Below, piece after piece: positions 1 through 64,000 of a stretch of DNA of 64,000 nt. Source of the DNA: Pantoea sp. SOD02. Its GTDB lineage: Bacteria > Pseudomonadota > Gammaproteobacteria > Enterobacterales > Enterobacteriaceae. Under the pieces are notes generated by a model. The model was given only the letters and a program-made list of their open reading frames with translations. It was not told where the DNA came from and searched no databases. The position numbers and the translations under genes were made by a program. Position 1 is the stretch's first letter; every line of letters begins with the position of its first letter. The DNA is taken from positions 1 through 64,000 of the forward strand of contig NZ_CP102605.1 of assembly GCF_024707505.1 (NCBI RefSeq), given 5' to 3'.

Positions 1-930
1 ATGGCAGATAAAGAGAGTGAAAACAAGGCGTTACTCGAGCCTTTTCTGTCGGTGACAAAAAACAGCGGTGAAGTTATTCAACTCCACCCCAATAAAAATA
101 ACACCGTACAACCGGTCGCTTTAATGCGCCTGGGTCTGTTTGTTCCTACATTGAAATCCACAGCGCGCGGTAAATCAGGCGCGATGGCATCGACCGATGC
201 TACGAAAGAGCTGAAGAACCTTTCTTTAGTAAAATCGGAAGGTTACGAAAAGATTACCATCACCGGTGCAAGGCTGGATATGGATAATGATTTCAAAACC
301 TGGGCCGGTATTATTCAGTCTTTCTCGCGTTATCCCTCAAAGGGCGACACCGTGACGCTGCCGTTTATCGATTTCGTTAAGATGTGCGGGATCCCTTCGG
401 CAAACTCCTCGGCCGCGTTGCGTAAGCGTTTAGATGCCTCTCTGCGACGCATTGCCACCAATACGTTGTCCTTTGAAGGTAATGGCAAAGCCTATCACAC
501 ACACCTTGTGCAATCGGCGTATTACGATCGTGAAAAGGATCTGGTGCGCATTCAAGCCGATCCTAAGTTGTTCGAGCTCTATAACTTCGACCACAAAGTG
601 TTACTGCAGCTGCGGGCCATTTCGCGTTTGAAGCGTAAAGAATCAGCTCAGGCGTTGTATACCTATCTCGAAAGTTTGCCGACCAATCCGGCGCCAATTT
701 CTCTGGCGCGTTTGCGTATGCGTTTAAACCTGGGCTCGAAAACCACCACGCAAAATCACGTGGTTCGACGTGCGATGGAGCAGCTCAAAGAGATCGGCTA
801 TCTCGACTATTCGGAAGTGAAACGTGGCCGCTCAGTGTTCTTCATCATCCACAGCAGGACGCCAAAACTCGATGGCATCAGCAACCTCGAAAGTATCGAT
901 TCGCTGGAAGATATCGAATTCGAAGAGTGA
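1..930 (+). CDS. repA: Plasmid replication initiator RepA (RepFIB/Rep_3-like)
   Basis: Initiator protein of 309 residues that should bind the iterons directly downstream and open the plasmid origin. The layout fits Rep_3/RepFIB initiators: a low-complexity N-terminus, a first winged-helix region around residues 75-180, and a second one around 205-285 that contains the basic stretch SRLKRKE and ends with [17 protein letters not shown]. The length is normal for the family. Its own promoter and ribosome site lie outside the window because the start codon is base 1. It is followed by a hairpin and the iteron array, then parA and parB, which is the usual replication and partition module. I recall close relatives on large Pantoea (LPP-1) plasmids, but this was not checked. 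Confidence 0.93.
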
Positions 931-938
931 TTTTACCC

Positions 939-2404
939 GTTCACTGTAGTCAGCAAATCCCCTCAAGCAGTGTCACTTTTTGAGCAAAAGTGACACATGC
1001 TCTTCTCATAGCATTCACTGTAATCAGACACCCTCAAGCCATTCACTGTAATCAGCAACGTTCACTGTAATCAGAAACCTTCTGCTTTTGTCATGTCTTC
1101 TGATATGTCTTCAACCGCGTTGTGCCCTTTCTAAGCTACTTTTAAAGATAGTGAGTACTTACAAGGGCGGCACCGCTTCACTCAAATTCCCTTTTTATGG
1201 CCTTTCTACTGATCACAGTGAACGTTTGTTCAAGCGCTCGCTTTCACTGATTACAGTGAATGCTAATCACAGGGCTGCGTACTGAATACAGTGAACGATA
1301 AAATGCAACTTCATGATTTATATGTATCAATAAAGCCAGGTCCAACGTGATTCACTGTAATCAGCAGATTAACTGTTAATACAGCCAGTAAAAGTGACAG
1401 GGTTGGTCACTAAGCTGATTACAGTGAACGTTTGGCCTGCCTTCTCACTACAGTGAACGAAAGCGAGGGAAGTTCGTACTGACGCTTATATGCTGCTTTA
1501 AGAGCACGTCACGCTGTCACTGATTACAGTGAACGCTGTCACCACTTCCCCTGCCCCACCGGTTTTGCAGCATGACAATCAACAGCTCATCGCGTCGCTT
1601 TTACTGAATACAGTGAACGTAGATGCTGATTACAGTGAACATCAGCATCAATCAGCTGTCATCAAGAAAGCCATTTAACGTGATGCATGTGCTGATTACA
1701 GTGAATGTCTGAGGGGGCGTTCCGTTGATTTCGGTGAATCGCTTATGGCGATTTCAGCTACATCCATTTGACGGTAAAGATCGGTTTACTGATTACAGTG
1801 AACGCTCGTATCAAAGTACTAAACAAGCTTTGCTGATTACAGTGAACGTTCTTCACCGGGTCATAACTTTTACTGATTACAGTGAATATTCTGTCCAACT
1901 TGCAGATTTGACTTACTGATTACAGTGAACGTTTAATCGAAGCGCGATAAGCATCTAGTGACTACAGTGAATCTTTTTCTATGATGAGCACACGGTTTTC
2001 ACTGATTACAGTGAACGTTAGGCGTTGAGAATGAAATGTCATCAAGTTTTACTGATTACAGTGAAGATCCCAACAATGTGAACTTCGTCGTTGCTCGCTT
2101 GCCTGCTCCTTTCGTCCACATAGGCTCTACTGATTACAGTGAATCTTTGCCTGCCACTTGCTGATTACAGTGAACCTTTTACTGATTGCAGTGAACATTT
2201 GCCCTCTTCGGCTTGCTGACTACAGTGAACGTTCCAGCAATTTCAGCCACAACCACCCTCCTCCTTTCTCTATTTAAAAGCCTACCAAGGAAAAACCAGC
2301 TACTGATTACAGTGAACCTTTGTCCCAATGAGCAAGAAAACAGCGGTTCAAAGTTGTACAAATAAACGTAATGGCTAAATAACGATCACTGATTACAGTG
2401 AATC
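939..2404. repeat. Origin iteron array, about 27 copies
   Basis: I count about 27 copies of a site with consensus ACTGATTACAGTGAACG. Five read in reverse (near 940, 1013, 1041, 1060 and 1351) and 22 read forward, including 1207, 1246, 1281, 1414, 1518, 1601, 1624, 1786, 1831, 1914, 1999, 2128, 2160, 2179, 2214, 2301 and 2387. Variants differ mostly at the central TTA (GACTACAG, GAATACAG, GATTGCAG) and at the last bases. Spacing is irregular, from about 19 to over 120 bases. These should be RepA binding sites for replication, copy control and incompatibility. No convincing gene lies between 931 and 2531; the short open frames here are made of iteron sequence. Confidence 0.95.
970..996. terminator. 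Perfect 11-bp hairpin after repA
   Basis: GTGTCACTTTT and AAAAGTGACAC form a perfect inverted repeat with a 5-base loop, 40 bases after the repA stop. There is no clear T-run after it, so it is either a weak repA terminator or a protein site in the origin. A fragment of the same motif (AAAAGTGACAG) recurs at 1390-1400. Confidence 0.5.
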
Positions 2405-2473
2405 TTTGCGTTAAACTGCTCTTAATCAAGGTGTTTCCATATAACTGATTCTTCCTGTGCAGAAGAGATATAT

Positions 2474-2511
2474 TTGCCTCGTGTGCTGGATTTATGTATA
2501 AAGTCATAAAT
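2474..2511 (+). promoter_or_regulatory. parAB promoter with an inverted repeat over the -10 box
   Basis: TTGCCT (2474-2479) and TATAAA (2497-2502) are 17 bases apart and make a plausible sigma-70 promoter for parA. The arms ATTTATG (2490-2496) and CATAAAT (2505-2511) bracket the -10 box, as expected for an operator. Type Ia ParA proteins often repress their own operon, so ParA is the likely ligand; this is inference. Confidence 0.55.
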
Positions 2512-2531
2512 CCTACATGTGTGGAGCAAGT

Positions 2532-3731
2532 ATGGCTAACGATGAGAAGCAAGTTCTGAAGGTTGCACAACGTTCAGAAAGAATGCTGATGAGCCTGACA
2601 GAACAGATTCAGGCGCAGAAAGAAGAGTTGCGGGAAAACACGTTCTATCAGGTTTACGCTAAAGCGGCGTTAGCCAAACTGCCAAAATTGACGCGTGCGA
2701 GTGTGGATTACGCTGTAAACGAGATGGAAGAGAACGGTTATCCGTTCGATAAGCGTGCAGCGGGCAGCTCAACCAAGTATGCGATGTCGATTCAGAACAT
2801 CATTGATATCTATCACCATCGCGGCGTGCCTAAATATCGCGACCGCCATCATGAAGCCTTCAGCATCTTTGTCGGCAACCTTAAAGGCGGCGTGTCGAAA
2901 ACGGTCTCTACCGTTTCGCTGGCACATGCATTGCGCGCCCATCCGCATCTGCTGTTTGAAGATTTGCGTATTCTGGTCATCGATCTGGACCCGCAATCCT
3001 CCGCCACCATGTTCCTGAACCACCAACGTTCAGTAGGATTAGTGGAAGCTACCGCTGCGCAGGCGATGCTGCAGAACGTCAGCCGTGAAGAGTTGCTCAA
3101 CGAATTTATCGTTTCATCGATTATTCCGGGCGTTGATGTGCTGCCGGCGTCAATTGATGACGCCTTTATTGCCTCGCGTTGGGAAGAGCTGTGCGCCGCT
3201 CACCTGCCGGATCAGAACATCCACGCGGTGCTGTATGACAATGTGGTGGCCAAGCTGAAGAAAGATTACGACTTTATCTTTATCGATAGCGGCCCGCATC
3301 TTGATGCCTTCCTGAAGAACGCCATTGCCGCTTCGGACTTGCTAATGACACCGGTACCTCCCGCGCAGGTGGATTTCCACTCCACGTTGAAGTACTTAAC
3401 GCGTTTACCGGAGTTGATTGGCATCATTGAAGAATCGGGTGCAGCCTGCCGTTTGCAGGGCAACATCGGCTTTATGTCTAAACTATCGAATAAAGCGGAC
3501 CACAAGCTGTGTCACAGCCTGGCGAAAGAGATTTTTGGTGGCGATATGCTCGATGCTGCCTTACCACGCCTGGATGGCTTTGAGCGCTGCGGAGAGTCGT
3601 TTGACACGGTTATCTCGGCCAATCCATCAACCTACGTGGGCAGCACCGAGGCCTTAAAGAATGCGCGTTCAGCGGCGGAAGATTTCGCGAAAGCCGTATT
3701 TGACCGTATTGAATTCATTCGCCTGAACTGA
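2532..3731 (+). CDS. parA: Type Ia plasmid partition ATPase ParA
   Basis: ATPase that drives segregation of the plasmid with ParB. The 399-residue length and the N-terminal extension of about 110 residues before the ATPase domain are typical of P1 ParA/SopA (type Ia), in which the extension carries a DNA-binding region used for autorepression. The deviant Walker A motif KGGVSKT is at residues 118-124, with the signature lysine, and the Walker A' stretch LVIDLDPQSS is near 148-157. I chose the ATG at 2532 because GGAG lies five bases upstream; an in-frame ATG at 2517 has no such site. parB follows after seven bases. Confidence 0.94.
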   Translation: MANDEKQVLKVAQRSERMLMSLTEQIQAQKEELRENTFYQVYAKAALAKLPKLTRASVDYAVNEMEENGYPFDKRAAGSSTKYAMSIQNIIDIYHHRGVPKYRDRHHEAFSIFVGNLKGGVSKTVSTVSLAHALRAHPHLLFEDLRILVIDLDPQSSATMFLNHQRSVGLVEATAAQAMLQNVSREELLNEFIVSSIIPGVDVLPASIDDAFIASRWEELCAAHLPDQNIHAVLYDNVVAKLKKDYDFIFIDSGPHLDAFLKNAIAASDLLMTPVPPAQVDFHSTLKYLTRLPELIGIIEESGAACRLQGNIGFMSKLSNKADHKLCHSLAKEIFGGDMLDAALPRLDGFERCGESFDTVISANPSTYVGSTEALKNARSAAEDFAKAVFDRIEFIRLN

Positions 3732-3738
3732 GGTTACT

Positions 3739-4710
3739 ATGAGCGCAAAAAGAATCACCATTGGCCGAACCTTCAGCCAGACACCATTGCAGACTGAGGA
3801 AAGCGCCGATGGCCATTCTCAGACCTTTATCCTGGCGACGGGTAAACGCGCCCTGTTCACGCTGGAACACATCCCTGCGAAAGAAATCGAAGAGAAAACT
3901 TTCGTTAAGATGGAAACCAATGGCCGCGATCAGTCTGGCCTGACGCCAGAATCGCTGCGCGACATCATTCGTACTATTAAATTGCAGCAATTTTTCCCGG
4001 CGATTGGCGTAAAGCGTGACGACCGCATTGAGATTCTCGATGGTTCACGCCGTCGTGCTGCGGCTCTTCACTGCAAAACCGGGCTGGATGTGCTGGTCAC
4101 TGAAGTGGCTATCTCTGCGGAAGAAGCGCGTCGTTTAGCGCAGGATATTCAGACCGCGCGCGAGCACAACCTGCGTGAAGTGGGCATGCGTTTGCTGGCA
4201 CTTAAAGATGGCGGATTATCGCAAAAGGAAATTGCGCAAAGCGAAGGACTTTCTCAGGCCAAAGTAACGCGTGCATTGCAAGCCGCAAGCGTGCCGCTTG
4301 AGCTGGTGACGCTGTTCCCGAATCATTCTGAGCTGACTTATCCAGACTATAAATCGCTGCTGCAAGCTTACGAGAAGCTGCAGGAAACCGGACAAACGGT
4401 TGATGCACTGATCGATACCATCGGCATGGATGTTGATACCGTATGCGCACGCGATGGTTTAGCGGAAGATGAAGTGAAGAACGGCATTCTGCGTTTAGTG
4501 CGTAACGGCAGCCAGACGCTGATTCAGTCACCGGCGAAAGACAAAACCGTTGCGACGCCTTTGTGGAGCTTCGCCGATAAAGATCGTTTTGCGCGTAAGA
4601 AAACGCGCGGACGCATGTTCAGCTACGAGTTTAATCGCCAGTCAAAAGAGTTGCAGGAAGAGCTGGATAGAGTGATTAACGAGACGCTCAACAAGTATCT
4701 AAATCAGTAA
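3739..4710 (+). CDS. parB: Plasmid partition protein ParB
   Basis: Centromere-binding partner of ParA, 323 residues. The central region has the ParB-type nucleotide motif DGSRRRAAAL (residues 101-110) and a helix-turn-helix at about 160-181 (SQKEIAQSEGLSQAKVTRAL). The C-terminal third should be the dimer domain. Overall it resembles the P1 ParB/SopB group. Its ribosome site (TGAGG) overlaps the parA stop codon, so the two are translationally linked, and a strong terminator follows at once. The centromere is not certain; candidate repeats lie directly downstream (4769-5146). Confidence 0.93.
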   Translation: MSAKRITIGRTFSQTPLQTEESADGHSQTFILATGKRALFTLEHIPAKEIEEKTFVKMETNGRDQSGLTPESLRDIIRTIKLQQFFPAIGVKRDDRIEILDGSRRRAAALHCKTGLDVLVTEVAISAEEARRLAQDIQTAREHNLREVGMRLLALKDGGLSQKEIAQSEGLSQAKVTRALQAASVPLELVTLFPNHSELTYPDYKSLLQAYEKLQETGQTVDALIDTIGMDVDTVCARDGLAEDEVKNGILRLVRNGSQTLIQSPAKDKTVATPLWSFADKDRFARKKTRGRMFSYEFNRQSKELQEELDRVINETLNKYLNQ

Positions 4711-4718
4711 GCGAAATG

Positions 4719-4740
4719 CCGCCTTCGGGCGGTTTTTTTT
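4719..4740 (+). terminator. Rho-independent terminator of parAB
   Basis: CCGCC-TTCG-GGCGG stem-loop followed directly by eight T residues, nine bases after the parB stop. Confidence 0.92.
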
Positions 4741-4768
4741 ATGCCCTTCTCAATGCCTCGCCAGCGCA

Positions 4769-5146
4769 ATTTCAGCGCTAACTGTATGAAATATCGATTG
4801 TCGCTGCGGAAATTTCAGGCTGAAATCGCCATCATTTCAACCAGCAGCTAAAAGGCATCCGGTTCTAACTCACCAATACCGATAAACTAACTGCAGCCAA
4901 TTTAACCAGCTGCGCGCTAAACCGGCAATCGCCAGTGAAGGCATAAAAGCCGAGCAGCAACCGAATGAAATTTCATCCATTCGCCCAAGCGATTTCATCT
5001 CTATTGCCATGAAAAATATAGCTTTTTAAATAAAATTTCAGGCTGAAATCGCCAAATAAGATTGTAATTTCAGCCATCAACTCAAGACCCAAAGCGAGAT
5101 TAGCCAGATGATATTCAATGATTTATCCACAGAAAACGTGGATAAC
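4769..5146. other. Non-coding repeat region after parB: possible centromere and DnaA boxes
   Basis: The 420 bases between the parB terminator and the next gene carry no credible gene. A 20-base repeat, AATTTCAGGCTGAAATCGCC, is present twice (4811-4830 and 5034-5053); its core TTTCAG-G-CTGAAA is palindromic. Related half-sites with ATTTCAGC or GATTTCA occur near 4769, 4990 and 5067. At 5123-5146 TTATCCACA, a perfect DnaA-box 9-mer, faces a second copy in inverted orientation (CGTGGATAA). A repeat cluster directly after parB is a common place for parS. Assignment as centromere is inference. Confidence 0.5.
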
Positions 5147-5160
5147 TTTCAAGACTAACC

Positions 5161-7116
5161 TTACTCAATCAACGCCAGCGCTGATGAAAATTGCCAGACT
5201 GCATCGCGCACGCGCACCGGTTTATTAATCAACCCCAACGCATAAAAACGATCGGCGATTGTCTGCTGCTCTTTAATCACTTCGAAGGCCATCGCACGCG
5301 TTTTGTGGCTGCGACGTGTCAATGCGCGTTCTACTGACGCAACTTCCAATCCCAGCTCCTGAGCCAGTAATATTGAAGCTTCGTGACGATGACTATCGAT
5401 GAACAAACCCGTTTGCTGCAAACTTTCCACCAGCTGTCTGAGGATGTCATCGTGTTGTTCAACGTAATCTCGTCGCGCCAGATAGAACTGATGATTGCGT
5501 ACGCGCCCTTCACCATTAACCAAAATCCGCAGCTCGGGATTGCTCTCAGCGGCGCTGAGCAACGGATCCCACATCATCCACGCATCAACCGAGAGATAAT
5601 CACTGGCGGTCAGTGGATACTTAGGCGGCGTATACACCACTTTGAGTTCATCCAGGCCAATGCCCGCTTCTTCCAATAACTGCAGCAGTAGCCAGTGAAC
5701 GTTCGAGCCTTTATTAACCGATATGCGCTTACCACGCAGATCGCTGATAGTGCGAATATCACTGTTATGCGGCACCACAATGCCAACGCTGCTTGGCGCC
5801 GGTGGCTCCCACGCGATATAAGTCACCGCATTGCCGCTCGCCTGGGCGAAGATCGGCGGCACTTCGCCGGTAGTACCAAAGTCGATTTCGTTGTTTTGCA
5901 GTGCATACAGCAGCTGTGGCCCAGCAGGAAACTCACTCCACAGCACGCTAATGCCTTGCTGAGCGAAGCAGTGTTCGAGGCTTTGGCGGGCTTTTAACAC
6001 GCCGAGATTACCAAACTTCTGATATCCGATTCGTAACTCGCGTTCCTGCGTTCCATGCGCATTGGATGAAGACGTAGAAACAAGCGCTTTGCGCCGTCCT
6101 TTAATCATTCCCTGATTCGCCAGATGCGTGCGTAAGGTGTGGCGGCTAATACCCAGCAGCGCGGCGGCCTGGGTTTGATTCTGATCTGTCATCGAAAGCG
6201 CATTGCTAATCAGGCTGCTGATAACGCGATCAAACAGTTGCTGCGGCTGGTTGGTCAGCTGTTGCTGAAGATAACTATCGAGCGTTGAATCGTTTGACTC
6301 GTTAAAGCCATGTTCACTGTAACCAGCAAGTCGCAGCTGTGCGGGCGTCAACGTCTCTTCGCGGCTCAACAACACGGCGTTGTGCAGCGTGTTCTCCAGT
6401 TCACGGATATTGCCCGGCCAGCTGTATTCGCGCAGCACTTCAAGCGCATCAGGTGACAGACGTCGTGCCGGACGGCCTAAGCGTCGTGCGTAGAGAGCGA
6501 GGAAGTGTTGCGCCAATAGTGGAATGTCTTCACGGCGCTGACGCAGCGGCGGCAGCGGAACCACCGCAATATTCAGGCGATAGAACAGATCTTCGCGGAA
6601 ACGTCGTTCACGAATCGCCTGTGCTAAATCCACATGCGTAGCCGCGATAACCCGCACATCCACCTTGATCGCTTTGCGCGAGCCCACACGCGTAATCTCG
6701 CGCTCCTGCAACACACGCAACAATTTAACCTGCAGTGAAGGGCTAAGCTCACCAATCTCATCCAGCAGCAAGGTGCCGCCTTGCGCGGATTCAAACCAGC
6801 CGGGATGAGACTGCGTCGCGCCGGTAAAAGCCCCTTTCTCATGGCCAAACAACTCGGCTTCAGCCAGACTTTCCGTTAACGCACCGCAGTTAACCGCCAG
6901 AAAAGGGCCGTGACGCCGCTGGCTGTGATGATGCAGATAACGCGCCACCACTTCTTTGCCTGTGCCGGTTTCGCCGACAATCAGTACGGTGGCATCCGTG
7001 GGGGCGAATTTATCCAGCAGCGATTGAAACGCCAGAGAGGCGGGATCGACTAAGCGCGGAGAATCGGTGTGATTATTAAAATTGGTTAGCATGGCATTGA
7101 GTCCGTTAACGAGCAT
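5161..7116 (-). CDS. Sigma-54 activator fused to an SsuA-like ligand-binding domain
   Basis: Transcription activator of 651 residues with three parts. Residues about 25-245 are a sigma-54 AAA+ domain: Walker A GETGTGKE (48-55), the sigma-54 loop GAFTGA (95-100) and Walker B GTLLLDE (114-120). A Fis-type helix-turn-helix is at about 315-337. Residues 360-651 are a periplasmic-binding-protein fold of the SsuA/NMT1 type, with [11 protein letters not shown] and an FAQA segment closely matching the SsuA-like protein at 17396-18343. There is no N-terminal sensor and no signal peptide, so the binding domain should act in the cytoplasm, probably as ligand sensor. The divergent ssuD-like operon has a sigma-54 promoter. 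The start is uncertain: residue 9 is another Met. It recalls SfnR-type activators, which lack the extra domain. Confidence 0.9.
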
Positions 7117-7173
7117 ATCGCTACGCTAAATGCTCACGCCAACTATTAACACCATGTAAAAAGCATAAGCAGT

Positions 7174-7218
7174 TGCATATGCAGCAATAGCTGTTGCGTC
7201 ATAGTTGCAATTGCAACT
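7174..7218. promoter_or_regulatory. Candidate upstream activator sites
   Basis: TGCATATGCA (7174-7183) and the perfect 16-base palindrome AGTTGCAATTGCAACT (7203-7218) share the half-site TTGCA; CTGTTGCG lies between them. They are about 65-110 bases upstream of the sigma-54 promoter, the usual place for enhancer sites of this activator class, and close to the start of the regulator gene itself. Assignment to that regulator is inference. Confidence 0.5.
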
Positions 7219-7281
7219 CGATATGCCGTAATCAACAACCTTAACCCTCTGAAATACAGCACTTCACGCTAATCAACAACC

Positions 7282-7297
7282 TGGCACGCTTTCTGCT
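7282..7297 (+). promoter_or_regulatory. Sigma-54 (-24/-12) promoter of the ssuD-like operon
   Basis: TGGCACGCTTTCTGCT has GG at 7283-7284 and GC at 7295-7296, exactly ten bases apart, with the consensus TGGCACG at -24. It is 70 bases before the ssuD-like start codon. The divergent sigma-54 activator makes the assignment coherent. Confidence 0.8.
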
Positions 7298-7366
7298 AAC
7301 AGCTATATAACCAAATAAGCAGTTCAAAATGATCATTTTTTAATAAAGTTATATAGGAAAAGCATA

Positions 7367-8539
7367 ATGGTCGATTCCGCGAACGATAAAATTAATGTCT
7401 TCTGGTTTTTACCGACGCACGGTGATGGACGCTACCTCGGCACCACTCAAGGCGGACGCCCGGTCGATTTACCCTACTTACAGCAAGTGGCGCTTGCCGC
7501 CGACAATCTTGGCTTCTACGGCGTATTAATTCCCACTGGCAAAAGCTGCGAAGATTCCTGGCTGGTTGCCTCGGCGTTAGCGCCTATCACCAAACGTCTG
7601 CGCTATTTAGTGGCGGTGCGCCCGGGCCTGCAGCCGCCAACGCTGGCAGCTCGCATGGCGACAACGCTTGATCGTCTATCCGAAGGACGTTTATTGATTA
7701 ACGTGGTGACCGGTGGCGATCCCGTCGAGAACAAAGGCGACGGCATTTTCCTCAACCACAGTGAACGTTATGAAGTCACCAAAGAATTCCTCGACGTTTA
7801 CAGCCGCCTGATGCGCGGGGAGAAAGTGGATTACGAAGGCAAACATATCCACGTTGAAGGTGCGGAGGTGCTGTTCCCGCCGGTGCAGGAGAATGGTCCG
7901 CCGCTCTATTTTGGTGGTTCATCTGAGGCGGCGATTGATGTGGCTGCGGAACAGATCGATACCTATCTCACCTGGGGCGAGCCGCCAGCACAGGTTGCCG
8001 AGAAGCTGGAAGTGGTGCGCGCGCGTGCGCAACAGCGCGGACGTAAACTTGAATACGGCATTCGTTTGCACGTGATTGTGCGCGAGACCGAAGAAGAAGC
8101 CAAAGCGGCGGCAGATAAGTTGATTGGCCATCTTGATGAAGAGACTATTGCGCAGGCGCAGAAAATCTTTGCGCGTATGGATTCTGCCGGTCAGGCGCGG
8201 ATGAGCGCATTGCATCAAGGTTCGCGCGACAATCTTTATATCTCGCCGAATCTCTGGGCTGGCGTTGGTCTGGTACGCGGTGGCGCGGGCACAGCGCTGG
8301 TCGGCAGCCCTGAGCAAGTGGCTGAACGTATCCGTGAATATCAGGCGTTGGGCGTCACCAATTTTATTCTGTCCGGATATCCGCATCTTGAAGAAGCGCA
8401 TCGCGTGGCCGAATTGTTGTTGCCGCTGCTCCCGCTGGCGAATGCGCAACAGCAGCGTGAACGCACCATTAATACCGGGCCGTTTGGTGAAACCATTGGT
8501 GGTGATAAGCGTCCTTCAAAACAGACGAGCGCCAGCTAA
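7367..8539 (+). CDS. ssuD: FMNH2-dependent alkanesulfonate monooxygenase, SsuD-like
   Basis: Luciferase-like flavin monooxygenase of 390 residues, close in length and sequence to E. coli SsuD (381). Shared stretches include [15 protein letters not shown] near the N-terminus, [17 protein letters not shown], the LNHSERYE segment and the YFGGSSE and [22 protein letters not shown] blocks. SsuD splits alkanesulfonates to aldehyde and sulfite using FMNH2 and O2, and so supplies sulfur. AGGA lies upstream of the ATG. It is the first gene behind the sigma-54 promoter. No ssuE-type FMN reductase was recognised in the window, so reduced flavin must come from elsewhere or from the unusual oxidoreductase that follows. 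Substrate range may differ from E. coli SsuD. Confidence 0.93.
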
Positions 8540-8553
8540 TGCAGGAGAAGGCA

Positions 8554-9960
8554 ATGGCAACGACACAGGTAATCATTGTTGGCGGTGGCTTTAGCGGCAC
8601 AGCGTTGGCAATTCATCTCGCACGAACCTCATCGAGCAGATTACTGATTACAGTGGTCGAACCGCGCGCCAGTCTCGGCGGCGGCGTTGCCTATTCCACG
8701 CAGGAGCCCGCACACCGCATCAACGTGCCCGCTTCGCGCATGCAGTTAAGTGGAGAAGAGCAGGGCGCGTTTGATCACTGGTATCGCCAGCAGCCGGAAT
8801 GTTCACTGGATTCAGTAGCGCACTGCGACGACGGCTCGGTCTATCCGCAGCGCAGCCTGTTCGGTCGCTATCTGGCAGAACAGTTTGCGGAAGCTGCGCA
8901 GGCGTATCCGCACATCACGCTGCGACATGTGCAGGCCAGCGCCGTGGCCTGGGAAGGCGAGCAGCTGTTACTCAGTAACGGCGAAACGTTGCAAGGTGAT
9001 GTGCTGGCGTTAGCGATCAGTCATCCGCCGCCTTCGTTGCCGCGGGCGCTGCAACCGTTCTCGGCGCATCCGGCATTGATTGCTAATCCGTGGCAACACG
9101 GCGTACTGGACGCCATCGTTCCAGAATCCTCGGTGGCGATTATCGGTACCGGCTTAAGTATGGCGGATGTGGTGGCTTCACTGGGCACCAGACAGCATCG
9201 TGGCCCGTTAATCGCATTCTCGCGCCGTGGGCAGCTTTCACGCGACAACCTAAGCGGTGAGTGGCCTGAATGGACGTTAGCCCCGCAGGAAGCGTCCAGC
9301 GCGCGTCTGTGGCTGCGACATATCCGCGCCGAGGTCGCGCGTTCCGCTGAACAGGATTTGCCGTGGCAGCGTGTGCTCGATCAGGTGCGTGTGCAAGGTC
9401 AGGATATCTGGCAATCGCTGCCTTTGCGCGAGCAGCAGCGCTTTGTCCGCCATTTGCGCTCGTGGTGGGACGTGCATCGCTATCGTATAGCACCGCAGGT
9501 ATCAGCGGTGATCAACGCACGTCGTCAACAGGGCAATCTGAAGGTGCTGGCCGCGCGCCTTATCGACATCTCTAAACTCGGCAATCAGCTGCAAATAACG
9601 CTATGCCCGCGCGATGGTGCCAGCGAAACCCATCGCCTCGATCATCTGATTGTCACCACCGGTCCCGGCCATGAAGCCTTAACCGCCAGCCAGCCACTGC
9701 TGCAATCGCTCAGTCGGCAAGGTTTGATTCGTGCTGACCAGCTCGGTTTTGGTATTGATGTCGACAGCCAGTCGCGCACGCTAAATCTCACCGGCCAACC
9801 CAACGCACGACTGTTTGTTGTCGGTCCCGCTGCGCGTGCGCGCTTCGGTGAATTGATGGGATTGCCGCAGGTCGCCGATCATGCCGCCGCCGTGGCGCAG
9901 CATATTTTACATGAACTGCATATCGCTCATGCCGAGCGATGTCCCCCTTCAGCGCTTTAA
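8554..9960 (+). CDS. FAD/NAD(P)-binding oxidoreductase
   Basis: Protein of 468 residues with two dinucleotide-binding motifs. VIIVGGGFSGTALA at the N-terminus is the FAD site, followed by the RINVPASRMQL and GxVYPQRSLFGRYL segments seen in the NAD_binding_9 type of FAD/NAD(P) proteins; VAIIGTGLSMADV near residue 200 should bind NAD(P)H. The substrate is unknown. It sits between two FMNH2-dependent monooxygenases where a flavin reductase would be expected, so a redox partner role is possible but unproven. I chose the ATG at 8554 because AGGAG at 8543-8547 precedes it; an upstream ATG at 8539 overlaps the previous stop. Confidence 0.83.
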   Translation: MATTQVIIVGGGFSGTALAIHLARTSSSRLLITVVEPRASLGGGVAYSTQEPAHRINVPASRMQLSGEEQGAFDHWYRQQPECSLDSVAHCDDGSVYPQRSLFGRYLAEQFAEAAQAYPHITLRHVQASAVAWEGEQLLLSNGETLQGDVLALAISHPPPSLPRALQPFSAHPALIANPWQHGVLDAIVPESSVAIIGTGLSMADVVASLGTRQHRGPLIAFSRRGQLSRDNLSGEWPEWTLAPQEASSARLWLRHIRAEVARSAEQDLPWQRVLDQVRVQGQDIWQSLPLREQQRFVRHLRSWWDVHRYRIAPQVSAVINARRQQGNLKVLAARLIDISKLGNQLQITLCPRDGASETHRLDHLIVTTGPGHEALTASQPLLQSLSRQGLIRADQLGFGIDVDSQSRTLNLTGQPNARLFVVGPAARARFGELMGLPQVADHAAAVAQHILHELHIAHAERCPPSAL

Positions 9961-10034
9961 TCTCTCAACATCCTAAAAATTAACTGACGAACGCCGGGTC
10001 GTAACACGATCACGGCCTCGCTATGGAGATTGCT

Positions 10035-11429
10035 ATGCCATCGCAACGTGAAATTCGCTTGAACGCATTTGATATGAACTGTGTCGGACACCAGTCGCCG
10101 GGTTTGTGGGCGCATCCGCGTGACCGTTCCTGGCAATACAAAGATTTGGAGTATTGGGTCGATTTGGCGCGCCTGCTGGAGCGCGGCAAATTTGACGGCC
10201 TGTTTATCGCCGACGTGCTCGGCGTTTACGACGTACTGAACGGCAACGGCGATGCGGCGATCCGCCAGGCGACGCAGGTGCCGGTCAACGATCCGCTGGC
10301 GTTGATTACGCCCATGGCGCTGGTCACTGAACATCTCGGCTTTGGTCTCACCGCGTCGCTGTCGTTTGAACATCCCTATCCGTTTGCGCGCCGCTTATCG
10401 ACGCTCGATCACCTGACCAAAGGCCGCATCGGCTGGAACATCGTCACCTCGTATCTGGAGAGCGGGGTGCGCAACATTGGGCATAAAACCCAGACCGATC
10501 ACGACAGCCGCTACGATTATGCCGACGAGTATCTGCAAGTGGTGTACAAACTGCTGGAAGGCAGCTGGGAGCAGGATGCGGTATTGCGTGACCGTGAACG
10601 CCGCATTTTCAGCGACCCGCGCAAAATCCATCCCATCAATCATCAGGGCACCTTCTTCAACGTGCCGGGCATTCACCTGTGTGAACCGTCACCACAGCGC
10701 ACGCCGGTGCTGTATCAAGCGGGTGCATCGAGTCGCGGCAAACAGTTTGCGGCAGAACATGCTGAATGCGTGTTTGTTGCTGCGCCGTCAAAAGTGCTGC
10801 TGAAGAAAACCGTCGCTGATATTCGCCGCCGCGCGGCGGAAGCGGGGCGCGATCCTTACAGCATCAAAATCTTCAATCTGCAAACCGTGATTGTCGGCGA
10901 AACCGATCTGGCGGCGCAGGCGAAGTGGAAAGAGTACACCAGCTGGGTCAGCTACGAAGGCGCGCTGGCGCTGGTGTCGGGTTGGACCGGCATCGACTTC
11001 GGCCAGTATCAGCCGGATCAGGTACTGAAATATATCCACACCAACGCCATTCAATCGGCGGTCGAAACCTTCTCCACCGCCGATCCCGACCGTCAGTGGA
11101 CGGTAAAAGCGCTGGCGGATTGGGTTGGGATTGGCGGCTTTGGCCCGCTGATTGTCGGCAGCGCGGAAACCGTCGCGGATGAGCTGCAAAGCTGGGTGGA
11201 AGAGACCGATGTCGATGGCTTCAACTTCGCCTACGCACTGACGCATGAAACCTTTGAAGATGTGGTGGAGCTGCTGATCCCGGAACTGCAAAAACGTGGC
11301 GTCTACAAAAAAGAGTATGCGCAGGGCACGCTGCGCGAGAAGTTATTCGCCGCCGGTCCGCAGCTGCAGGCACCGCATCCGGGCGCGGGCTATCGCGTTA
11401 AATCCTCCACGCTGCAGGAGGTCTCATGA
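10035..11429 (+). CDS. NtaA/SnaA/DszA-type flavin-dependent monooxygenase
   Basis: Luciferase-fold monooxygenase of 464 residues in the long NtaA/SnaA/DszA group. Hallmarks are the N-terminal LNAFDMNCVGHQSPGLW, SFEHPYPFARRLSTLDHLTKGRIGWNIVTS, and PVLYQAGASSRGKQFAAEHAE. Members use FMNH2 to attack small sulfur or amine compounds, such as sulfones, dimethyl sulfide or nitrilotriacetate. Position in the sulfonate operon favours an organosulfur substrate, but the compound cannot be told from sequence. The start at 10035 has GGAG six bases upstream; the in-frame ATG at 10023 has none. The stop overlaps the start of the transporter ATPase by four bases. Confidence 0.88.
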   Translation: MPSQREIRLNAFDMNCVGHQSPGLWAHPRDRSWQYKDLEYWVDLARLLERGKFDGLFIADVLGVYDVLNGNGDAAIRQATQVPVNDPLALITPMALVTEHLGFGLTASLSFEHPYPFARRLSTLDHLTKGRIGWNIVTSYLESGVRNIGHKTQTDHDSRYDYADEYLQVVYKLLEGSWEQDAVLRDRERRIFSDPRKIHPINHQGTFFNVPGIHLCEPSPQRTPVLYQAGASSRGKQFAAEHAECVFVAAPSKVLLKKTVADIRRRAAEAGRDPYSIKIFNLQTVIVGETDLAAQAKWKEYTSWVSYEGALALVSGWTGIDFGQYQPDQVLKYIHTNAIQSAVETFSTADPDRQWTVKALADWVGIGGFGPLIVGSAETVADELQSWVEETDVDGFNFAYALTHETFEDVVELLIPELQKRGVYKKEYAQGTLREKLFAAGPQLQAPHPGAGYRVKSSTLQEVS

Positions 11430-12445
11430 TCGAAATAGATAACCTCAGCAAACACTATCGCGCGCCCGACGGCCGCATCACTGAGGTGCTGAAATCCATC
11501 AGCCTGCAGGTGCCGCAAGCCAACATTACCGCCGTTGTTGGGCCGAGCGGCGCGGGTAAATCGACGCTGGCGAAGTGCATAAGCTTGCTGGAGCAACCGA
11601 GCGCCGGCAGCATACGCGTTAACGGCAGCGATCTCTCGCGGCTGGATGGCGAAGCGCTGCGTCAGGCGCGTCGTTCAATTGGCACCGTTTTCCAGTCTTC
11701 CGCGCTGCTGCAACGCAAAACCGCGTGGGAGAACATCGCCTTGCCGCTGCACTATCTCGGCGTGGTGGATCGCGATATCGCCGCACGCGTGGGCGAATTG
11801 CTCGACAGCGTCGGTCTCAGCCACAAAGCCAAAGCCTATCCCGGCCAGCTTTCCGGTGGTCAGCGGCAGCGTATTGGCATCGCGCGGGCGCTGGCGTTGC
11901 GCCCGTCAGTGTTGCTGGCGGATGAGGCCACCTCAGGACTCGATCCCGAAGCCACCGTCACCGTGCTCGACCTGCTAAAAAAACTGCGAGATGACTACAA
12001 GCTGGCGATAGTACTGATCACCCATGAAATGGATGCGGTGCGTCAGGCGGCGGATGCGGTAGCGGAAATTCGCGATGGCCAAATCGTGCAGTACGGCGTG
12101 GTGAAAGAGTTGCTGGCGCAGCCAGATTCGTTGCTGGGACAGCGCCTGTTCCCGCTGGCGGCGCAGGCGGGCGATGCCGAACTGGTGTTGCAGCTCAGCT
12201 ATCGCACCGATGTGCCGGTCGCCAGCGACTGGATATCGCGCCTCAGCCAGCAGTTTGCTTTGCGGATCGATCTGCTCGGTGCGCACGTTGAACAGGTGAA
12301 CGGTCTGCAAGCGGGCCGCCTTAAGGTGGGCATTCACTATCAGCAGGAACGCGTGCCGCTGGCGCGTTTGCTGTCGCAGCTTGAACAGCTGGGCTTAGTT
12401 GCCAGCGTTTCCGGCAGCGTGTTGCCGTTGCGGGAGGCGGTATGA
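11426..12445 (+). CDS. MetN-like ABC transporter ATPase
   Basis: ATP-binding subunit of 339 residues. Walker A GPSGAGKST is at 39-47, the signature LSGGQ at 142-146, Walker B VLLADE at 162-167 and the switch histidine at 200. The last 90 residues resemble the NIL regulatory domain of MetN, which binds substrate and inhibits transport in methionine importers. It overlaps the genes on both sides by four bases, so it is in one operon with the monooxygenase and the permease. Because of this context, the imported molecule may be a sulfur compound other than methionine. Confidence 0.9.
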   Translation: MIEIDNLSKHYRAPDGRITEVLKSISLQVPQANITAVVGPSGAGKSTLAKCISLLEQPSAGSIRVNGSDLSRLDGEALRQARRSIGTVFQSSALLQRKTAWENIALPLHYLGVVDRDIAARVGELLDSVGLSHKAKAYPGQLSGGQRQRIGIARALALRPSVLLADEATSGLDPEATVTVLDLLKKLRDDYKLAIVLITHEMDAVRQAADAVAEIRDGQIVQYGVVKELLAQPDSLLGQRLFPLAAQAGDAELVLQLSYRTDVPVASDWISRLSQQFALRIDLLGAHVEQVNGLQAGRLKVGIHYQQERVPLARLLSQLEQLGLVASVSGSVLPLREAV

Positions 12446-13140
12446 GCGTATCAGTGATGAGTCAGGATACGCCGTGGCCAGAAATCCCGGCGTTGATGCT
12501 GCCCGCTCTGGGCGAAACCGCATTGATGGTGGTGATCGTGATGCTGTTCGTGGTCACCTTCGGCGGCATCGTCGGTGTGGTGCTGTTTAACACCTCATCG
12601 CGCGGTCTGTTTCCGCATCGCGGTATTAACCGGGTGCTGAGTTGGATTGTGAACATGGGACGTTCGCTGCCGTTTCTGGTGCTGATGGCGGCCATCATTC
12701 CGTTCACCTTCTGGCTAACCGGCACCACCATCGGTATTCCCGCCGCCGTTGTGCCTATGATCGCCGCAGGCATTCCGTTCTTTGGCCGTCTGGTGGACAA
12801 CGCGCTGCGTGAGCTGCCTGCCGAAGTCACGGCGGTGGGTTTGGTATGCGGCGGTTCGCGCTGGCAGATCATCCGCTCGGCACAACTCATTGAAGCGCTA
12901 CCGGCGATTGTTGCGGCGGTGACGCTCAACCTGATCTCAATGATTGAGTACTCCGCGATTGCCGGCACCATCGGCGCGGGCGGGATCGGTTATCTGGCGG
13001 TGGTGTACGGTTATCAGCGCTTCGACAACCACATCATGATCGCCACCATCGTGGTGCTAATCGCCCTCATTCAAACCATTCAATTTCTCGGCGACCGTTT
13101 GGTCACCGCATTACGCCATCCTCAGGGGACATCATTATGA
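12442..13140 (+). CDS. MetI-like ABC transporter permease
   Basis: Inner-membrane permease of 232 residues with about five or six hydrophobic segments and the conserved cytoplasmic loop ALRELPAEVTAVGLVCGGSR, where the coupling helix contacts the ATPase. The sequence AGTIGAGGIGYLAVVYGYQRF at the C-terminal side is typical of MetI. The start overlaps the ATPase stop by four bases and has GGAGG upstream; the end overlaps the next gene by four bases. Confidence 0.9.
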   Translation: MSVSVMSQDTPWPEIPALMLPALGETALMVVIVMLFVVTFGGIVGVVLFNTSSRGLFPHRGINRVLSWIVNMGRSLPFLVLMAAIIPFTFWLTGTTIGIPAAVVPMIAAGIPFFGRLVDNALRELPAEVTAVGLVCGGSRWQIIRSAQLIEALPAIVAAVTLNLISMIEYSAIAGTIGAGGIGYLAVVYGYQRFDNHIMIATIVVLIALIQTIQFLGDRLVTALRHPQGTSL

Positions 13141-14012
13141 CAACACAAGATTTCGAACTGCGTAAAACCCGCCGCTGGCCGTGGCTGCTACTGATTATAG
13201 TGGTCGTTGTACTCGCAGCAGGCGGCTGGTTCTGGCGCGGCCAACAGGCGCAGGCGGTGGTATTTGGTACCACGCTGAAAGTGCATTTTGAACCGGCGAT
13301 GGCGGGTGAGCAGAAGCTGATCGAATACGTTGGTGAACACATCGCGCCGGATTACGGCCTGAAGCTGGAAGCGGTTGGCGTGCAGGATCCGGTGCAAGCC
13401 GACCGTGCGGTAGCGGAAGGGCAATATGCTGCGACGGTGTATCAGCATCAATGGTGGCTGAAGCAAGTGGTGGATGCCAACGGCTTTGCGCTGACCTCAA
13501 CGCTGCCGCTATTCCAGTGGGCGTTTGGCATCTATTCCGATCGCTACACGTCGGTGGCGGATCTGCCGCAGGGCGCGACCATTGTGGTGCCGGATGACGG
13601 CGCCAATCAGGGCCAGGCATTATGGTTGCTGGCGCGTCAGGGCTTAATCACGCTCGATCCTAACGTCGAGCCGCGCACGGCCAAACTGAAGAACATTGTC
13701 GGCAATCCGCACGGCTTCGTGTTTAAAGAGCTCGATCTGCTGACCATGCCGCGTGCGCTCAATTCGGTGGATGCGGCGATTGGTTACGTCTCGCAATTCG
13801 ACGCCGGTAAAGTGCCACGCGAAAAAGGCATTCTCTTCCCGCCTGCACCGCGCACTTTCGCCTCTCAGCTGGTGATTGGCACACCTTATCTGGACCAGGA
13901 AAACATCGAGAAGCTGAAAAAAGCCTTCTCCGATCCGCGCGTCCAGCAGTGGTTGAAGACCACCGACGATCCGCTGGTAAAAGGCGTGCTGGTGCCGGTC
14001 TCAGCCGAGTAA
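13137..14012 (+). CDS. MetQ-like binding protein with an N-terminal membrane anchor
   Basis: Substrate-binding protein of the MetQ/NlpA type, 291 residues. LKVHFEPAMAGEQKLIEYV starts the binding fold, and VVPDDGANQGQALWLLARQGLI and the LDLLTMPRAL segment follow family patterns. The N-terminus is odd: about 14 charged or polar residues, then a long hydrophobic stretch (WLLLIIVVVVLAAGGWFW) without a lipobox cysteine. MetQ proteins are usually lipoproteins, so here the anchor is probably an uncleaved membrane helix. It is the last gene of the MetNIQ-like set and is followed by a terminator. Confidence 0.87.
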   Translation: MTTQDFELRKTRRWPWLLLIIVVVVLAAGGWFWRGQQAQAVVFGTTLKVHFEPAMAGEQKLIEYVGEHIAPDYGLKLEAVGVQDPVQADRAVAEGQYAATVYQHQWWLKQVVDANGFALTSTLPLFQWAFGIYSDRYTSVADLPQGATIVVPDDGANQGQALWLLARQGLITLDPNVEPRTAKLKNIVGNPHGFVFKELDLLTMPRALNSVDAAIGYVSQFDAGKVPREKGILFPPAPRTFASQLVIGTPYLDQENIEKLKKAFSDPRVQQWLKTTDDPLVKGVLVPVSAE

Positions 14013-14030
14013 ATTTTTGCTGCTTGCACA

Positions 14031-14060
14031 CCCGGACGCGTCAGGCGTGTCCGGGTTTTT
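14031..14060 (+). terminator. Rho-independent terminator after the MetNIQ-like genes
   Basis: CCCGGAC and GTCCGGG arms around GCGTCAGGCGT, followed by five T residues, 18 bases after the stop codon. Confidence 0.85.
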
Positions 14061-14189
14061 GTGTTGGCGAAAATTCAATTATCTAATTGATTTTAATGTA
14101 AATTAATATCAAGAATTGTTGTTTTGGTACAGCCAGCAAAACGCTTATAACAACCTCACCTGCACTACAAAACAACAACGTGAGGCGTT

Positions 14190-15629
14190 ATGAGTTCTCT
14201 TCCTTTAGAAAACACCATCCCGGTTTCCGAACCGGTACGTTCGGTCAGTGACGTGGCAAGACTGATCAACACTCGCAGCAAAAATGACAACTACGCGCGC
14301 ATGATTGTGTTCCTCGCGCTCGGCGGCGTGTTTCTCGACGCCTACGATCTCACCACGCTGTCGTACGGCATCGATGATGTGGTGCGTGAATTTCAGCTCT
14401 CGCCGCTGCTCACCGGTTTAGTCACCTCCTCAATTATGGTTGGCACCATTGTCGGTAATCTGGTGGGCGGTTGGCTGACGGATAAATATGGCCGCTATTC
14501 GGTGTTTATGGCCGACATGCTGTTCTTTGTGGTTTCAGCGATTGCGGCGGGCTTAGCGCCGAACGTCTGGGTGCTGATTGGCGCGCGCTTCCTGATGGGC
14601 GTCGGTGTCGGGATCGATCTGCCGGTGGCGATGTCGTATTTGGCGGAGTTCTCCAAATTCGCCGGTAAAGGCAACAAAGCCGCACGACTCGCAGCCTGGT
14701 GCCCGATGTGGTACGCCGCGTCAACGCTGTGCTTCCTGTTGATCTTCGCGCTCTACTTCCTGCTGCCGAAAGAGCATCTTGACTGGCTGTGGCGCGCGTC
14801 GCTGCTGTTCGGTGCGGTACCGGCGTTGCTAATCATCGCGGTGCGCAGCAAATTCATGAACGAATCGCCCCTTTGGGCGGCGAATCAGGGCGATCTGAAA
14901 TCGGCGGTGCGCATCCTGCGTGATTCCTACGGCATCCATGCACACGAAGCGGAACATCAGGCGCCACCGGCCGCTGCTGCGCCGAAAGTGAGTTTCCGCG
15001 TGCTGTTTGAGAAACCGTGGCGCGAACGCACCATCGTCGCGGGCGTGATGAACATCTGTATCTCATTTGAATACACCGCCATTGCTTTCTTCTTGCCGTC
15101 GATTCTGGCGCAGTTCCTCGGCGCGGGCGTGTTTGAAACCATCTCCGCCTCGCTGGGCCTCAACGCACTGTTCGCCTTCACCGGTGGCCTGCTCGGCATG
15201 CGTCTGGCGTGGAAATATCCGTCGCGTCACGTCGCCATCGCTGGCTTTGCCCTGCAATTCTTTGCGCTGATCGCGCTGGCGTTGATAGGTCATCCGGAAG
15301 CCATCGCCGGAATCGTCTTTGCGGTATTGATGCTCGGTTTGTGGCTGTTTGCTGAAGGCTTCGGCCCGGGCGCGCAGCTGATGGTTTATCCGGCGCTTTC
15401 CTATCCAACCTCAATTCGCGCGACCGGCGTAGGCTTCAGCCGCGCGCTTTCCGGCATCGGCAGTGCGTTAGCACTGTTCATCCTGCCGATTCTGCAGGCC
15501 GCGCTCGGCACCAACATGTTTTGGGTGGTTTCGCTGGCAGCGATCATCCCGATCTTCTTCCTGTTGGCGGTGCGACACGAGCCCACGCTGCATGACATCG
15601 ACGATCTTTCACATCAGGAGTCACCATGA
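14190..15629 (+). CDS. MFS transporter
   Basis: Major facilitator of 479 residues with about 12 hydrophobic helices. The loop motif GGWLTDKYGRYSVF between helices 2 and 3 is the MFS signature, and DAYDLTTLSYGIDDVV in helix 1 with the RFLMGVGVGIDLPV segment resembles the metabolite/aromatic-acid:H+ symporter and sugar-porter side of the family. The substrate cannot be told. It has its own 130-base upstream region after a terminator, and its stop overlaps the start of the next gene by four bases, so the two form an operon. The likely role is uptake of the compound handled by the flavoprotein that follows. Confidence 0.88.
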   Translation: MSSLPLENTIPVSEPVRSVSDVARLINTRSKNDNYARMIVFLALGGVFLDAYDLTTLSYGIDDVVREFQLSPLLTGLVTSSIMVGTIVGNLVGGWLTDKYGRYSVFMADMLFFVVSAIAAGLAPNVWVLIGARFLMGVGVGIDLPVAMSYLAEFSKFAGKGNKAARLAAWCPMWYAASTLCFLLIFALYFLLPKEHLDWLWRASLLFGAVPALLIIAVRSKFMNESPLWAANQGDLKSAVRILRDSYGIHAHEAEHQAPPAAAAPKVSFRVLFEKPWRERTIVAGVMNICISFEYTAIAFFLPSILAQFLGAGVFETISASLGLNALFAFTGGLLGMRLAWKYPSRHVAIAGFALQFFALIALALIGHPEAIAGIVFAVLMLGLWLFAEGFGPGAQLMVYPALSYPTSIRATGVGFSRALSGIGSALALFILPILQAALGTNMFWVVSLAAIIPIFFLLAVRHEPTLHDIDDLSHQESP

Positions 15630-16840
15630 GTTTACTGGCAACAGGTACCGATTATGAGGCGCTGGCAGCGCACTTCCGACCGATCTTCACGCGCATCGCT
15701 GAAGGAACGGTAGCACGCGAGCGGGAACGCATTTTGCCGCATCAGCCGATTAACTGGCTGAAAGAGGCGGGATTCGGCACGGTGCGCATCCCAAAAGAGA
15801 AGGGCGGTTGGGGCGCATCGCTGCCGCAGCTGTTCCAGCTGTTAACCGAACTGGCGGAAGCCGACTCGAATCTGCCGCAGGCGCTGCGCGCCCATTTCGC
15901 CTTTGTCGAAGACCGGCTGAACCAACCGGACAGCGCGGAACGCGATCGCTGGTTTGGCCGTTTTATCGATGGCGAGCTGGTGGGCAGCGGCTGGACGGAA
16001 ATTGGCACGGTCAAACTCGGCGATGTCATTACGCGCGTCACGCCAGGCGAAAGCGGCTGGACGCTCAGCGGCGAGAAGTTTTACAGCACCGGCACGTTGT
16101 TCGCCGACTGGATTGACGTCTATGCACGCCGCAACGATAACCAGGGCGACGTCATCGCTCTGGTGAACGCTCACCAACCCGGCGTGACCCGTGAAGACGA
16201 CTGGGACGGATTTGGCCAGCGCTTAACCGGCAGTGGTACCACGCGTTTTGACAGTGCCCATGTCGAGCAGGAACACGTCTACGATTTCGCCACTCGCTTC
16301 CGTTATCAAACCGCCTTCTATCAGCATGTGTTGCTGGCAACGCTGGCGGGAATTGGTCGTGCGGTGGCACGCGATGGCGCACAGGCGGTGGCGGCGCGAA
16401 ATCGGGTTTACAGCCACGGCAACGGCGGCGTTACGCGTCAGGATGCGCAGATTCTTCAGGTCATCGGGGAGATCACCAGCCTGGCCTTTGCGGTAGAAGC
16501 CACGGTGATCCGCGCGACACATTCACTGCAATCAGCATATGTTGCCCACGTCAGCAGCGATGAAGCGCAAGTTGCCGCAGCGAATGTGCTGGCCGAAGCC
16601 GAAGCGGGCCAGGCGCAGGTGATCGCCAGCGAACTGGTAACGCGCGCCGCTACCGAGTTGTTCAACGCGTTGGGCGCATCAGATACGCGCGTCAGCAAAG
16701 CGCTGGATCGTCACTGGCGCAACGCGCGAACCGTATCGTCACATAATCCGGTGGTGTACAAAGCGCGCGATATCGGCGACTGGAAAGTGAATGGCACCGC
16801 CCCGACGGGGATTTGGCAGATTGGCAGAGGCGAGGGCTGA
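15626..16840 (+). CDS. Acyl-CoA dehydrogenase-fold monooxygenase, SfnB/DszC-like
   Basis: Flavoprotein of 404 residues with the acyl-CoA dehydrogenase fold. The segments FGTVRIPKEKGGWGASLPQL, VGSGWTEIG and LSGEKFYSTGTLFADWIDVYA match the SfnB/DszC group, which are FMNH2-dependent monooxygenases or related enzymes of sulfone and thiophene breakdown rather than fatty-acid dehydrogenases. I see no obvious acyl-CoA catalytic glutamate context, but this needs alignment. Its start overlaps the MFS gene. A cluster of REP palindromes follows. An iteron-like 14-base match lies inside the gene at 16522-16537. Confidence 0.86.
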   Translation: MSLLATGTDYEALAAHFRPIFTRIAEGTVARERERILPHQPINWLKEAGFGTVRIPKEKGGWGASLPQLFQLLTELAEADSNLPQALRAHFAFVEDRLNQPDSAERDRWFGRFIDGELVGSGWTEIGTVKLGDVITRVTPGESGWTLSGEKFYSTGTLFADWIDVYARRNDNQGDVIALVNAHQPGVTREDDWDGFGQRLTGSGTTRFDSAHVEQEHVYDFATRFRYQTAFYQHVLLATLAGIGRAVARDGAQAVAARNRVYSHGNGGVTRQDAQILQVIGEITSLAFAVEATVIRATHSLQSAYVAHVSSDEAQVAAANVLAEAEAGQAQVIASELVTRAATELFNALGASDTRVSKALDRHWRNARTVSSHNPVVYKARDIGDWKVNGTAPTGIWQIGRGEG

Positions 16841-16847
16841 TAAACCA

Positions 16848-16932
16848 GGTGCGCATGAATGCGCACCCTACAAAACCTTGAAATGCGCACCCTACGAATC
16901 CCTGAATTGTAGGGTCGCCATTTATGGCGACC
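16848..16932. repeat. REP cluster (three units, two types)
   Basis: One complete GGTGCGCAT-type palindrome ending in CTAC (16848-16871), a partial copy (16884-16895), and one GTAG-headed GGTCGCCAT-type palindrome (16909-16932). The GTAG head beside an inverted repeat is the mark of REP sequences. The rest of 16933-17157 is AT-rich and holds no gene I can support. Confidence 0.85.
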
Positions 16933-17157
16933 ATAACTCACAAACCTCTCAAATCATCACGTTACATCTCAATGTGAATCAGAAACCAATTTAAAACTGT
17001 TCAGTTTTAAGCCAAAATTTATATTCTCGATTGCTGATTTATTAATTATGATTGGCCCTGATTTTTTTGAATGGATATCAATAATAGGGAGCAACAGAAT
17101 GCAATCAGCGCGACGCCTTAGGTTAGGCGCGGAACGTGATTAAAAAGGGGCTGAGAC

Positions 17158-17358
17158 ATGACTGAACGCGATATTTTCAGTGAACTAATGACGGGTATGC
17201 AGGAGCTGAAAGATCATCAAGACGGAAACATCACGCTTAAGACATACAAGGTCAGCAAGTGCGCGCCGTTGACCATTGCACCACAGGAACTGTGTGATTT
17301 ACCCGAAAACCTCAACCTGTCTCAGGCCGTTTTTGTGCGTATTACGAATAAAAGATAA
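17158..17358 (+). pseudogene. Truncated HigA-type (XRE) antitoxin remnant
   Basis: A 66-residue open frame starting MTERDIFSELMTGMQELK and containing ITLKTYKVSK and LNLSQAVFVR. This order matches the N-terminal half of HigA-like XRE antitoxins, which normally run to about 95-105 residues with a complete helix-turn-helix after LNLSQ. Here the frame stops just as that domain begins. AAGGGG lies upstream of the ATG, so it may still be translated. No toxin gene is visible next to it. I read it as a decayed toxin-antitoxin module; a short functional protein cannot be excluded. Confidence 0.6.
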
Positions 17359-17384
17359 ATCCAGGCCATTTATCAGGCCCGGAT
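17359..17384. terminator. Possible bidirectional hairpin between convergent genes
   Basis: ATCCAGGCC (17359-17367) pairs with GGCCCGGAT (17376-17384) except for one central mismatch. AT-rich sequence follows on both sides. It lies between the antitoxin remnant and the convergent ssuA-like gene. Confidence 0.5.
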
Positions 17385-17395
17385 TAATTAATAAT

Positions 17396-18343
17396 TTACT
17401 TCTTATCCAGCGACCAGGTCGCGCTGCGCACATCCACTTTCACTGGCAACAGACCCACGCGCGTAAAGGTATCCGCTAACGCCTGCTGCTCATCAAACAC
17501 CTGTGGTGACATGCGCGATGCGCCATAAGGCAGACGTTTAATGGTGGTTTGCCAGATGGCTTTATCCAGGCCGGTCGATTTCGACAGAATCGCTGCCGCG
17601 TCATCCGGGTTCTTGTTCGCCCAATCGCTGAGTTTGCTCAGTTCATCAACTACCTGTTTCGCGGTATCAGGATGCCCTTCCGCAAACGGACGGCTGGCGA
17701 GATAGAAGGTGTAATGCGGCACCAATCCTTCTGCGTTGCGAATTTCACGCGCACCGGCGTTGGCTTCCACTTCTGCCAGGTACGGATCCCAAATTACCCA
17801 CGCATCAATTGCGCCTTTCTGGAACGCAGCGCGCGCATCGGCAGGCGGCAGATACACCGGCGTCACGTCTTTGTAGTTAAGTCCCGCATCTTCCAGCGCT
17901 TTCACTAGCAGATAGTTAACGTCAGAACCTTTGTTCAGGCCGACGCGTTTGCCTTTCAAATCGGCCACGCTCTTAATCGCGGAATCTTTCGGCACCACGA
18001 TGGCTTCCGTTTTCGGGTTAGCCGGAGAATGACCGAGATAGATCAAATCGGCTTTCGCGGCCTGCGCGAAGGCGGGCGGCGCATCGCCGGTAGCCGCCAA
18101 ATCAATGCTGCCGACGTTTAAGCCTTCCAGCATCTGCGGGCCAGCCGGGAATTCCACCCAACGGATAGCAATGCCTTCCTTTTTAAAGGTTTCATCCAGC
18201 GTGCCGCGATATTTCAGCAAGGCAAAGATGTTGGCTTTCTGATAGCCGATGGTGACGGTTTCTGGGTTAGCGGCAAAGGCGTATGTGGAGAGCAGGCCAA
18301 CGCTGAGAGCTAAAGCGCTCAGGACTGGAAATTTTGCTTTCAT
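17396..18343 (-). CDS. ssuA: Sulfonate-binding periplasmic protein, SsuA-like
   Basis: Periplasmic binding protein of 315 residues close in length to E. coli SsuA (319). A signal peptide ends at AFA-AN near residue 25. The mature part shows TIGYQKANIFALLK, WVEFPAGPQMLEGLNVGSIDL, GDAPPAFAQAAKADLIYLG and the AIDAWVIWDPYLAEVEA stretch, all typical of SsuA. There is no ssuC or ssuB beside it, so its permease and ATPase must be encoded elsewhere. I chose the ATG at 18343, where the signal peptide starts, over an upstream in-frame codon at 18379. Its closest relative in the window is the C-terminal domain of the sigma-54 regulator. It belongs functionally with the ssuD-like gene. Confidence 0.92.
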   Translation of the reverse strand: MKAKFPVLSALALSVGLLSTYAFAANPETVTIGYQKANIFALLKYRGTLDETFKKEGIAIRWVEFPAGPQMLEGLNVGSIDLAATGDAPPAFAQAAKADLIYLGHSPANPKTEAIVVPKDSAIKSVADLKGKRVGLNKGSDVNYLLVKALEDAGLNYKDVTPVYLPPADARAAFQKGAIDAWVIWDPYLAEVEANAGAREIRNAEGLVPHYTFYLASRPFAEGHPDTAKQVVDELSKLSDWANKNPDDAAAILSKSTGLDKAIWQTTIKRLPYGASRMSPQVFDEQQALADTFTRVGLLPVKVDVRSATWSLDKK

Positions 18344-18447
18344 GATGATTCTCGTGTGGTTTTTTTGCCACCTTAGCAAAGCCCTTATATAACCAATAAA
18401 TAACTAATTTCGATCGCTTATAACCGTTTTTTATGTGATCTGGATCA

Positions 18448-18464
18448 TTCACTGTAATCAGCAA
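18448..18464 (-). promoter_or_regulatory. Stray iteron between ssuA-like and FUSC genes
   Basis: TTCACTGTAATCAGCAA is the exact reverse complement of the origin iteron form TTGCTGATTACAGTGAA, 16 kb from the array. It lies in the 250-base region shared by two divergent genes, about 105 bases upstream of the ssuA-like start. Confidence 0.75.
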
Positions 18465-18597
18465 ACAGGGTTTGGTTTTCCATAGATGCCCATATAATTA
18501 GCACGGTAATAATTTGTATAACAAATCAAAATGCCATTACCAAAAGCTTCTGTCAGGATAAGCCATTCCGCTGCCTGCATAAGGTTTTACCCGTTCT

Positions 18598-20655
18598 ATG
18601 AAGTGGTTTTCACGAAGCGCAGTGCTGTTTTCTGCCAAAACCTGTCTTGCCGCCTTTCTGGCTTTTTACATTGCTCTGGAACTCAATCTCGATAAACCGG
18701 CCTGGTCACTGACTACAGTGTACGTTGCCTCGCAGCTCTATTCGGGCTCGACGGTATCGAAATCGGTTTTCCGTTTCTTCGGCACCCTGCTGGGCGGGCT
18801 GTTTACGCTGCTGATCTATCCCGCCACGGTGCAGGATCCGCTGCTGTTCAGCCTGTGCATCTCGCTGTGGGTAGCGGTTTGCCTCTATCTTTCGCTGCAC
18901 GACCGCACGCCGAAAAGCTACGTGTTTATGCTGGCGGGCTACAGCGCGGCAATCATGGGTTTTCCCGACGTGGTGTCGCCATCGGCCATCACCTACACGG
19001 TGATTTCCCGCGTTGAGGAGATCACCGTGGCGATTGTTTGCAGCAGCCTGGTGCATCGCCTGCTATGGCCGGTCTCGATGCGCAATCTGTTAGAGCAGAG
19101 CGTTAACCTGTGGTATCAAAATGCGCGCAAGCTGTGCAGCGAGTTGGTCACGGCGATGCCCGCTGAAAAGTCGGTGGAGCGCGAAGATATCTTGATTCAG
19201 ATGGCCAACTATCCGCTCAATGTCGAAACGCTCATCACGCATTGTGTGTATGAAGGCGATGCCGCGCGGCGTCTGGTGCGTTTAGTTAGCGTGCAGTATC
19301 AGCATCTCTCCTATTTCATCCCAACGCTGACGGCAATCGAATCGCGCCTCAACCTGCTGGCGCAGCAGCAAATCCGTTTTCCCGACTACATCGCTGAAGT
19401 CTTCCAGCAATTTTTGCTGTGGCTAAACGGTGAAGATCAGCTGCCGGTGCGCGACAAGCTCAGCCACGCGCAAGAGCAGCTGAAACAGGCGTGGCAACAG
19501 GGCAGGCTTAACAGCGAAGAGAGCATTCTGCTAATGGGATTACTGGAACGCCTGCTCAATTTTGTGCGCATCGTTGATGCCTATCAAAGCGTTAGCGAAC
19601 GCGTCAGTGAATGGACGCCCGCCGTCAAAGCCGGAAAGATGGCGCGCGCGCACAAACACGTCGATAAGGGATTGTTGCTGCTGTCGTCGTTCACCGCCTT
19701 TATCGCCACCTTCGTCACCTGCGTATTTTGGATCGGCAGCGGCTGGGTGGATGGCGCCACCGCGCCGATGATGGCGGCGGTGCTGTGTTCCTTCTTCGCC
19801 GGCATGGACAGCCCAATTGCACCGATGAAGCTGTTCCTGAAAGGTGTGCTGATCTCCGTGGTGATCAGCCTGCTGTATATCACCTTGCTGATTCCGCAGG
19901 CGGTGACCTTCGAAGCGCTGGTGATTTGTCTTGCGCCGGGCTTGCTGGCGCTGGGATTGGTTATCGCTAATCCGTCGACCAACCTGATTGGCCTGATTGT
20001 CGCCACGCAGATTCCTGGCTTGATTGGCATGAGCCACAACTTTAAGCCCGATCTACAGCTTATAGTGAACGCTATCCTTTCGACGCTAGTGGGCATTACC
20101 TTCGCGGTGGTGATCACAGCGCTAATCCGCAACAAGCGTCCGTCGTGGACCGCCAAACGTGCGGTGCGCAAAGGTATCCGCGAACTGCTGCATTTTATCG
20201 CCACGGTGCGGCTCAACAGCGTCACGCTGACCGCGCGGCAGCAGTTTGTCTCGCGCACGCTGGATAAGGTCAACATCATCCTGCCGCGTAAACGTGTCGA
20301 TCCAGTGCCAGAGTTGGTCTCCGGTGGCAATTTGATTGCCGAAGCCTGGCTGGGCGCAAACTGCTACGACTACTACACGCGTCATCGGGAGCTGCTGCTG
20401 GCGCATCACATTGAAAGTGCGGCGATGTTCCACGAGCTAAGTCAGTTTCTTAAGCGCCGGCTGAAGTCGTTGCAAACCACGCCGCAACCGGAATTGCTGG
20501 TGGAACTGAACACGCTGTTGCTGCGACTGGAAACGGCGGCAATGCAGGAGAACACGCTGTTTGCGCCCATGTTCCATCTGTTCAATATCCGCTTATCGTT
20601 GTTTCCTGCGGCGCGCTGGCCGGAAAACCATTACAGTGCTGAACAGCATGTTTAA
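18598..20655 (+). CDS. FUSC/AaeB-type inner-membrane efflux protein
   Basis: Membrane protein of 685 residues with two hydrophobic blocks (about residues 10-160 and 355-510), each with several helices, separated by a soluble region of about 190 residues; a further soluble part closes the protein. This two-halves plan is that of the fusaric-acid-resistance (FUSC) family, including E. coli AaeB, YdhK and MdtO. Such proteins export aromatic acids or similar compounds, usually with a membrane-fusion partner, which is absent here. Substrate unknown. It is followed 15 bases later by a racemase-family gene, so they may be co-transcribed. Near-iteron sequences occur at 18707-18725 and 20061-20073. 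Confidence 0.82.
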   Translation: MKWFSRSAVLFSAKTCLAAFLAFYIALELNLDKPAWSLTTVYVASQLYSGSTVSKSVFRFFGTLLGGLFTLLIYPATVQDPLLFSLCISLWVAVCLYLSLHDRTPKSYVFMLAGYSAAIMGFPDVVSPSAITYTVISRVEEITVAIVCSSLVHRLLWPVSMRNLLEQSVNLWYQNARKLCSELVTAMPAEKSVEREDILIQMANYPLNVETLITHCVYEGDAARRLVRLVSVQYQHLSYFIPTLTAIESRLNLLAQQQIRFPDYIAEVFQQFLLWLNGEDQLPVRDKLSHAQEQLKQAWQQGRLNSEESILLMGLLERLLNFVRIVDAYQSVSERVSEWTPAVKAGKMARAHKHVDKGLLLLSSFTAFIATFVTCVFWIGSGWVDGATAPMMAAVLCSFFAGMDSPIAPMKLFLKGVLISVVISLLYITLLIPQAVTFEALVICLAPGLLALGLVIANPSTNLIGLIVATQIPGLIGMSHNFKPDLQLIVNAILSTLVGITFAVVITALIRNKRPSWTAKRAVRKGIRELLHFIATVRLNSVTLTARQQFVSRTLDKVNIILPRKRVDPVPELVSGGNLIAEAWLGANCYDYYTRHRELLLAHHIESAAMFHELSQFLKRRLKSLQTTPQPELLVELNTLLLRLETAAMQENTLFAPMFHLFNIRLSLFPAARWPENHYSAEQHV

Positions 20656-20670
20656 AACGGAGTTAAGCAG

Positions 20671-21360
20671 ATGAAAATGATCGGTTTGATTGGCGGGATG
20701 AGCTGGGAATCCACCGCGCTCTATTACCGTATTATCAATGAACAGGTGAAGCAGCAGCTGGGTGGTTTGCACTCCGCGCGCAGCCTGATGTACAGCGTCG
20801 ATTTCCACGAAATCGAAAAGCTGCAGGCCGCAGGCGAGTGGCAAAAAGCGGGTGAGATATTGGCAGACGCGGCGATCAGTTTGGAGAAAGGTGGCGCAGA
20901 TTTTATCGTGCTCTGTACCAACACCATGCACAAAGTCGCGCAGCAGATCACCGATGCGGTCAGCATTCCGCTGCTGCATATCGCCGATGCCACGGCGCAG
21001 CGCATTCGTCAGGCGGGCGTGAAAAAAGTCGGTTTGCTGGCTACGGCGTTCACCATGGAGCAGGAATTCTATAAAGGCCGGCTTAATCAGTCGGAGATTG
21101 AGGTGCTGGTGCCCGATGCAGCAGGACGCAAAGTGGTGCACGACATCATCTATCAGGAACTCTGTCTTGGCGTGATACGTGATGAATCACGCGCGCAATA
21201 CCGCAAGATTATTGCCGAGCTGGTGGAGCAGGGCGCAGAAGCCATCATTCTCGGCTGCACCGAAATCACCTTGCTGGTGAAAGCCGAAGACGCTAGCGTT
21301 CCGCTGTTCGATACCACCTTAATCCACGCAGAAGACGCCGTAAAACTCGCTCTCTCGTAG
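20671..21360 (+). CDS. Aspartate/glutamate racemase family protein, YgeA-like
   Basis: Cofactor-independent amino-acid racemase family member, 229 residues. The two catalytic cysteines are in VLCTNTMHK (about residue 80) and ILGCTEITLL (about residue 195), and the N-terminus IGLIGGMSWEST is typical. The exact amino acid is not known; E. coli YgeA is a broad-range racemase of related sequence. GGAG lies upstream of the ATG. The stop codon TAG is part of the GTAG head of a REP palindrome, so the repeat abuts and overlaps the gene end. Confidence 0.87.
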   Translation: MKMIGLIGGMSWESTALYYRIINEQVKQQLGGLHSARSLMYSVDFHEIEKLQAAGEWQKAGEILADAAISLEKGGADFIVLCTNTMHKVAQQITDAVSIPLLHIADATAQRIRQAGVKKVGLLATAFTMEQEFYKGRLNQSEIEVLVPDAAGRKVVHDIIYQELCLGVIRDESRAQYRKIIAELVEQGAEAIILGCTEITLLVKAEDASVPLFDTTLIHAEDAVKLALS

Positions 21361-21380
21361 GGTCGCCATTCATGGCGACC
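21357..21380. repeat. REP palindrome, GGTCGCCAT type
   Basis: GTAG followed by GGTCGCCATTCATGGCGACC. It overlaps the last four bases of the racemase gene and lies between two convergent genes. Confidence 0.85.
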
Positions 21381-21400
21381 AAGCGCACCTCACCTATTTA

Positions 21401-22465
21401 TCAGGTGCGCTTCAACTTCCGCGCCAAAATCTGCAACTGCTGCGCAATCTCCGCCACATCCACTTCATCCTGCTGCGGTGCCGCCGTGGTTTCACGCAGT
21501 ACCAACTCGGTTTCCAGCGTCTTCTCTGTCACATCGCCGCCTTCCAGCTGCGCCAGTAAGCGATCAACACTCACCGCGCCCAACTGCTGCAAATCCTGCC
21601 GCACGGTAGTTAACGGCGGCTGATACCACGCGCTTTCCGCCGTATCGTCATAGCCAATCAGCGAAATCTCCGCCGGGATCCTCACGCCATGTTGATGCAG
21701 CGCCCGCATCGCGCCGAGCGCCATCTGATCGTTGGCCACCAGCATCGCCTGCGGCAGATGGTCGGGCAACTGCGCCAGCAGCGCCTGATAGCCCGAAGCC
21801 GCGCTCCAGTCACCGCTCAACACGCAGAATGGCGTGAGTTGATGCGCCGCCAGCGCCTGCTGCCACGCAGCGAAACGTGCGCGCGCCGATGCAGAACTTG
21901 CCGGGCCATTTAACACGCCAATCTGACGATGGCCGAGCGCTACCAGATGATCAACCGCCTGCTGCGCACCGGATTCGCTCTGATACTGGCATTGCGCTAC
22001 CGCGGCGCTGCGCTCCACGTCGAGAAACAGCACCGGTTTGTTGTCGCACTGTTGCTGAATCTGCGCGGCCTGCGCGGCATCAAGCGGCAGGTTGATCAGC
22101 AGCGCATCCACGCGCTGTGCCAGCAGTTCATTCACGGTGTCCTGCGGCGCGCTGTCGGGATTCGCCATGGCGATCACCAGATGATAACCCTGCGCTGCCG
22201 CGCGTTGCTGAATCGCCGAAGCGATCTGCGCAGGCGCCATCAAGGCTAAATCACTGGTGGCGAGTCCCAGCGTACGGGTGTTTTTTCCCGCCAGCTGCTG
22301 CGCTACGCGATTCGGCACATAGTTGAGCTGCTGCATCGCGGCTTCTACTTTGGCGCGGGTGCGCGGCGAAACCTGTTCGGAATGGTTGAGGACGCGGGAA
22401 ACGGTTTGATAAGAAACCCCAGCCAGATGAGCAACATCGTCGAGGGTTACGGAGCGCGCAGTCAT
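21401..22465 (-). CDS. LacI-family transcription regulator
   Basis: Repressor of 354 residues: an N-terminal LacI helix-turn-helix (SVTLDDVAHLAGVSYQTVSRVLNHSEQVS, residues about 5-33), a hinge, and a sugar-binding type core. The start at 22465 has AGGAGAG upstream; a longer frame to 22519 lacks a ribosome site. The C-terminal tail is rather long and rich in Gln and Thr. No sugar genes lie beside it; the divergent neighbour is the YdcF-like gene. It may act on a distant operon. Inducer unknown. Confidence 0.88.
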   Translation of the reverse strand: MTARSVTLDDVAHLAGVSYQTVSRVLNHSEQVSPRTRAKVEAAMQQLNYVPNRVAQQLAGKNTRTLGLATSDLALMAPAQIASAIQQRAAAQGYHLVIAMANPDSAPQDTVNELLAQRVDALLINLPLDAAQAAQIQQQCDNKPVLFLDVERSAAVAQCQYQSESGAQQAVDHLVALGHRQIGVLNGPASSASARARFAAWQQALAAHQLTPFCVLSGDWSAASGYQALLAQLPDHLPQAMLVANDQMALGAMRALHQHGVRIPAEISLIGYDDTAESAWYQPPLTTVRQDLQQLGAVSVDRLLAQLEGGDVTEKTLETELVLRETTAAPQQDEVDVAEIAQQLQILARKLKRT

Positions 22466-22564
22466 GAATCTCTCCTGAAGATTAAGCTGCGAGTGTAGCA
22501 AATTTTTCCCTGCTGACACGCACTTAAGCCGCTACACTGCCAAAGGTAAAAAGAGGAGAACCGG

Positions 22565-23332
22565 ATGCAACTCAATAACCATCAGATTCAGGATATCAAC
22601 ACCTTGGCGGCTTGGCTGGCGCTGGATCAGATGCCACAAGATGGCACGCTCGACATCGATTTAGCCATTCTCGCCGGTCACGCGGTACTACCGAACGTGG
22701 AAGCGGTGATTGCCGTGGCGAAAAAGTATCAGCTGCCGTTATTGATCAGCGGCGGCATTGGCCACTCAACGCCGTTGCTGGTGGAGATGCTCGCCGCGCA
22801 TCCGCTGTATCGCCAAATCGACAGCAAAGGCAAAAGCGAAGCCGAATTGTTAGGCGATGTCGCCCGCGTCTTTGCCGCGCTGCCGGACGATCTGCTGCTG
22901 CTGGAAACCGCCTCACGCAACTGCGGGGAAAACGCCGCCTTCAGCCAGCAGCTGCTGGATGAGCACAAATGGCAACCGCAGCGCGTATTGCTGGTGCAGG
23001 ATCCGCTGATGCAGCGTCGTACCTGGGAAACCTTCCGCTATCAATGGCGCGATCGTGCGGATGCGCCGGAATTTATCAGCTGGCCGGTGTTTGTGCCGCA
23101 GGTGAAGATGGACGCGGGCATGTTGCGCATTATTGGTGCGCCGCCGCAGGGATTGTGGTCGATGGAGCGTTTTCTCTCGCTGCTGATGGGGGAAATCCAG
23201 CGCTTGCGTGACGATGAAAATGGTTACGGGCCGCGCGGCAAAGGTTTCCTTGGCCACGTCGAGGTGCCAGAAGAGGTGGAAGCGGGCTGGCAACGCCTGA
23301 AGCAGTTGCCAGGCGTGCAGTCAAGGCTATGA
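22565..23332 (+). CDS. ydcF: YdcF-like DUF218 protein
   Basis: Protein of 255 residues similar to E. coli YdcF (266), a DUF218 protein reported to bind S-adenosylmethionine, of unclear function. Visible features are LDIDLAILAGHAVLPNVEAVI, LLISGGIGHSTP, ETASRNCGENAAFS and VLLVQDPLMQRRTWETF, a pattern shared by the ElyC/SanA/YdcF group. There is no signal peptide or membrane helix, so it should be cytoplasmic. AGAGGAG precedes the start. It is divergent from the LacI gene. Confidence 0.8.
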   Translation: MQLNNHQIQDINTLAAWLALDQMPQDGTLDIDLAILAGHAVLPNVEAVIAVAKKYQLPLLISGGIGHSTPLLVEMLAAHPLYRQIDSKGKSEAELLGDVARVFAALPDDLLLLETASRNCGENAAFSQQLLDEHKWQPQRVLLVQDPLMQRRTWETFRYQWRDRADAPEFISWPVFVPQVKMDAGMLRIIGAPPQGLWSMERFLSLLMGEIQRLRDDENGYGPRGKGFLGHVEVPEEVEAGWQRLKQLPGVQSRL

Positions 23333-23357
23333 TGTACCAGTCACTCACACTATCTGC

Positions 23358-23406
23358 GTAGGGTCGCCATTTATGGCGACCTGGTGCACATAAATGCGCA
23401 CCCTAC
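23358..23406. repeat. Inverted REP pair (both types)
   Basis: A GTAG-headed GGTCGCCAT palindrome (23358-23381) followed after one base by a GGTGC-type palindrome ending in CTAC (23383-23406), facing each other as in a BIME/REPIN. It sits between two convergent genes. Confidence 0.85.
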
Positions 23407-23446
23407 GAAAAACCAATCCGGAGATTGTCATCCACGCCGATCCGTT

Positions 23447-24358
23447 TTATCGACCCTGCACGTACACCTGCAAATTGACATACACCGCGTTCAGCAACGG
23501 CGTCACCACGCCGCTACGCTCGCCGCGCACCAGCAGATCGCCAATCACCTGATCGGCCTCAATCTCAAAGCCCTGAGTTAAATCGCGATACATTGACGAG
23601 GTCATCGCCGCTTTGGGATTATTGAGCGTCTCATAAATCTTCGCCGTCACCGCCGGGCGCTGCTGATAACCTTCCGCGCTTAGCACCGACAACACTTCAC
23701 CAAATACACTTTGCAGCAGCGCTTCGCCGCCTTGTGACGTCAGCACCTGTTGCGTATTACCGCGCGCGAGACAACACACCGCACCAAGAGTGCTGAGCAG
23801 CAACCATTTTTCCCACAGCTCGCTGATGATGTTGTCGGCAAACACCGTATCAAACTGCGCCGTACGCAGTGCTTCATTCACACGCTGCAAACGCGCATCG
23901 TTGTTACCGTCCAGCGCGCCGTAATAGAGGATATGCAGCGGCGTCATCTGCAGCACTTCGCCGTTTTCACCTAACGTGGCGTTGATTTTGCACAGGCCGC
24001 CAATCACCTTGTCGCCAAAGCGTGCACGCAGCGTATCGATATGTCGCATGCCGTTGAGGATCGGCATGATCAGCGTGTCAGGACCGACAGCGGGCGCGAT
24101 GTCGGTCATCGCCTGATCCAGCGCGAAGCTTTTTACCGTCAAAATAATCAGGTCAAAATGCCCATCCAGCGAACCGGCCTGCGCCAGCTGCGGCTGAATC
24201 ACTTCGCTGCCGGCGGGCGTTTTTAGCACCAGACCGGTCTGCTGCAGTTGCTGAAAGCGGCGCTCGCGCACCAGAAAAGTCACATCACGTCCTGCTTGCG
24301 CCAGACGCGCACCGAAATAGCCGCCGGTGGCGCCGGCGCCGACTACCAGAATACGCAT
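23447..24358 (-). CDS. 2-dehydropantoate 2-reductase family protein, PanE-like
   Basis: NADPH-dependent ketopantoate reductase family enzyme, 303 residues, the same length as E. coli PanE. The N-terminus RILVVGAGATGGYFGARLAQAG is the nucleotide site, LTVKSFALDQAM follows, and SELWEKWLLLS holds the expected catalytic lysine region. PanE itself makes pantoate for coenzyme A, but several paralogs of this family reduce other 2-keto acids, and a plasmid copy is likely additional to a chromosomal panE. The start at 24358 (ATG) is preferred over TTG at 24364. Confidence 0.85.
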   Translation of the reverse strand: MRILVVGAGATGGYFGARLAQAGRDVTFLVRERRFQQLQQTGLVLKTPAGSEVIQPQLAQAGSLDGHFDLIILTVKSFALDQAMTDIAPAVGPDTLIMPILNGMRHIDTLRARFGDKVIGGLCKINATLGENGEVLQMTPLHILYYGALDGNNDARLQRVNEALRTAQFDTVFADNIISELWEKWLLLSTLGAVCCLARGNTQQVLTSQGGEALLQSVFGEVLSVLSAEGYQQRPAVTAKIYETLNNPKAAMTSSMYRDLTQGFEIEADQVIGDLLVRGERSGVVTPLLNAVYVNLQVYVQGR

Positions 24359-24569
24359 GGTCAATTTTCCCGTTGAGAGTGAAAGCCTTACCTTAAAGTG
24401 AGCGGCGACGGCTTTCCAGCCCGTAAATGCTGAATCAGATACAAGATTTTAACGATGTTTAAAAAAGGCTCAAACTGTTCGTATTTACTCGTACAATAGG
24501 TTTAGGCTGTTGCGCAGCGGCGGGCAATGGTGCGCGCCGCATAATCAGTCGAATGACTAAGGACGCATC

Positions 24570-26666
24570 ATGCCCCGAACCCTCCCCATCGAACGTTATC
24601 GCAACATCGGCATCTCCGCGCACATCGATGCCGGTAAAACCACCACCACTGAGCGCATCCTGTTTTACACCGGAATGAGCCACAAGTTAGGTGAAGTGCA
24701 CGATGGCGCGGCAACCACCGACTGGATGGCGCAGGAGCAGGAGCGTGGTATCACCATTACCTCGGCGGCGGTGAGCTGCTTCTGGCCAGGCATGGACGGC
24801 AGCTTTACGCCGCACCGTATCAACATTATCGATACGCCCGGACACGTCGATTTCACCATTGAAGTTGAGCGTTCAATGCGCGTGCTTGATGGCGCGGTGA
24901 TGGTCTATGACGCCGTCGGCGGCGTGCAGCCGCAGTCCGAAACCGTGTGGCGCCAGGCCAATAAATATCATGTGCCGCGCATCGCCTTCGTTAACAAAAT
25001 GGATCGTCAGGGCGCGGACTTCTTCCGCGTGGTGCAGATGATGAAAGATCGCCTGCACGCCAATCCGGTGCCGATTGTGATCCCCATCGGAGCGGAAGAG
25101 CACTTCAGCGGCGTGGTCGATCTCAACAAAATGCGCGCCATTTACTGGGACGACGCCAGCCAGGGCATGAGCTTCAGCTATGCGCCAATTCCTGCAGAGC
25201 TACAGGCACTTGCCGCCGAGTGGCGCGAGAACATGGTGGCAGCAGCGGCAGAAGCCAGCGAAGCACTGATGGATCGCTATCTGGAGCAGGGCGATCTCAG
25301 TGAAGACGAGGTCGTTGCCGGATTGCGTCAACGCACGTTGCTCGGCGAAATCCAGCCGATGCTGTGCGGCAGCGCGTTCAAAAACAAAGGCGTGCAGCGC
25401 ATGCTCGACGCGGTGATTGAACTGATGCCTTCACCGCTCGACGTACCGGCAGTGAGCGGCGTCAACGAGCAGGGCGAACACGACGAACGTCATGCGGATG
25501 ACAGCGAGCCGTTCTCGGCGCTGGCGTTCAAACTGATGAGCGATCCCTACGTCGGACAGCTGACCTTCGTGCGCGTCTACTCCGGCGTGCTGCGCAAAGG
25601 CGACAGCGTATGGAACGCGGTGAAAGGACGCAAAGAGCGCATCGGTCGCATCGTCCAGATGCAGGCCAATGACCGTATCGAGATCGAAGAGATTCGTGCT
25701 GGCGATATCGCCGCCTGCGTGGGTTTGAAAGAGGTCACCACCGGCGAAACGTTGTGCGATCCTAATGCGGTGATCACGCTGGAGCGCATGGAGTTTCCCG
25801 ATCCGGTGATTTCGCTGTCGATTGAGCCGAAAACCAAGAGCGATCAGGAGAAAATGGGCCTGGCGTTGCAGCGGCTGGCGGCCGAAGATCCGTCGTTCCG
25901 TCTGCACACCGATGAGGAATCAGGTCAGACGATTATTTCCGGCATGGGCGAGCTGCATCTGGAGATTATCGTGGATCGCATGAAGCGCGAGTTTGGCGTG
26001 GAAGCCAACATTGGTCGGCCGCAGGTTACTTATCGCGAAACCATTCGCAAAACGGTGCGCGACGTGGAAGGTAAGTTTGTGCGCCAGTCGGGCGGTAAAG
26101 GTCAGTACGGCCATGTGGTGCTGACGCTGGAGCCGCAGCAGGCGGGTGCCGGATTTGCCTTTGAAGATGCTACCAAAGGCGGCGTGGTGCCGCGCGAGTT
26201 CATTCCTTCGGTGGAGAAGGGGATTCGTGAAGCGCTGAACAGCGGCGTGCTGGCCGGTTATCCGGTGGTGGACATCAAAGCCACGCTGACGTTTGGTTCG
26301 TACCACGATGTCGATTCGTCGGAAATGGCATTCCGCATGGCGGCGATCTTTGGCTTCAAAGCCGCCGCGAAACTGGCCGATCCGGTGATCCTCGAACCGC
26401 TGATGCAGGTGGAAGTGGAAACGCCGGAAGAGTATGCCGGTGGCGTGATGGGCGATTTGTCGTCACGCCGCGGTACGCTGCAGGGCATGGATGAACGCTT
26501 TGGTGCGCGCATTATTCGCGCCGAAGTGCCGCTGTCCGAGATGTTTGGCTACGCCACCACGCTGCGATCGATGTCGCAAGGCCGCGCAACCTACAGCATG
26601 GAGTTTGCGCACTACGCGGAAGCGCCACGCAACGTGGCTGAAAGCATCATCGCCGCGCGCGCCTAG
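24570..26666 (+). CDS. fusA: Elongation factor G paralog
   Basis: Full-length translation GTPase of 698 residues (chromosomal EF-G about 704). G1 AHIDAGKT is at 17-24, the switch RGITI at 59-63, G3 DTPGH at 88-92 and G4 NKMD at 142-145; the later domains are present, including the GKGQYGHV loop and the C-terminal EF-G domain V. Nothing looks broken. It stands alone, without rpsL, rpsG or tuf, so it is probably a second, plasmid-borne copy rather than the housekeeping gene. Possible roles are ribosome recycling, growth under special conditions or antibiotic tolerance; none can be shown here. The 205 bases upstream contain its promoter region. A strong hairpin terminator follows. Confidence 0.93.
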
Positions 26667-26681
26667 CTTTAGAGTGAAATC

Positions 26682-26717
26682 AGACCGGGCACAGAGGTAA
26701 CACTTTGTGCCCGGTCT
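26682..26717 (+). terminator. Terminator after the EF-G paralog
   Basis: AGACCGGGCACA (26682-26693) and TGTGCCCGGTCT (26706-26717) form a perfect 12-bp stem with a 12-base loop, followed by ACTTTTAAAT. Confidence 0.88.
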
Positions 26718-26759
26718 ACTTTTAAATCGACCGGTCGATCATGTGAATTATTTAGCACC

Positions 26760-26772
26760 AAAAATGGACAGT
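26760..26772 (+). promoter_or_regulatory. 13-base motif shared with the fimbrial operon promoter region
   Basis: AAAAATGGACAGT lies 60 bases upstream of the FimZ-like start. The same 13 bases occur in the same sense relative to transcription upstream of the fimbrial operon (33204 to 33192, minus strand). A common regulator site is likely. Confidence 0.45.
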
Positions 26773-26833
26773 TAATTTCCGCCGGTAAGCCGATAGTATT
26801 CGCAGAATGAGGGATATTTATCGGAAATTAATC

Positions 26834-27427
26834 ATGGATGTCATTTATCTGGATCAGTCTTGCTATCACCAGCAGGGCTTAATTGCGCTGCTGGAACATT
26901 CAAATATCACTTGCTGTAATACGCTTCGTGAAATGAAGACGCTGATGAGTGACAGGGAAAAAACCGCCAGCCTTTCACCGATTATTATTTTTGATTTGCC
27001 GGTAAACTTCCGCACGGCGCTGGCTCAGATAGATTATCTGACCAGACTGAAAATCACCTTAAATGCGACGCTGATTTTCTTTTCAGATTCAGTGAAAAAC
27101 AAGATTAATTACAGCACTCATTCCATCACAGCCGATTGTTTTATCGATAAAAAATCTCCAGTCGGCACCATCAGTACCAGGCTGGCGATGATGTTGTGCC
27201 AGCATAAAAACGGCCAGCTGTTGGCTGCTCCCGCCATCAATAATCATTTAACCCGTAAAGAATTCAACTTCCTGTGTTGTTTATTCACTTACGAATCGAT
27301 TGAAGGTGTGGCGAAAATAACCGGTATAAATAAAAAAACACTCTATAGCCATCAGAATAAGATCGTTAAAAAACTCAATTTAAAAAACAGCCTGCATCTC
27401 TATCAGCGCTTCACCAATAATTTTTAA
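26834..27427 (+). CDS. FimZ/LuxR-type regulator-like protein
   Basis: Protein of 197 residues. The first 120 residues resemble a degenerate response-regulator receiver domain (DVIYLDQSCYHQQGLIALLE), in which the usual phospho-acceptor Asp cluster is not obvious. The C-terminus (LTRKEFNFLCCLFTYESIEGVAKITGINKKTLYSHQNKIVKKLNL, about 138-182) is a LuxR-type helix-turn-helix. Its place at the end of a fimbrial cluster, convergent with it, suggests that it controls the fimbriae. I prefer the ATG at 26834 because the receiver fold starts there; a start at 26807 adds nine residues, and neither has a strong ribosome site. Base composition is lower in GC than the neighbours. Confidence 0.75.
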   Translation: MDVIYLDQSCYHQQGLIALLEHSNITCCNTLREMKTLMSDREKTASLSPIIIFDLPVNFRTALAQIDYLTRLKITLNATLIFFSDSVKNKINYSTHSITADCFIDKKSPVGTISTRLAMMLCQHKNGQLLAAPAINNHLTRKEFNFLCCLFTYESIEGVAKITGINKKTLYSHQNKIVKKLNLKNSLHLYQRFTNNF

Positions 27428-27435
27428 ATCACCCC

Positions 27436-27484
27436 GTAGGGTCGCCATTCATGGCGACCTTATTCCCATAAATGCCCATCCTGC
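27436..27484. repeat. REP palindrome plus a degenerate partner
   Basis: GTAGGGTCGCCATTCATGGC continues as a perfect palindrome to 27459. A decayed GGTGCGCAT-type copy follows at about 27461-27484. It separates two convergent genes. Confidence 0.8.
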
Positions 27485-27518
27485 AAAACATCGGATAATG
27501 TCATCACCGCCCGCGCCA

Positions 27519-28685
27519 TTATTGCGTCGTCGGAGTATAAATAATCCTCAGCGTGCCCTGATAACGCCCCGCTGTTTTTGACGATAAAGTAAAAGGCGGC
27601 GTGATGAGTTGTATCGGCGCGGGAACGCACAGCACCGAATTGCTCTGGCCCGGTAACACCACACGTCGCAACACACCTCTGTTAGTGCCGCTCCAGATAA
27701 TTTCACTGCCGTTCTCAACTGTCTGGCGCGCTTTGGTCAGCGGGTTAATCACTTCAATCGCATAATCGAGACGATTTTGCGCCAGATTTTTGTCCGCGCC
27801 TGTGCGATATAACGAAAACAATCCCGTGGCTCTGGCGGGCGCGGCTGCACCTTCGTCCTGAAACAAGATGCTCACTCGGTTGCTGTCAGAATTATTGCCG
27901 TCGTACAGGCACATATCCAGCGAACGGCTGCCGCTGACGGTGGTGGTGGCGCGCGCACCGGGGAAGGTTTTTAAACCGAGATCAACCGTGGCGGCCGCAT
28001 TACCAAACTCCGGCAGATAAATCTGCTGATTACCGTAATCCGTCACCTTAAAGGTCATGCTGGCGATCCAGTCACCCATCTTGGTCACATTGGTACAACC
28101 CACGTTCACGTTCTGCGAGTTTCCGGTACAGGAGGTTACTGGCCACTGCATCAGCGACATTTTCAGCGTTGCGCTCCAGGTGCCCGCCGACGGGAATTTA
28201 CTCAGCTCGGAAGAGGGAAGATAGGCCGAATAATCGGTGCCATCGCCACGCGGCGTGACGGCTCCGCCAAAGGCATTCATCGGCACCTGATTGGTCGCCA
28301 CCACCACATTATTCAATGAGCGCCTTTTGGTGAGATAGACATTCAGTACCAACGTCTGTTTGGTGCTGCTTTCGGTAAACAATAGCGGCACGGGATAGGG
28401 TGACGGAGACGCTTCCAGCCAGACAGGTAATGTCAGGCAGGCACCATATTGATTGCTGGTGCGCGACTGGCAAACCAGCGTGTTGCGGCCCCATTTTGGC
28501 GCGTCGTTGGTATCGTAACCGCCATTTTCATTGGTCCAGATCGGCAATTGCGCCGGCACTGACATACGGTCAAACGTCACCGCAACGCTGGTATTGCGTC
28601 CAGAAGGCGTGAGCATGGCCGCCTGCGCCAATGTGTTGACCATTAACCAAAACAGCGTCAGCGCGCTAAGAAAGCTACTTTTCAT
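27519..28685 (-). CDS. CS1/CFA/I-type fimbrial tip adhesin (CooD/CfaE-like)
   Basis: Secreted protein of 388 residues with a signal peptide (about residues 1-22, ending AQA). It is the last gene of the fimbrial operon, where CS1-family operons place the minor tip subunit that starts assembly and binds the receptor. Length fits CooD/CfaE/CblD (about 360). The C-terminal half carries a pilin-like beta-rich segment ending LSSKTAGRYQGTLRIIYTPT, similar in style to the pilin tail. Four or more cysteines in the middle could form disulfides. The receptor is unknown. It starts nine bases after the usher stop. Confidence 0.85.
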   Translation of the reverse strand: MKSSFLSALTLFWLMVNTLAQAAMLTPSGRNTSVAVTFDRMSVPAQLPIWTNENGGYDTNDAPKWGRNTLVCQSRTSNQYGACLTLPVWLEASPSPYPVPLLFTESSTKQTLVLNVYLTKRRSLNNVVVATNQVPMNAFGGAVTPRGDGTDYSAYLPSSELSKFPSAGTWSATLKMSLMQWPVTSCTGNSQNVNVGCTNVTKMGDWIASMTFKVTDYGNQQIYLPEFGNAAATVDLGLKTFPGARATTTVSGSRSLDMCLYDGNNSDSNRVSILFQDEGAAAPARATGLFSLYRTGADKNLAQNRLDYAIEVINPLTKARQTVENGSEIIWSGTNRGVLRRVVLPGQSNSVLCVPAPIQLITPPFTLSSKTAGRYQGTLRIIYTPTTQ

Positions 28686-28694
28686 CCAAAATCC

Positions 28695-31433
28695 CTATTG
28701 TTGTTGCGGCGCAGAAGGCGCGGTGCGAGCCAGCGGAACCTCATCCGCCTGGCGGGTGACAATCAGCATTTTTGCTCGTTGCTGCACATCCTGCGGCACT
28801 GAAGCCAGTTCGATAGGTTTGCAGTCGCTATCGCCGACGTAACGCACCACGTCATGGGTGCTTTTCACCTTCATTTCACAGCGGTACATCTGCATGCCGC
28901 GCACCATGTAGAGATTTTTTATGCGGTGATCGGTCTCAGCGCTGAATCCGCCCTGGCCTAAACCGGACCAGCTGGCGACATTCAGCGGCGTGGCACCTTT
29001 CAGTGGAAGCTGTTGATTGATCATCAGCCTGCCGAGCCAGGTGTAGCGCGAAACAATATTCACCTTGCTAACCAACATGCGCCCCGGCGCGATGAACAGC
29101 GTGCGTCGTCCGGCACCTTGAGTAATTTCGCTGCGCATACCGTCGGTGGATTCGATGGAATCATTGATGCTGATCGCGCTCTGGGTGTAAGCCGGTACGC
29201 TGAAGAGCGTGCGGCCGGTGCCGTGCAGGCTGGCGCTGCCTGCGCCATCAACCGAGATATCCACCCGGGTATCGCGACTCTCATCGCTGCTTGCCACATG
29301 CAAACCGACCGCCGCACCGGGCAGGCCGTTGCCCCATTTGCCCCAGTACAGACCGGAACGCGCCACCGCCAAAGAGGAGTTATAGCTGCCGCTGCTGCTA
29401 AAGCGTTGAGCGGATGAACCGGACGATGCCGAGCTGACCGCCAGGCTGCCGCTGCCGTATTCGCCGCCGGTTTTGCCATAAACGGAAGCATTCAGCTTGT
29501 TCTCCTGATTACCGTTAAGGTTCACGCCAATTTCCTGCTGATTCTGCGCATCGAAATACCAGTTCTGCGCCACGTTATAGCCAATCTGATCTTTGTTATT
29601 GCGATCGGTTTGGTAGGTCATGCCGAGCGAACTGTAGCTCGAACGTGAATTGACGGTCGGGGTGCTGACGCGCGAGAGTGAAACTGAGAGGAAGCCGCCG
29701 TTATCGCGCTGGGTTCCGCTGCTGCTGGTGCGGGTAAAGAGATTGGCGCTGGTATTAATATTGATGCCGTTGACGCTAAAACCGCGCCCAAGGCCAGCCT
29801 GCCAGGTGGTGGTCTGCGTTTTGCTGTAGAGGTTGCGGCGCGCCCACTGCGGCACGACCGCGTTATCATCCAGTTGAACGGGCAGCACATTGCGGCCCTC
29901 ATTCTTGCTGGCGCTGTAGCCGGCATTCAGATACCAGCTTTTCACCGGCACGCTGAACATTAGGCTACTGCTCTGGTAGCACCCGCTGAAACCGTATTGC
30001 CCACCGTTGTTGCTGTAGCAGTCCTGTGCATACAAGGCGCTGCGGTAGAAACTAAGGGAGAATCCATCGTTATAGGCGACCTGCTGGATATTGCCGCGCG
30101 AGCCTTCGCTGCCTTTCAGGTAGCTAAAGCGGGTGGTGAGAATGCCGTCGAGCAGCGGGTTATCAAATCCATGACTCCAGTCGAGCGCGCTTTCGATAAA
30201 GCGGTTGCGGTTGGTCACGGCAACACCGCCGGTCAGCGCGGCGTCTTGTGTCACAGGCACTTTGATGCCCGCCTGCATCACGCGGCGGTCGGCACCCTGT
30301 TGTGATGCAGCGCCGTTGCCCTGCATCTCGCGATTGGGAATGGTTCCGCCTTGTACAAACCATTCAATGTTCTGGCTGGTGGCATTGCCGGTACGACTAA
30401 AAGGTACCTGTTCGGTACGTGACAACTGATTATCTTCATAAATGCGCAACGACACGCTGTAGCTGCCATTGGGAAAGGCGCTGGTATCGAGGTTTTGCGT
30501 GCCCGCATTGAGGTAAAAGGTGCCCAGCAGTTGCTGCCCGCGATAAGCATCAATACGCGATGGACGCGTAATAAACACCGTCACCGGCGTGCCCTGCGCC
30601 GCTTGTGCGCGGTTCATCCAGGCTAGCGTCGAACCGACGCGCGCGCCTTCGATGGTGCTAAGCGGCAACTGGCTTAAGGTAATGTTGCCGCCGGCGTTGC
30701 TAAAGATATCGCGCGAATCCATGCGTCCGGCCTGCACGTAATAGCGCTTGCCGAGATCGCGGCGCAGAAACACGTTGTTAAAGCGTACTTCCTGATGACT
30801 CTGCTGACGGTATTTTTGCGCCAGATAGTCCCAGTCGATACCGGCATAGCTGTTTTCAGTGAGTCCGAGCGCGCCCGCACCCTGTAGGGATAGCGTCTGG
30901 TCATCGCGATTGGTGACGAAATTGATATTCTGCTGATGAATGAACGCCGCTTCCGTTTCGGCGGTCTGCTGGTAGTAGGGCGATGCGTTGTCTACCGCCA
31001 GCGGCACAAATTCCGGGCCGAGAAACAGCGCCACTTTGGCATTATTTTCGTCATAGATCAGCGCGAGGGAATCGGTTTCCAGATAGTCGCAGCCTGCTGC
31101 GCCGCCGTTGCTGCTGCATGCCTTGTTGCCGTTGCGTGCCAGCGGTTCACTTATCAGATGGTCTAAGCGTTTATCCTGCTGCGGATCCTTTTGATAATGC
31201 TGCATCACCGCCCGTGCAACCTGATGCGGTTTTAAGAACGTGACGGTATCAAGCGAGACAGAGGCTTCAAACAGGCCGAGCGATTGCCCGTAAACAGAAA
31301 GGTTGACCCACAGCGTCTGGCCGGTAACCAGCGATTCAAAACCAGGCGGAACCTGCGTGGCAGCGCGGGGTGCAAGAGAGGGGATCAGGGTAATGAAAGA
31401 GGCGATTAAAACGACGCGAATATTGACCTTCAT
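28695..31433 (-). CDS. CS1/CFA/I-type fimbrial outer-membrane usher
   Basis: Outer-membrane assembly pore of 912 residues with a signal peptide ending APRA-AT. The length and layout fit the alternate (alpha) chaperone-usher class such as CooC/CfaC/TcfC: N-terminal periplasmic domain with VPPGFESLVTGQTLWVNLSVYGQSLG, a pair of cysteines (KACSSNGGAAGCD), a long beta-barrel region with Asn/Ser-rich strands, and C-terminal domains. It should secrete and polymerise the pilin encoded upstream. The start at 31433 was chosen because a signal peptide begins there and CAGGA lies upstream; a longer frame reaches 31490. Confidence 0.92.
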   Translation of the reverse strand: MKVNIRVVLIASFITLIPSLAPRAATQVPPGFESLVTGQTLWVNLSVYGQSLGLFEASVSLDTVTFLKPHQVARAVMQHYQKDPQQDKRLDHLISEPLARNGNKACSSNGGAAGCDYLETDSLALIYDENNAKVALFLGPEFVPLAVDNASPYYQQTAETEAAFIHQQNINFVTNRDDQTLSLQGAGALGLTENSYAGIDWDYLAQKYRQQSHQEVRFNNVFLRRDLGKRYYVQAGRMDSRDIFSNAGGNITLSQLPLSTIEGARVGSTLAWMNRAQAAQGTPVTVFITRPSRIDAYRGQQLLGTFYLNAGTQNLDTSAFPNGSYSVSLRIYEDNQLSRTEQVPFSRTGNATSQNIEWFVQGGTIPNREMQGNGAASQQGADRRVMQAGIKVPVTQDAALTGGVAVTNRNRFIESALDWSHGFDNPLLDGILTTRFSYLKGSEGSRGNIQQVAYNDGFSLSFYRSALYAQDCYSNNGGQYGFSGCYQSSSLMFSVPVKSWYLNAGYSASKNEGRNVLPVQLDDNAVVPQWARRNLYSKTQTTTWQAGLGRGFSVNGININTSANLFTRTSSSGTQRDNGGFLSVSLSRVSTPTVNSRSSYSSLGMTYQTDRNNKDQIGYNVAQNWYFDAQNQQEIGVNLNGNQENKLNASVYGKTGGEYGSGSLAVSSASSGSSAQRFSSSGSYNSSLAVARSGLYWGKWGNGLPGAAVGLHVASSDESRDTRVDISVDGAGSASLHGTGRTLFSVPAYTQSAISINDSIESTDGMRSEITQGAGRRTLFIAPGRMLVSKVNIVSRYTWLGRLMINQQLPLKGATPLNVASWSGLGQGGFSAETDHRIKNLYMVRGMQMYRCEMKVKSTHDVVRYVGDSDCKPIELASVPQDVQQRAKMLIVTRQADEVPLARTAPSAPQQQ

Positions 31434-31517
31434 TACAGCATCCTGCTGAAAAAGAATAATAAGGGGGGCGATCTGCCTAATGCCGCTCACTTAAGCAATA
31501 TATTGCCTATGTAAGCA

Positions 31518-31584
31518 GGCGCGCATGAATGCGCACCCTACGAAAACCTCGCCAACTGCTGTAGGGTCGCCATTCATGGCGACC
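31518..31584. repeat. REP pair inside the fimbrial operon
   Basis: A GCGCGCAT-type palindrome ending CTAC (31518-31541) and a GTAG-headed GGTCGCCAT palindrome (31561-31584). The unit including the spacer CGAAAACCTCGCCAA and the following GATTACGCTTAACTG is nearly the same as the one at 57904-57990. It lies between pilin and usher genes and may shape relative expression. Confidence 0.85.
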
Positions 31585-31655
31585 GATTACGCTTAACTGA
31601 CGTGCATTAGGGGCGAGCTGCCCCCCGAAATAATTGATCAGTCAATACCGACAAA

Positions 31656-32159
31656 TTAGCTCTGCGTGGTGGCCTGAGTAATTAACAAGCTGATCACGCC
31701 GGAATAGGTACCGGTTGCCAGCACGCCTTGCGTGGTCTGCGAGATTTTCAGTGGCAATACTGACGAACCGTTGGCGGTACCCGCCGGGAACAGCGAGGCG
31801 TAAGTCAGCGGTGTGTTGGTGGTGGTAATCGGTTTTAAATCCGCGCCCAGCGTGACGGTCAAGGGTACCGCTGTACCGGTGACGGTATTGTTAAGCTGAG
31901 CAGCGCTCACCAGCGCAACGTTAATATTGGCGGTTTGCGAGTTCGACCAGATTTTGGTGTCCAGTGAATAGGTAGACAAACCACGGCCCGGAATATATTG
32001 CATATTAATGGTACCCGGTAATGCGGTTCCGTCCGCCTGGGTCATATCGACCGTCGAATCGACATTCGCATTCACCGTAATATCTTTCTGCACCGCCTGT
32101 GCATTAAATACAGCCGTTAACGCAGCAGCGATGACAAGTGGTTTGATTAATTTTTGCAT
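31656..32159 (-). CDS. CS1/CFA/I-family major pilin
   Basis: Fimbrial major subunit of 167 residues. A signal peptide ends at FNAQA (about residue 22). The mature protein begins VQKDITVNANVDSTVDMTQADG, which closely follows CfaB/CooA (ITVTASVD...QADG.ALP), and ends with the beta-strand SGVISLLITQAT, like CfaB's SGVVSLVMT. No cysteines are seen in the mature part, as usual for this class. Position between chaperone and usher fits CS1 operons, in which pilin is the most abundant product. The start at 32159 is set by GGAG and the signal peptide. Confidence 0.92.
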   Translation of the reverse strand: MQKLIKPLVIAAALTAVFNAQAVQKDITVNANVDSTVDMTQADGTALPGTINMQYIPGRGLSTYSLDTKIWSNSQTANINVALVSAAQLNNTVTGTAVPLTVTLGADLKPITTTNTPLTYASLFPAGTANGSSVLPLKISQTTQGVLATGTYSGVISLLITQATTQS

Positions 32160-32261
32160 TTGTAGCTCCGTGAAAATCCTTGTACTGGCCGTAAATGACC
32201 GTCTCATGGGTAGTAAACTGCTTTATAACAAACAGGTTGTTATTCCTTTAATAGGTGCTGA

Positions 32262-33056
32262 TCATTGTCCGATGACGTACTCGGCAAAATTCCGCGTGTT
32301 GAGATCAACATATTTAATTCTGACTTCCTGAGCAGCGCTTAATTCTGCCGAACTCCAGGCTTTGAAGCGCAGTGTTTCATCCGGATAAACCGTGGCGTGT
32401 TCTTTTTTCCACTGGCAGCTGCTGATGTGTTGTTTTGAGCAAACCGCCACCTCACGAATCACTACGCGTACCGTACCTGAATTCTTGACTTCGCCCGATG
32501 TGGATGCAGTAAGCGATAACCTGGCATTGCGCGGCGGAATATGGACCAGCACGCCCCAGACTAAATTGATGCCGACCTGATTGCTGATGTTATTATTCGG
32601 CAGCGATTTATCTTTCAATTCATCCGGGGCAGCAACGGCCTCAAAGTAGACGCGCCAGGCGGTTTCTTTTTCCGGCGGTTGTAATGAAATCAGCCGAATG
32701 ATGCGTTGAGAACCGGAAGCGAGCGCGAACTTATCCGGTGTGGCGATAAGCGAGCGAGAAACGGCATCCTCAACCAATATCTCTTTTTCAAACGGTGTCG
32801 CAGGACGCTCAATTCGCTTGATGCTGACGCGAATAAACTGCGCTTCACCGCTCTGTGATAATGTCTGCACCTGCGCCGCACCCTGATTATTCAGAGTGAC
32901 TTCCATTGGATAGACACTCATATTTGCCCATGCTGATGGCATAGCAATAAAACCCATGAGGATCAGAGGGTAAGCGAGTTTTTTTAGCAGATAATTATTG
33001 GGTGAAATACCCCATGAAAAGCCGTGATGCAGCATCTTTTGCGGTGAATCGTCCAT
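32262..33056 (-). CDS. Alternate-class fimbrial chaperone (CooB/CfaA-like)
   Basis: Periplasmic chaperone of 264 residues, first gene of the fimbrial operon. The signal sequence is preceded by an unusually long polar N-terminus (MDDSPQKMLHHGFSWGISPNN), then a hydrophobic core ending MPSAWA. The mature part, NMSVYPMEVTLNNQGAAQV, and the SQRIIRLISLQPPEKETAWRVYFEAV segment fit the immunoglobulin-like chaperone fold with its Arg and Lys anchors. AAGGA precedes the ATG at 33056. If the true start is further in, the signal peptide would be normal length; the ribosome site supports the long form. Confidence 0.87.
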   Translation of the reverse strand: MDDSPQKMLHHGFSWGISPNNYLLKKLAYPLILMGFIAMPSAWANMSVYPMEVTLNNQGAAQVQTLSQSGEAQFIRVSIKRIERPATPFEKEILVEDAVSRSLIATPDKFALASGSQRIIRLISLQPPEKETAWRVYFEAVAAPDELKDKSLPNNNISNQVGINLVWGVLVHIPPRNARLSLTASTSGEVKNSGTVRVVIREVAVCSKQHISSCQWKKEHATVYPDETLRFKAWSSAELSAAQEVRIKYVDLNTRNFAEYVIGQ

Positions 33057-33542
33057 GATAAATCCTTATTAAATCCATTAAAAACCTGTCGGATATTCCC
33101 TGTAAAAATCGGTATGGCTATAAGCCAGCGTGGCTTAATCAAGCGGAATAACCGTGCGTTAAGAAAGTTCTCATACGGGCTTTGTTAAGTCACTGTCCAT
33201 TTTTGTGGTTAATTTTTTTAAGCTGTGCTGCAAAGTGAATACTTGCCAAAATATCGCAACCTAACTTAATGAAATAGCTATAAAAACAAAGATTAATTTA
33301 CAGGCTTAGAAATGGTCTTGTCAGGTTAAAATAAAATCAGGCTTTACAAAAAATAGCGCATTGGTGGTAAGATCGTACTCGGAAGGGCAAAAAGACCCTT
33401 GTTAATCTTAAAATGTTAACCTCAGAAACAATGCCTCCCAAAAGCATCATCAACCGATTCTCAACCGGCTTTAAAATAACGTATGAGAAGGTGGGTGGTT
33501 TTTTAAATATTTATAATTGATAACCAGGCACAACACAGCAAT
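33057..33542. promoter_or_regulatory. AT-rich divergent promoter region
   Basis: 486 bases without a gene, clearly richer in A and T than the flanks. It must hold promoters for the fimbrial operon (minus) and for the regulator-like gene at 33543 (plus). It contains ACTGTCCATTTTT at 33192-33204, the reverse complement of the motif upstream of the FimZ-like gene. I see no other convincing site or small RNA. Confidence 0.55.
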
Positions 33543-34415
33543 ATGAAAAGCAAACAGCAACTCACAGCATTAATTTATCATCGTGCCGCAGAGATTAAGT
33601 CAAATAAAAACATCTCGTTAGTTATGCAGAAGCATTACAAACTGTTGTTTAGACTGTATCTGACTAAGCCGCTCTATTTTAAAGTCATTTTTAAAGCCAA
33701 TCGCTTCATTATTGGTTCGGCGATCATGGCGTACTCCTTCACTTCAGCAAACCCAACTCTGCGTGATGTAAAAGACTTTTGTAAGAAAACCGGCCTGATT
33801 AGCGACAACACCATTGACTCCTTTCTGCTGTTTATTCGGGTAGGTGGACGTATGGAAGTTAAAAAGGATGCGCAGGATAAACGCAAGTTAACCTACACGG
33901 TGACCAACAAAGCACTGGATGAAACCCGCGCCTTAATTAATACCATGATGATCCCTTACGGCATGTTGTATGAAGATTTCGACGTTTCGGCATGCCTGAA
34001 AATGGAAAATTTCCATGCCGAATACTTCAAAAAATACGCTGAAATTACCCTCAAGCATGTCTACTTATTCGATATGGTGCCAGAGAGTAAAGCCTTCATT
34101 TTCAGGGATGCCGGGCATATGCTGCTGATGGATCTTTACATCGAAAGTCTGCAACAAAAAACCACCGTTATTGAGTACAACTACCTGAAAGCGTCACTGA
34201 AATGTGGCGTTTCGCGCTCGCACATCAAACGCTGTCTGCAGGACGCTGAAGCGGCGGGGTTGCTGACGCTGGACAAAGCCAGCAATACGCTCATTTTGCA
34301 TCTCTCCTTTATGCAGATGGCGCTGGATTATTTTGCGGTCTATATGGCAATGGTCGAGTACGGTTTGCGCGGTTTATCGGGTGTGCCTCCGCTACCGGCG
34401 AGCTTACCGCAATAA
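33543..34415 (+). CDS. Uncharacterised protein with C-terminal helix-turn-helix-like region
   Basis: Protein of 290 residues that I do not recognise. It is basic and low in GC at its N-terminus (many Lys, Ile and Tyr codons). Residues about 75-110 (PTLRDVKDFCKKTGLISDNTIDSFLLFIRVGGRMEV) and 220-245 (YLKASLKCGVSRSHIKRCLQDAEAAGLLTL) each look like winged-helix DNA-binding segments, so two DNA-binding domains are possible. No membrane helix or signal peptide. It diverges from the fimbrial operon and precedes the transporter genes. A regulator of either is plausible, but this is inference. Confidence 0.55.
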   Translation: MKSKQQLTALIYHRAAEIKSNKNISLVMQKHYKLLFRLYLTKPLYFKVIFKANRFIIGSAIMAYSFTSANPTLRDVKDFCKKTGLISDNTIDSFLLFIRVGGRMEVKKDAQDKRKLTYTVTNKALDETRALINTMMIPYGMLYEDFDVSACLKMENFHAEYFKKYAEITLKHVYLFDMVPESKAFIFRDAGHMLLMDLYIESLQQKTTVIEYNYLKASLKCGVSRSHIKRCLQDAEAAGLLTLDKASNTLILHLSFMQMALDYFAVYMAMVEYGLRGLSGVPPLPASLPQ

Positions 34416-34443
34416 TCTGATTTTTCGCTTATTGGTGAATTGC

Positions 34444-34465
34444 CATATTCAACAAATCGATTGCC
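34444..34465 (+). repeat. 22-base repeat upstream of the first binding-protein gene
   Basis: The 22 bases starting CATATTCAACAAATCGATTG are identical at 36321-36342, and similarity continues at lower level for about 70 bases (GTCCGGGTTTTAATA against GCCGGATTTTAATA). Both copies lie upstream of transcription units for the same transporter, so this is a duplicated promoter/operator region. Confidence 0.7.
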
Positions 34466-34574
34466 ACTATTGTCGTTTTACATTTATTTGTCCGGGTTTT
34501 AATAATTCAGCGGGAATTAATACAGGCCAGATTAAGGCCATACATAATATTTACCTGCAATCACCAAGGACAAT

Positions 34575-36188
34575 ATGAAATTAACTTCAATAGCTTTGGC
34601 ATTAGGTTTTAGCCTGCTGGGAAACGCGTTTAATGCTGTGGCCGCCGATCAACCGGTTAGCGGTGGCAGCCTGACTGTCGGTGTTGAAACCGAACCGACC
34701 ACTTTTAACCCACAGCTTAACGGCCAGGACAAAGCAGAAATCACGCTGCGTAACTTCTGGGAATCGCTGCTGGCGCGCCGTCCGGACGGCAGTTTTGTGC
34801 CGTGGCTGGCGCAAAGTTATGAGGCCAGCCAGGATGGCAAAGTGATTCGCTTTAATCTGCGTCAGGACGTCACCTTCTCCAACGGCGAGAAGTTCGATGC
34901 CAACGCGGTGGCTGAGAACTTCCGCCAAACTCAGGTCGCGCAATATTGCGCTGGCACCAGTTTGTGCCTGATGGGTTCGCACATCGAGAAAATTGAAACG
35001 CCGGACGATCACACTGTGGTGATCACCCTGAAAGAGGTTTACTCACCCTTCCTTTCTTTCGCAGCGGGCTTGCAGATTCTGGCACCGGCCAGCTGGAAAT
35101 CACCAGAGCTGAAATCGGGCGGCAAAGATCTGGCGGGCACTGGGCCGTTTATTCTCGAAAGCTATGAGAAAGGCCAGCAGGTGACCTACGTTAAAAACCC
35201 GAAATATAACTGGGCACCGGCCACCGCGAAGCATCAGGGACTGGCGTATCTCGATCGCGTTACCTATCGCTTCCTGCCGGAATCCTCGGTGCGCACTGGC
35301 GCGCTGCTGTCGGGCCAGGTTGATGCCATTGAAGGCATTTCGGGTAACGATGCCGGTGAATTCAAAGACAATCCCGACTTTACCTATCAACATGCACTGA
35401 ACACCGGTACGCCGTATTCGCTGTTCCTCAACGTGGAATATGGCCCGACGCAGGATGTGAAAGTGCGTCAGGCGTTACTGCAAGGTCTGGATATCGATCC
35501 GCTGCTGAAGTCGGTGTATCGCGGCGAGCGTACCCGCGCGTGGGGCATCACGTCGCCCATTGATCCGCTTTACAACAAAGAGCTGGAGGGCAAATACGGT
35601 AACAATCCGGATGCGGCTAACAAGCTGCTGGATGAAGCCGGCTGGAAAACGCGTGATGGTGAAGGTTTTCGCACTAAAGAGGGCCAGCGTCTGCGCATTG
35701 AGTTAATTCAGGCGCAGGCGACGGTGCGCGATCAGCGCGATGTGCTGCTGCAAGCAATTCAGGCACAGGCGCGTCAGCGTCTTGGCGTCGATCTCAAGCT
35801 GAACTACGTGGATTCCGGTACGTATGCGGATGTGCGTAAAAGCGGCAAGTTCGGCACCATCGCCAACTCCAACACGCCAACCGATGGTGTGGATATCGAA
35901 AACCACTATCGTCCGATCGCCCAGGGCGGCGCAATTAACTACAGCCGCGTCAACGATGAGAAGATCAATGGCTTGCTGGATAAAGCCGCCAGCACGCTGG
36001 ATCTTAAGCAGCGCCGCGATTTCTACAGCCAACTGCAGCAAGTCGCGTTACCGCAGCTGGCATTGGCAGTGCCGCTCTACGAACCGGAAGATCAGTTAGC
36101 CACCGCCAGCTACGTGCATGGCTACGGTTTCCGCAGCTATAAGCAGATGCCAGAAAGCGTTTACGATGTGTGGGTAACCAAACCGTAA
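34575..36188 (+). CDS. Peptide/nickel-type ABC substrate-binding protein (copy 1)
   Basis: Periplasmic binding protein (SBP_bac_5/DppA type) of 537 residues with a signal peptide ending VAA-AD near residue 24. Typical stretches are GGSLTVGVETEPTTFNPQLNG, FWESLLARRPDGSFVPWLAQSYE, FNLRQDVTFSNGEKFDANAVAENFRQ and GTGPFILESYEKGQQVTYVKNPKYNW. It is a close paralog, over its whole length, of the protein at 36975-38588. It has no permease directly behind it; the REP pair, GNAT gene and paralog come first. It may share the permeases at 38602-40424. The ligand is unknown; the co-encoded monooxygenase hints at an organosulfur compound rather than a peptide. Confidence 0.9.
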   Translation: MKLTSIALALGFSLLGNAFNAVAADQPVSGGSLTVGVETEPTTFNPQLNGQDKAEITLRNFWESLLARRPDGSFVPWLAQSYEASQDGKVIRFNLRQDVTFSNGEKFDANAVAENFRQTQVAQYCAGTSLCLMGSHIEKIETPDDHTVVITLKEVYSPFLSFAAGLQILAPASWKSPELKSGGKDLAGTGPFILESYEKGQQVTYVKNPKYNWAPATAKHQGLAYLDRVTYRFLPESSVRTGALLSGQVDAIEGISGNDAGEFKDNPDFTYQHALNTGTPYSLFLNVEYGPTQDVKVRQALLQGLDIDPLLKSVYRGERTRAWGITSPIDPLYNKELEGKYGNNPDAANKLLDEAGWKTRDGEGFRTKEGQRLRIELIQAQATVRDQRDVLLQAIQAQARQRLGVDLKLNYVDSGTYADVRKSGKFGTIANSNTPTDGVDIENHYRPIAQGGAINYSRVNDEKINGLLDKAASTLDLKQRRDFYSQLQQVALPQLALAVPLYEPEDQLATASYVHGYGFRSYKQMPESVYDVWVTKP

Positions 36189-36198
36189 TTTTAACTCT

Positions 36199-36269
36199 GT
36201 AGGGTCGCCATTTATGGCGACCTGGCTTTTACATTGGCACCACACGGTCGCCATTAATGGCGACCCTAC
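36199..36269. repeat. Inverted REP pair, GGTCGCCAT type
   Basis: A GTAG-headed palindrome (36199-36222) and an opposite-facing copy ending CTAC (36246-36269), making a long hairpin between copy 1 and the second promoter region. Confidence 0.85.
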
Positions 36270-36320
36270 GCGATGGTTATTTCCGCGCGGATTATTGCCT
36301 CGCCATAAAATACCATTTCC

Positions 36321-36342
36321 CATATTCAACAAATCGATTGCC
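36321..36342 (+). repeat. 22-base repeat upstream of the GNAT gene
   Basis: Identical to 34444-34465; marks the second copy of the duplicated promoter/operator region. Confidence 0.7.
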
Positions 36343-36413
36343 GTTATTCTCGGTTTACTTTAATCCGCCGGATTTTAATACTTTCGGCAGGATTGAATAA
36401 GGAAACGGTCACC

Positions 36414-36938
36414 ATGAGTCAGCTAATTGAAGTTGCCAAGCCCGATGATGCGGAAGAAATATTTGCGCTGTTGCAGCGTGCCTACGCCGCGCTGGTGGCG
36501 CTGGATGTGCACTTCACCATTTCACAGGGCAACGTCGAGCAGGTTCGCCGCGTCATCGAGCAGGAAACCGTGCTGGTGCTACGCAAATGGAAACGCGCGG
36601 TAGCGACCGTCACGGTGCGTTTTCCGTGGCAGCAGGATGAAAATGCACCTTCATCGCTGCCGTTTATCCACTGGTTCGCCGTCGATCCTGATTACAAAGG
36701 GCAGGGCTTTGGCCGCGACATCATCACCTACGCCGAAGAAACTCTGCTGAAAGAGACGCTGAAAGCGCCGGGCGTCTATCTCGCCACCGCCATCAAGCAT
36801 CCGTGGCTGAGCGAGCTCTATCTGCGTCGCGGTTATCAACCGTTTCATCACCGCACCAATCCATTAGGCGAAGCGCTGGTGTTTCTGAAAAAGGAATTCA
36901 ACCCGCCAGCCGATCAACCCATCGCCAAAATCGCCTGA
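36414..36938 (+). CDS. GNAT-family N-acetyltransferase
   Basis: Acetyltransferase of 174 residues. The acetyl-CoA binding motif is WFAVDPDYKGQGFGRDIITYAEE, with the Q-G-x-G pattern, and the C-terminal part YLRRGYQPFHHRTNPLG ends the fold as usual. The substrate is unknown. I chose the ATG at 36414 with AAGGA ten bases upstream over an in-frame TTG at 36393. It lies between the two paralogous binding proteins, 36 bases before the second one, so it is probably co-transcribed with the transporter; it may modify the imported compound or protect against it. Confidence 0.85.
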   Translation: MSQLIEVAKPDDAEEIFALLQRAYAALVALDVHFTISQGNVEQVRRVIEQETVLVLRKWKRAVATVTVRFPWQQDENAPSSLPFIHWFAVDPDYKGQGFGRDIITYAEETLLKETLKAPGVYLATAIKHPWLSELYLRRGYQPFHHRTNPLGEALVFLKKEFNPPADQPIAKIA

Positions 36939-36974
36939 ACAACTAAAAAAGCACCTGCAACCACCAAGGATCTT

Positions 36975-38588
36975 ATGAAAGCGAATTCAATCACTCTCGC
37001 ACTGGGTGTCATCTGCCTGCTGGGAAGCGCATCACTTTTCGCCGCTGAGCAACCACGCAGCGGTGGCAGCTTAACCTTTGGCGTCGAAACCGAACCGGTA
37101 CCGTTTAACCCGCAGCTGAATGGGCAATCCAAGGCGGAAGTGACACTGCGCAACGTGTGGGAATCGCTGCTGGCGCGCCGTACTGACGGCAGTTTCGTAC
37201 CCTGGCTGGCAGAAAGTTATGAGGTCAGTCCGGACGGTAAAACGTATCGCTTTAGCCTGCGCCGTGATGTCACCTTCTCCAACGGCGAGAAGCTGGATGC
37301 CAACGCGGTGGCGGAGAACTTCCGCCATGTGCAGGATGCGAAGTATTGCGCCGGCAGCAGCATCTGCGCCCTGGGCGCGCGCATTGCCAACGTGGCGACG
37401 CCGGACGATCACACCGTTACCATCACGCTGAAGCAGGGCTATTCGCCGTTCCTGTCGTTCGCCGCCAAATTGCAGATTCTGGCGCCGGCCAGCTGGAATT
37501 CACCGCAGCTGAAAGCCGGTGGCAAAGAGATCGCCGGCACCGGGCCATTTATTATCGAGAGCTACGAGAAAGGCCAGCAGGTGACGTTGGTGCGCAATCC
37601 GCATTACAACTGGGCGCCCGCCACCGCCAAACATCAAGGTCCGGCGTATCTGGAACGCGTGACCTATCGCTTCCTGCCGGAATCTTCGGTGCGCACCGGC
37701 GCGCTATTGTCCGGTCAGTTGGACGCGATTGAAGGCATCTCCGGCAATGACGCCGGTGAATTCAAAGACAATCCCGACTTCACCTATCAGCATGCGCTGA
37801 ATACCGGCACGCCGTATTCGCTGTTCCTCAACGTGGAATACGGGCCGACGCAGGATGTGAAAGTGCGTCAGGCATTACTGCAAGGGCTGGATATCGATCC
37901 GCTGCTCAAGTCGGTGTATCGCGGTGAACGCACCCGCGCGTGGGGCATTACCTCGCCGGTCGATCCGCTCTACAACAACGATCTCGAAGGTCAGTACGGT
38001 AACAATCCCGCCGCCGCCAACCAGCTGCTGGACGAAGCGGGCTGGCAAACGCGCGACAGCGACGGTTTCCGCACCAAAGACGGCCAGCGTTTGAGCATTG
38101 AGGTGATTCAGGCGCAGGCAACGGTGCGCGATCAGCGCGATGTGCTGCTACAGGCGGTACAAGCGCAGGCGCGTCAGCGTCTCGGCGTGGACCTCAAACT
38201 GCGCTACGTCGATTCCGGCACCTATACCGACGTGCGTAACACCGGCCACTTCGGCTCGATTGCTAACTCGAATACCGAAACCGACGGCATTGATATCGAA
38301 AACCACTATCGCCCGGTGAAAGCCGGCGGGCCGATTAACTACAGCCGCGTCAACAGCCCGCAAATCAACGGCTGGCTCGATCAGGCAGCAGCGACGCTGG
38401 ATATCAATCAGCGCCGTAAATTCTACAGCCAGCTGCAGCAATACGCGCTGCCACAGCAGGCGCTGGCGATCCCGTTGTATGAACCCGAAGACCAGATCGC
38501 CACCGCCAGCTATGTGCACGGTGCCGGTTTCCGCAGTTTTAAACAGATGCCGGAGAACGCGTACGACATCTGGCTCAGCGACCACTAA
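36975..38588 (+). CDS. Peptide/nickel-type ABC substrate-binding protein (copy 2)
   Basis: Second SBP_bac_5-type binding protein, also 537 residues, with a signal peptide ending LFA-AE. From GGSLTFGVETEPVPFNPQLNG to the C-terminus it is very similar to copy 1; long blocks such as YRFLPESSVRTGALLSGQ and TYQHALNTGTPYSLFLNVEY are the same. Differences are spread over the protein, so there has been time for the pair to diverge, perhaps in ligand preference. It is followed 13 bases later by the first permease and is therefore the main binding protein of this importer. I recall a similar binding-protein group found next to luciferase-like monooxygenases in Klebsiella (TIGR04028), unverified. Confidence 0.91.
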   Translation: MKANSITLALGVICLLGSASLFAAEQPRSGGSLTFGVETEPVPFNPQLNGQSKAEVTLRNVWESLLARRTDGSFVPWLAESYEVSPDGKTYRFSLRRDVTFSNGEKLDANAVAENFRHVQDAKYCAGSSICALGARIANVATPDDHTVTITLKQGYSPFLSFAAKLQILAPASWNSPQLKAGGKEIAGTGPFIIESYEKGQQVTLVRNPHYNWAPATAKHQGPAYLERVTYRFLPESSVRTGALLSGQLDAIEGISGNDAGEFKDNPDFTYQHALNTGTPYSLFLNVEYGPTQDVKVRQALLQGLDIDPLLKSVYRGERTRAWGITSPVDPLYNNDLEGQYGNNPAAANQLLDEAGWQTRDSDGFRTKDGQRLSIEVIQAQATVRDQRDVLLQAVQAQARQRLGVDLKLRYVDSGTYTDVRNTGHFGSIANSNTETDGIDIENHYRPVKAGGPINYSRVNSPQINGWLDQAAATLDINQRRKFYSQLQQYALPQQALAIPLYEPEDQIATASYVHGAGFRSFKQMPENAYDIWLSDH

Positions 38589-38601
38589 TCAGGAGGCGAA
38601 G

Positions 38602-39594
38602 ATGAGTCTGGAAAGCATTGTCACCCGCACGCCACGCGCGCGTCGGCCATCGGTGTGGCGCAGCGACCTGACGCGCCGCATCGTCAGCCGTCTGCTGGGC
38701 GGCGTACTGGTGCTGTGGGCGGCGGTATCGCTGGCCTTTCTTGGCGTGCATCTGGCGCCTGGCGATATCGTCAGCCTGCTGATCGGCGAGCAGCTGCGCA
38801 CACCGGCGATTGAGGCGGCGATCCGCGCTGAATGGGGTCTGAACGAACCGCTGTGGTGGCAATATCTGCACTATATGTGGCGCGTGCTGCACGGCGATTT
38901 TGGCCGCTCTTACATGCTCAACACCGAAGTCAGCCATCTGCTGGCGACGCAGCTGTGGCCCACCATCAAACTGACGCTGGCGGCGCTGCTGGTCAGCATC
39001 ATCTTTGCGGTGGTGATTGCCGTCGGCACCGCGCATCGTCGTATTGGTCGCCGCGTGGCTAACGGTGTCGAACTGCTGCTGGCATCCACGCCCTCTTTCT
39101 GGATGGGCATCGTGCTGCTGTTTATTTTCAGCTTCACGTTGCGCTGGTTCCCGGTGGCGGGCGATCGCTCGCTGTCGTCGCTGGTGCTACCTGCGCTGGC
39201 GCTCGGTCTGGCGCAGGGCGCGGTGATCGCTCAGCTGCTGCGCCGCGAGCTGGAGCGCGCGCTGGATGCGCCATTCACCCTGACGCTGCGCGCGTGGGGC
39301 GTGGGAGAAACCACTATTCGTCTGCGCCACGCGCTGCGACATGCGGCGTTGCCCGCCGTTACGTTAACCGGTTGGCTGGTAGGCGGATTGCTGAGCGGTG
39401 CGGTGATTACCGAACAGGTATTTGGTCGTCCCGGCCTCGGTAAACTCACCGTCGATGCGGTGCTGGCGCAGGATCTGCCGGTGGTGCTGGCGGTGGCGAT
39501 TCTCTCAGCGCTGATCTACGTGGTGATGAGCACCCTGGTTGACATCCTGTCGCTGTGGATTGATCCGCGTCTGCGCGGGGAGAGCAAATCATGA
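38602..39594 (+). CDS. DppB-like ABC transporter permease
   Basis: Inner-membrane permease of 330 residues with about six helices. LLGGVLVLWAAVSLAFLGVHLAPGD is the first helix region typical of DppB/OppB proteins, and RAWGVGETTIRLRHALRHAALPAVTLTGWLVGGLLSGAVITEQVFGRPGLGKL is the conserved coupling loop plus following helix. The ATG at 38602 has AGGAGG upstream; the frame extends further back into the previous gene but without a ribosome site. It overlaps the next permease by four bases. Confidence 0.92.
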   Translation: MSLESIVTRTPRARRPSVWRSDLTRRIVSRLLGGVLVLWAAVSLAFLGVHLAPGDIVSLLIGEQLRTPAIEAAIRAEWGLNEPLWWQYLHYMWRVLHGDFGRSYMLNTEVSHLLATQLWPTIKLTLAALLVSIIFAVVIAVGTAHRRIGRRVANGVELLLASTPSFWMGIVLLFIFSFTLRWFPVAGDRSLSSLVLPALALGLAQGAVIAQLLRRELERALDAPFTLTLRAWGVGETTIRLRHALRHAALPAVTLTGWLVGGLLSGAVITEQVFGRPGLGKLTVDAVLAQDLPVVLAVAILSALIYVVMSTLVDILSLWIDPRLRGESKS

Positions 39595-40424
39595 TTGCCG
39601 CGCTGCAACGTCTTCCGGTAGCGCTGCCCGCTGCGGTGTGGGCGGCGATTCTGTTTCTCATTGTATTGGCTATTGCGGTGATCGCGCCGCAGTGGCTGGC
39701 GCACAGCGATCCGCTGCTGGCCGATCCGGTTAATGCGCAGCTGCCGCCGTCGGCACAGCACTGGCTGGGCACCGATCAGCTGGGACGCGATCTGTTAACG
39801 CGCGTGATCTACGGCAGCCGCTATTCGTTGCTGATCAGCGTGGCGGCGATGGTGCTGGCGGTGGTGTTCGGCACCTTGCTGGGATTGGTGGCGGCGCTGG
39901 CGCGTGGCGTGGTGGATGAGCTGCTGAGCCGCGCGGTGGATGTGATCTCCGCCTTTCCCGATCTGCTGTTGGCGCTGATGCTGATCGCCTTCACCGGGCC
40001 CGGCACCAACAACCTGATTATCGCGCTCGGCGTCGCGTCGGTACCGCGTTTTGCTCGCGTGGTACGGGCACAAACCTACAGCGTGATGACCTCCGGTTAC
40101 GTTGAGCAGGCACGCACCTTTGGCCTGTCGCGTTTCACGCTGGTCACCCGCCACATTTTGCCGCACGCCATTGCGCAGGTGCCGGCGCTGGCCACGCTGG
40201 GGCTCGGCACCGCGATTATCGGCACCGCCGGATTGAGTTTCCTCGGCATGGGGCCGCAGCCGCCGACCGCAGAATGGGGCCTGATGCTGGCGGAAGGACG
40301 CAACTATCTGCGTAACGCGTGGTGGATCGCCGTGTGGCCGGGCGTGTTTATTACGCTGACGGTGATTGCGGTGAATACGCTCGGTCGTTACTGGCAGGCA
40401 CGTTTTGAAGGACGATCCGCATGA
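39591..40424 (+). CDS. DppC-like ABC transporter permease
   Basis: Second permease, 277 residues. LGTDQLGRDLLTRVIYGSRYSLLIS is the hallmark of DppC/OppC proteins, and ARTFGLSRFTLVTRHILPHAIAQVPALATLGLGTAIIGTAGLSFLGMG holds the coupling loop. It overlaps both the upstream permease and the downstream ATPase by four bases. Confidence 0.92.
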   Translation: MIAALQRLPVALPAAVWAAILFLIVLAIAVIAPQWLAHSDPLLADPVNAQLPPSAQHWLGTDQLGRDLLTRVIYGSRYSLLISVAAMVLAVVFGTLLGLVAALARGVVDELLSRAVDVISAFPDLLLALMLIAFTGPGTNNLIIALGVASVPRFARVVRAQTYSVMTSGYVEQARTFGLSRFTLVTRHILPHAIAQVPALATLGLGTAIIGTAGLSFLGMGPQPPTAEWGLMLAEGRNYLRNAWWIAVWPGVFITLTVIAVNTLGRYWQARFEGRSA

Positions 40425-42028
40425 GCCAGCCATTTATTGATATCCAGAATCTCTCAATCCGTTTCGGGCCGCAGCAGGTGGTGAAAAACCTCAACCTGCA
40501 AGTCGCGGCGGGCGAATCGGTGGCGCTGGTCGGGGAATCCGGGTCCGGCAAAACCCTGACCGCGCGCAGCCTGCTTGGCCTGCTGCCGGAAGGCGCGGTG
40601 TTAACCGCCGACCGTTTTACCATCGACGGCCGCGATATGCGCCACGCCAGCCGCAGCGACTGGCGCGCGCTGCGCGGTCGTCGCATTGGCTATGTGTTGC
40701 AGGACGCGCTGGTATCGCTCGATCCGCTGCGCCGCATTGGTCAGCAGCTGAGTGATGCGCTAAGCGCTGCCGGTCATCGCGGCCATTTGCAGGACAAAAG
40801 TATTGAACTGCTGAAGGCGGCGGGCATTCACGATGCGGAAAGCCGCCTCGAACGCTATCCGCATCAGCTTTCGGGCGGCCAGCGCCAGCGTGCGTTAATC
40901 GCTACCGCGCTGGCCGGCACGCCAACTTTATTGATTGCTGATGAACCGACTACCGCGCTGGATATGACGGTACAGCGCCAGATTCTGCAACTGCTGGCCC
41001 AGCGCCGCCGCGACGGCCACGGTTTGCTGCTGATCAGCCACGATTTAGCGGTGGTAGCGGAACTGGCGGATCGCGTGCTGGTAATGCGCGATGGCGAAGT
41101 GGTGGAGCAGGGCCACAGCGGCCCGCTGCTCAATCGTCCGCAACACGCCTGGACGCAGCGCCTGCTGCGCGCGGTGCCGACGCCCGCCACGCGCGGTTTG
41201 CGCCTCAGCGCGGCAGAACCGACGCCGCTGCCGCCGCGCCCGACACGCAGCAGCGCGCCGCTGCTGGAGGGCATCGGCCTGCACAAAGCCTACGGCGATC
41301 GTCTGGTGCTCAACGACATCAACTTCAGGCTGCACGCCGGGGAAACGCTTGGCGTGGTCGGCGAATCCGGCTCTGGCAAAACCTCGCTGGTGAAAGTGGT
41401 GATGGGTTTAACCGAACCGGACAGCGGCACGCTGCTGCTGGAAGGGGAGCGCTGGGATCGTCTGCCGGAGAAAGCGCGTCGCGCCCGGCGTGCACGGCTA
41501 CAGCTGATCGCGCAGGACCCGTTCAGCTCTTTCGATCCGCGCTACACGGTGGAAAAAATTATCGGCGAAAGCCTCGATAGCGCCGGGATTTACGGCGATG
41601 CGCGGCGTCAGCGGGTGCGCCAGCTGCTCGATGAAGTGCAGCTCGGCGACCGCTTCCTGCAGCGTTATCCGCAACAGCTTTCCGGCGGTCAGCGTCAGCG
41701 CGTGGCAATTGCGCGCGCCTTTGCACCAAATCCGGCGCTGCTGGTGGCCGATGAACCGGTCAGCGCGCTCGACGTTTCGGTACAAGCGCAAGTGCTGGAT
41801 CTGCTGGCTGACATGCAGGCCGAACACGGCACGGCGCTGCTGTTTATCTCTCACGATCTCGGCGTGATCCAGCATCTGGCGGATCGCGTGCTGGTGATGC
41901 AGAACGGGCAAGTGGTGGAGAGCGGGGCGTTGCAGCAGGTGTTCGCCGCGCCGCAGCATCCGTGGACGCAAAAACTGTTACAGGCGCTGCCGGTCATTCC
42001 CGACTGGCAGCCCGCGAACGCATACTAA
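40421..42028 (+). CDS. Double ATP-binding subunit of the DppBC-type importer
   Basis: A fused ATPase of 535 residues with two complete nucleotide-binding domains, like GsiA or YejF. The first has Walker A GESGSGKT (about 38-45), LSGGQRQR and Walker B LLIADEPT; the second has GESGSGKT near residue 317, [16 protein letters not shown] and [12 protein letters not shown]. One fused protein replaces the usual DppD and DppF. It is in the same operon as the permeases (overlap of four bases) and is followed after 11 bases by a monooxygenase gene. Confidence 0.92.
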
Positions 42029-42038
42029 GGAGAGCAGA

Positions 42039-43379
42039 ATGAGTCAGACACAACGCCAGCTGCGGCTGGGCGCGATTATTCAGGGCGTATCCGGCAACAT
42101 GTCGGCATGGCGTCATCCCGATGCGGTGGCGGATGCCAGCATTAACATCGATTACGTGCTGGATCTGGCGCGCAAAGCCGAGCTGGCGAAGATCGATTTC
42201 CTGTTTGTCGCCGACGGTTTGTACATCACGCCGCAGTCGATTCCGCACTTCCTCAACCGCTTTGAGCCGATCACCTTGCTGTCGGCGCTGTCGCTGGTGA
42301 CTAAAAAAATTGGCCTGGTCGCCACGCTTTCAACCTCCTACAGTGAGCCGTTTACTGTGGCGCGCCAGTTCGCCAGCCTCGACCATCTGAGCGGCGGTCG
42401 CGTTGGCTGGAACGTGGTGACCTCACCGCTGGAAGGCTCGGCGAAAAACTTCTCGCGCAGCACGCATCCGGAACATGACGAGCGTTATCGCGTCGCCAGC
42501 GAATATTTGCAGGTGGTGAAGGGATTGTGGGATTCGTGGGAAGGCGATGCTTTTGTGCGCGACAAACAGAGCGGGGAATTTTTCGCCGCCGACAAGCTGC
42601 ATACGCTGAATCATCAGGGACACTACTTCTCGGTGCAGGGACCGCTCAATGTCGGCCGCTCGCCGCAGGGGCGTCCGATTGTGTTCCAGGCAGGCGCTTC
42701 TGAAGCGGGTAAAGCCTTCGCCGCCGAAGCCGCCGATGCCATTTACACGCGGCAGGAAACGCTGGAGCAGGCGCGCGAGTTCCGCGAAGACGTGCGTCGC
42801 AGGCTGGTGGCGCGAGGGCGGGATGCCGATGATATTCGTGTGTTCCAGGGCATCAGCGTGATTATTGGCGAAACCGAGGAAGACGCCGAGCGTCGCTATC
42901 AGCAAACCGCCGAGCTGGTGACCATCGATAAAGCGCTGGAGTATCTTGGCCGCTACTTCGAGCATCACGATTTCAGTCAGTACGCGCTGGATGCCCCTTT
43001 CCCGGATATTGGCGAACTCGGCAGCAACAGCTTCCGCAGCACCACCGACAAGATCAAACAGAACGCCCGCGAAAGAGGCTTAACGCTACGTCAGGCGGCG
43101 CTGGAAGAAGCCACGCCGCGCCCGAGTTTCCTCGGTACGGCGGAGCAGGTAGCGGAAGGGCTGGCGAACTGGTTCCTGCAGGGCGCAACCGACGGCTTTA
43201 TCGTGCGCGGCGGCACGCCCACCGCGTTTGATGATTTCGTGGCGCAGGTGATTCCGCTGTTGCAGGCGCGGGGTATTTATCGCAAAGAGTATGCAGGCGA
43301 GACGCTGCGCGAGAATCTGGGATTGGCCGAGCCGGAAAACCAGTTCGCCGTGCAGCGTGGTAGTCAGCAGGTAGCTTAA
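42039..43379 (+). CDS. NtaA/SnaA/DszA-type flavin-dependent monooxygenase (second)
   Basis: Luciferase-fold monooxygenase of 446 residues in the same long group as the protein at 10035-11429 but clearly distinct. Markers are [75 protein letters not shown] and [26 protein letters not shown]. It closes the importer operon, so it probably attacks the imported compound with FMNH2 and O2. The substrate is unknown; a sulfur- or nitrogen-containing small molecule is likely. AGGAG precedes the start. The first copy of a 175-bp repeat begins at its stop codon. Confidence 0.88.
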
Positions 43380-43898
43380 TGTTGGCAAGGTCGCCATAAA
43401 TGGCGACCCTACAAAATTCCGCACATTGCCCGTAGGGTCGCCATTTATGGTGACCATTCCAATCGATAAAAATGGTTACAACGCCGTCACGCCCAGCGCG
43501 GCGGCGCGATGCTTCCACTTCCGCACTTCGTCATAAACGCCTGATGTAGCGTAATGTTGGCAAGGTCGCCATAAATGGCGACCCTACAAAATTCCGCACA
43601 TTTCCCGTAGGGTCGCCATTTATGGTGACCGTTCCAATCGATAAAGATGTTTACAACGCCGTCACGCCCAGCGCGGCGGCGCGATGCTTCCACTTCCGCA
43701 CTTCGTCATAAACGCCTGATGTAGCGTAATGTTGGCAAGGTCGCCATAAATGGCGACCCTACAAAATTCCGCACATTTCCCGTAGGGTCGCCATTTATGG
43801 TGACCGTTCCAATCGATAAAGATGTTTACAACGCCGTCACGCCCAGCGCGGCGGCGCGATCTTTCCACTCCCGCACTTCGTCATAAAACGCCCGATCG
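43376..43898. repeat. 175-bp tandem repeat, three copies, carrying REPs and a gene tail
   Basis: The block starting GTTGGCAAGGTCGCC occurs at 43381, 43556 and 43731, a period of exactly 175 bases. Each copy holds an inverted pair of GGTCGCCAT-type REPs (43389-43412 and 43432-43455 in copy 1) and about 75 bases equal to the 3' end, including the stop codon, of the PhnD-like gene; the third copy runs into the real gene. Copies 2 and 3 are almost identical; copy 1 has a few changes (GCACATTG, AAAAATGG). The novel joint is near CCTGATGTAGCGTAATG. This points to recent amplification by slippage or unequal recombination. Confidence 0.92.
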
Positions 43899-44611
43899 CT
43901 CACGCTGAACCCGCTGATCAAACTCTCCGCCAGCAGATCCTGATAACGCTTATCGCGGGTCAGCTCGCTCAACGCACCGCGCAGTTTTTCAAGGGTTTCC
44001 GCATCGGTTTTGGCCGACGTAATCAGCGGCAGCGCGGCGCACAGCGGCGTTTCGCCGATGATCTCCAGCCCGGTCAACTCCTCTGGATAATTGCGGCGCA
44101 GCAGCGCCCAGGTGATGCAATCAATCGCCGCGATATCCGCATCGCCCGCCCGCAATGCCGCCAGCGACTGACGATGGCTGCCGCTGAAACGGGTTTCGCT
44201 GAAGAATTTCCCGTTCTGCACCAGCGGGGCAATCACGTAGCGCAGCGAGTTAAAGCCGGAGTGCGAATCGTTGCTGTTGCACACCGCGCGCCGACCGCGA
44301 AAATCGCTGAGCGTTAGGTTTTCATCTGCGCTGCGCGCCACCAGCCAGCTGCGATAGCGCATGCCGTCGCAGCCCTGCGCGCTGGAGTGAAAGGTGCCAA
44401 CCAGCTGCACATCGGGCAGTAGTTCCACCAGCGGATAACCGCAGGTTTGGCTCAGCAGCAATTGGTCATCGCGCCAGTGCGGCAATAAATCCTGCGGCCA
44501 GCGAACCTCAGCTGGCACGCCGCGTTGTTGCAACAGCGTCGTTAGCGCTGAGGTCAGGCCGATAGTTGCCTGATGATTGATGTCGTACATCGGTAACGAA
44601 AGCGTGGGCAT
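43826..44611 (-). CDS. PhnD-like binding protein without signal peptide
   Basis: Protein of about 261 residues from the phosphonate/phosphite-binding PhnD group. Segments supporting this are LVGTFHSSAQGCDGMRYRSWLVAR, RRAVCNSNDSHSGFNSLRYVIAPL, FSGSHRQSLAALRAGDADIAAIDCITWALL and ETPLCAALPLITS. No signal peptide is visible, so unlike normal PhnD it may be cytoplasmic or act in regulation. I chose 44611 because AAGGA lies eight bases upstream; 44590 and 44644 are other possible starts. Any of these overlaps the end of the desaturase gene. Its 3' end has been copied twice into the adjoining tandem repeat. Confidence 0.75.
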   Translation of the reverse strand: MPTLSLPMYDINHQATIGLTSALTTLLQQRGVPAEVRWPQDLLPHWRDDQLLLSQTCGYPLVELLPDVQLVGTFHSSAQGCDGMRYRSWLVARSADENLTLSDFRGRRAVCNSNDSHSGFNSLRYVIAPLVQNGKFFSETRFSGSHRQSLAALRAGDADIAAIDCITWALLRRNYPEELTGLEIIGETPLCAALPLITSAKTDAETLEKLRGALSELTRDKRYQDLLAESLISGFSVSDRAFYDEVREWKDRAAALGVTAL

Positions 44612-45575
44612 CCTGTGCATCCTTTTGCGTACCCGGATGGGCATTAACCTCGACCGATTTGCGCCAGAAGCGGGTTATCCACTCGCCATAACCAGCGACG
44701 CGAAAACCGTGATTACGCTGATGATAGCCATCGCGATACAGCAAATAGACTTTGCGTAATCCATACCACGGCAAACCGGGCAGATCGTGATGTACAGAAT
44801 GATAGTTGAGATTGAGGAACAGCAAGCGCCACGGCAGCGCGGCTTCGTTATTGACCGAGCGCGCCAGCGGTTCTTCTTCAGCGCGATGCTCGTAGAAGGA
44901 TCGTACTTTGGTCAGCATCAGCGCCGGATAACTCACGGTCAGCACGAACCACAGCGGCGAGAAGCCGTGCAGCGTCATCCAGTAAAACAGCCCGATCAGC
45001 AAGCTGAGATGAATAGTCCACATCGCCATCGCCGGTATATCGCGCTGGATAAAGGCATTCAGCAAGGTTTTGAGGGTCGCGCCCATATCCAGCAGCGGGC
45101 CGATCAGCAAGCGGCCGGGAAAGGTGTTGCGCAGATGAATCACCTGCTGCTGCCACGGCTTAAGCTGCGCCCAGCGCGCTGGCGAAAGGTAGTAGGTTTC
45201 CGGATCTTCATCGGGATCGGTCAGCGTGTGATTGCGGTGATGCGCCAGATGCGAATCGCGATATAAACCATACGGATACCACACCGCCAGCGGCAGCGTG
45301 CCGAACAGCTGGTTGAGCCGGGGAAAACGTGTCGGGTGACCGTGAATCAACTCGTGCTGCAGCGACATATACCAGGTGGTAAACAGGATCAGCAGCAGCG
45401 TGCTCAAGGTTAATCCCAGCGTTTGCCAGTAGACAACGCTGGCGAACCAGCCGCCGTAAACCGTCACCATCAATAGCCACGTCGGCAATTCGCTGCGCCA
45501 CAGCCAGCTGCGTGCCAGTTGATGCACCACCTCGCGCTGTTGCGCGCTGAGATAGGCGGATGTCCCTTTACTCAT
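44508..45575 (-). CDS. Membrane fatty acid desaturase
   Basis: Integral membrane di-iron desaturase of 355 residues. The three histidine boxes are visible: HELIHGH (near residue 75), HLAHHRNH (near 110) and NYHSVHH (near 256). Hydrophobic stretches surround them as expected. Proteins of this group put a double bond or hydroxyl into acyl chains or related lipids; the exact substrate is unknown. The C-terminus after RFWRKSVEVN has a 35-residue tail that lies in another frame over the start of the PhnD-like gene, an overlap of about 100 bases. The two genes are probably translated together. Confidence 0.87.
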   Translation of the reverse strand: MSKGTSAYLSAQQREVVHQLARSWLWRSELPTWLLMVTVYGGWFASVVYWQTLGLTLSTLLLILFTTWYMSLQHELIHGHPTRFPRLNQLFGTLPLAVWYPYGLYRDSHLAHHRNHTLTDPDEDPETYYLSPARWAQLKPWQQQVIHLRNTFPGRLLIGPLLDMGATLKTLLNAFIQRDIPAMAMWTIHLSLLIGLFYWMTLHGFSPLWFVLTVSYPALMLTKVRSFYEHRAEEEPLARSVNNEAALPWRLLFLNLNYHSVHHDLPGLPWYGLRKVYLLYRDGYHQRNHGFRVAGYGEWITRFWRKSVEVNAHPGTQKDAQDAHAFVTDVRHQSSGNYRPDLSANDAVATTRRAS

Positions 45576-45779
45576 GGAGAAGCCGAACCTGTGAACAGTA
45601 ATTAGGCCTCTGACGATGATTGATCACCGTGATGAACACAAAGAATCTCTTTTTCTTACTTATGCAAAAAAGTTGATGAAGCGCGCGAAATCTATTGGCT
45701 ATCAGTCACCTCGTCTGTGGCGTAACCTTGCTGCATTGAAAACGTTCGAGCCTGCGCGGCTCACGAGGAGAATTTCAGC

Positions 45780-46802
45780 ATGAAAAAGATTGGCTTCTTA
45801 TCCTTTGGTCACTGGACCCCATCATCACAATCTGCCACCCGTTCGGCGCAGGACGTCCTGCTGCAATCGATTGATTTAGCGGTCGCGGCTGAAGAGTTGG
45901 GTGCCGATGGCGCCTACTTCCGCGTGCACCACTTTGCGCGTCAGTTGAGTTCGCCGTTCCCGCTGCTGGCAGCGGTCGGTGCGCGTACCAAAAAGATCGA
46001 AATTGGTACCGGCGTAATCGATATGCGTTACGAAAACCCGCTGTACATGGCGGAAGATGCCGGTGCGGCGGATCTGATTTCTAACGGTCGTCTGCAGCTC
46101 GGCCTGAGCCGTGGCTCGCCGGAGCAGGTGATCGAAGGCTATCGTTACTTTGGTTTTGATCCGCAGAACGGTGAAAGCGATGCCGATATGGGCCGTCGTC
46201 ATACCGAGGAACTGCTGGAAGTGTTGCGCGGTGAAGGTTTCGCGAAACCGAATCCGCAGCCGATGTTCCCGAATCCGCCGGGTTTGCTGCGTCTTGAGCC
46301 GTTCTCGGCAGGTTTGCGTGAGCGTATCTGGTGGGGTTCTGGTTCTAATGCAACATCCATCTGGGCAGCGCAGCAGGGCATGAACCTGCAAAGCTCAACC
46401 CTGAAAGATGATGAAACCGGCGAGCCGTTCCACGTGCAGCAGGCGAAGCAGATTCGTGCTTATCGTCAGGCATGGGAAGCAGCGGGCCATCAGCGTACGC
46501 CGCGTGTTTCGGTGAGCCGCAGCATCTTTGCGCTGACCAACGACACCGACCGCGCCTACTTTGGTCGCAGTGGCCAGGATCAGGATTCGGTGGGTTTCCT
46601 CGATGAGAAAACCCGCGCTATCTTTGGTCGCAGCTACGCCGCCGAGCCGGATCAGTTGATTAAACAGCTGGCGCAGGATGAAGGGATTGCCGAAGCGGAT
46701 ACGCTGTTGCTGACCATTCCGAACCAGTTAGGCGTGGATTATTGTGCGCACGTGATTGAGAGCATTTTGACCCATGTTGCACCGGAGTTGGGTTGGCGTT
46801 AA
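45780..46802 (+). CDS. Luciferase-like (LLM) flavin-dependent oxidoreductase
   Basis: LLM-class oxidoreductase of 340 residues, shorter than the NtaA-type proteins in this window. Typical elements are KIGFLSFGHWTP at the N-terminus, AAEELGADGAYFRVHHFARQ, KKIEIGTGVIDMRYENPLYMAEDAGAADLISNGRLQLGLSRGSPEQV and RIWWGSGSN. Flavin use and substrate (sulfur compound, aldehyde or other) cannot be told from sequence. GAGGAG precedes the start. It diverges from the desaturase gene; the 204 bases between hold the promoters but no gene. Confidence 0.86.
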   Translation: MKKIGFLSFGHWTPSSQSATRSAQDVLLQSIDLAVAAEELGADGAYFRVHHFARQLSSPFPLLAAVGARTKKIEIGTGVIDMRYENPLYMAEDAGAADLISNGRLQLGLSRGSPEQVIEGYRYFGFDPQNGESDADMGRRHTEELLEVLRGEGFAKPNPQPMFPNPPGLLRLEPFSAGLRERIWWGSGSNATSIWAAQQGMNLQSSTLKDDETGEPFHVQQAKQIRAYRQAWEAAGHQRTPRVSVSRSIFALTNDTDRAYFGRSGQDQDSVGFLDEKTRAIFGRSYAAEPDQLIKQLAQDEGIAEADTLLLTIPNQLGVDYCAHVIESILTHVAPELGWR

Positions 46803-46835
46803 GTGTTGGGTGCGCAGCAGTGCGCACCGTTTGTC

Positions 46836-46936
46836 GTAGGGTCGCCATTAATGGCGACCTTGCAAAATCCGGATTGTCATCATCCGTAAAAAACCCGCAC
46901 CGTTTGTCATAAGGTCGCCATAAATGGCGACCCTAC
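46836..46936. repeat. REP pair between convergent genes
   Basis: A GTAG-headed GGTCGCCAT palindrome (46836-46859) and a reversed copy ending CTAC (46913-46936). A decayed GGTGCGCA-type palindrome precedes them at 46809-46828. Confidence 0.85.
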
Positions 46937-46957
46937 AAAACATCGTTCAAAAACTCA

Positions 46958-48229
46958 TCAAAACGCTGTTTCCAGTGAATCTGTGACGCAATAATCATCA
47001 TCCACCAGCGGTAGATAGCGCCATTTATCGAATGCGGTACAAGGATGCGAAATACCGCAGCCAACCCAATCGCCCACCTGCAGCGGCTCATCATCCGGTA
47101 ATAACAGATAAGCGTGCTGATCGTTCACATCACTAATACGCAGATGCGTTGCGGTGCGCGGTGCGCTGCCATCGGCGTTACGGATCCACAGCGGATTCGG
47201 CAGATCCTGATCGAAGGGTACATCGCGGCGACCGAAATCCACGAACGCCAGGCCCGGTTCCGGGCGCGATAACACGCGGCCCCAAATTTCCAGCGCGGCA
47301 GCAAATTGATGTGTTGCGCCCGGCTGAGCAAAGGGCGCGATGCGCGCATACAATCCGCTGTCGTGCGCCATATAGGCACCTGAACGGATCAGCGGCGTCA
47401 TCGGCAACGGCAGTTTTGCTGCGGTGAAGCACGCTGTCACCACATCAAACCAGGCGCCGCCACCGGCGCTAAGGATGATGTGATCGCTGCCGAACAGCTG
47501 CTTTTCCGCCAGCAATTCAGCGGTAGCGATCATCATCTGGCAGTAATCTTTCACGCGCTGAATGCCGCTTTCATCACGGTTTGCGCCGAGCGCGCCTTCA
47601 TATCCGGCAACGCCCACCAGCTTGAGCGCGGGGCAGGCGGCGATCGCTTCGGCAATCGCCACTGCGTCCTGCTGAGAACGACAGCCAGTGCGGCCGCCGC
47701 TTACTGACATCTCCAGCAGCACCGAAATCTGGCTGTCACCAAGGTTCTGCGCCAAAAGCTTCACGCCTTGCAGCGAATCGACATAGCACAGGAAGCCGTG
47801 ATCGGGATGCTGCTGCTGCCACTGCGCAATCCAACGAATGCCCGCCGGATCGACCAGTTCATTGGCGAGAAACACATTGCGGATGCCGAACTGGCGTAAC
47901 GCACGTACTTGTGCGGGTGTGGCGGCACCCAAACCCCACGCGCTGCCTTCGGTAATCGCGCGGCGCAGAATGGCGGGGGACATCGAGGTTTTTCCGTGCG
48001 CGGCGAGCATCACGCCGTTTTCGCGGCAGAAGTCCGCCAGCTGGCGCAGGTTATTCTCCAGCGCCGACTGCTTCATGATCATCAGCGGCGAGAACACCCG
48101 ATCGCTGCTGAGTACTGCGGTGCCGACAGCCAGCGGCGCATCACCGGCACCCGCAACCGATTTAAAACGTGGCGCGGTTTGCTGCGCATCCAGTAATCCA
48201 TCCGCCTGCAGCGGAAAGCGAATCGACAT
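46958..48229 (-). CDS. PLP-dependent DSD1/D-threonine-aldolase-like enzyme
   Basis: Fold-type III PLP enzyme of 423 residues (alanine-racemase-like N-terminal barrel). The PLP lysine is in MLAAHGKTSMSP near residue 80. The C-terminal GISHPCTAFDKW carries the His and Cys that bind zinc in D-threonine aldolase and D-serine dehydratase relatives. The likely reaction is aldol cleavage or deamination of a D- or beta-hydroxy amino acid; which one is not visible. It is the last gene of an operon with an amino-acid importer and RidA, a logical set for amino-acid breakdown. AGGAGG lies before the ATG. Confidence 0.87.
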   Translation of the reverse strand: MSIRFPLQADGLLDAQQTAPRFKSVAGAGDAPLAVGTAVLSSDRVFSPLMIMKQSALENNLRQLADFCRENGVMLAAHGKTSMSPAILRRAITEGSAWGLGAATPAQVRALRQFGIRNVFLANELVDPAGIRWIAQWQQQHPDHGFLCYVDSLQGVKLLAQNLGDSQISVLLEMSVSGGRTGCRSQQDAVAIAEAIAACPALKLVGVAGYEGALGANRDESGIQRVKDYCQMMIATAELLAEKQLFGSDHIILSAGGGAWFDVVTACFTAAKLPLPMTPLIRSGAYMAHDSGLYARIAPFAQPGATHQFAAALEIWGRVLSRPEPGLAFVDFGRRDVPFDQDLPNPLWIRNADGSAPRTATHLRISDVNDQHAYLLLPDDEPLQVGDWVGCGISHPCTAFDKWRYLPLVDDDYCVTDSLETAF

Positions 48230-48240
48230 AGATCCTCCTG

Positions 48241-48978
48241 TTAGTGCTCAAGTACGCGCGATAAGAACTGCTGAGTGCGCGGGTTCTGCGGATTGACGAA
48301 GATCTGCTCGGGCGAACCTTGTTCGGCAATCACGCCCTGATCCATAAACACCACGCGGTCAGCGGTTTTGCGCGCAAAGCCCATCTCGTGCGTTACCACC
48401 ACCATGGTCATGCCTTCACGCGCCAGGCTGCGCATCACTTCCATTACTTCACCCACCAGTTCTGGATCCAGCGCTGAGGTGGCTTCATCGAAGAACATGA
48501 TTTTTGGTTCTACCGCCAGCGCACGGGCAATCGCCACGCGTTGTTGCTGACCACCGGAAAGCTGCGCCGGATAGTGATGCGCGCGCTCGGCGAGTCCGAC
48601 GCGCGTGAGCGCCGCCATGCCGCGTTTATTGGCTTCGGCTTCCGACAGCTTTTGCGCTTTGATCAGCGCCAGCGTGACGTTGCCGAGCGCGGTTTTATGC
48701 GGGAACAGGTTGAACTGCTGGAACACCATGCCAACGTGACCGCAAATTTCACTGGCGCGTTTGCGTTGGTGCAGCGGCACGTCGTTGACCCACACTTCAC
48801 CGCCGTCGGCCACTTCCAGCCCGCTCATGATGCGCAGCACGGTACTTTTGCCAGAGCCGGATGCGCCAATCAGCACCAGCACTTCACCCGGTGAAACATC
48901 AAGGCTGATCTCTTTCAGCACCTGGGTTGCGCCAAACGATTTGGTTATCCGGCTTAAGGTAATGGCGGATTTGCTCAT
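48241..48978 (-). CDS. Polar amino-acid ABC transporter ATPase, GlnQ-like
   Basis: ATPase of 245 residues with Walker [10 protein letters not shown] (about 36-44), the signature [17 protein letters not shown], Walker [15 protein letters not shown] and the switch His in [10 protein letters not shown]. This matches the GlnQ/HisP group. The start at 48978 overlaps the permease stop by four bases; a longer frame to 49275 is only a shadow of the permease gene. Confidence 0.92.
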
Positions 48979-49619
48979 GAAATTTGGCTCCTGGTTTGAT
49001 GATGTTGAACCCAACGGGAAAGTGGGAAGCAGACAGCGAAGTAGAGCAGGGCGACCAGGCCGTAAACGATGACCGGCTGACCGATGCGATCGACAATCGC
49101 CTGGCCTTGATGCATCAGTTCGGACATGCCGATCATGCTGACGATCGAAGTGTCTTTGATCAGGGAAAGATACTGGCCCGCCAGCGGCGGCAGCACGATG
49201 CCGCGCGTTTGCGGCAGAATCACGCTCATAAAAGTCTGTCGCTTCGACAGGCCCAAAATCCATGACACTTCCCACTGACCTTTCGGCACCGCTTCGATGC
49301 CAGCGCGGAAAACCTCTGCGATATACGCGCCCTGATAGATGCTCAGACCAAGAATACCGGCGGCAAACAGGTTGATGTCATAGCCGAAATAGGCCACGCC
49401 GAAGTAAATGAACATCAGCGTGATCAGCACCGGCGTGCCGCGAAACAGTTCGGTGTAGATCACCGCAATCTGCTTTAAGACCGGCAGACGGCTAGTGCGC
49501 AACACCGCCGCCAGCAAGCCCAGCAGCGTGCTGCCAATAATCGCAGCCACCGACAGCAGCAGTGTGATACCGAGGCCTTTTAGCAGAATCGGTAACGAAC
49601 TGATGATTAACTCGTTCAT
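48975..49619 (-). CDS. Amino-acid ABC transporter permease (HisM/GlnP-like), first
   Basis: Inner-membrane permease of 214 residues with about five helices and the coupling loop [32 protein letters not shown], typical of polar amino-acid importers. It overlaps both neighbouring genes by four bases. Together with the next permease it should form a heterodimer. Confidence 0.92.
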
Positions 49620-50353
49620 AGCGCGCTCTCCCGTTTCACTGGATTAGTCAGCCATTTTCTTGCCCACCACCAGGCGGACTTTTTTATCGGGGTCACCAGC
49701 GGCGGGTGGAACATGCGCCGTCCTGCAATCGTACCCAACCAGGAGAACAAGTTGCTCAGCACCAGATACACCAATGCCACCACGCTAAAGGTCTGGATAT
49801 ACAGCAGCGTACGCGCGTTGATCACCGTGGCGGTGCCGGTCAGTTCGGGCAGAGCAATCGCCGACAGCAAAGAGGTGCCGAGCAGCAATTGAATCAGGTT
49901 GTTGATAATAGCGGGCCACACCGCGCGCGCCGCTTGCGGCAGCACCACGGTGAGAAACACCTGACGACGCGGAATGCCCAGCACCCATGCGGCTTCAAGC
50001 TGGCCTTTCGGCACCGATTGAATGCCCGCGCGGAAGGTTTCGGACAAATACGCACCAACGTTGATCCCCAGCGCCAGCACGCCCGCGGTAAAGGCGCTCA
50101 TGGTGATGCCGAGCGACGGCAGACCAAAGAAGATGATGAAGATCTGCAGCAGCACCGGCGTGTTGCGGATGAACTCAACGTAGCAGTGACTGATCCAGCG
50201 CAGCGGGGCCAGCGGCGACGCTTTCGCCAGCGCTGAGAGCAAACCGAGCGCCACCGCCAGCGCAAACGCCAGCAACGTCACCTGCAAGGTGAGCCACGCG
50301 GCGTCAAGAAAAGTGTCGGCGTAGCGCCACAGGGTTAGCCATTGATAACTCAT
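49616..50353 (-). CDS. Amino-acid ABC transporter permease (HisQ-like), second
   Basis: Permease of 245 residues. The loop YLSETFRAGIQSVPKGQLEAAWVLGIPRRQVF is the conserved ATPase contact. A charged C-terminal tail follows the last helix. AAGGAG precedes the ATG. It lies between the binding protein and the other permease. Confidence 0.92.
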   Translation of the reverse strand: MSYQWLTLWRYADTFLDAAWLTLQVTLLAFALAVALGLLSALAKASPLAPLRWISHCYVEFIRNTPVLLQIFIIFFGLPSLGITMSAFTAGVLALGINVGAYLSETFRAGIQSVPKGQLEAAWVLGIPRRQVFLTVVLPQAARAVWPAIINNLIQLLLGTSLLSAIALPELTGTATVINARTLLYIQTFSVVALVYLVLSNLFSWLGTIAGRRMFHPPLVTPIKKSAWWWARKWLTNPVKRESAL

Positions 50354-50403
50354 GGTTCTGCTCCTTCGGGCGGCGCAACATCAGCTGCCGCGCCGCGTGG
50401 GGA

Positions 50404-51240
50404 TCAATATTGCGGATTCAGCGGGTAACGCGGTTTGTTGCCGAACCATTTCTGATACAGCTGGGCGTTTTCGCCGGAGGCGTTAATTTCAAACAGGAAT
50501 TCGTTGAGGTAGTTGGTCCAGACCTGATCGCCCTGTTTCACACCGAAGGCGTTGTATTCCAGCGGCACCAGTGCTTCGTTGGTCACGGTCAATGTCGGGT
50601 CGAGCTTGGCCTGATAGGCGAGGAAGTTGTTATCCTCGATCATCGCATCGGCCTGGCCCTGTTTCACCGCAAGGATGGCCGCCTGCGATGAGTCGTACTC
50701 CTGAATTTTCACGTCAATGCCCAGATTGCGCACTTCATCGCCGTTGGTTGAGCCTTTCACCGTGGCGATGGTTTTGCCGCCCATATCGTGTGCTGACTGG
50801 ATGCCGCTATTTTTGCGCACCAGCATCGCTTCACTCGCCACCACATACGGATTGGTGAAGCCGATCTCTTTGGCGCGTTCCAGATTGCGGGTGAAGTTAC
50901 AGAACACCACATCCACTTTATTGGTTTGCAGATTAGGGATGCGGTTGGCGCTGGTGGTGTTGACCATTTCCAGCTTCACGCCCATCTCTTTGGCCAGCGC
51001 TTTGGCGAGATCAACATCGTAGCCATCCGGGTTGCCGTCTTTATCGTAAAACCCAAATGGCGCGAAACTCAGGCAATCACCGACGCGCAGCGTGCCGCGT
51101 TGCAACACGGTTTGCAGCGCTGACTGCGGTGCGGCGCCCGCTTCTTTTTTCTCTTCGGTTGGCGTACAGCCCGCCAGCGTCAGTAATATCAGCGCGCCGG
51201 CTAGCGCGTTGAGACTCACTTTTAGCGATGTTGTCTTCAT
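50404..51240 (-). CDS. Amino-acid binding lipoprotein of the ABC importer
   Basis: Periplasmic solute-binding protein of SBP_bac_3 type, 278 residues. The lipobox LAGC puts the lipid-carrying cysteine at residue 25. The start of the binding fold is GTLRVGDCLSFAPFGFYDKDGNPDGYDVDLAKALAKEMG, and MLVRKNSGIQSAHDMGGKTIATVKGST follows family pattern. A lipid anchor is less common than a free periplasmic form in enteric bacteria. The ligand is probably a polar amino acid or derivative processed by the DSD1-type enzyme. Confidence 0.9.
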   Translation of the reverse strand: MKTTSLKVSLNALAGALILLTLAGCTPTEEKKEAGAAPQSALQTVLQRGTLRVGDCLSFAPFGFYDKDGNPDGYDVDLAKALAKEMGVKLEMVNTTSANRIPNLQTNKVDVVFCNFTRNLERAKEIGFTNPYVVASEAMLVRKNSGIQSAHDMGGKTIATVKGSTNGDEVRNLGIDVKIQEYDSSQAAILAVKQGQADAMIEDNNFLAYQAKLDPTLTVTNEALVPLEYNAFGVKQGDQVWTNYLNEFLFEINASGENAQLYQKWFGNKPRYPLNPQY

Positions 51241-51382
51241 TGTTATGCTCTCTTTAGAAATTTTGACGAAACGGTGTAATACCGTTATTTCACAGCAAAA
51301 TAGAAAGGCATCAATTAATAACAGGCTGTCCTGGTGTGGGCGGAGAAAGTAAACATTCGCCAGCCTGTTTTAACCGTAATAT

Positions 51383-51775
51383 TTATTTACGATCGGCGCG
51401 GAAGCATTTCATATCGACTTCGACTTTGCAGTCGACTACTAAATCCTGCACGCTACAAATACGTGCCGGTGGATTTCCGCTAAATATCTCACTGAATACT
51501 TTATTAAATGAACTGAAATAACGCGCGTCGGTTAATACCGCCGTGACATGTACCACATCTTCCACGCGATAACCGGCTTCGCGCATGATGGTGAGACAGT
51601 TTTCAAACGCCAGCTGCGTCTGTTCGATGATACCGCCTTCCACCACTTCACCGTCGCGCATCGGCGTTTGGCCGGAGATGTAAAGCCAGCCATCGGCTTC
51701 AACCGCGCGGGCAAACGGCAGTTTCTGCCCGCCGGTGCCGGTTCCGCCTTCGACGCCATAACGTTTAATCGTCAT
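51383..51775 (-). CDS. ridA: RidA-family protein
   Basis: Reactive-intermediate deaminase family protein of 130 residues. The active-site arginine is at 105 in PPARICSVQDL, and [19 protein letters not shown] is the usual N-terminal signature. RidA hydrolyses enamine/imine intermediates released by PLP-dependent dehydratases. It heads the minus-strand gene set with the importer and the PLP enzyme, so a housekeeping role for that enzyme's products is a good guess. Members outside the RidA1 archetype may have other substrates. Confidence 0.88.
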   Translation of the reverse strand: MTIKRYGVEGGTGTGGQKLPFARAVEADGWLYISGQTPMRDGEVVEGGIIEQTQLAFENCLTIMREAGYRVEDVVHVTAVLTDARYFSSFNKVFSEIFSGNPPARICSVQDLVVDCKVEVDMKCFRADRK

Positions 51776-51817
51776 CCGTTCCTGCTCCTGTTGCAGCGAA
51801 AATCTGCTTGCTATATT

Positions 51818-51833
51818 GTCTGATATACCAGAC
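51818..51833. promoter_or_regulatory. Candidate operator upstream of the ridA-transporter genes
   Basis: GTCTGATATACCAGAC is a 16-base near-palindrome (14 of 16 positions symmetric), 43 bases upstream of the ridA start, in a 391-base region between it and the IclR-type gene. The remaining region 51834-52166 is AT-rich with no gene I can support. Binding by the IclR-type protein is inference. Confidence 0.4.
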
Positions 51834-52166
51834 TGCTATCTGCAATACTGGATAGGGCAAGATTTGCACAGGAAATTTTCTTTTGCAATATGTGCACCGC
51901 TATTTAATTTTTTGTGATGTCGTCCGGATCGCAAAATAAATTTAAGTTGAGTGCGTATTTAAATTGGAGTGTGATCGCTATCGTAGTTTTATAAAAGTTC
52001 AGTGAGCGTGATGCGCCATAATGAGGCACCAAAATTGATCGTGGTAATAAATGGCGGGTGATTAATATTTATTTAATCCGGGATGGGTAAAAGTTGATGC
52101 GCGGTGTATCATGCCTCTCTTTCAATGCCTATGCCTTTTATAGCCATGCCACCAAGGAGTGAGTTT

Positions 52167-52919
52167 ATGCCGGATGAAAAAACCTCGCGGGCGCGCGGCG
52201 TTGACCGGGTTATTGATATCTTTCGGCAGTTGCACAGCGCACGCCAACCGATGTCGATGCGCGCGTTGATCGACGCAACCGGCGCACCGCGTTCCAGCAT
52301 CTATGAATTAGTCAGCCTGTTGAGTGAAGCCGGTTTGGTGGAATTGGATGCCGAAGGCGCGGTGTTCTTTGGCCGTGAGATGCACTATTACGGTGCGGAT
52401 TATATGGCGCACAACGATCTGATCCGTCGGGCGCATCAGTTGATGGTGGAGATTGTGGCGCGCCACGGCGAAACCGTGCAGCTCTGTATGCTGGAAGGCA
52501 ATAAATACACCGTGGTGCTCTCTGAGAGTAATGCGCATCCGTTCAAAATTACCTCGGATATCGGCGTGCGTGTGCCAATTACCTGGACTGCGACCGGCCG
52601 CTTGCTGCTGAGTAACTGGTCGGATAGCGCGATTCTGGATCTGATCCCGGAAGAGGATTATCGCCTCGCCAGCGGCCAGATCCTCGATAAGCAGGCGTTT
52701 CTTGATGAAATTCATCACGCCGGAAAACTCGGTTATTGCATGACGGAAGGCTTATCTGAAAGCTTTACCTGCTGCATGGCCGCACCGATCCGTTCGCGCA
52801 GCGGTCAGGCCGTTGCTGCTATCTGCTTTATGGTCAGCCGCGATACGCCGCAGGAACGTCGGCAGATGCTGCTGCAGGAATTGATCACCTCCGGACAAAA
52901 ACTGTCTGATTTCACCTGA
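52167..52919 (+). CDS. IclR-family transcription regulator
   Basis: Regulator of 250 residues. A winged helix-turn-helix occupies about residues 8-70 (GVDRVIDIFRQLHSARQPMSMRALIDATGAPRSSIYELVSLL) and the ligand-binding domain follows, with RVPITWTATGRLLLS and the CCMAAPIRSRSGQAVAAICFMVS block. It is divergent from the ridA/importer/PLP-enzyme genes and is likely to control them in response to an amino acid or keto acid. I chose 52167 with AAGGAG upstream; a GTG-initiated frame reaches 52104 but lacks such a site. Confidence 0.88.
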   Translation: MPDEKTSRARGVDRVIDIFRQLHSARQPMSMRALIDATGAPRSSIYELVSLLSEAGLVELDAEGAVFFGREMHYYGADYMAHNDLIRRAHQLMVEIVARHGETVQLCMLEGNKYTVVLSESNAHPFKITSDIGVRVPITWTATGRLLLSNWSDSAILDLIPEEDYRLASGQILDKQAFLDEIHHAGKLGYCMTEGLSESFTCCMAAPIRSRSGQAVAAICFMVSRDTPQERRQMLLQELITSGQKLSDFT

Positions 52920-52953
52920 CAGCGCTCTCGTAAAACTCCGTTACACCTGATTG

Positions 52954-52977
52954 AAGTGGCGTTTATTCTCGCCACTT
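52954..52977 (+). terminator. Hairpin after the IclR gene
   Basis: AAGTGGCG and CGCCACTT pair around an 8-base loop, 34 bases after the stop. There is only AAGG after it, so termination may be weak. Confidence 0.5.
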
Positions 52978-52995
52978 AAGGTTGTGTTAAGGTAA

Positions 52996-53015
52996 TTGAT
53001 AATAATAACTATTCT
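52996..53015 (+). promoter_or_regulatory. Fur-box-like site
   Basis: TTGATAATAATAACTATTCT resembles the GATAAT-repeat form of the Fur box and lies about 20 bases before the start of an iron-type binding protein. A poor match in the third hexamer lowers certainty. Confidence 0.5.
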
Positions 53016-53035
53016 TTTTACCACGGAGTTATGGG

Positions 53036-54142
53036 ATGAAAACGCGCCTGCTTTTGGCAATGGGATTACTGGCTTCAACGGCGGCCGCCGCCTCCACTTA
53101 TCCGCTGACCGTCACCGATATGGACGGCAACACGCAAACCATCAGTAAAGAGCCGCAGCACATTATTCTGCAGGATGGCCGCGACATTTTGACGCTGGCG
53201 CTGCTGGACCGCGACGACCCGTTTAAGCGCGTGGTGGCGTGGAACAATCTGCCGAAAAAGCAGGACACGCAAACCTGGGATCTGCTGAAAGGGCGCTGGC
53301 CGGAAGCGACGAAAATCGTCGATATGGGCTTTAACGATCAGGGCCAGGTCAATCTCGAAAGCGTGCTGGCGCAAAAACCGGATTTGATGATTGCGCAATT
53401 GCGCGCCAAACCGGCGCTTCAGCAATCGGGCGTGCTCGCTACCTTGCAGAATCTGCATATTCCTGTGGTGTTCGTGGATTACGAACTGCATCCGGCGCAG
53501 AACACTGCACCGAGCGTGACACTGCTCGGCAAAGTGCTGAACCGCGAAACCCAGGCCAAGGCTTACACCGATTTTTATCAGCAGAAATTCGCGCGCATTA
53601 CACAGGGCGTGGCAGAAGTGAAAAATAAGCCAACGGTGTTTATCGAACCGATCGCCGGGAATAGCGACAACTGCTGCTTCACGCACAGCCACAATGGTTG
53701 GGGCGGATTGGTGGAAGCGGTGGGCGGTAAAAATATCGGCTCTGAATTGTTGCCGGGCAACGCCGGATTTGTCGCGCTGGAGAAAATCATCGCTATGAAA
53801 CCGGATGTTTACATCATGACCGGTTCGAAGCGTCCGAACGCCAATGTGCTGCCGTTTGGTTATGGCGTGCAACCGCAGGAAGTGAAAGCCACCTTCCAGA
53901 CGCTGCTGAAGCGCACCGGCCTGGCGCAGATTGAGCCGGTGAAACAGGGCCGTGTTTACGGCGTTTATCATCATTTCTATAACCATCCGTACAACATCAT
54001 CGGCATGGAAATTCTGGCGAAAGATCTCTATCCGCAACAGTTTGCCGATCTGAAGCCCAACGCAGATTTCCGCACCATCGTTAAAAACTTCACTACGTTG
54101 CCGGATAACGCGATTGATTTAAGTTACCCGAACAATCAGTAA
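53036..54142 (+). CDS. Iron-type (siderophore/heme) ABC substrate-binding protein
   Basis: Periplasmic binding protein of 368 residues in the FhuD/BtuF fold family. A signal peptide ends near AAA-AS (residue about 20). YPLTVTDMDGNTQTISKEPQHIIL is the standard start of this fold, and GGKNIGSELLPGNAGFVALEKIIAMKPDVYIMTGS the standard second half. DNCCFTHSHNGWGGLVEAVGG has a rare Cys-Cys-His pattern. It stands alone without permease or ATPase, so it must share a transporter encoded elsewhere. The Fur-box-like site upstream supports iron control. Confidence 0.86.
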   Translation: MKTRLLLAMGLLASTAAAASTYPLTVTDMDGNTQTISKEPQHIILQDGRDILTLALLDRDDPFKRVVAWNNLPKKQDTQTWDLLKGRWPEATKIVDMGFNDQGQVNLESVLAQKPDLMIAQLRAKPALQQSGVLATLQNLHIPVVFVDYELHPAQNTAPSVTLLGKVLNRETQAKAYTDFYQQKFARITQGVAEVKNKPTVFIEPIAGNSDNCCFTHSHNGWGGLVEAVGGKNIGSELLPGNAGFVALEKIIAMKPDVYIMTGSKRPNANVLPFGYGVQPQEVKATFQTLLKRTGLAQIEPVKQGRVYGVYHHFYNHPYNIIGMEILAKDLYPQQFADLKPNADFRTIVKNFTTLPDNAIDLSYPNNQ

Positions 54143-54156
54143 TCGCGGGTTTTCAC

Positions 54157-54176
54157 GGTCGCCATTTATGGCGACC
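54157..54176. repeat. REP palindrome lacking the GTAG head
   Basis: GGTCGCCATTTATGGCGACC, 14 bases after the stop of the iron-type binding protein. CAC replaces the GTAG. Confidence 0.8.
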
Positions 54177-54215
54177 CATCCGTTCAATCAACATTCCTCA
54201 ATGACAACGATAATT

Positions 54216-54233
54216 GTTATGTTATAACATAAC
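54216..54233. promoter_or_regulatory. Zur box
   Basis: GTTATGTTATAACATAAC is a perfect 18-base palindrome with the pattern of gammaproteobacterial Zur sites. It lies 63 bases before a CobW-type GTPase, a usual zinc-limitation gene. Confidence 0.8.
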
Positions 54234-54295
54234 TAAAAACAGCACTGCGCGTATGCCTATACGCCTTGTGAACGTTGTCATTCAGAGGAGTTGCT

Positions 54296-55516
54296 ATGTC
54301 AGCATTAACCCAAAACCAGCATGGTTCTAAAAAACTTCCCGTCACCGTACTTTCCGGCTTTCTCGGCGCCGGTAAAACCACGCTGCTCAATCATATTCTT
54401 AATAACCGCGAAGGCCGTCGCGTGGCGGTGATCGTCAATGATATGTCGGAAGTGAATATCGATGCCGCGCTGGTGCGCGAGGGCGGGGCAGAGCTGTCGC
54501 GCACCGACGAAAAGCTGGTGGAAATGAGCAACGGCTGCATCTGCTGCACGCTGCGTGAAGATTTGCTGCTGGAGGTGAATCGGCTGGCAAAAGATGGACG
54601 TTTCGATAACCTGGTGATCGAATCCACCGGTATTTCTGAACCGCTGCCGGTGGCAGAGACCTTCACCTTCGCCGATGAAGACGGGCAAAGTCTGTCTGAA
54701 GTCGCCGCGCTCGATACCATGGTGACAGTGGTCGATGGCTTCAACTTCCTGCGCGACTATGAATCGAACGAAAGCATTCAGTCGCGCGGTGAATCCTTGG
54801 GCGCGGAGGATGAGCGCACGGTGGTGGATCTGCTGGTCGATCAAATTGAGTTCTGCGATGTGCTGATCCTCAACAAAACCGACCTGATTGATGAGACGGA
54901 AAAAGCGCGATTAATGGCGATCCTGACGTCGCTCAATCCGCGCGCCAACATCATTACCTCTGAATTCGGCAAAGTCGGGCTGGATCAGGTGCTCAACACC
55001 GGTTTGTTTGATTTTGATGCCGCCGCACAGGCGCCGGGCTGGCTGCAGGAGTTGCGTGGTGAACACACGCCAGAAACGGAAGAATATGGCATTCGCAACT
55101 TCGTGTTCCGCGCACGTCGCCCGTTCCATCCGATGCGTTTTTTCCAGTTGATTGAAAACGAGATGCGCGGCGTGGTGCGATCTAAAGGCTACTTCTGGCT
55201 CGCCAGCCGTCCGCGACATGCTGGTTCATGGTCGCAGGCGGGCGGCGTGTCGCGCCAGGGTTTAGCCGGGATGTGGTGGGCCAGCGTACCTAAAGATCGC
55301 TGGCCAGAAGATGCTGAAAACCTTGGCTACATTCTAGAGAACTGGGTTGACGGTAGCGGTGACGCGCGCCAGGAACTGGTGTTTATCGGCATCGACATGG
55401 ATGAAACTGCGCTGCGTAACAAACTGCAACAGGCGCTGTTAACCGATGAGGAAATGGCGCTCGGCCCCGATAATTGGGCAGAATTCCCCGATCCCTTCCA
55501 GCGATGGTTTAACTGA
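54296..55516 (+). CDS. CobW/ZigA-type zinc metallochaperone GTPase
   Basis: G3E GTPase of 406 residues. Walker [10 protein letters not shown] is at 21-29, the metal motif CICC at 81-84 (within [11 protein letters not shown]), and the G4 motif NKTD in the middle. The C-terminal CobW domain ([17 protein letters not shown] onward) is complete. Zur-controlled members are thought to deliver zinc to client proteins under starvation. The Zur palindrome upstream makes the zinc role likely. The start at 54296 has GAGGAG just before it; a TTG 21 bases upstream was not chosen. A REP palindrome followed by T residues ends the unit. Confidence 0.92.
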
Positions 55517-55518
55517 TT

Positions 55519-55548
55519 GTAGGGTCGCCATTCATGGCGACCTTTTTT
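55519..55548. repeat. REP palindrome with a T-run
   Basis: GTAG-headed GGTCGCCATTCATGGCGACC followed by six or seven T residues, three bases after the CobW-type stop. It could also serve as a terminator for both convergent genes. Confidence 0.8.
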
Positions 55549-55550
55549 AA

Positions 55551-56219
55551 TTACACCTTTCCCAACCACATCGAAACCTCAACCCCATCATTAAACGGCA
55601 GCGACATAAACCCTCTACTGCTGTGCACCAGCTCCAGATATTCCGGGCTGAAATCGGCATCGTCGGCAACAATTAGCGCGCCGGGACGCAAAAACGGCTG
55701 CACCAGCGTCACAATCTCCGGGTAGATCGCTTTTGCGCCGTCCAGCACCAGCATATCGATGGTGGCCGGTAGATCGCAGCTCAATGTTTGCAACGCATCG
55801 CCCACGCGCACCTCAATCAAATCGCTGACGCCTGCATCGGCGAAATGGTTACGGGCTAACGCCACTTTCCCCGGCTCAAATTCGCAGGTGATGATGTTGC
55901 CGCCGCCATTATCGCGTACCGCCGCCGCCAGATGCAGCGTGGAAATGCCGAACGAGGTACCAAACTCAACGATGGTTTTGGCATGGCTGCTGCGCGCCAG
56001 CATATACAGCAACTTGCCGGTTTCACGTGAGACCGCCAGCGGGACTTCCTTCAAATGTCCGTAAAGTTCCAGGTAATCGGTTTTGCTGTGCAGCAGGCGA
56101 TGTTGTTCGGCGTCAGACATCGTTCTGAACGCATCGTTGGTTGGATGCGCCATATTATCGGCCAGCTCAAACAGGTAATTGAGCAGCGGCGCCAGTGGCG
56201 CAGAAGTTAAGGTGTACAT
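55551..56219 (-). CDS. SAM-dependent O-methyltransferase, COMT-like
   Basis: Class I methyltransferase of 222 residues. The SAM site is IVEFGTSFGISTLHLAAA, and ITCEFEPGKVALARNHFADAG follows as in the catechol O-methyltransferase group; IDMLVLDGAKAIYPEIV and LIVADDADF hold the metal-ligand aspartates. The acceptor is unknown. I chose the ATG at 56219 with CGGAG upstream. It diverges from a TetR gene, which probably represses it. Confidence 0.86.
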   Translation of the reverse strand: MYTLTSAPLAPLLNYLFELADNMAHPTNDAFRTMSDAEQHRLLHSKTDYLELYGHLKEVPLAVSRETGKLLYMLARSSHAKTIVEFGTSFGISTLHLAAAVRDNGGGNIITCEFEPGKVALARNHFADAGVSDLIEVRVGDALQTLSCDLPATIDMLVLDGAKAIYPEIVTLVQPFLRPGALIVADDADFSPEYLELVHSSRGFMSLPFNDGVEVSMWLGKV

Positions 56220-56310
56220 GTTGTTCTCCGGGCATACCAAGTGGATTTTTCTGTGCCAACAGAATACGATGAATTATTCGCGTTTCACTATTCGTGTTCA
56301 GGGGATGATG

Positions 56311-56949
56311 ATGGCTGAGCCACGTAACACTAAGATTTCAGAGAGAAAAAGGCCCAAGCAAGCGCGCTCCAGCGAGCTGGTTTCCGCAATATTGCAAGCG
56401 GCTACTCAGGTTTTAGAGCTGGAAGGCGCCGCACGTTTCACCACGGCGCGGGTGGCGGAACGCGCGGGCGTGAGTATTGGATCGCTGTATCAATATTTTC
56501 CCAATAAGGCGGCTATTCTTTTCAGATTGCAAAGCGAGGAATGGCAGCGCACCGGCAATTTGTTAGGTGCGATTCTGCGTAATACCGCCAACACACCGCG
56601 TCAGCGACTCCACGATCTCACGCTGGCGTTTTTACATTCCGAATGCGAAGAGGCGGCGATGCGCACCGCGCTGAATGACGCCGCGCCTCTGTATCGTGAC
56701 GCGCCGGAAGTGCAGGAAGCGCGCGCGGCAGGTGAAAACGTCATCAGTGATTTTCTGCGTGAAGTATTACCGCAGTCAGAGGAGAGCGAACGGGCGCGCG
56801 CCGCAGATTTATTGAACAGTACGCTGGGCAATGTTGGGAAACACTTTTCCGAATCGCCGCGCACGCCAGCAGAGATTCAGGCTTACGCGCACGAGATGGC
56901 GGAGATGTTTTGTGCCTGGATCAGGGAAAAAGGCGCCGATTTACAGTAA
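56311..56949 (+). CDS. TetR-family transcription regulator
   Basis: Repressor of 212 residues. The helix-turn-helix is at about residues 30-65 (FTTARVAERAGVSIGSLYQYFPNKAAILF). The C-terminal half is an all-helical ligand domain. Three adjacent ATG codons (56305, 56308, 56311) are possible starts; AGGGG at 56300-56304 best suits 56311. It is divergent from the O-methyltransferase gene, 91 bases apart, and TATTCG repeats in that gap (56275-56292) are a possible operator. Ligand unknown. Confidence 0.87.
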   Translation: MAEPRNTKISERKRPKQARSSELVSAILQAATQVLELEGAARFTTARVAERAGVSIGSLYQYFPNKAAILFRLQSEEWQRTGNLLGAILRNTANTPRQRLHDLTLAFLHSECEEAAMRTALNDAAPLYRDAPEVQEARAAGENVISDFLREVLPQSEESERARAADLLNSTLGNVGKHFSESPRTPAEIQAYAHEMAEMFCAWIREKGADLQ

Positions 56950-57071
56950 AAGATGGACTGGAAATCTCTGAAAGCGGTTAACAAACTCATTATTCACATT
57001 CTCAATAATCCACACCGCGAGTAAGCTTAACAAAACCTTTATAGAGCCGAATGAGCAAACGGGAGAGCAAA

Positions 57072-57893
57072 ATGGCAGTGAAGATGATTGCGGTGGATAT
57101 GGATGGCACTTTTCTCGATGACAACAAACAGTACAACGCGCAGCGCTTTGCGCGTCAGTATGCGTTGCTGAAAGAGAAGGGCATTCGTTTCGTGGTCGCC
57201 AGCGGCAATCAGTATTATCAGTTGCTGCGCTACTTTCCTGACATCAAAGATGAGATCGCTTTTGTCGCGGAAAACGGCGCCTGGGTTTCTGACAGCAATG
57301 AAGAGATCTTCTGCGGTGAACTGGCGCAGGAACGCGTGCATCAAATCCTCGATATTCTCGCCAAAGAACCGGACATTAGCACCGTGGTTTGTGGTCGCAA
57401 CGGCGCGTACGTGCACACGTCAATGTCCGACGAAGTGATTGCCATGCTGGCGAATCATTATCATCGTCTGGAAAAGCGCGACAATCTCTACGATATCGAC
57501 GACACCATCTTTAAGTTCTCGCTGAATCTAGCGCACGAAGGCGTTGATGCCTTGATGGAGCGGTTGCACGCTGAGCTGGGCGCGATTGAAAACATTATGC
57601 ATCCGGTTTCCAGCGGTTTTGGTTTTGTTGATTTGATCATTCCCGGCTGCCACAAAGCGCACGGCATCGCGCTGCTGCAGGAAAAATGGGGCATCGATGA
57701 TTGTGAAGTGGTGGCGGTAGGCGACAGCGCCAACGACATCGAAATGCTGCGTCAGGCGTGCTACAGCTTCTCAATGGCGAACGCCGCAGCGCCGGTCAGC
57801 GCGGTGTCGCGTTACAGAACCGAAAGCAACAATGACGAAGGCGCGCTTAACGTGATCGCCCGCATTCTTGCGCGCGAAGTGCCGTTTGGTTGA
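57072..57893 (+). CDS. Cof-type HAD phosphatase
   Basis: Haloacid dehalogenase-type phosphatase of 273 residues, similar in length to YbiV/SupH-like sugar phosphatases. The nucleophile motif is VDMDGTFLDD (Asp 9 and 11), and motif IV is VAVGDSANDIEML near the C-terminus; the cap domain lies between. The substrate is probably a sugar phosphate or a flavin-type phosphate; not resolvable. GGGAGAG precedes the ATG at 57072; a start at 57051 lacks a site. Confidence 0.9.
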   Translation: MAVKMIAVDMDGTFLDDNKQYNAQRFARQYALLKEKGIRFVVASGNQYYQLLRYFPDIKDEIAFVAENGAWVSDSNEEIFCGELAQERVHQILDILAKEPDISTVVCGRNGAYVHTSMSDEVIAMLANHYHRLEKRDNLYDIDDTIFKFSLNLAHEGVDALMERLHAELGAIENIMHPVSSGFGFVDLIIPGCHKAHGIALLQEKWGIDDCEVVAVGDSANDIEMLRQACYSFSMANAAAPVSAVSRYRTESNNDEGALNVIARILAREVPFG

Positions 57894-57903
57894 TGAATTT
57901 CCA

Positions 57904-58014
57904 GGTGCGCATAAATGCGCACCCTACGAAAACCTCGCCAAATCGTCGTAGGGTCGCCATTCATGGCGACCGATTCACGCTTAACTGTCAAGCATTACGC
58001 CATTCATGGCGACC
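57904..58014. repeat. REP cluster (three units) between convergent genes
   Basis: A GGTGCGCAT-type copy ending CTAC (57904-57927), a GTAG-headed GGTCGCCAT copy (57948-57971), and a partial CGCCATTCATGGCGACC copy (57999-58014). The first two, with spacer and downstream bases, match the unit at 31518-31607. Confidence 0.85.
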
Positions 58015-58015
58015 G

Positions 58016-58903
58016 TTATTTAAAATATCCCGCCTCACGCATATCCTGCAGTAATCCCAGCCCACGCGGCTGCCAGTTAAACGTCTCACGCGTCCACGCG
58101 CTGGAGGACGGATTATCGGTAGAGGCGAAGAACGCCATCCAGCCTAGCCACGCTTTGGCTTCTTCCAGCGTCAGGCTTTTCACCGGCAGCGCTAATCCGG
58201 CGCCGATGGTTTCGGCAATCTGACGGAACGGCACACCTTCTTCCTGCACCGCATGCAGAATCGCCCCCGGCTCAGCCTGCTCAGCCGCAAGGCAAAACAG
58301 TTCAGCTGCATCATCACGATGTACCGCAGGCCAGCGATTCTCGCCGTCGCCAACATATACCGCCGCACCTTTCTCCTTTGCCATGTTGATGATTATCGGA
58401 ATAAATCCATGATCGCCCGCGCCATGCACGGTTGGCGGCAAGCGCACCAGCGCCACGCGCACGCCGCTGTCGGCCAGCGCCAACGCGGCGACGTTAGAAT
58501 TGGAACGTGGATGCGCGCCCGCTGTCGGTCTGATTTGTTCGGTGGCGAGACGTCCAGGCGACACCAACGCGGTGCCGGTGGTGACAATTAGCGGGCGATC
58601 TGAACCTGCAAATACTTCACCCATCGCCAGAATCGCGCGCTGATCGACCTCTGCAGCATGATCCATGCGGCTGAAATCGTGTATATATCCGGCGTGGATC
58701 ACGCCGTCGCTCTGTTCAACGGCCTTGCGCAGACCGACGAGATCTTCAAGATCGCCGCGAATCACCTGCACACCTTGCTGCTGCAATTTTTCTGCGGAAG
58801 CCTCGCTACGCGCAAGACCTTGCACCTGATAACCACGTGTCTGCAGTTTTTTCACAATGGCGGAACCGATAAAGCCGCTCGCCCCGGTCACAAAAATTCG
58901 CAT
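58016..58903 (-). CDS. NAD(P)-dependent SDR/epimerase family protein
   Basis: Extended-type short-chain dehydrogenase of 295 residues. RIFVTGASGFIGSAIVKKLQTRGYQV is the nucleotide site at the N-terminus, and VIRGDLEDLVGL follows. The usual catalytic YxxxK is not evident: the region reads QIRPTAGAHPRSNSNVAALAL, so the protein may be of the atypical kind or non-catalytic. It diverges from an XRE regulator. The start at 58903 has GGAG upstream; a longer frame goes to 58924. Confidence 0.84.
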   Translation of the reverse strand: MRIFVTGASGFIGSAIVKKLQTRGYQVQGLARSEASAEKLQQQGVQVIRGDLEDLVGLRKAVEQSDGVIHAGYIHDFSRMDHAAEVDQRAILAMGEVFAGSDRPLIVTTGTALVSPGRLATEQIRPTAGAHPRSNSNVAALALADSGVRVALVRLPPTVHGAGDHGFIPIIINMAKEKGAAVYVGDGENRWPAVHRDDAAELFCLAAEQAEPGAILHAVQEEGVPFRQIAETIGAGLALPVKSLTLEEAKAWLGWMAFFASTDNPSSSAWTRETFNWQPRGLGLLQDMREAGYFK

Positions 58904-59006
58904 ATTGGTGCTCCACTTTTTCAAAGTTGAAGCACTATCATAAAAGTCTGCGACGCGGCGAAAAGTCGTGAGCTTATACAGGTATACGCACTAACAGGAT
59001 AAAGGC

Positions 59007-59831
59007 ATGACTCAGCAAGATGACAACGTGCTCGGCAACTATCTGCGCGAACGCCGCCAGCGGCTTGATGCGGCGAAACTCGGCTACACCTTGCTGCGCC
59101 GCCGCACACCGGGCCTGCGCCGGGAAGAAGTGGCGGTGCGCGCGTGCGTTAGCACCACGTGGTATACGTGGCTGGAGCAGGGCAGAGGCGGCGCGCCTTC
59201 GGAAGAAGTGCTGGAACGTTTAGCTCGCGCATTGGAGCTGAGCGCCGCCGAGCGCGATCACCTGTTTTTGCTGGCGCAAAATCGTCTGCCGGGCGTGACA
59301 TGGCAAGCGGGTGTGGATGTTTCGCCATCGCTACAGCGCGTACTCGACAGCATGGAGAACACGCCAGCGCTGGTGAAAACCGCAGAGTGGCAAGTGGTGG
59401 CGTGGAACCGCGCGGCGACCAAAGTGTTTGTTGATTACGCCGAGCTGCCGCCCGCCCAGCGCAATATCCTGCTAATGATGTTCCGTAACGAGGAGATGAA
59501 GAAGCGCCTCCCGGACTGGCATAAAGTGACACGCGGCATGGTGGCTAACTTCCGCGCGGACGTGGCGCGAACCGGCGCCAGCGAGCATGTGCGCGCGCTG
59601 GTGGATGAGCTGTGCGAGATGAGCGACACCTTCCGCCAGCTGTGGCAATCGCAGGAAGTGAGTCAGCATGGCGAAGGCATCAAACAGCTGTGGCTGCCCG
59701 ACGAAGGTGTGCTCGAGCTGGAATACAGCACCTTCGCGGTTGAAGGCAAACCGGGTTTAAGTCTGGTGGTGTTTAATCCGCGTCAGCAGCACGATCGGGA
59801 TTGTGTGGTGCGGCTGATGGCGCGTCCGTAG
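59007..59831 (+). CDS. XRE/MmyB-type transcription regulator
   Basis: Regulator of 274 residues. The N-terminal helix-turn-helix (LGNYLRERRQRLDAAKLG and LRREEVAVRACVSTTWYTWLEQGRG) and the C-terminal MmyB-like ligand domain (VAWNRAATKVFVDY, then NILLMMFRNEEMKKRLPDW) are typical of the group, which often controls a neighbouring SDR gene. AAGG lies upstream of the ATG. Its last 59 bases overlap the end of the convergent HxlR gene. Confidence 0.88.
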   Translation: MTQQDDNVLGNYLRERRQRLDAAKLGYTLLRRRTPGLRREEVAVRACVSTTWYTWLEQGRGGAPSEEVLERLARALELSAAERDHLFLLAQNRLPGVTWQAGVDVSPSLQRVLDSMENTPALVKTAEWQVVAWNRAATKVFVDYAELPPAQRNILLMMFRNEEMKKRLPDWHKVTRGMVANFRADVARTGASEHVRALVDELCEMSDTFRQLWQSQEVSQHGEGIKQLWLPDEGVLELEYSTFAVEGKPGLSLVVFNPRQQHDRDCVVRLMARP

Positions 59832-60204
59832 CGGCGCGATAGTGGGCTTCCATCTCATCCAGTGCCGCCTGATTCTCCAGCCCCCATTGATACATCTGTT
59901 CAATCGGTGCCGCGAACGTCATGCCGAGCGGCGTTAAGCGGTAATCGACTTTCGGCGGCACTACATCATAAACGTGACGGGCAATCAGCCCGCGCTGTTC
60001 CAGCTCTTTCAGCGTTTGAAACAGCATCTTCTTCGAAATTCCCTGCAGGCTGCGTTGCAACTCGCCGGTGCGTGCGCGATGGTTCGGCCAGTGATACAGC
60101 GCGTGCAAAACCATGCTGCTCCATTTCACCGAAAACAGATCCATCAGCCGGCGCGGCGGCGAATCCGCATAAAAAAACAGCTTACCGTCAACAATTGCGG
60201 GCAT
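59773..60204 (-). CDS. HxlR-family transcription regulator
   Basis: Winged-helix regulator of 143 residues. RRLMDLFSVKWSSMVLHALYHWPNHRARTGELQRSLQGISKKMLFQTLKELEQRGLI is the HxlR DNA-binding domain, ending DYRLTPLGMTF. Members often sense aldehydes, quinones or other reactive molecules. It diverges from the YahK-like gene and there is a palindrome over its ribosome-site region. The ATG at 60204 has AGGAGG upstream. The last residues overlap the convergent XRE gene. Confidence 0.88.
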   Translation of the reverse strand: MPAIVDGKLFFYADSPPRRLMDLFSVKWSSMVLHALYHWPNHRARTGELQRSLQGISKKMLFQTLKELEQRGLIARHVYDVVPPKVDYRLTPLGMTFAAPIEQMYQWGLENQAALDEMEAHYRAATDAPSAAPHNPDRAADAD

Positions 60205-60223
60205 CGTTTGAACCTCCTGTACG

Positions 60224-60239
60224 GTTACCAAATGGTAAC
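60224..60239. promoter_or_regulatory. Candidate HxlR operator
   Basis: GTTACCAAATGGTAAC is a perfect 16-base palindrome in the 111 bases between the HxlR gene and the divergent YahK-type gene. The place and symmetry fit a HxlR dimer site. Confidence 0.65.
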
Positions 60240-60315
60240 TACTATCAATTTTGCACCATGTTCACTATAGTCTGCCGCCTTCAGCTAGCCAAAGCCAGTT
60301 CATTACGGAGGCACT

Positions 60316-61365
60316 ATGAAAATCAATGCATTAGTCGCGCACGACGCGGCTAAACCGCTCTCTTCCAGCCAGATTGCACTGCGCCCGCTGCAGCAGCAGG
60401 ATGTCAAAATTGAAATTTTGTACTGCGGCGTGTGCCATTCGGATCTGCATATGGCACGTAACGAATGGGCGGTCAGTCGCTATCCGCTGGTGCCGGGACA
60501 TGAAATCGTTGGACGCGTGGTGGAAACCGGCGCGGACGTAACCAATTTCAAAGCGGGCGATGTCGTGGGCGTGGGCGTGATGGTCGATTCCTGCCGCGAA
60601 TGCCATTTCTGCCAGCAGAAAGAAGAGCAATATTGTGAATCCGGCTTTGTTGCAACTTACAACGGCATCGATAAATACACTGGCGACAGCACGTGGGGCG
60701 GCTACGCACAAAATGTCGTGGTCGATCAGCACTTCGTGGTGTCCGTACCTCAAACCTTGCCGTTAGCGGGCGTTGCGCCGCTGTTGTGTGCGGGCGTCAC
60801 TGTGTGGTCGCCGTTGCGTCACTTTAACGTGAAAGCTGGTGATAAAGTTGGCGTTGTCGGCTTGGGCGGATTAGGCCATATGGCGGTTAAGCTGGCGAGC
60901 GCGATGGGCGCGGAAGTCACGCTGTTCACCACTTCACCGGCCAAAGGTGAAGATGCGCTGCGTTTAGGCGCTGCGCGCGTAGTGGTTTCACGTGATGCGG
61001 AGCAGATGGCGGCGGCACAAACTTCACTCGATTTCATCGTGGATTGCGTCTCAGCACCGCACGATCTCGATCCTTACCTTGCCACGCTGAAAACCAACGG
61101 TCGTTTAGTGCTGGTCGGCATTCCCGAGCAGCCGCACCAGTCTCCTAACGTCACGCCGATGGTGAATCGTCGATTGAGCATCAGCGGCTCGTCGATTGGC
61201 AGCATTCAGGAAACCCAGGAGATGCTGGATTTCTGCGGCAAACACAATATCACTGCCGATATCGAACTGATTGCCGGTGAAGAGATCGAAACTGCGTTCA
61301 CACGCATGTTGAAGGGTGATGTGAAGTACCGCTTCGTTATCGATATGCAAGCGACGCGCTGGTAA
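60316..61365 (+). CDS. yahK: Zinc-dependent alcohol dehydrogenase/aldehyde reductase, YahK-like
   Basis: Medium-chain dehydrogenase of 349 residues, the same length as E. coli YahK. Catalytic zinc ligands are Cys 37 (CGVCHSD) and His 62 (GHE); structural zinc cysteines are at 93, 96, 99 and 107. The nucleotide site is VGVVGLGGLGHMAVKLA. YahK-type enzymes reduce many aldehydes with NADPH. The HxlR gene opposite and the palindrome suggest induction by a reactive carbonyl. ACGGAGG precedes the ATG. Confidence 0.92.
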   Translation: MKINALVAHDAAKPLSSSQIALRPLQQQDVKIEILYCGVCHSDLHMARNEWAVSRYPLVPGHEIVGRVVETGADVTNFKAGDVVGVGVMVDSCRECHFCQQKEEQYCESGFVATYNGIDKYTGDSTWGGYAQNVVVDQHFVVSVPQTLPLAGVAPLLCAGVTVWSPLRHFNVKAGDKVGVVGLGGLGHMAVKLASAMGAEVTLFTTSPAKGEDALRLGAARVVVSRDAEQMAAAQTSLDFIVDCVSAPHDLDPYLATLKTNGRLVLVGIPEQPHQSPNVTPMVNRRLSISGSSIGSIQETQEMLDFCGKHNITADIELIAGEEIETAFTRMLKGDVKYRFVIDMQATRW

Positions 61366-61390
61366 ACGTTATACGCCTGCACATTGTTGC

Positions 61391-61415
61391 AGGCGATTTC
61401 ACCCTGAAATCGCCT
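61391..61415. other. Perfect 11-bp inverted repeat resembling the post-parB repeat
   Basis: AGGCGATTTCA and TGAAATCGCCT pair around CCC, 25 bases after the yahK-like stop. No T-run follows, so it is a poor terminator. 18 of 20 bases match the reverse complement of the 20-base repeat at 4811-4830 and 5034-5053. The rest of 61416-61777 is AT-rich with no gene I can support, beyond promoter sequence for the next gene. Confidence 0.6.
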
Positions 61416-61777
61416 GAATAAACATATTCAGTCTATTGATATCATTGATTTTTAATTCTGAAGCGGGTGTCAAAGCTCGCCAGAAACAATTAGTGAATAT
61501 AGTTACAACATACTTTTAATTGTTCACCTATCAGCACCCTGATGTGACATCATCGTCACCTGTCGGTCCACCAGCAAAAATCGAAATTTTTTTGCCCAAC
61601 TCTGCAGTCCATCCATTCGGGATTCTTTAATAAACAGCATTATTAATTTCCACCTGAATGGAAGTTTTACTTCCGCAATAAAACATGTGATCTAGATATT
61701 CAATTGAAAATAATGCTTTATTTTTATGGCATGTAAATTGCTCTAGTGGGTATTACATTTTAACTGATATCACGCCG

Positions 61778-62170
61778 ATGAAAAAAATCATCACCTTCGG
61801 AACCTTTGATGTGTTCCATGTTGGGCACCTACATATCTTACAGCGAGCAAAAAGGCTGGGTGACTGGCTAGCTGTTGGCGTCTCCTCTGACGCCTTAAAC
61901 TTCCACAAAAAAGGGCGTTATCCGGTTTACGATGAAAGTGACCGAATGTCGATTATTGCGGGCATTAAATATGTCGATGAAGTTTTTCTCGAGGAGTCGC
62001 TGGAATTGAAGCCTGACTATATTAAAAAATATCACGCCGATACCTTGGTGATGGGCGATGACTGGAAAGGTAAATTTGACAGGTATTCTTCACTGGCTGA
62101 AATCATCTATCTGGAACGCACTCCTTCGATATCGACAACCTCCCTGATCGAAGTAATAAAAAAGCGTTAA
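61778..62170 (+). CDS. tagD: Glycerol-3-phosphate cytidylyltransferase-like (TagD)
   Basis: Nucleotidyltransferase of 130 residues, the usual length of TagD. The HxGH motif HVGH is at residues 14-17 within TFGTFDVFHVGHLHIL, and the second motif RTPSISTTSLIE is near the end. TagD makes CDP-glycerol from CTP and glycerol-3-phosphate, mostly for teichoic acids in Gram-positive bacteria. In Gram-negatives it is found in some capsule or O-antigen loci, but none is visible here. Other members of the fold (ethanolamine-phosphate or FAD synthase relatives) are possible. The upstream region is clearly AT-rich, which may mark transfer. Ribosome site weak. Confidence 0.83.
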   Translation: MKKIITFGTFDVFHVGHLHILQRAKRLGDWLAVGVSSDALNFHKKGRYPVYDESDRMSIIAGIKYVDEVFLEESLELKPDYIKKYHADTLVMGDDWKGKFDRYSSLAEIIYLERTPSISTTSLIEVIKKR

Positions 62171-62263
62171 CACTGTTGGAGGTGGTGAGTAACGCCAGTA
62201 AATCTTATGCGCTGTTTCCGGTTGCGCGTCACATCCTGCAATCACTTTTTGCACAATCCTGAA

Positions 62264-62290
62264 TAAACATTTCCCGTACCGCTCCGATAA
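62264..62290 (+). promoter_or_regulatory. Sigma-28 (FliA) promoter of the chemoreceptor gene
   Basis: TAAA (62264-62267), 15 bases, then TCCGATAA (62283-62290), one change from the consensus GCCGATAA. It is 47 bases before the start codon and fits class 3 flagellar gene control. Confidence 0.78.
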
Positions 62291-62336
62291 CTCCCTTACA
62301 AACTTTACAAAAACAATAATCGCAGGAGCAGGGAAC

Positions 62337-64000
62337 ATGGGGCTGGTATCCCGATTACGTAATGTGCGCATCACGCGTAAGCTGTCGGCAGGATTCGGCA
62401 TCGTGCTGTTGTTAGTGGCACTGGCAACCGGATTGAGCGTGCAGCGCTTCAACGCCATTCATGACATCTATCAGAAAACTAATCTGATTTATGACATCAA
62501 CATTGAAGTGTTTCAGGCCAAAATTAACCGCCTCAAATATCTTTATGGCGATGACAAATCTGGCCAGGTGATGGCGAACTACGTCACGCATGCGCAGCAG
62601 CTTACCAGCGAAGCGAAACAACTTTCATGGTCGGATGGCGCCAGAGCGCGGGTGGATGAGCTGGGAACGCACCTCACCAGTTTCCAGAACAGCATTGGCG
62701 CCATGACGCAAGCCACGCAGCAACTCAATAGCCTGCGCTCGCAGCTTGATGCCTTAAGCCAGCAAGACATGACCTCGCGCTACACTCAACTGATTCGCAC
62801 CCCGGTTACCAATCCTGAACTCACCAACCAAATCTACGAACAGCTGTTCGCCATTAGCAACGTGCGTGAAGAAGCCTGGGCGCTGCGTTTTAACGTTAGC
62901 GATACGCTGCGTAAAACGCTGGAGAACCATTTCCAGCAGGCCGAACAGGGCATGAAAGCGCTGCTGGCGCAGTTACCGCCGGAACAGCAGGGCGAATTTA
63001 CCTCGCTGTGGCAGGACACTGAGAAATTTAAAAGCCTCAGCCTGCAAGCGGCGGATGCCTATGGTCAGCTGCGTGCGGCGGAAGATACCGTCAAAGTGGC
63101 GGGCGATAAAAGCAGTGCGGCGATTAAACAGATCATTACCATCGTCAAAGCGCGCAACGATGAACTGGCCAACGGATCGGCGGCAATCTCACTGCTGATT
63201 GGTGGTCTGGCGATCCTGTTCGGCGTGCTGGTGGCGTGGTACATCATTCGTCAAATCACGCGTCCGGTATTCCATAACCTGGAACTGGCGGAGCGCATCG
63301 CCAATGGCGATCTCAGCTCGCATTTTGCCACCGATCGCCATGATGAACTCGGCAAGCTGACGTCGGCGATGGGACGCATGAACGAACGGCTGCGCAGCAT
63401 GATCGGCGATGTGCTGAGCAGCGTTAGCAGTGTGTCACAGGCGGCCAGTGCGATTAATCAGGGCAACCTCGATTTGTCATCGCGCACTGAACAACAAGCG
63501 GCGGCGGTGGTGGAAACCGCTGCCAGCATGGAGCAGCTCACTGCCACGGTGAAAAATAACGCCGCCAATGCGCGTCAGGCAAGTCAGATTGCGGCGGAAG
63601 CGTCACACAACGCCAACAAAGGCGGCATCGCAGTGCGTGATGTGGTGAACACCATGGGCGAAATCTCTGACAGCTCGAAAAAGATCGCCGATATCACCGC
63701 CGTAATTAACAGCATCGCCTTCCAGACTAATATCCTCGCGCTGAACGCGGCGGTGGAAGCGGCACGAGCCGGCGAGCAGGGCCGTGGTTTCGCCGTGGTC
63801 GCCAGCGAAGTGCGCAATTTGGCACAGCGCAGTGCCGGTGCGGCAAAAGACATTGAGCAGTTGATCAGTGAATCGGTGGGACGCATCAGCAACGGTCACC
63901 AGCAGGTGGCGCGCGCCGGTGAAACCATGGATCAGATCCTCGGCAGCATTGCGCGCGTGAATGAAATCATGGAAGAGATTTCAGCAGCATCGGATGAGCA
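62337..64000 (+). CDS. Methyl-accepting chemotaxis protein (cut by window end)
   Basis: Chemoreceptor, open to the window edge with about 554 residues visible and its last part missing. A first membrane helix is at about residues 18-36 (SAGFGIVLLLVALATGL), a periplasmic helical sensor domain runs to about 280, a second helix (ISLLIGGLAILFGVLVAWYII) follows, then HAMP and the signalling domain with the hairpin tip AFQTNILALNAAVEAARAGE and GRGFAVVASEVRNLAQRS. The sensor domain resembles four-helix bundles; ligand unknown. GGAGCAGGGA lies before the ATG, and a sigma-28 promoter is upstream. Confidence 0.93.
   Translation, partial: MGLVSRLRNVRITRKLSAGFGIVLLLVALATGLSVQRFNAIHDIYQKTNLIYDINIEVFQAKINRLKYLYGDDKSGQVMANYVTHAQQLTSEAKQLSWSDGARARVDELGTHLTSFQNSIGAMTQATQQLNSLRSQLDALSQQDMTSRYTQLIRTPVTNPELTNQIYEQLFAISNVREEAWALRFNVSDTLRKTLENHFQQAEQGMKALLAQLPPEQQGEFTSLWQDTEKFKSLSLQAADAYGQLRAAEDTVKVAGDKSSAAIKQIITIVKARNDELANGSAAISLLIGGLAILFGVLVAWYIIRQITRPVFHNLELAERIANGDLSSHFATDRHDELGKLTSAMGRMNERLRSMIGDVLSSVSSVSQAASAINQGNLDLSSRTEQQAAAVVETAASMEQLTATVKNNAANARQASQIAAEASHNANKGGIAVRDVVNTMGEISDSSKKIADITAVINSIAFQTNILALNAAVEAARAGEQGRGFAVVASEVRNLAQRSAGAAKDIEQLISESVGRISNGHQQVARAGETMDQILGSIARVNEIMEEISAASDE

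Follow-up and report, generated by a model that had tools for sequence, protein, structure and literature searches.

Sensor-less activators of the SfnR type leave open how cells recognise which organosulfur compound is present. SfnR of Pseudomonas is a sigma-54 activator of dimethyl sulfone and organosulfur genes, and in P. putida DS1 its expression is reportedly under CysB control. In the window analysed here (the first 64,000 nucleotides of contig NZ_CP102605.1 from Pantoea sp. SOD02, a plant-associated bacterium), a single unbroken open reading frame (5161..7116, reverse strand) encodes a 651-residue protein in which an AAA+ sigma-54 activator with a Fis-type helix-turn-helix (HTH) is continued by a domain of the SsuA family, and the locus raises the question of whether a transport binding protein has become the activator's internal sensor. 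If so, the fusion family would answer the recognition problem directly.

The domain order was determined using Pfam and NCBIfam models together with a reading of the sequence by eye. Sigma54_activat matches residues 31-184 (2.7e-68) and AAA_lid_14 residues 192-263, placing the AAA+ sigma-54 interaction domain and its lid at residues 31-263 (6328..7026, reverse strand), with Walker A, the GAFTGA loop and Walker B (LLLDEIGEL) all intact. The Fis-type DNA-binding domain HTH_8 follows at residues 302-329 (6130..6213, reverse strand; 26 bits against a cut-off of 22), and rpoN is present in the window's own genome. Beyond a linker that alignment and dN/dS reveal as variable and fast-evolving (about residues 337-359; 6040..6108, reverse strand), the SsuA-family substrate-binding domain occupies residues 361-644 (5185..6036, reverse strand), where NMT1 matches residues 384-568 (40.5 bits, cut-off 20.5) and TIGR01728 (SsuA_fam) residues 361-641 (186.6 bits, over its cut-off of 163.5); NF008588 (PRK11553) matches residues 345-644 at 250.6, under its cut-off of 299, and a Methylocystis member of the fusion family scores 139.8 against TIGR01728, under the cut-off. 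This C-terminal piece also aligns over nearly its whole length with solved SsuA structures (3e4r, 9.7e-60; 2x26, 4.1e-55). No hydrophobic run was seen by eye ahead of the SsuA part, and the domain comes after the HTH, which sets it apart from an exported SsuA. The initial annotation had read the same architecture from the letters alone (AAA+ sigma-54 domain, Fis-type HTH and C-terminal SsuA-type domain without a signal peptide), and the Pfam, NCBIfam and structural matches all agree with it. Translation may in fact begin at Met9 and not at Met1, because the closest homologue with an annotation (L114, 642 aa) has its RefSeq start at that residue.

A fusion of this kind might be an error of assembly or annotation, or a gene in decay, and broken copies do exist: among the plasmid matches listed (the best 40 of 71), two are fragmented (CP093281 in 4 pieces and CP125156 in 2, both left unused), one Methylocystis copy is interrupted by an IS5-family element, and 4 of the 37 matches in the window's genus show one stop within the scored frame. 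Against this reading, a protein search of 72,556 plasmid records gave 71 that match the fusion protein at 1e-100 or below, each of them with a single place that accounts for no less than 80% of the query; in the window's genus, a full-length match is present in 37 of the 61 species genomes, its own counted; and dN/dS is low for both the AAA+HTH half and the SsuA half. The search for this domain order that had been proposed at the outset recovered the same full-length fusion in many other assemblies, so the fusion is not an assembly error, and we consider an artefact or a decaying gene next to impossible.

Sequence and comparison also reveal how far the fusion is conserved. The plasmid matches fall to Pantoea (64), Klebsiella (2), Methylocystis (2), Chimaeribacter (1), Azospirillum (1) and a record labelled 'Pseudomonas' (1), and Raoultella planticola likewise encodes the fusion. 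Under strict E-value limits, we found it in 4 of 394 genomes at the level of the order and in 3 of 398 at the level of the phylum, own genome included in each case and all from the same genus. With the Azospirillum protein as phylum-wide query, 12 of 398 genomes matched, of which 3, from one genus, hold the full fusion; in the other 9 the match stops ahead of the binding domain, and the three of these shorter proteins that were read end soon after the HTH. Among viral contigs, 4 loci match the AAA/HTH part only, and a search of phage records with the regulator-ssuD intergenic region returned no match. A candidate second fusion in another genome (L129, a 689-aa frame around an SsuA match) turned out to be an SsuA of the usual kind, preceded by a signal peptide. 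The 926,844-base contig that carries the window resembles a large plasmid, in line with related records from Pantoea; ParA- and ParB-family genes lie at window positions 2517-4710.

We next consider the origin of the two halves, using trees from which the near-identical fusion loci L091, L092, L114-L124 and L155 were omitted in all four cases. The AAA+HTH parts of 15 fusion rows (14 fusions plus the interrupted Methylocystis copy) form one group in the first AAA tree (SH-aLRT 91; 30 other rows used), and in the second (7 other rows) the fusion group is supported at 96/92 as a split from the SfnR-like group and at 90/89 as a fork. This half is sister to 9 SfnR-like rows in a joint clade at 100/100, where 'SfnR-like' is assigned by place in the tree, length and gene position, in a tree built without any experimentally studied SfnR. 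One SfnR-like gene, in Burkholderia pyrrocinia, adjoins msuE-sfnG-SfnB. SfnR-like proteins and the fusion are alike in lacking an N-terminal sensor, in their organosulfur neighbours and in their sigma-54-like promoters; they differ in that the two annotated SfnR-like relatives (368 and 386 aa, without an SsuA domain) end behind the HTH, whereas the fusion continues with residues 361-644 and so departs from the sensor-less state of SfnR-type activators. The SsuA parts of the same 15 rows, in the tree check that had been suggested for the C-terminal domain, likewise form one clade, at 100/100 in the first SsuA tree (without the window's free SsuA gene at 17396-18379) and at 99/96 in the second (with that gene, and with 13 long-branch or remote binding-protein loci omitted). 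Each half forms one clade, and both show the same three-way division (Azospirillum, Methylocystis and the enterobacteria). Most simply, the fusion would have arisen once, after which the two halves were inherited together and spread horizontally. The proposal that an SsuA-type domain was recruited onto an SfnR-like activator is consistent with this sister group and with its two annotated relatives that are without the domain.

The donor suggested in the initial annotation, the paralog at 17396-18343, did not hold up. This free-standing SsuA-family protein (17396..18379, reverse strand; identified by Pfam, NCBIfam and trees, with a signal peptide read by eye) belongs with the corresponding proteins that accompany the fusion in Klebsiella, Chimaeribacter and Pantoea. 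Their clade is separate from the fusions at 100/100 in both SsuA trees, of which the second includes the window protein itself, and the fusion is common to Alpha- and Gammaproteobacteria, so that we rejected the window protein as the immediate donor; a sister relation between this neighbour clade and the fusion clade was not rejected (p-AU 0.22). Among free proteins, those with the highest scores against the fusion domain group weakly with the fusions (66/84) and have the fusion domain's pocket signature. In three of their loci that were scanned, ssuC was present in 3/3, and ssuD lay beside the SsuA gene in both loci scanned for it; these ssuA-ssuD-ssuC loci belong to other bacteria. Of the 8 annotated enterobacterial loci, 7 have a free SsuA with a signal peptide near the fusion (the exception is the L103 stretch, where none is listed), and no SsuBC-type transporter is annotated beside this protein.

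In SsuA of X. citri, Gln36, Gly68, Gly86 and Ser141 hold the sulfonate, Ser141 by way of its hydroxyl group, and Trp185 is oriented towards the pocket (PMC3839906). The fusion domain is homologous over nearly its whole length to SsuA of E. coli (2x26) and X. citri (3e4r) and has the same contact residues save at position 141; it differs from both in having no signal peptide and in being joined to a DNA-binding activator. In the alignment, equivalents of Q36, G68, G86 and W185 are kept in 15/15 fusion rows, the interrupted Methylocystis copy included, and position 141 is Asn in all 15. This position is Asp in 8/8 free SsuA rows from fusion loci and varies among the remaining 27 (Asn in 7, Ser in 7, Asp in 6, other residues in 7), and therefore Asn141 is common to the fusions but not exclusive to them; six free SsuA rows carry the fusions' full pocket signature, QGGSNYW. 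With the ligand-contact residues kept, one excepted, sulfonate sensing by the domain is plausible, and the replacement of Ser141 by Asn means that ligand specificity may differ.

Across seven pairs, dN/dS is 0.018-0.090 for the SsuA part (5 of 7 pairs; the other two saturated) and 0.019-0.072 for the AAA+HTH part (6 of 7), compared with 0.15-0.44 for the linker (5 of 7). By this measure, purifying selection on the SsuA part is as strong as on the AAA half, and since its dN/dS matches that of AAA+HTH and contrasts with that of the linker, the domain is maintained, with a pocket that appears functional but tuned.

Divergent from the regulator lies a predicted operon on the forward strand headed by ssuD, which encodes an FMNH2-dependent alkanesulfonate monooxygenase (7367..8539; TIGR03565, 609.6 bits, cut-off 518.2) and is followed by an FAD/NAD(P)-binding protein (8539..9960, Pfam), an NtaA/DmoA-family flavin-dependent monooxygenase (10023..11429, TIGR03860 over its cut-off), a MetNIQ-like ABC transporter with ATPase, permease and NlpA-type lipoprotein (11426..14012, with the NCBIfam Met models under their cut-offs), and an MFS transporter together with an SfnB/DszC-like oxidoreductase of the acyl-CoA-dehydrogenase fold (14190..16840; 260.7 bits against an SfnB cut-off of 430.9). 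The monooxygenase gene overlaps the MetNIQ-like transporter (window 10023-14012). The regulator is divergent from ssuD in 8/8 annotated enterobacterial loci, with a 117-bp hypothetical gene separating the two in Klebsiella, and ssuD is followed in these 8 loci by a gene for an FAD-dependent oxidoreductase or FAD/NAD(P)-binding protein and then by an LLM-class monooxygenase, with sfnG inserted behind ssuD in Chimaeribacter. The MetNIQ-like transporter follows in 4 of the 8. By annotation or family scans, ssuD is found in 11/11 fusion loci examined, and sfnG occurs in the fusion loci of Azospirillum and Methylocystis as well as Chimaeribacter. The pairing of a MetNIQ-like transporter with an NtaA/DmoA-type monooxygenase suggests a sulfur substrate beyond simple alkanesulfonates.

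Control of this divergent ssuD operon by the fusion, as claimed initially, gains support from a predicted twin operator and sigma-54 promoter ahead of ssuD. Using pattern search and cross-locus comparison, we located two predicted operator palindromes, GTTGCATATGCAGC (7172..7185) and GTTGCAATTGCAAC (7204..7217), 32 bp apart from start to start, and a predicted sigma-54 promoter, CTGGCACGCTTTCTGCT (7281..7297, forward strand), which has 12 of 14 consensus letters and lies 69 bp ahead of the ssuD start. A predicted promoter with 11-13 of 14 consensus letters is found in 25/25 enterobacterial loci, and a palindrome pair with at most one mismatch and a spacing of 31 or 32 bp, its second palindrome 76-79 bp before the promoter (start to start), in 23/25, or in 22/24 distinct loci once the identical L002 and L117 are counted as one; these loci come mostly from one genus and are closely related, not independent. 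The Klebsiella pair is degraded (5 mismatches) and the Raoultella pair has 3, no better than chance pairs in the controls. The distant members are a better test of the operator than the related enterobacterial loci: in Azospirillum, one pair accompanied by a sigma-54 promoter precedes msuE and a second such pair precedes an amidohydrolase-ssuD operon, and Methylocystis also has two pairs, one before sfnG with a promoter and one before ssuD without a promoter scoring 12 or more. In the regulator's own upstream region we found neither a palindrome pair nor a sigma-54 promoter.

To what extent the pair stands out depends on how strictly it is matched. The 14 fusion loci, 351,491 bases in total, contain 7 pairs without a mismatch at spacings of 15-100 bp, and every one of them lies at 31-32 bp; the 86 control loci, which amount to 1,125,090 bases and count five SfnR-like loci among them, have no mismatch-free pair anywhere in that 15-100-bp range. 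At up to one mismatch, the fusion loci contain 14 pairs spaced 31-33 bp and 10 with a different spacing, of which some are repeated places within one coding region, and the controls hold 7 pairs at any spacing, 0 of them at 31-33 bp. At up to three mismatches the spacing is no longer distinctive, with 12 pairs at 32 bp vs. 11 at 27 bp. In the controls, each of the 11 pairs spaced 31-33 bp has 3 mismatches, and the fusion loci have 7 further 31-33-bp pairs elsewhere, one with 2 mismatches. Among the five SfnR-like loci (L106, L110, L111, L112 and L163), no 31-33-bp pair with at most 2 mismatches was found; three have one with 3. In the window's own genome, 7172-7217 is the sole perfect pair at 32-bp spacing among 18 places, two others having 2 mismatches and 15 having 3. 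We also considered the single palindrome as a distinctive signal and rejected it, as the lone motif is not enriched in the window (4 matches vs. 5.08 expected) and only near-perfect spaced pairs stand out.

Based on these results, we propose the following mechanism. A sensor-less SfnR-like activator would have gained a C-terminal SsuA domain once, before the spread among Alpha- and Gammaproteobacteria. Its HTH would bind the two GYTGCNNNNGCARC palindromes, about three helical turns apart, upstream of the sigma-54 promoter, which the AAA+ ring would open, so that ssuD and the rest of the divergent organosulfur operon are expressed. After import, a sulfonate or a closely related organosulfur compound would bind the cytoplasmic SsuA domain and close its clamp, and the ligand state would then alter the neighbouring modules, HTH and AAA+, on the twin operator, through either assembly or ATPase activity. 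Sequence comparison shows the fusion and its conservation, a single clade for each half, the retained pocket, and the conserved operator-like pair with its promoter. We infer the single gain, the binding of the pair by the fusion's own HTH, the sulfonate ligand, and both the sign and the route of the allosteric effect. An internal sensor for a sulfonate or related compound on an SfnR-like activator is well supported, and the explanation as a whole, from an activator of SfnR-like descent with an SsuA sensor to the twin operator and the ssuD promoter, strikes us as quite likely, our confidence being slightly lowered because the looser operator counts do not single out the spacing. In broader terms, it is likely that a transport binding protein became, in one event, the ligand-gated cytoplasmic C-terminal sensor of a sigma-54 activator, positioned beyond the DNA-binding domain, that substrate sensing was thereby added to SfnR-type organosulfur control, and that the fusion moved between Alpha- and Gammaproteobacteria, in many cases by way of large plasmids, and took its own operator code along.

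Two alternatives concern what the SsuA domain does. It may sense some other ligand, such as a sulfone, a sulfinate, a sulfur-containing amino-acid derivative taken up via the MetNIQ-like transporter, or a signal that represses, such as sulfate or a cysteine precursor; the LysR-type regulator CysB uses its binding-protein-like domain in this way. The Asn in place of Ser at position 141 in every fusion row would fit such a ligand, as would the operon's MetNIQ-like transporter and NtaA/DmoA-family and SfnB-like enzymes and the sfnG genes of the Azospirillum, Methylocystis and Chimaeribacter loci; nevertheless, the six free SsuA rows share the signature QGGSNYW, both of those scanned for ssuD and ssuC sit in ssuA-ssuD-ssuC loci, and ssuD accompanies the fusion in 11/11 loci, leaving this reading unlikely but worth keeping in view.

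A more radical departure from the sensor reading is that the domain has lost ligand binding altogether and plays a part in structure or in protein contacts, for example as a docking site for another cytoplasmic protein. A precedent comes from NrtC, whose C-terminal domain is NrtA-like and of the same broad anion-binding kind. In cyanobacteria, the C-terminal domain of this ABC ATPase is regulatory and acts together with PII in inhibiting nitrate uptake (PMC6603209). NrtC is a transporter subunit with a cytoplasmic regulatory C-terminal domain, whereas the fusion is a transcription activator, and a scaffold would not need Q36, G68, G86 and W185, which are invariant across 15 rows from two bacterial classes; we thus regard a ligand-free role as highly improbable.

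The preferred reading, a sulfonate-type sensor behind an SfnR-like activator, can be placed among known regulators. CysB and Cbl, of the LysR type, regulate sulfur genes from the cytoplasm and carry, C-terminal to the HTH, an effector domain that is binding-protein-like (type II), but they work with sigma-70 rather than through a sigma-54 AAA+ domain, and their effector domain is a distant fold relative of SsuA, not a homologue. NtrC, NorR, DmpR and PrpR share the AAA+ motor and Fis-type HTH, with the sensor ahead of the AAA+ domain, and LevR-type activators, which also share the motor, have C-terminal regulatory domains with an N-terminal HTH. Unlike both of these groups, the fusion has its sensor candidate behind an HTH of the C-terminal type, which would put the input of an NtrC-like activator behind its HTH.

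Each half of the protein is a known family; what is new is that the two are combined and that the sensor sits at the C-terminal end. In the literature searched, with a coverage that lacks most subscription journals and thus makes for weak evidence, we found no account of an AAA+ sigma-54 / HTH / SsuA architecture. If our reading is true, the fusion is a clean case of a transport protein turned intracellular sensor, and the family offers one predicted operator in the window's genome for testing.

Finally, we also observed how such genes are labelled in existing records. The second Methylocystis fusion copy (L113:5863-8730, Methylocystis iwaonis pSS37A-Re-1) is split by an IS5-family transposase gene between its AAA and SsuA parts, and the latter is annotated as a separate substrate-binding protein. 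Several fusion regulators (H2, H8, H12, H15, H20 and L109) carry the RefSeq name 'aliphatic sulfonate ABC transporter substrate-binding protein', which is likely a misannotation, and given such transporter labels some regulators of this kind have likely been overlooked.
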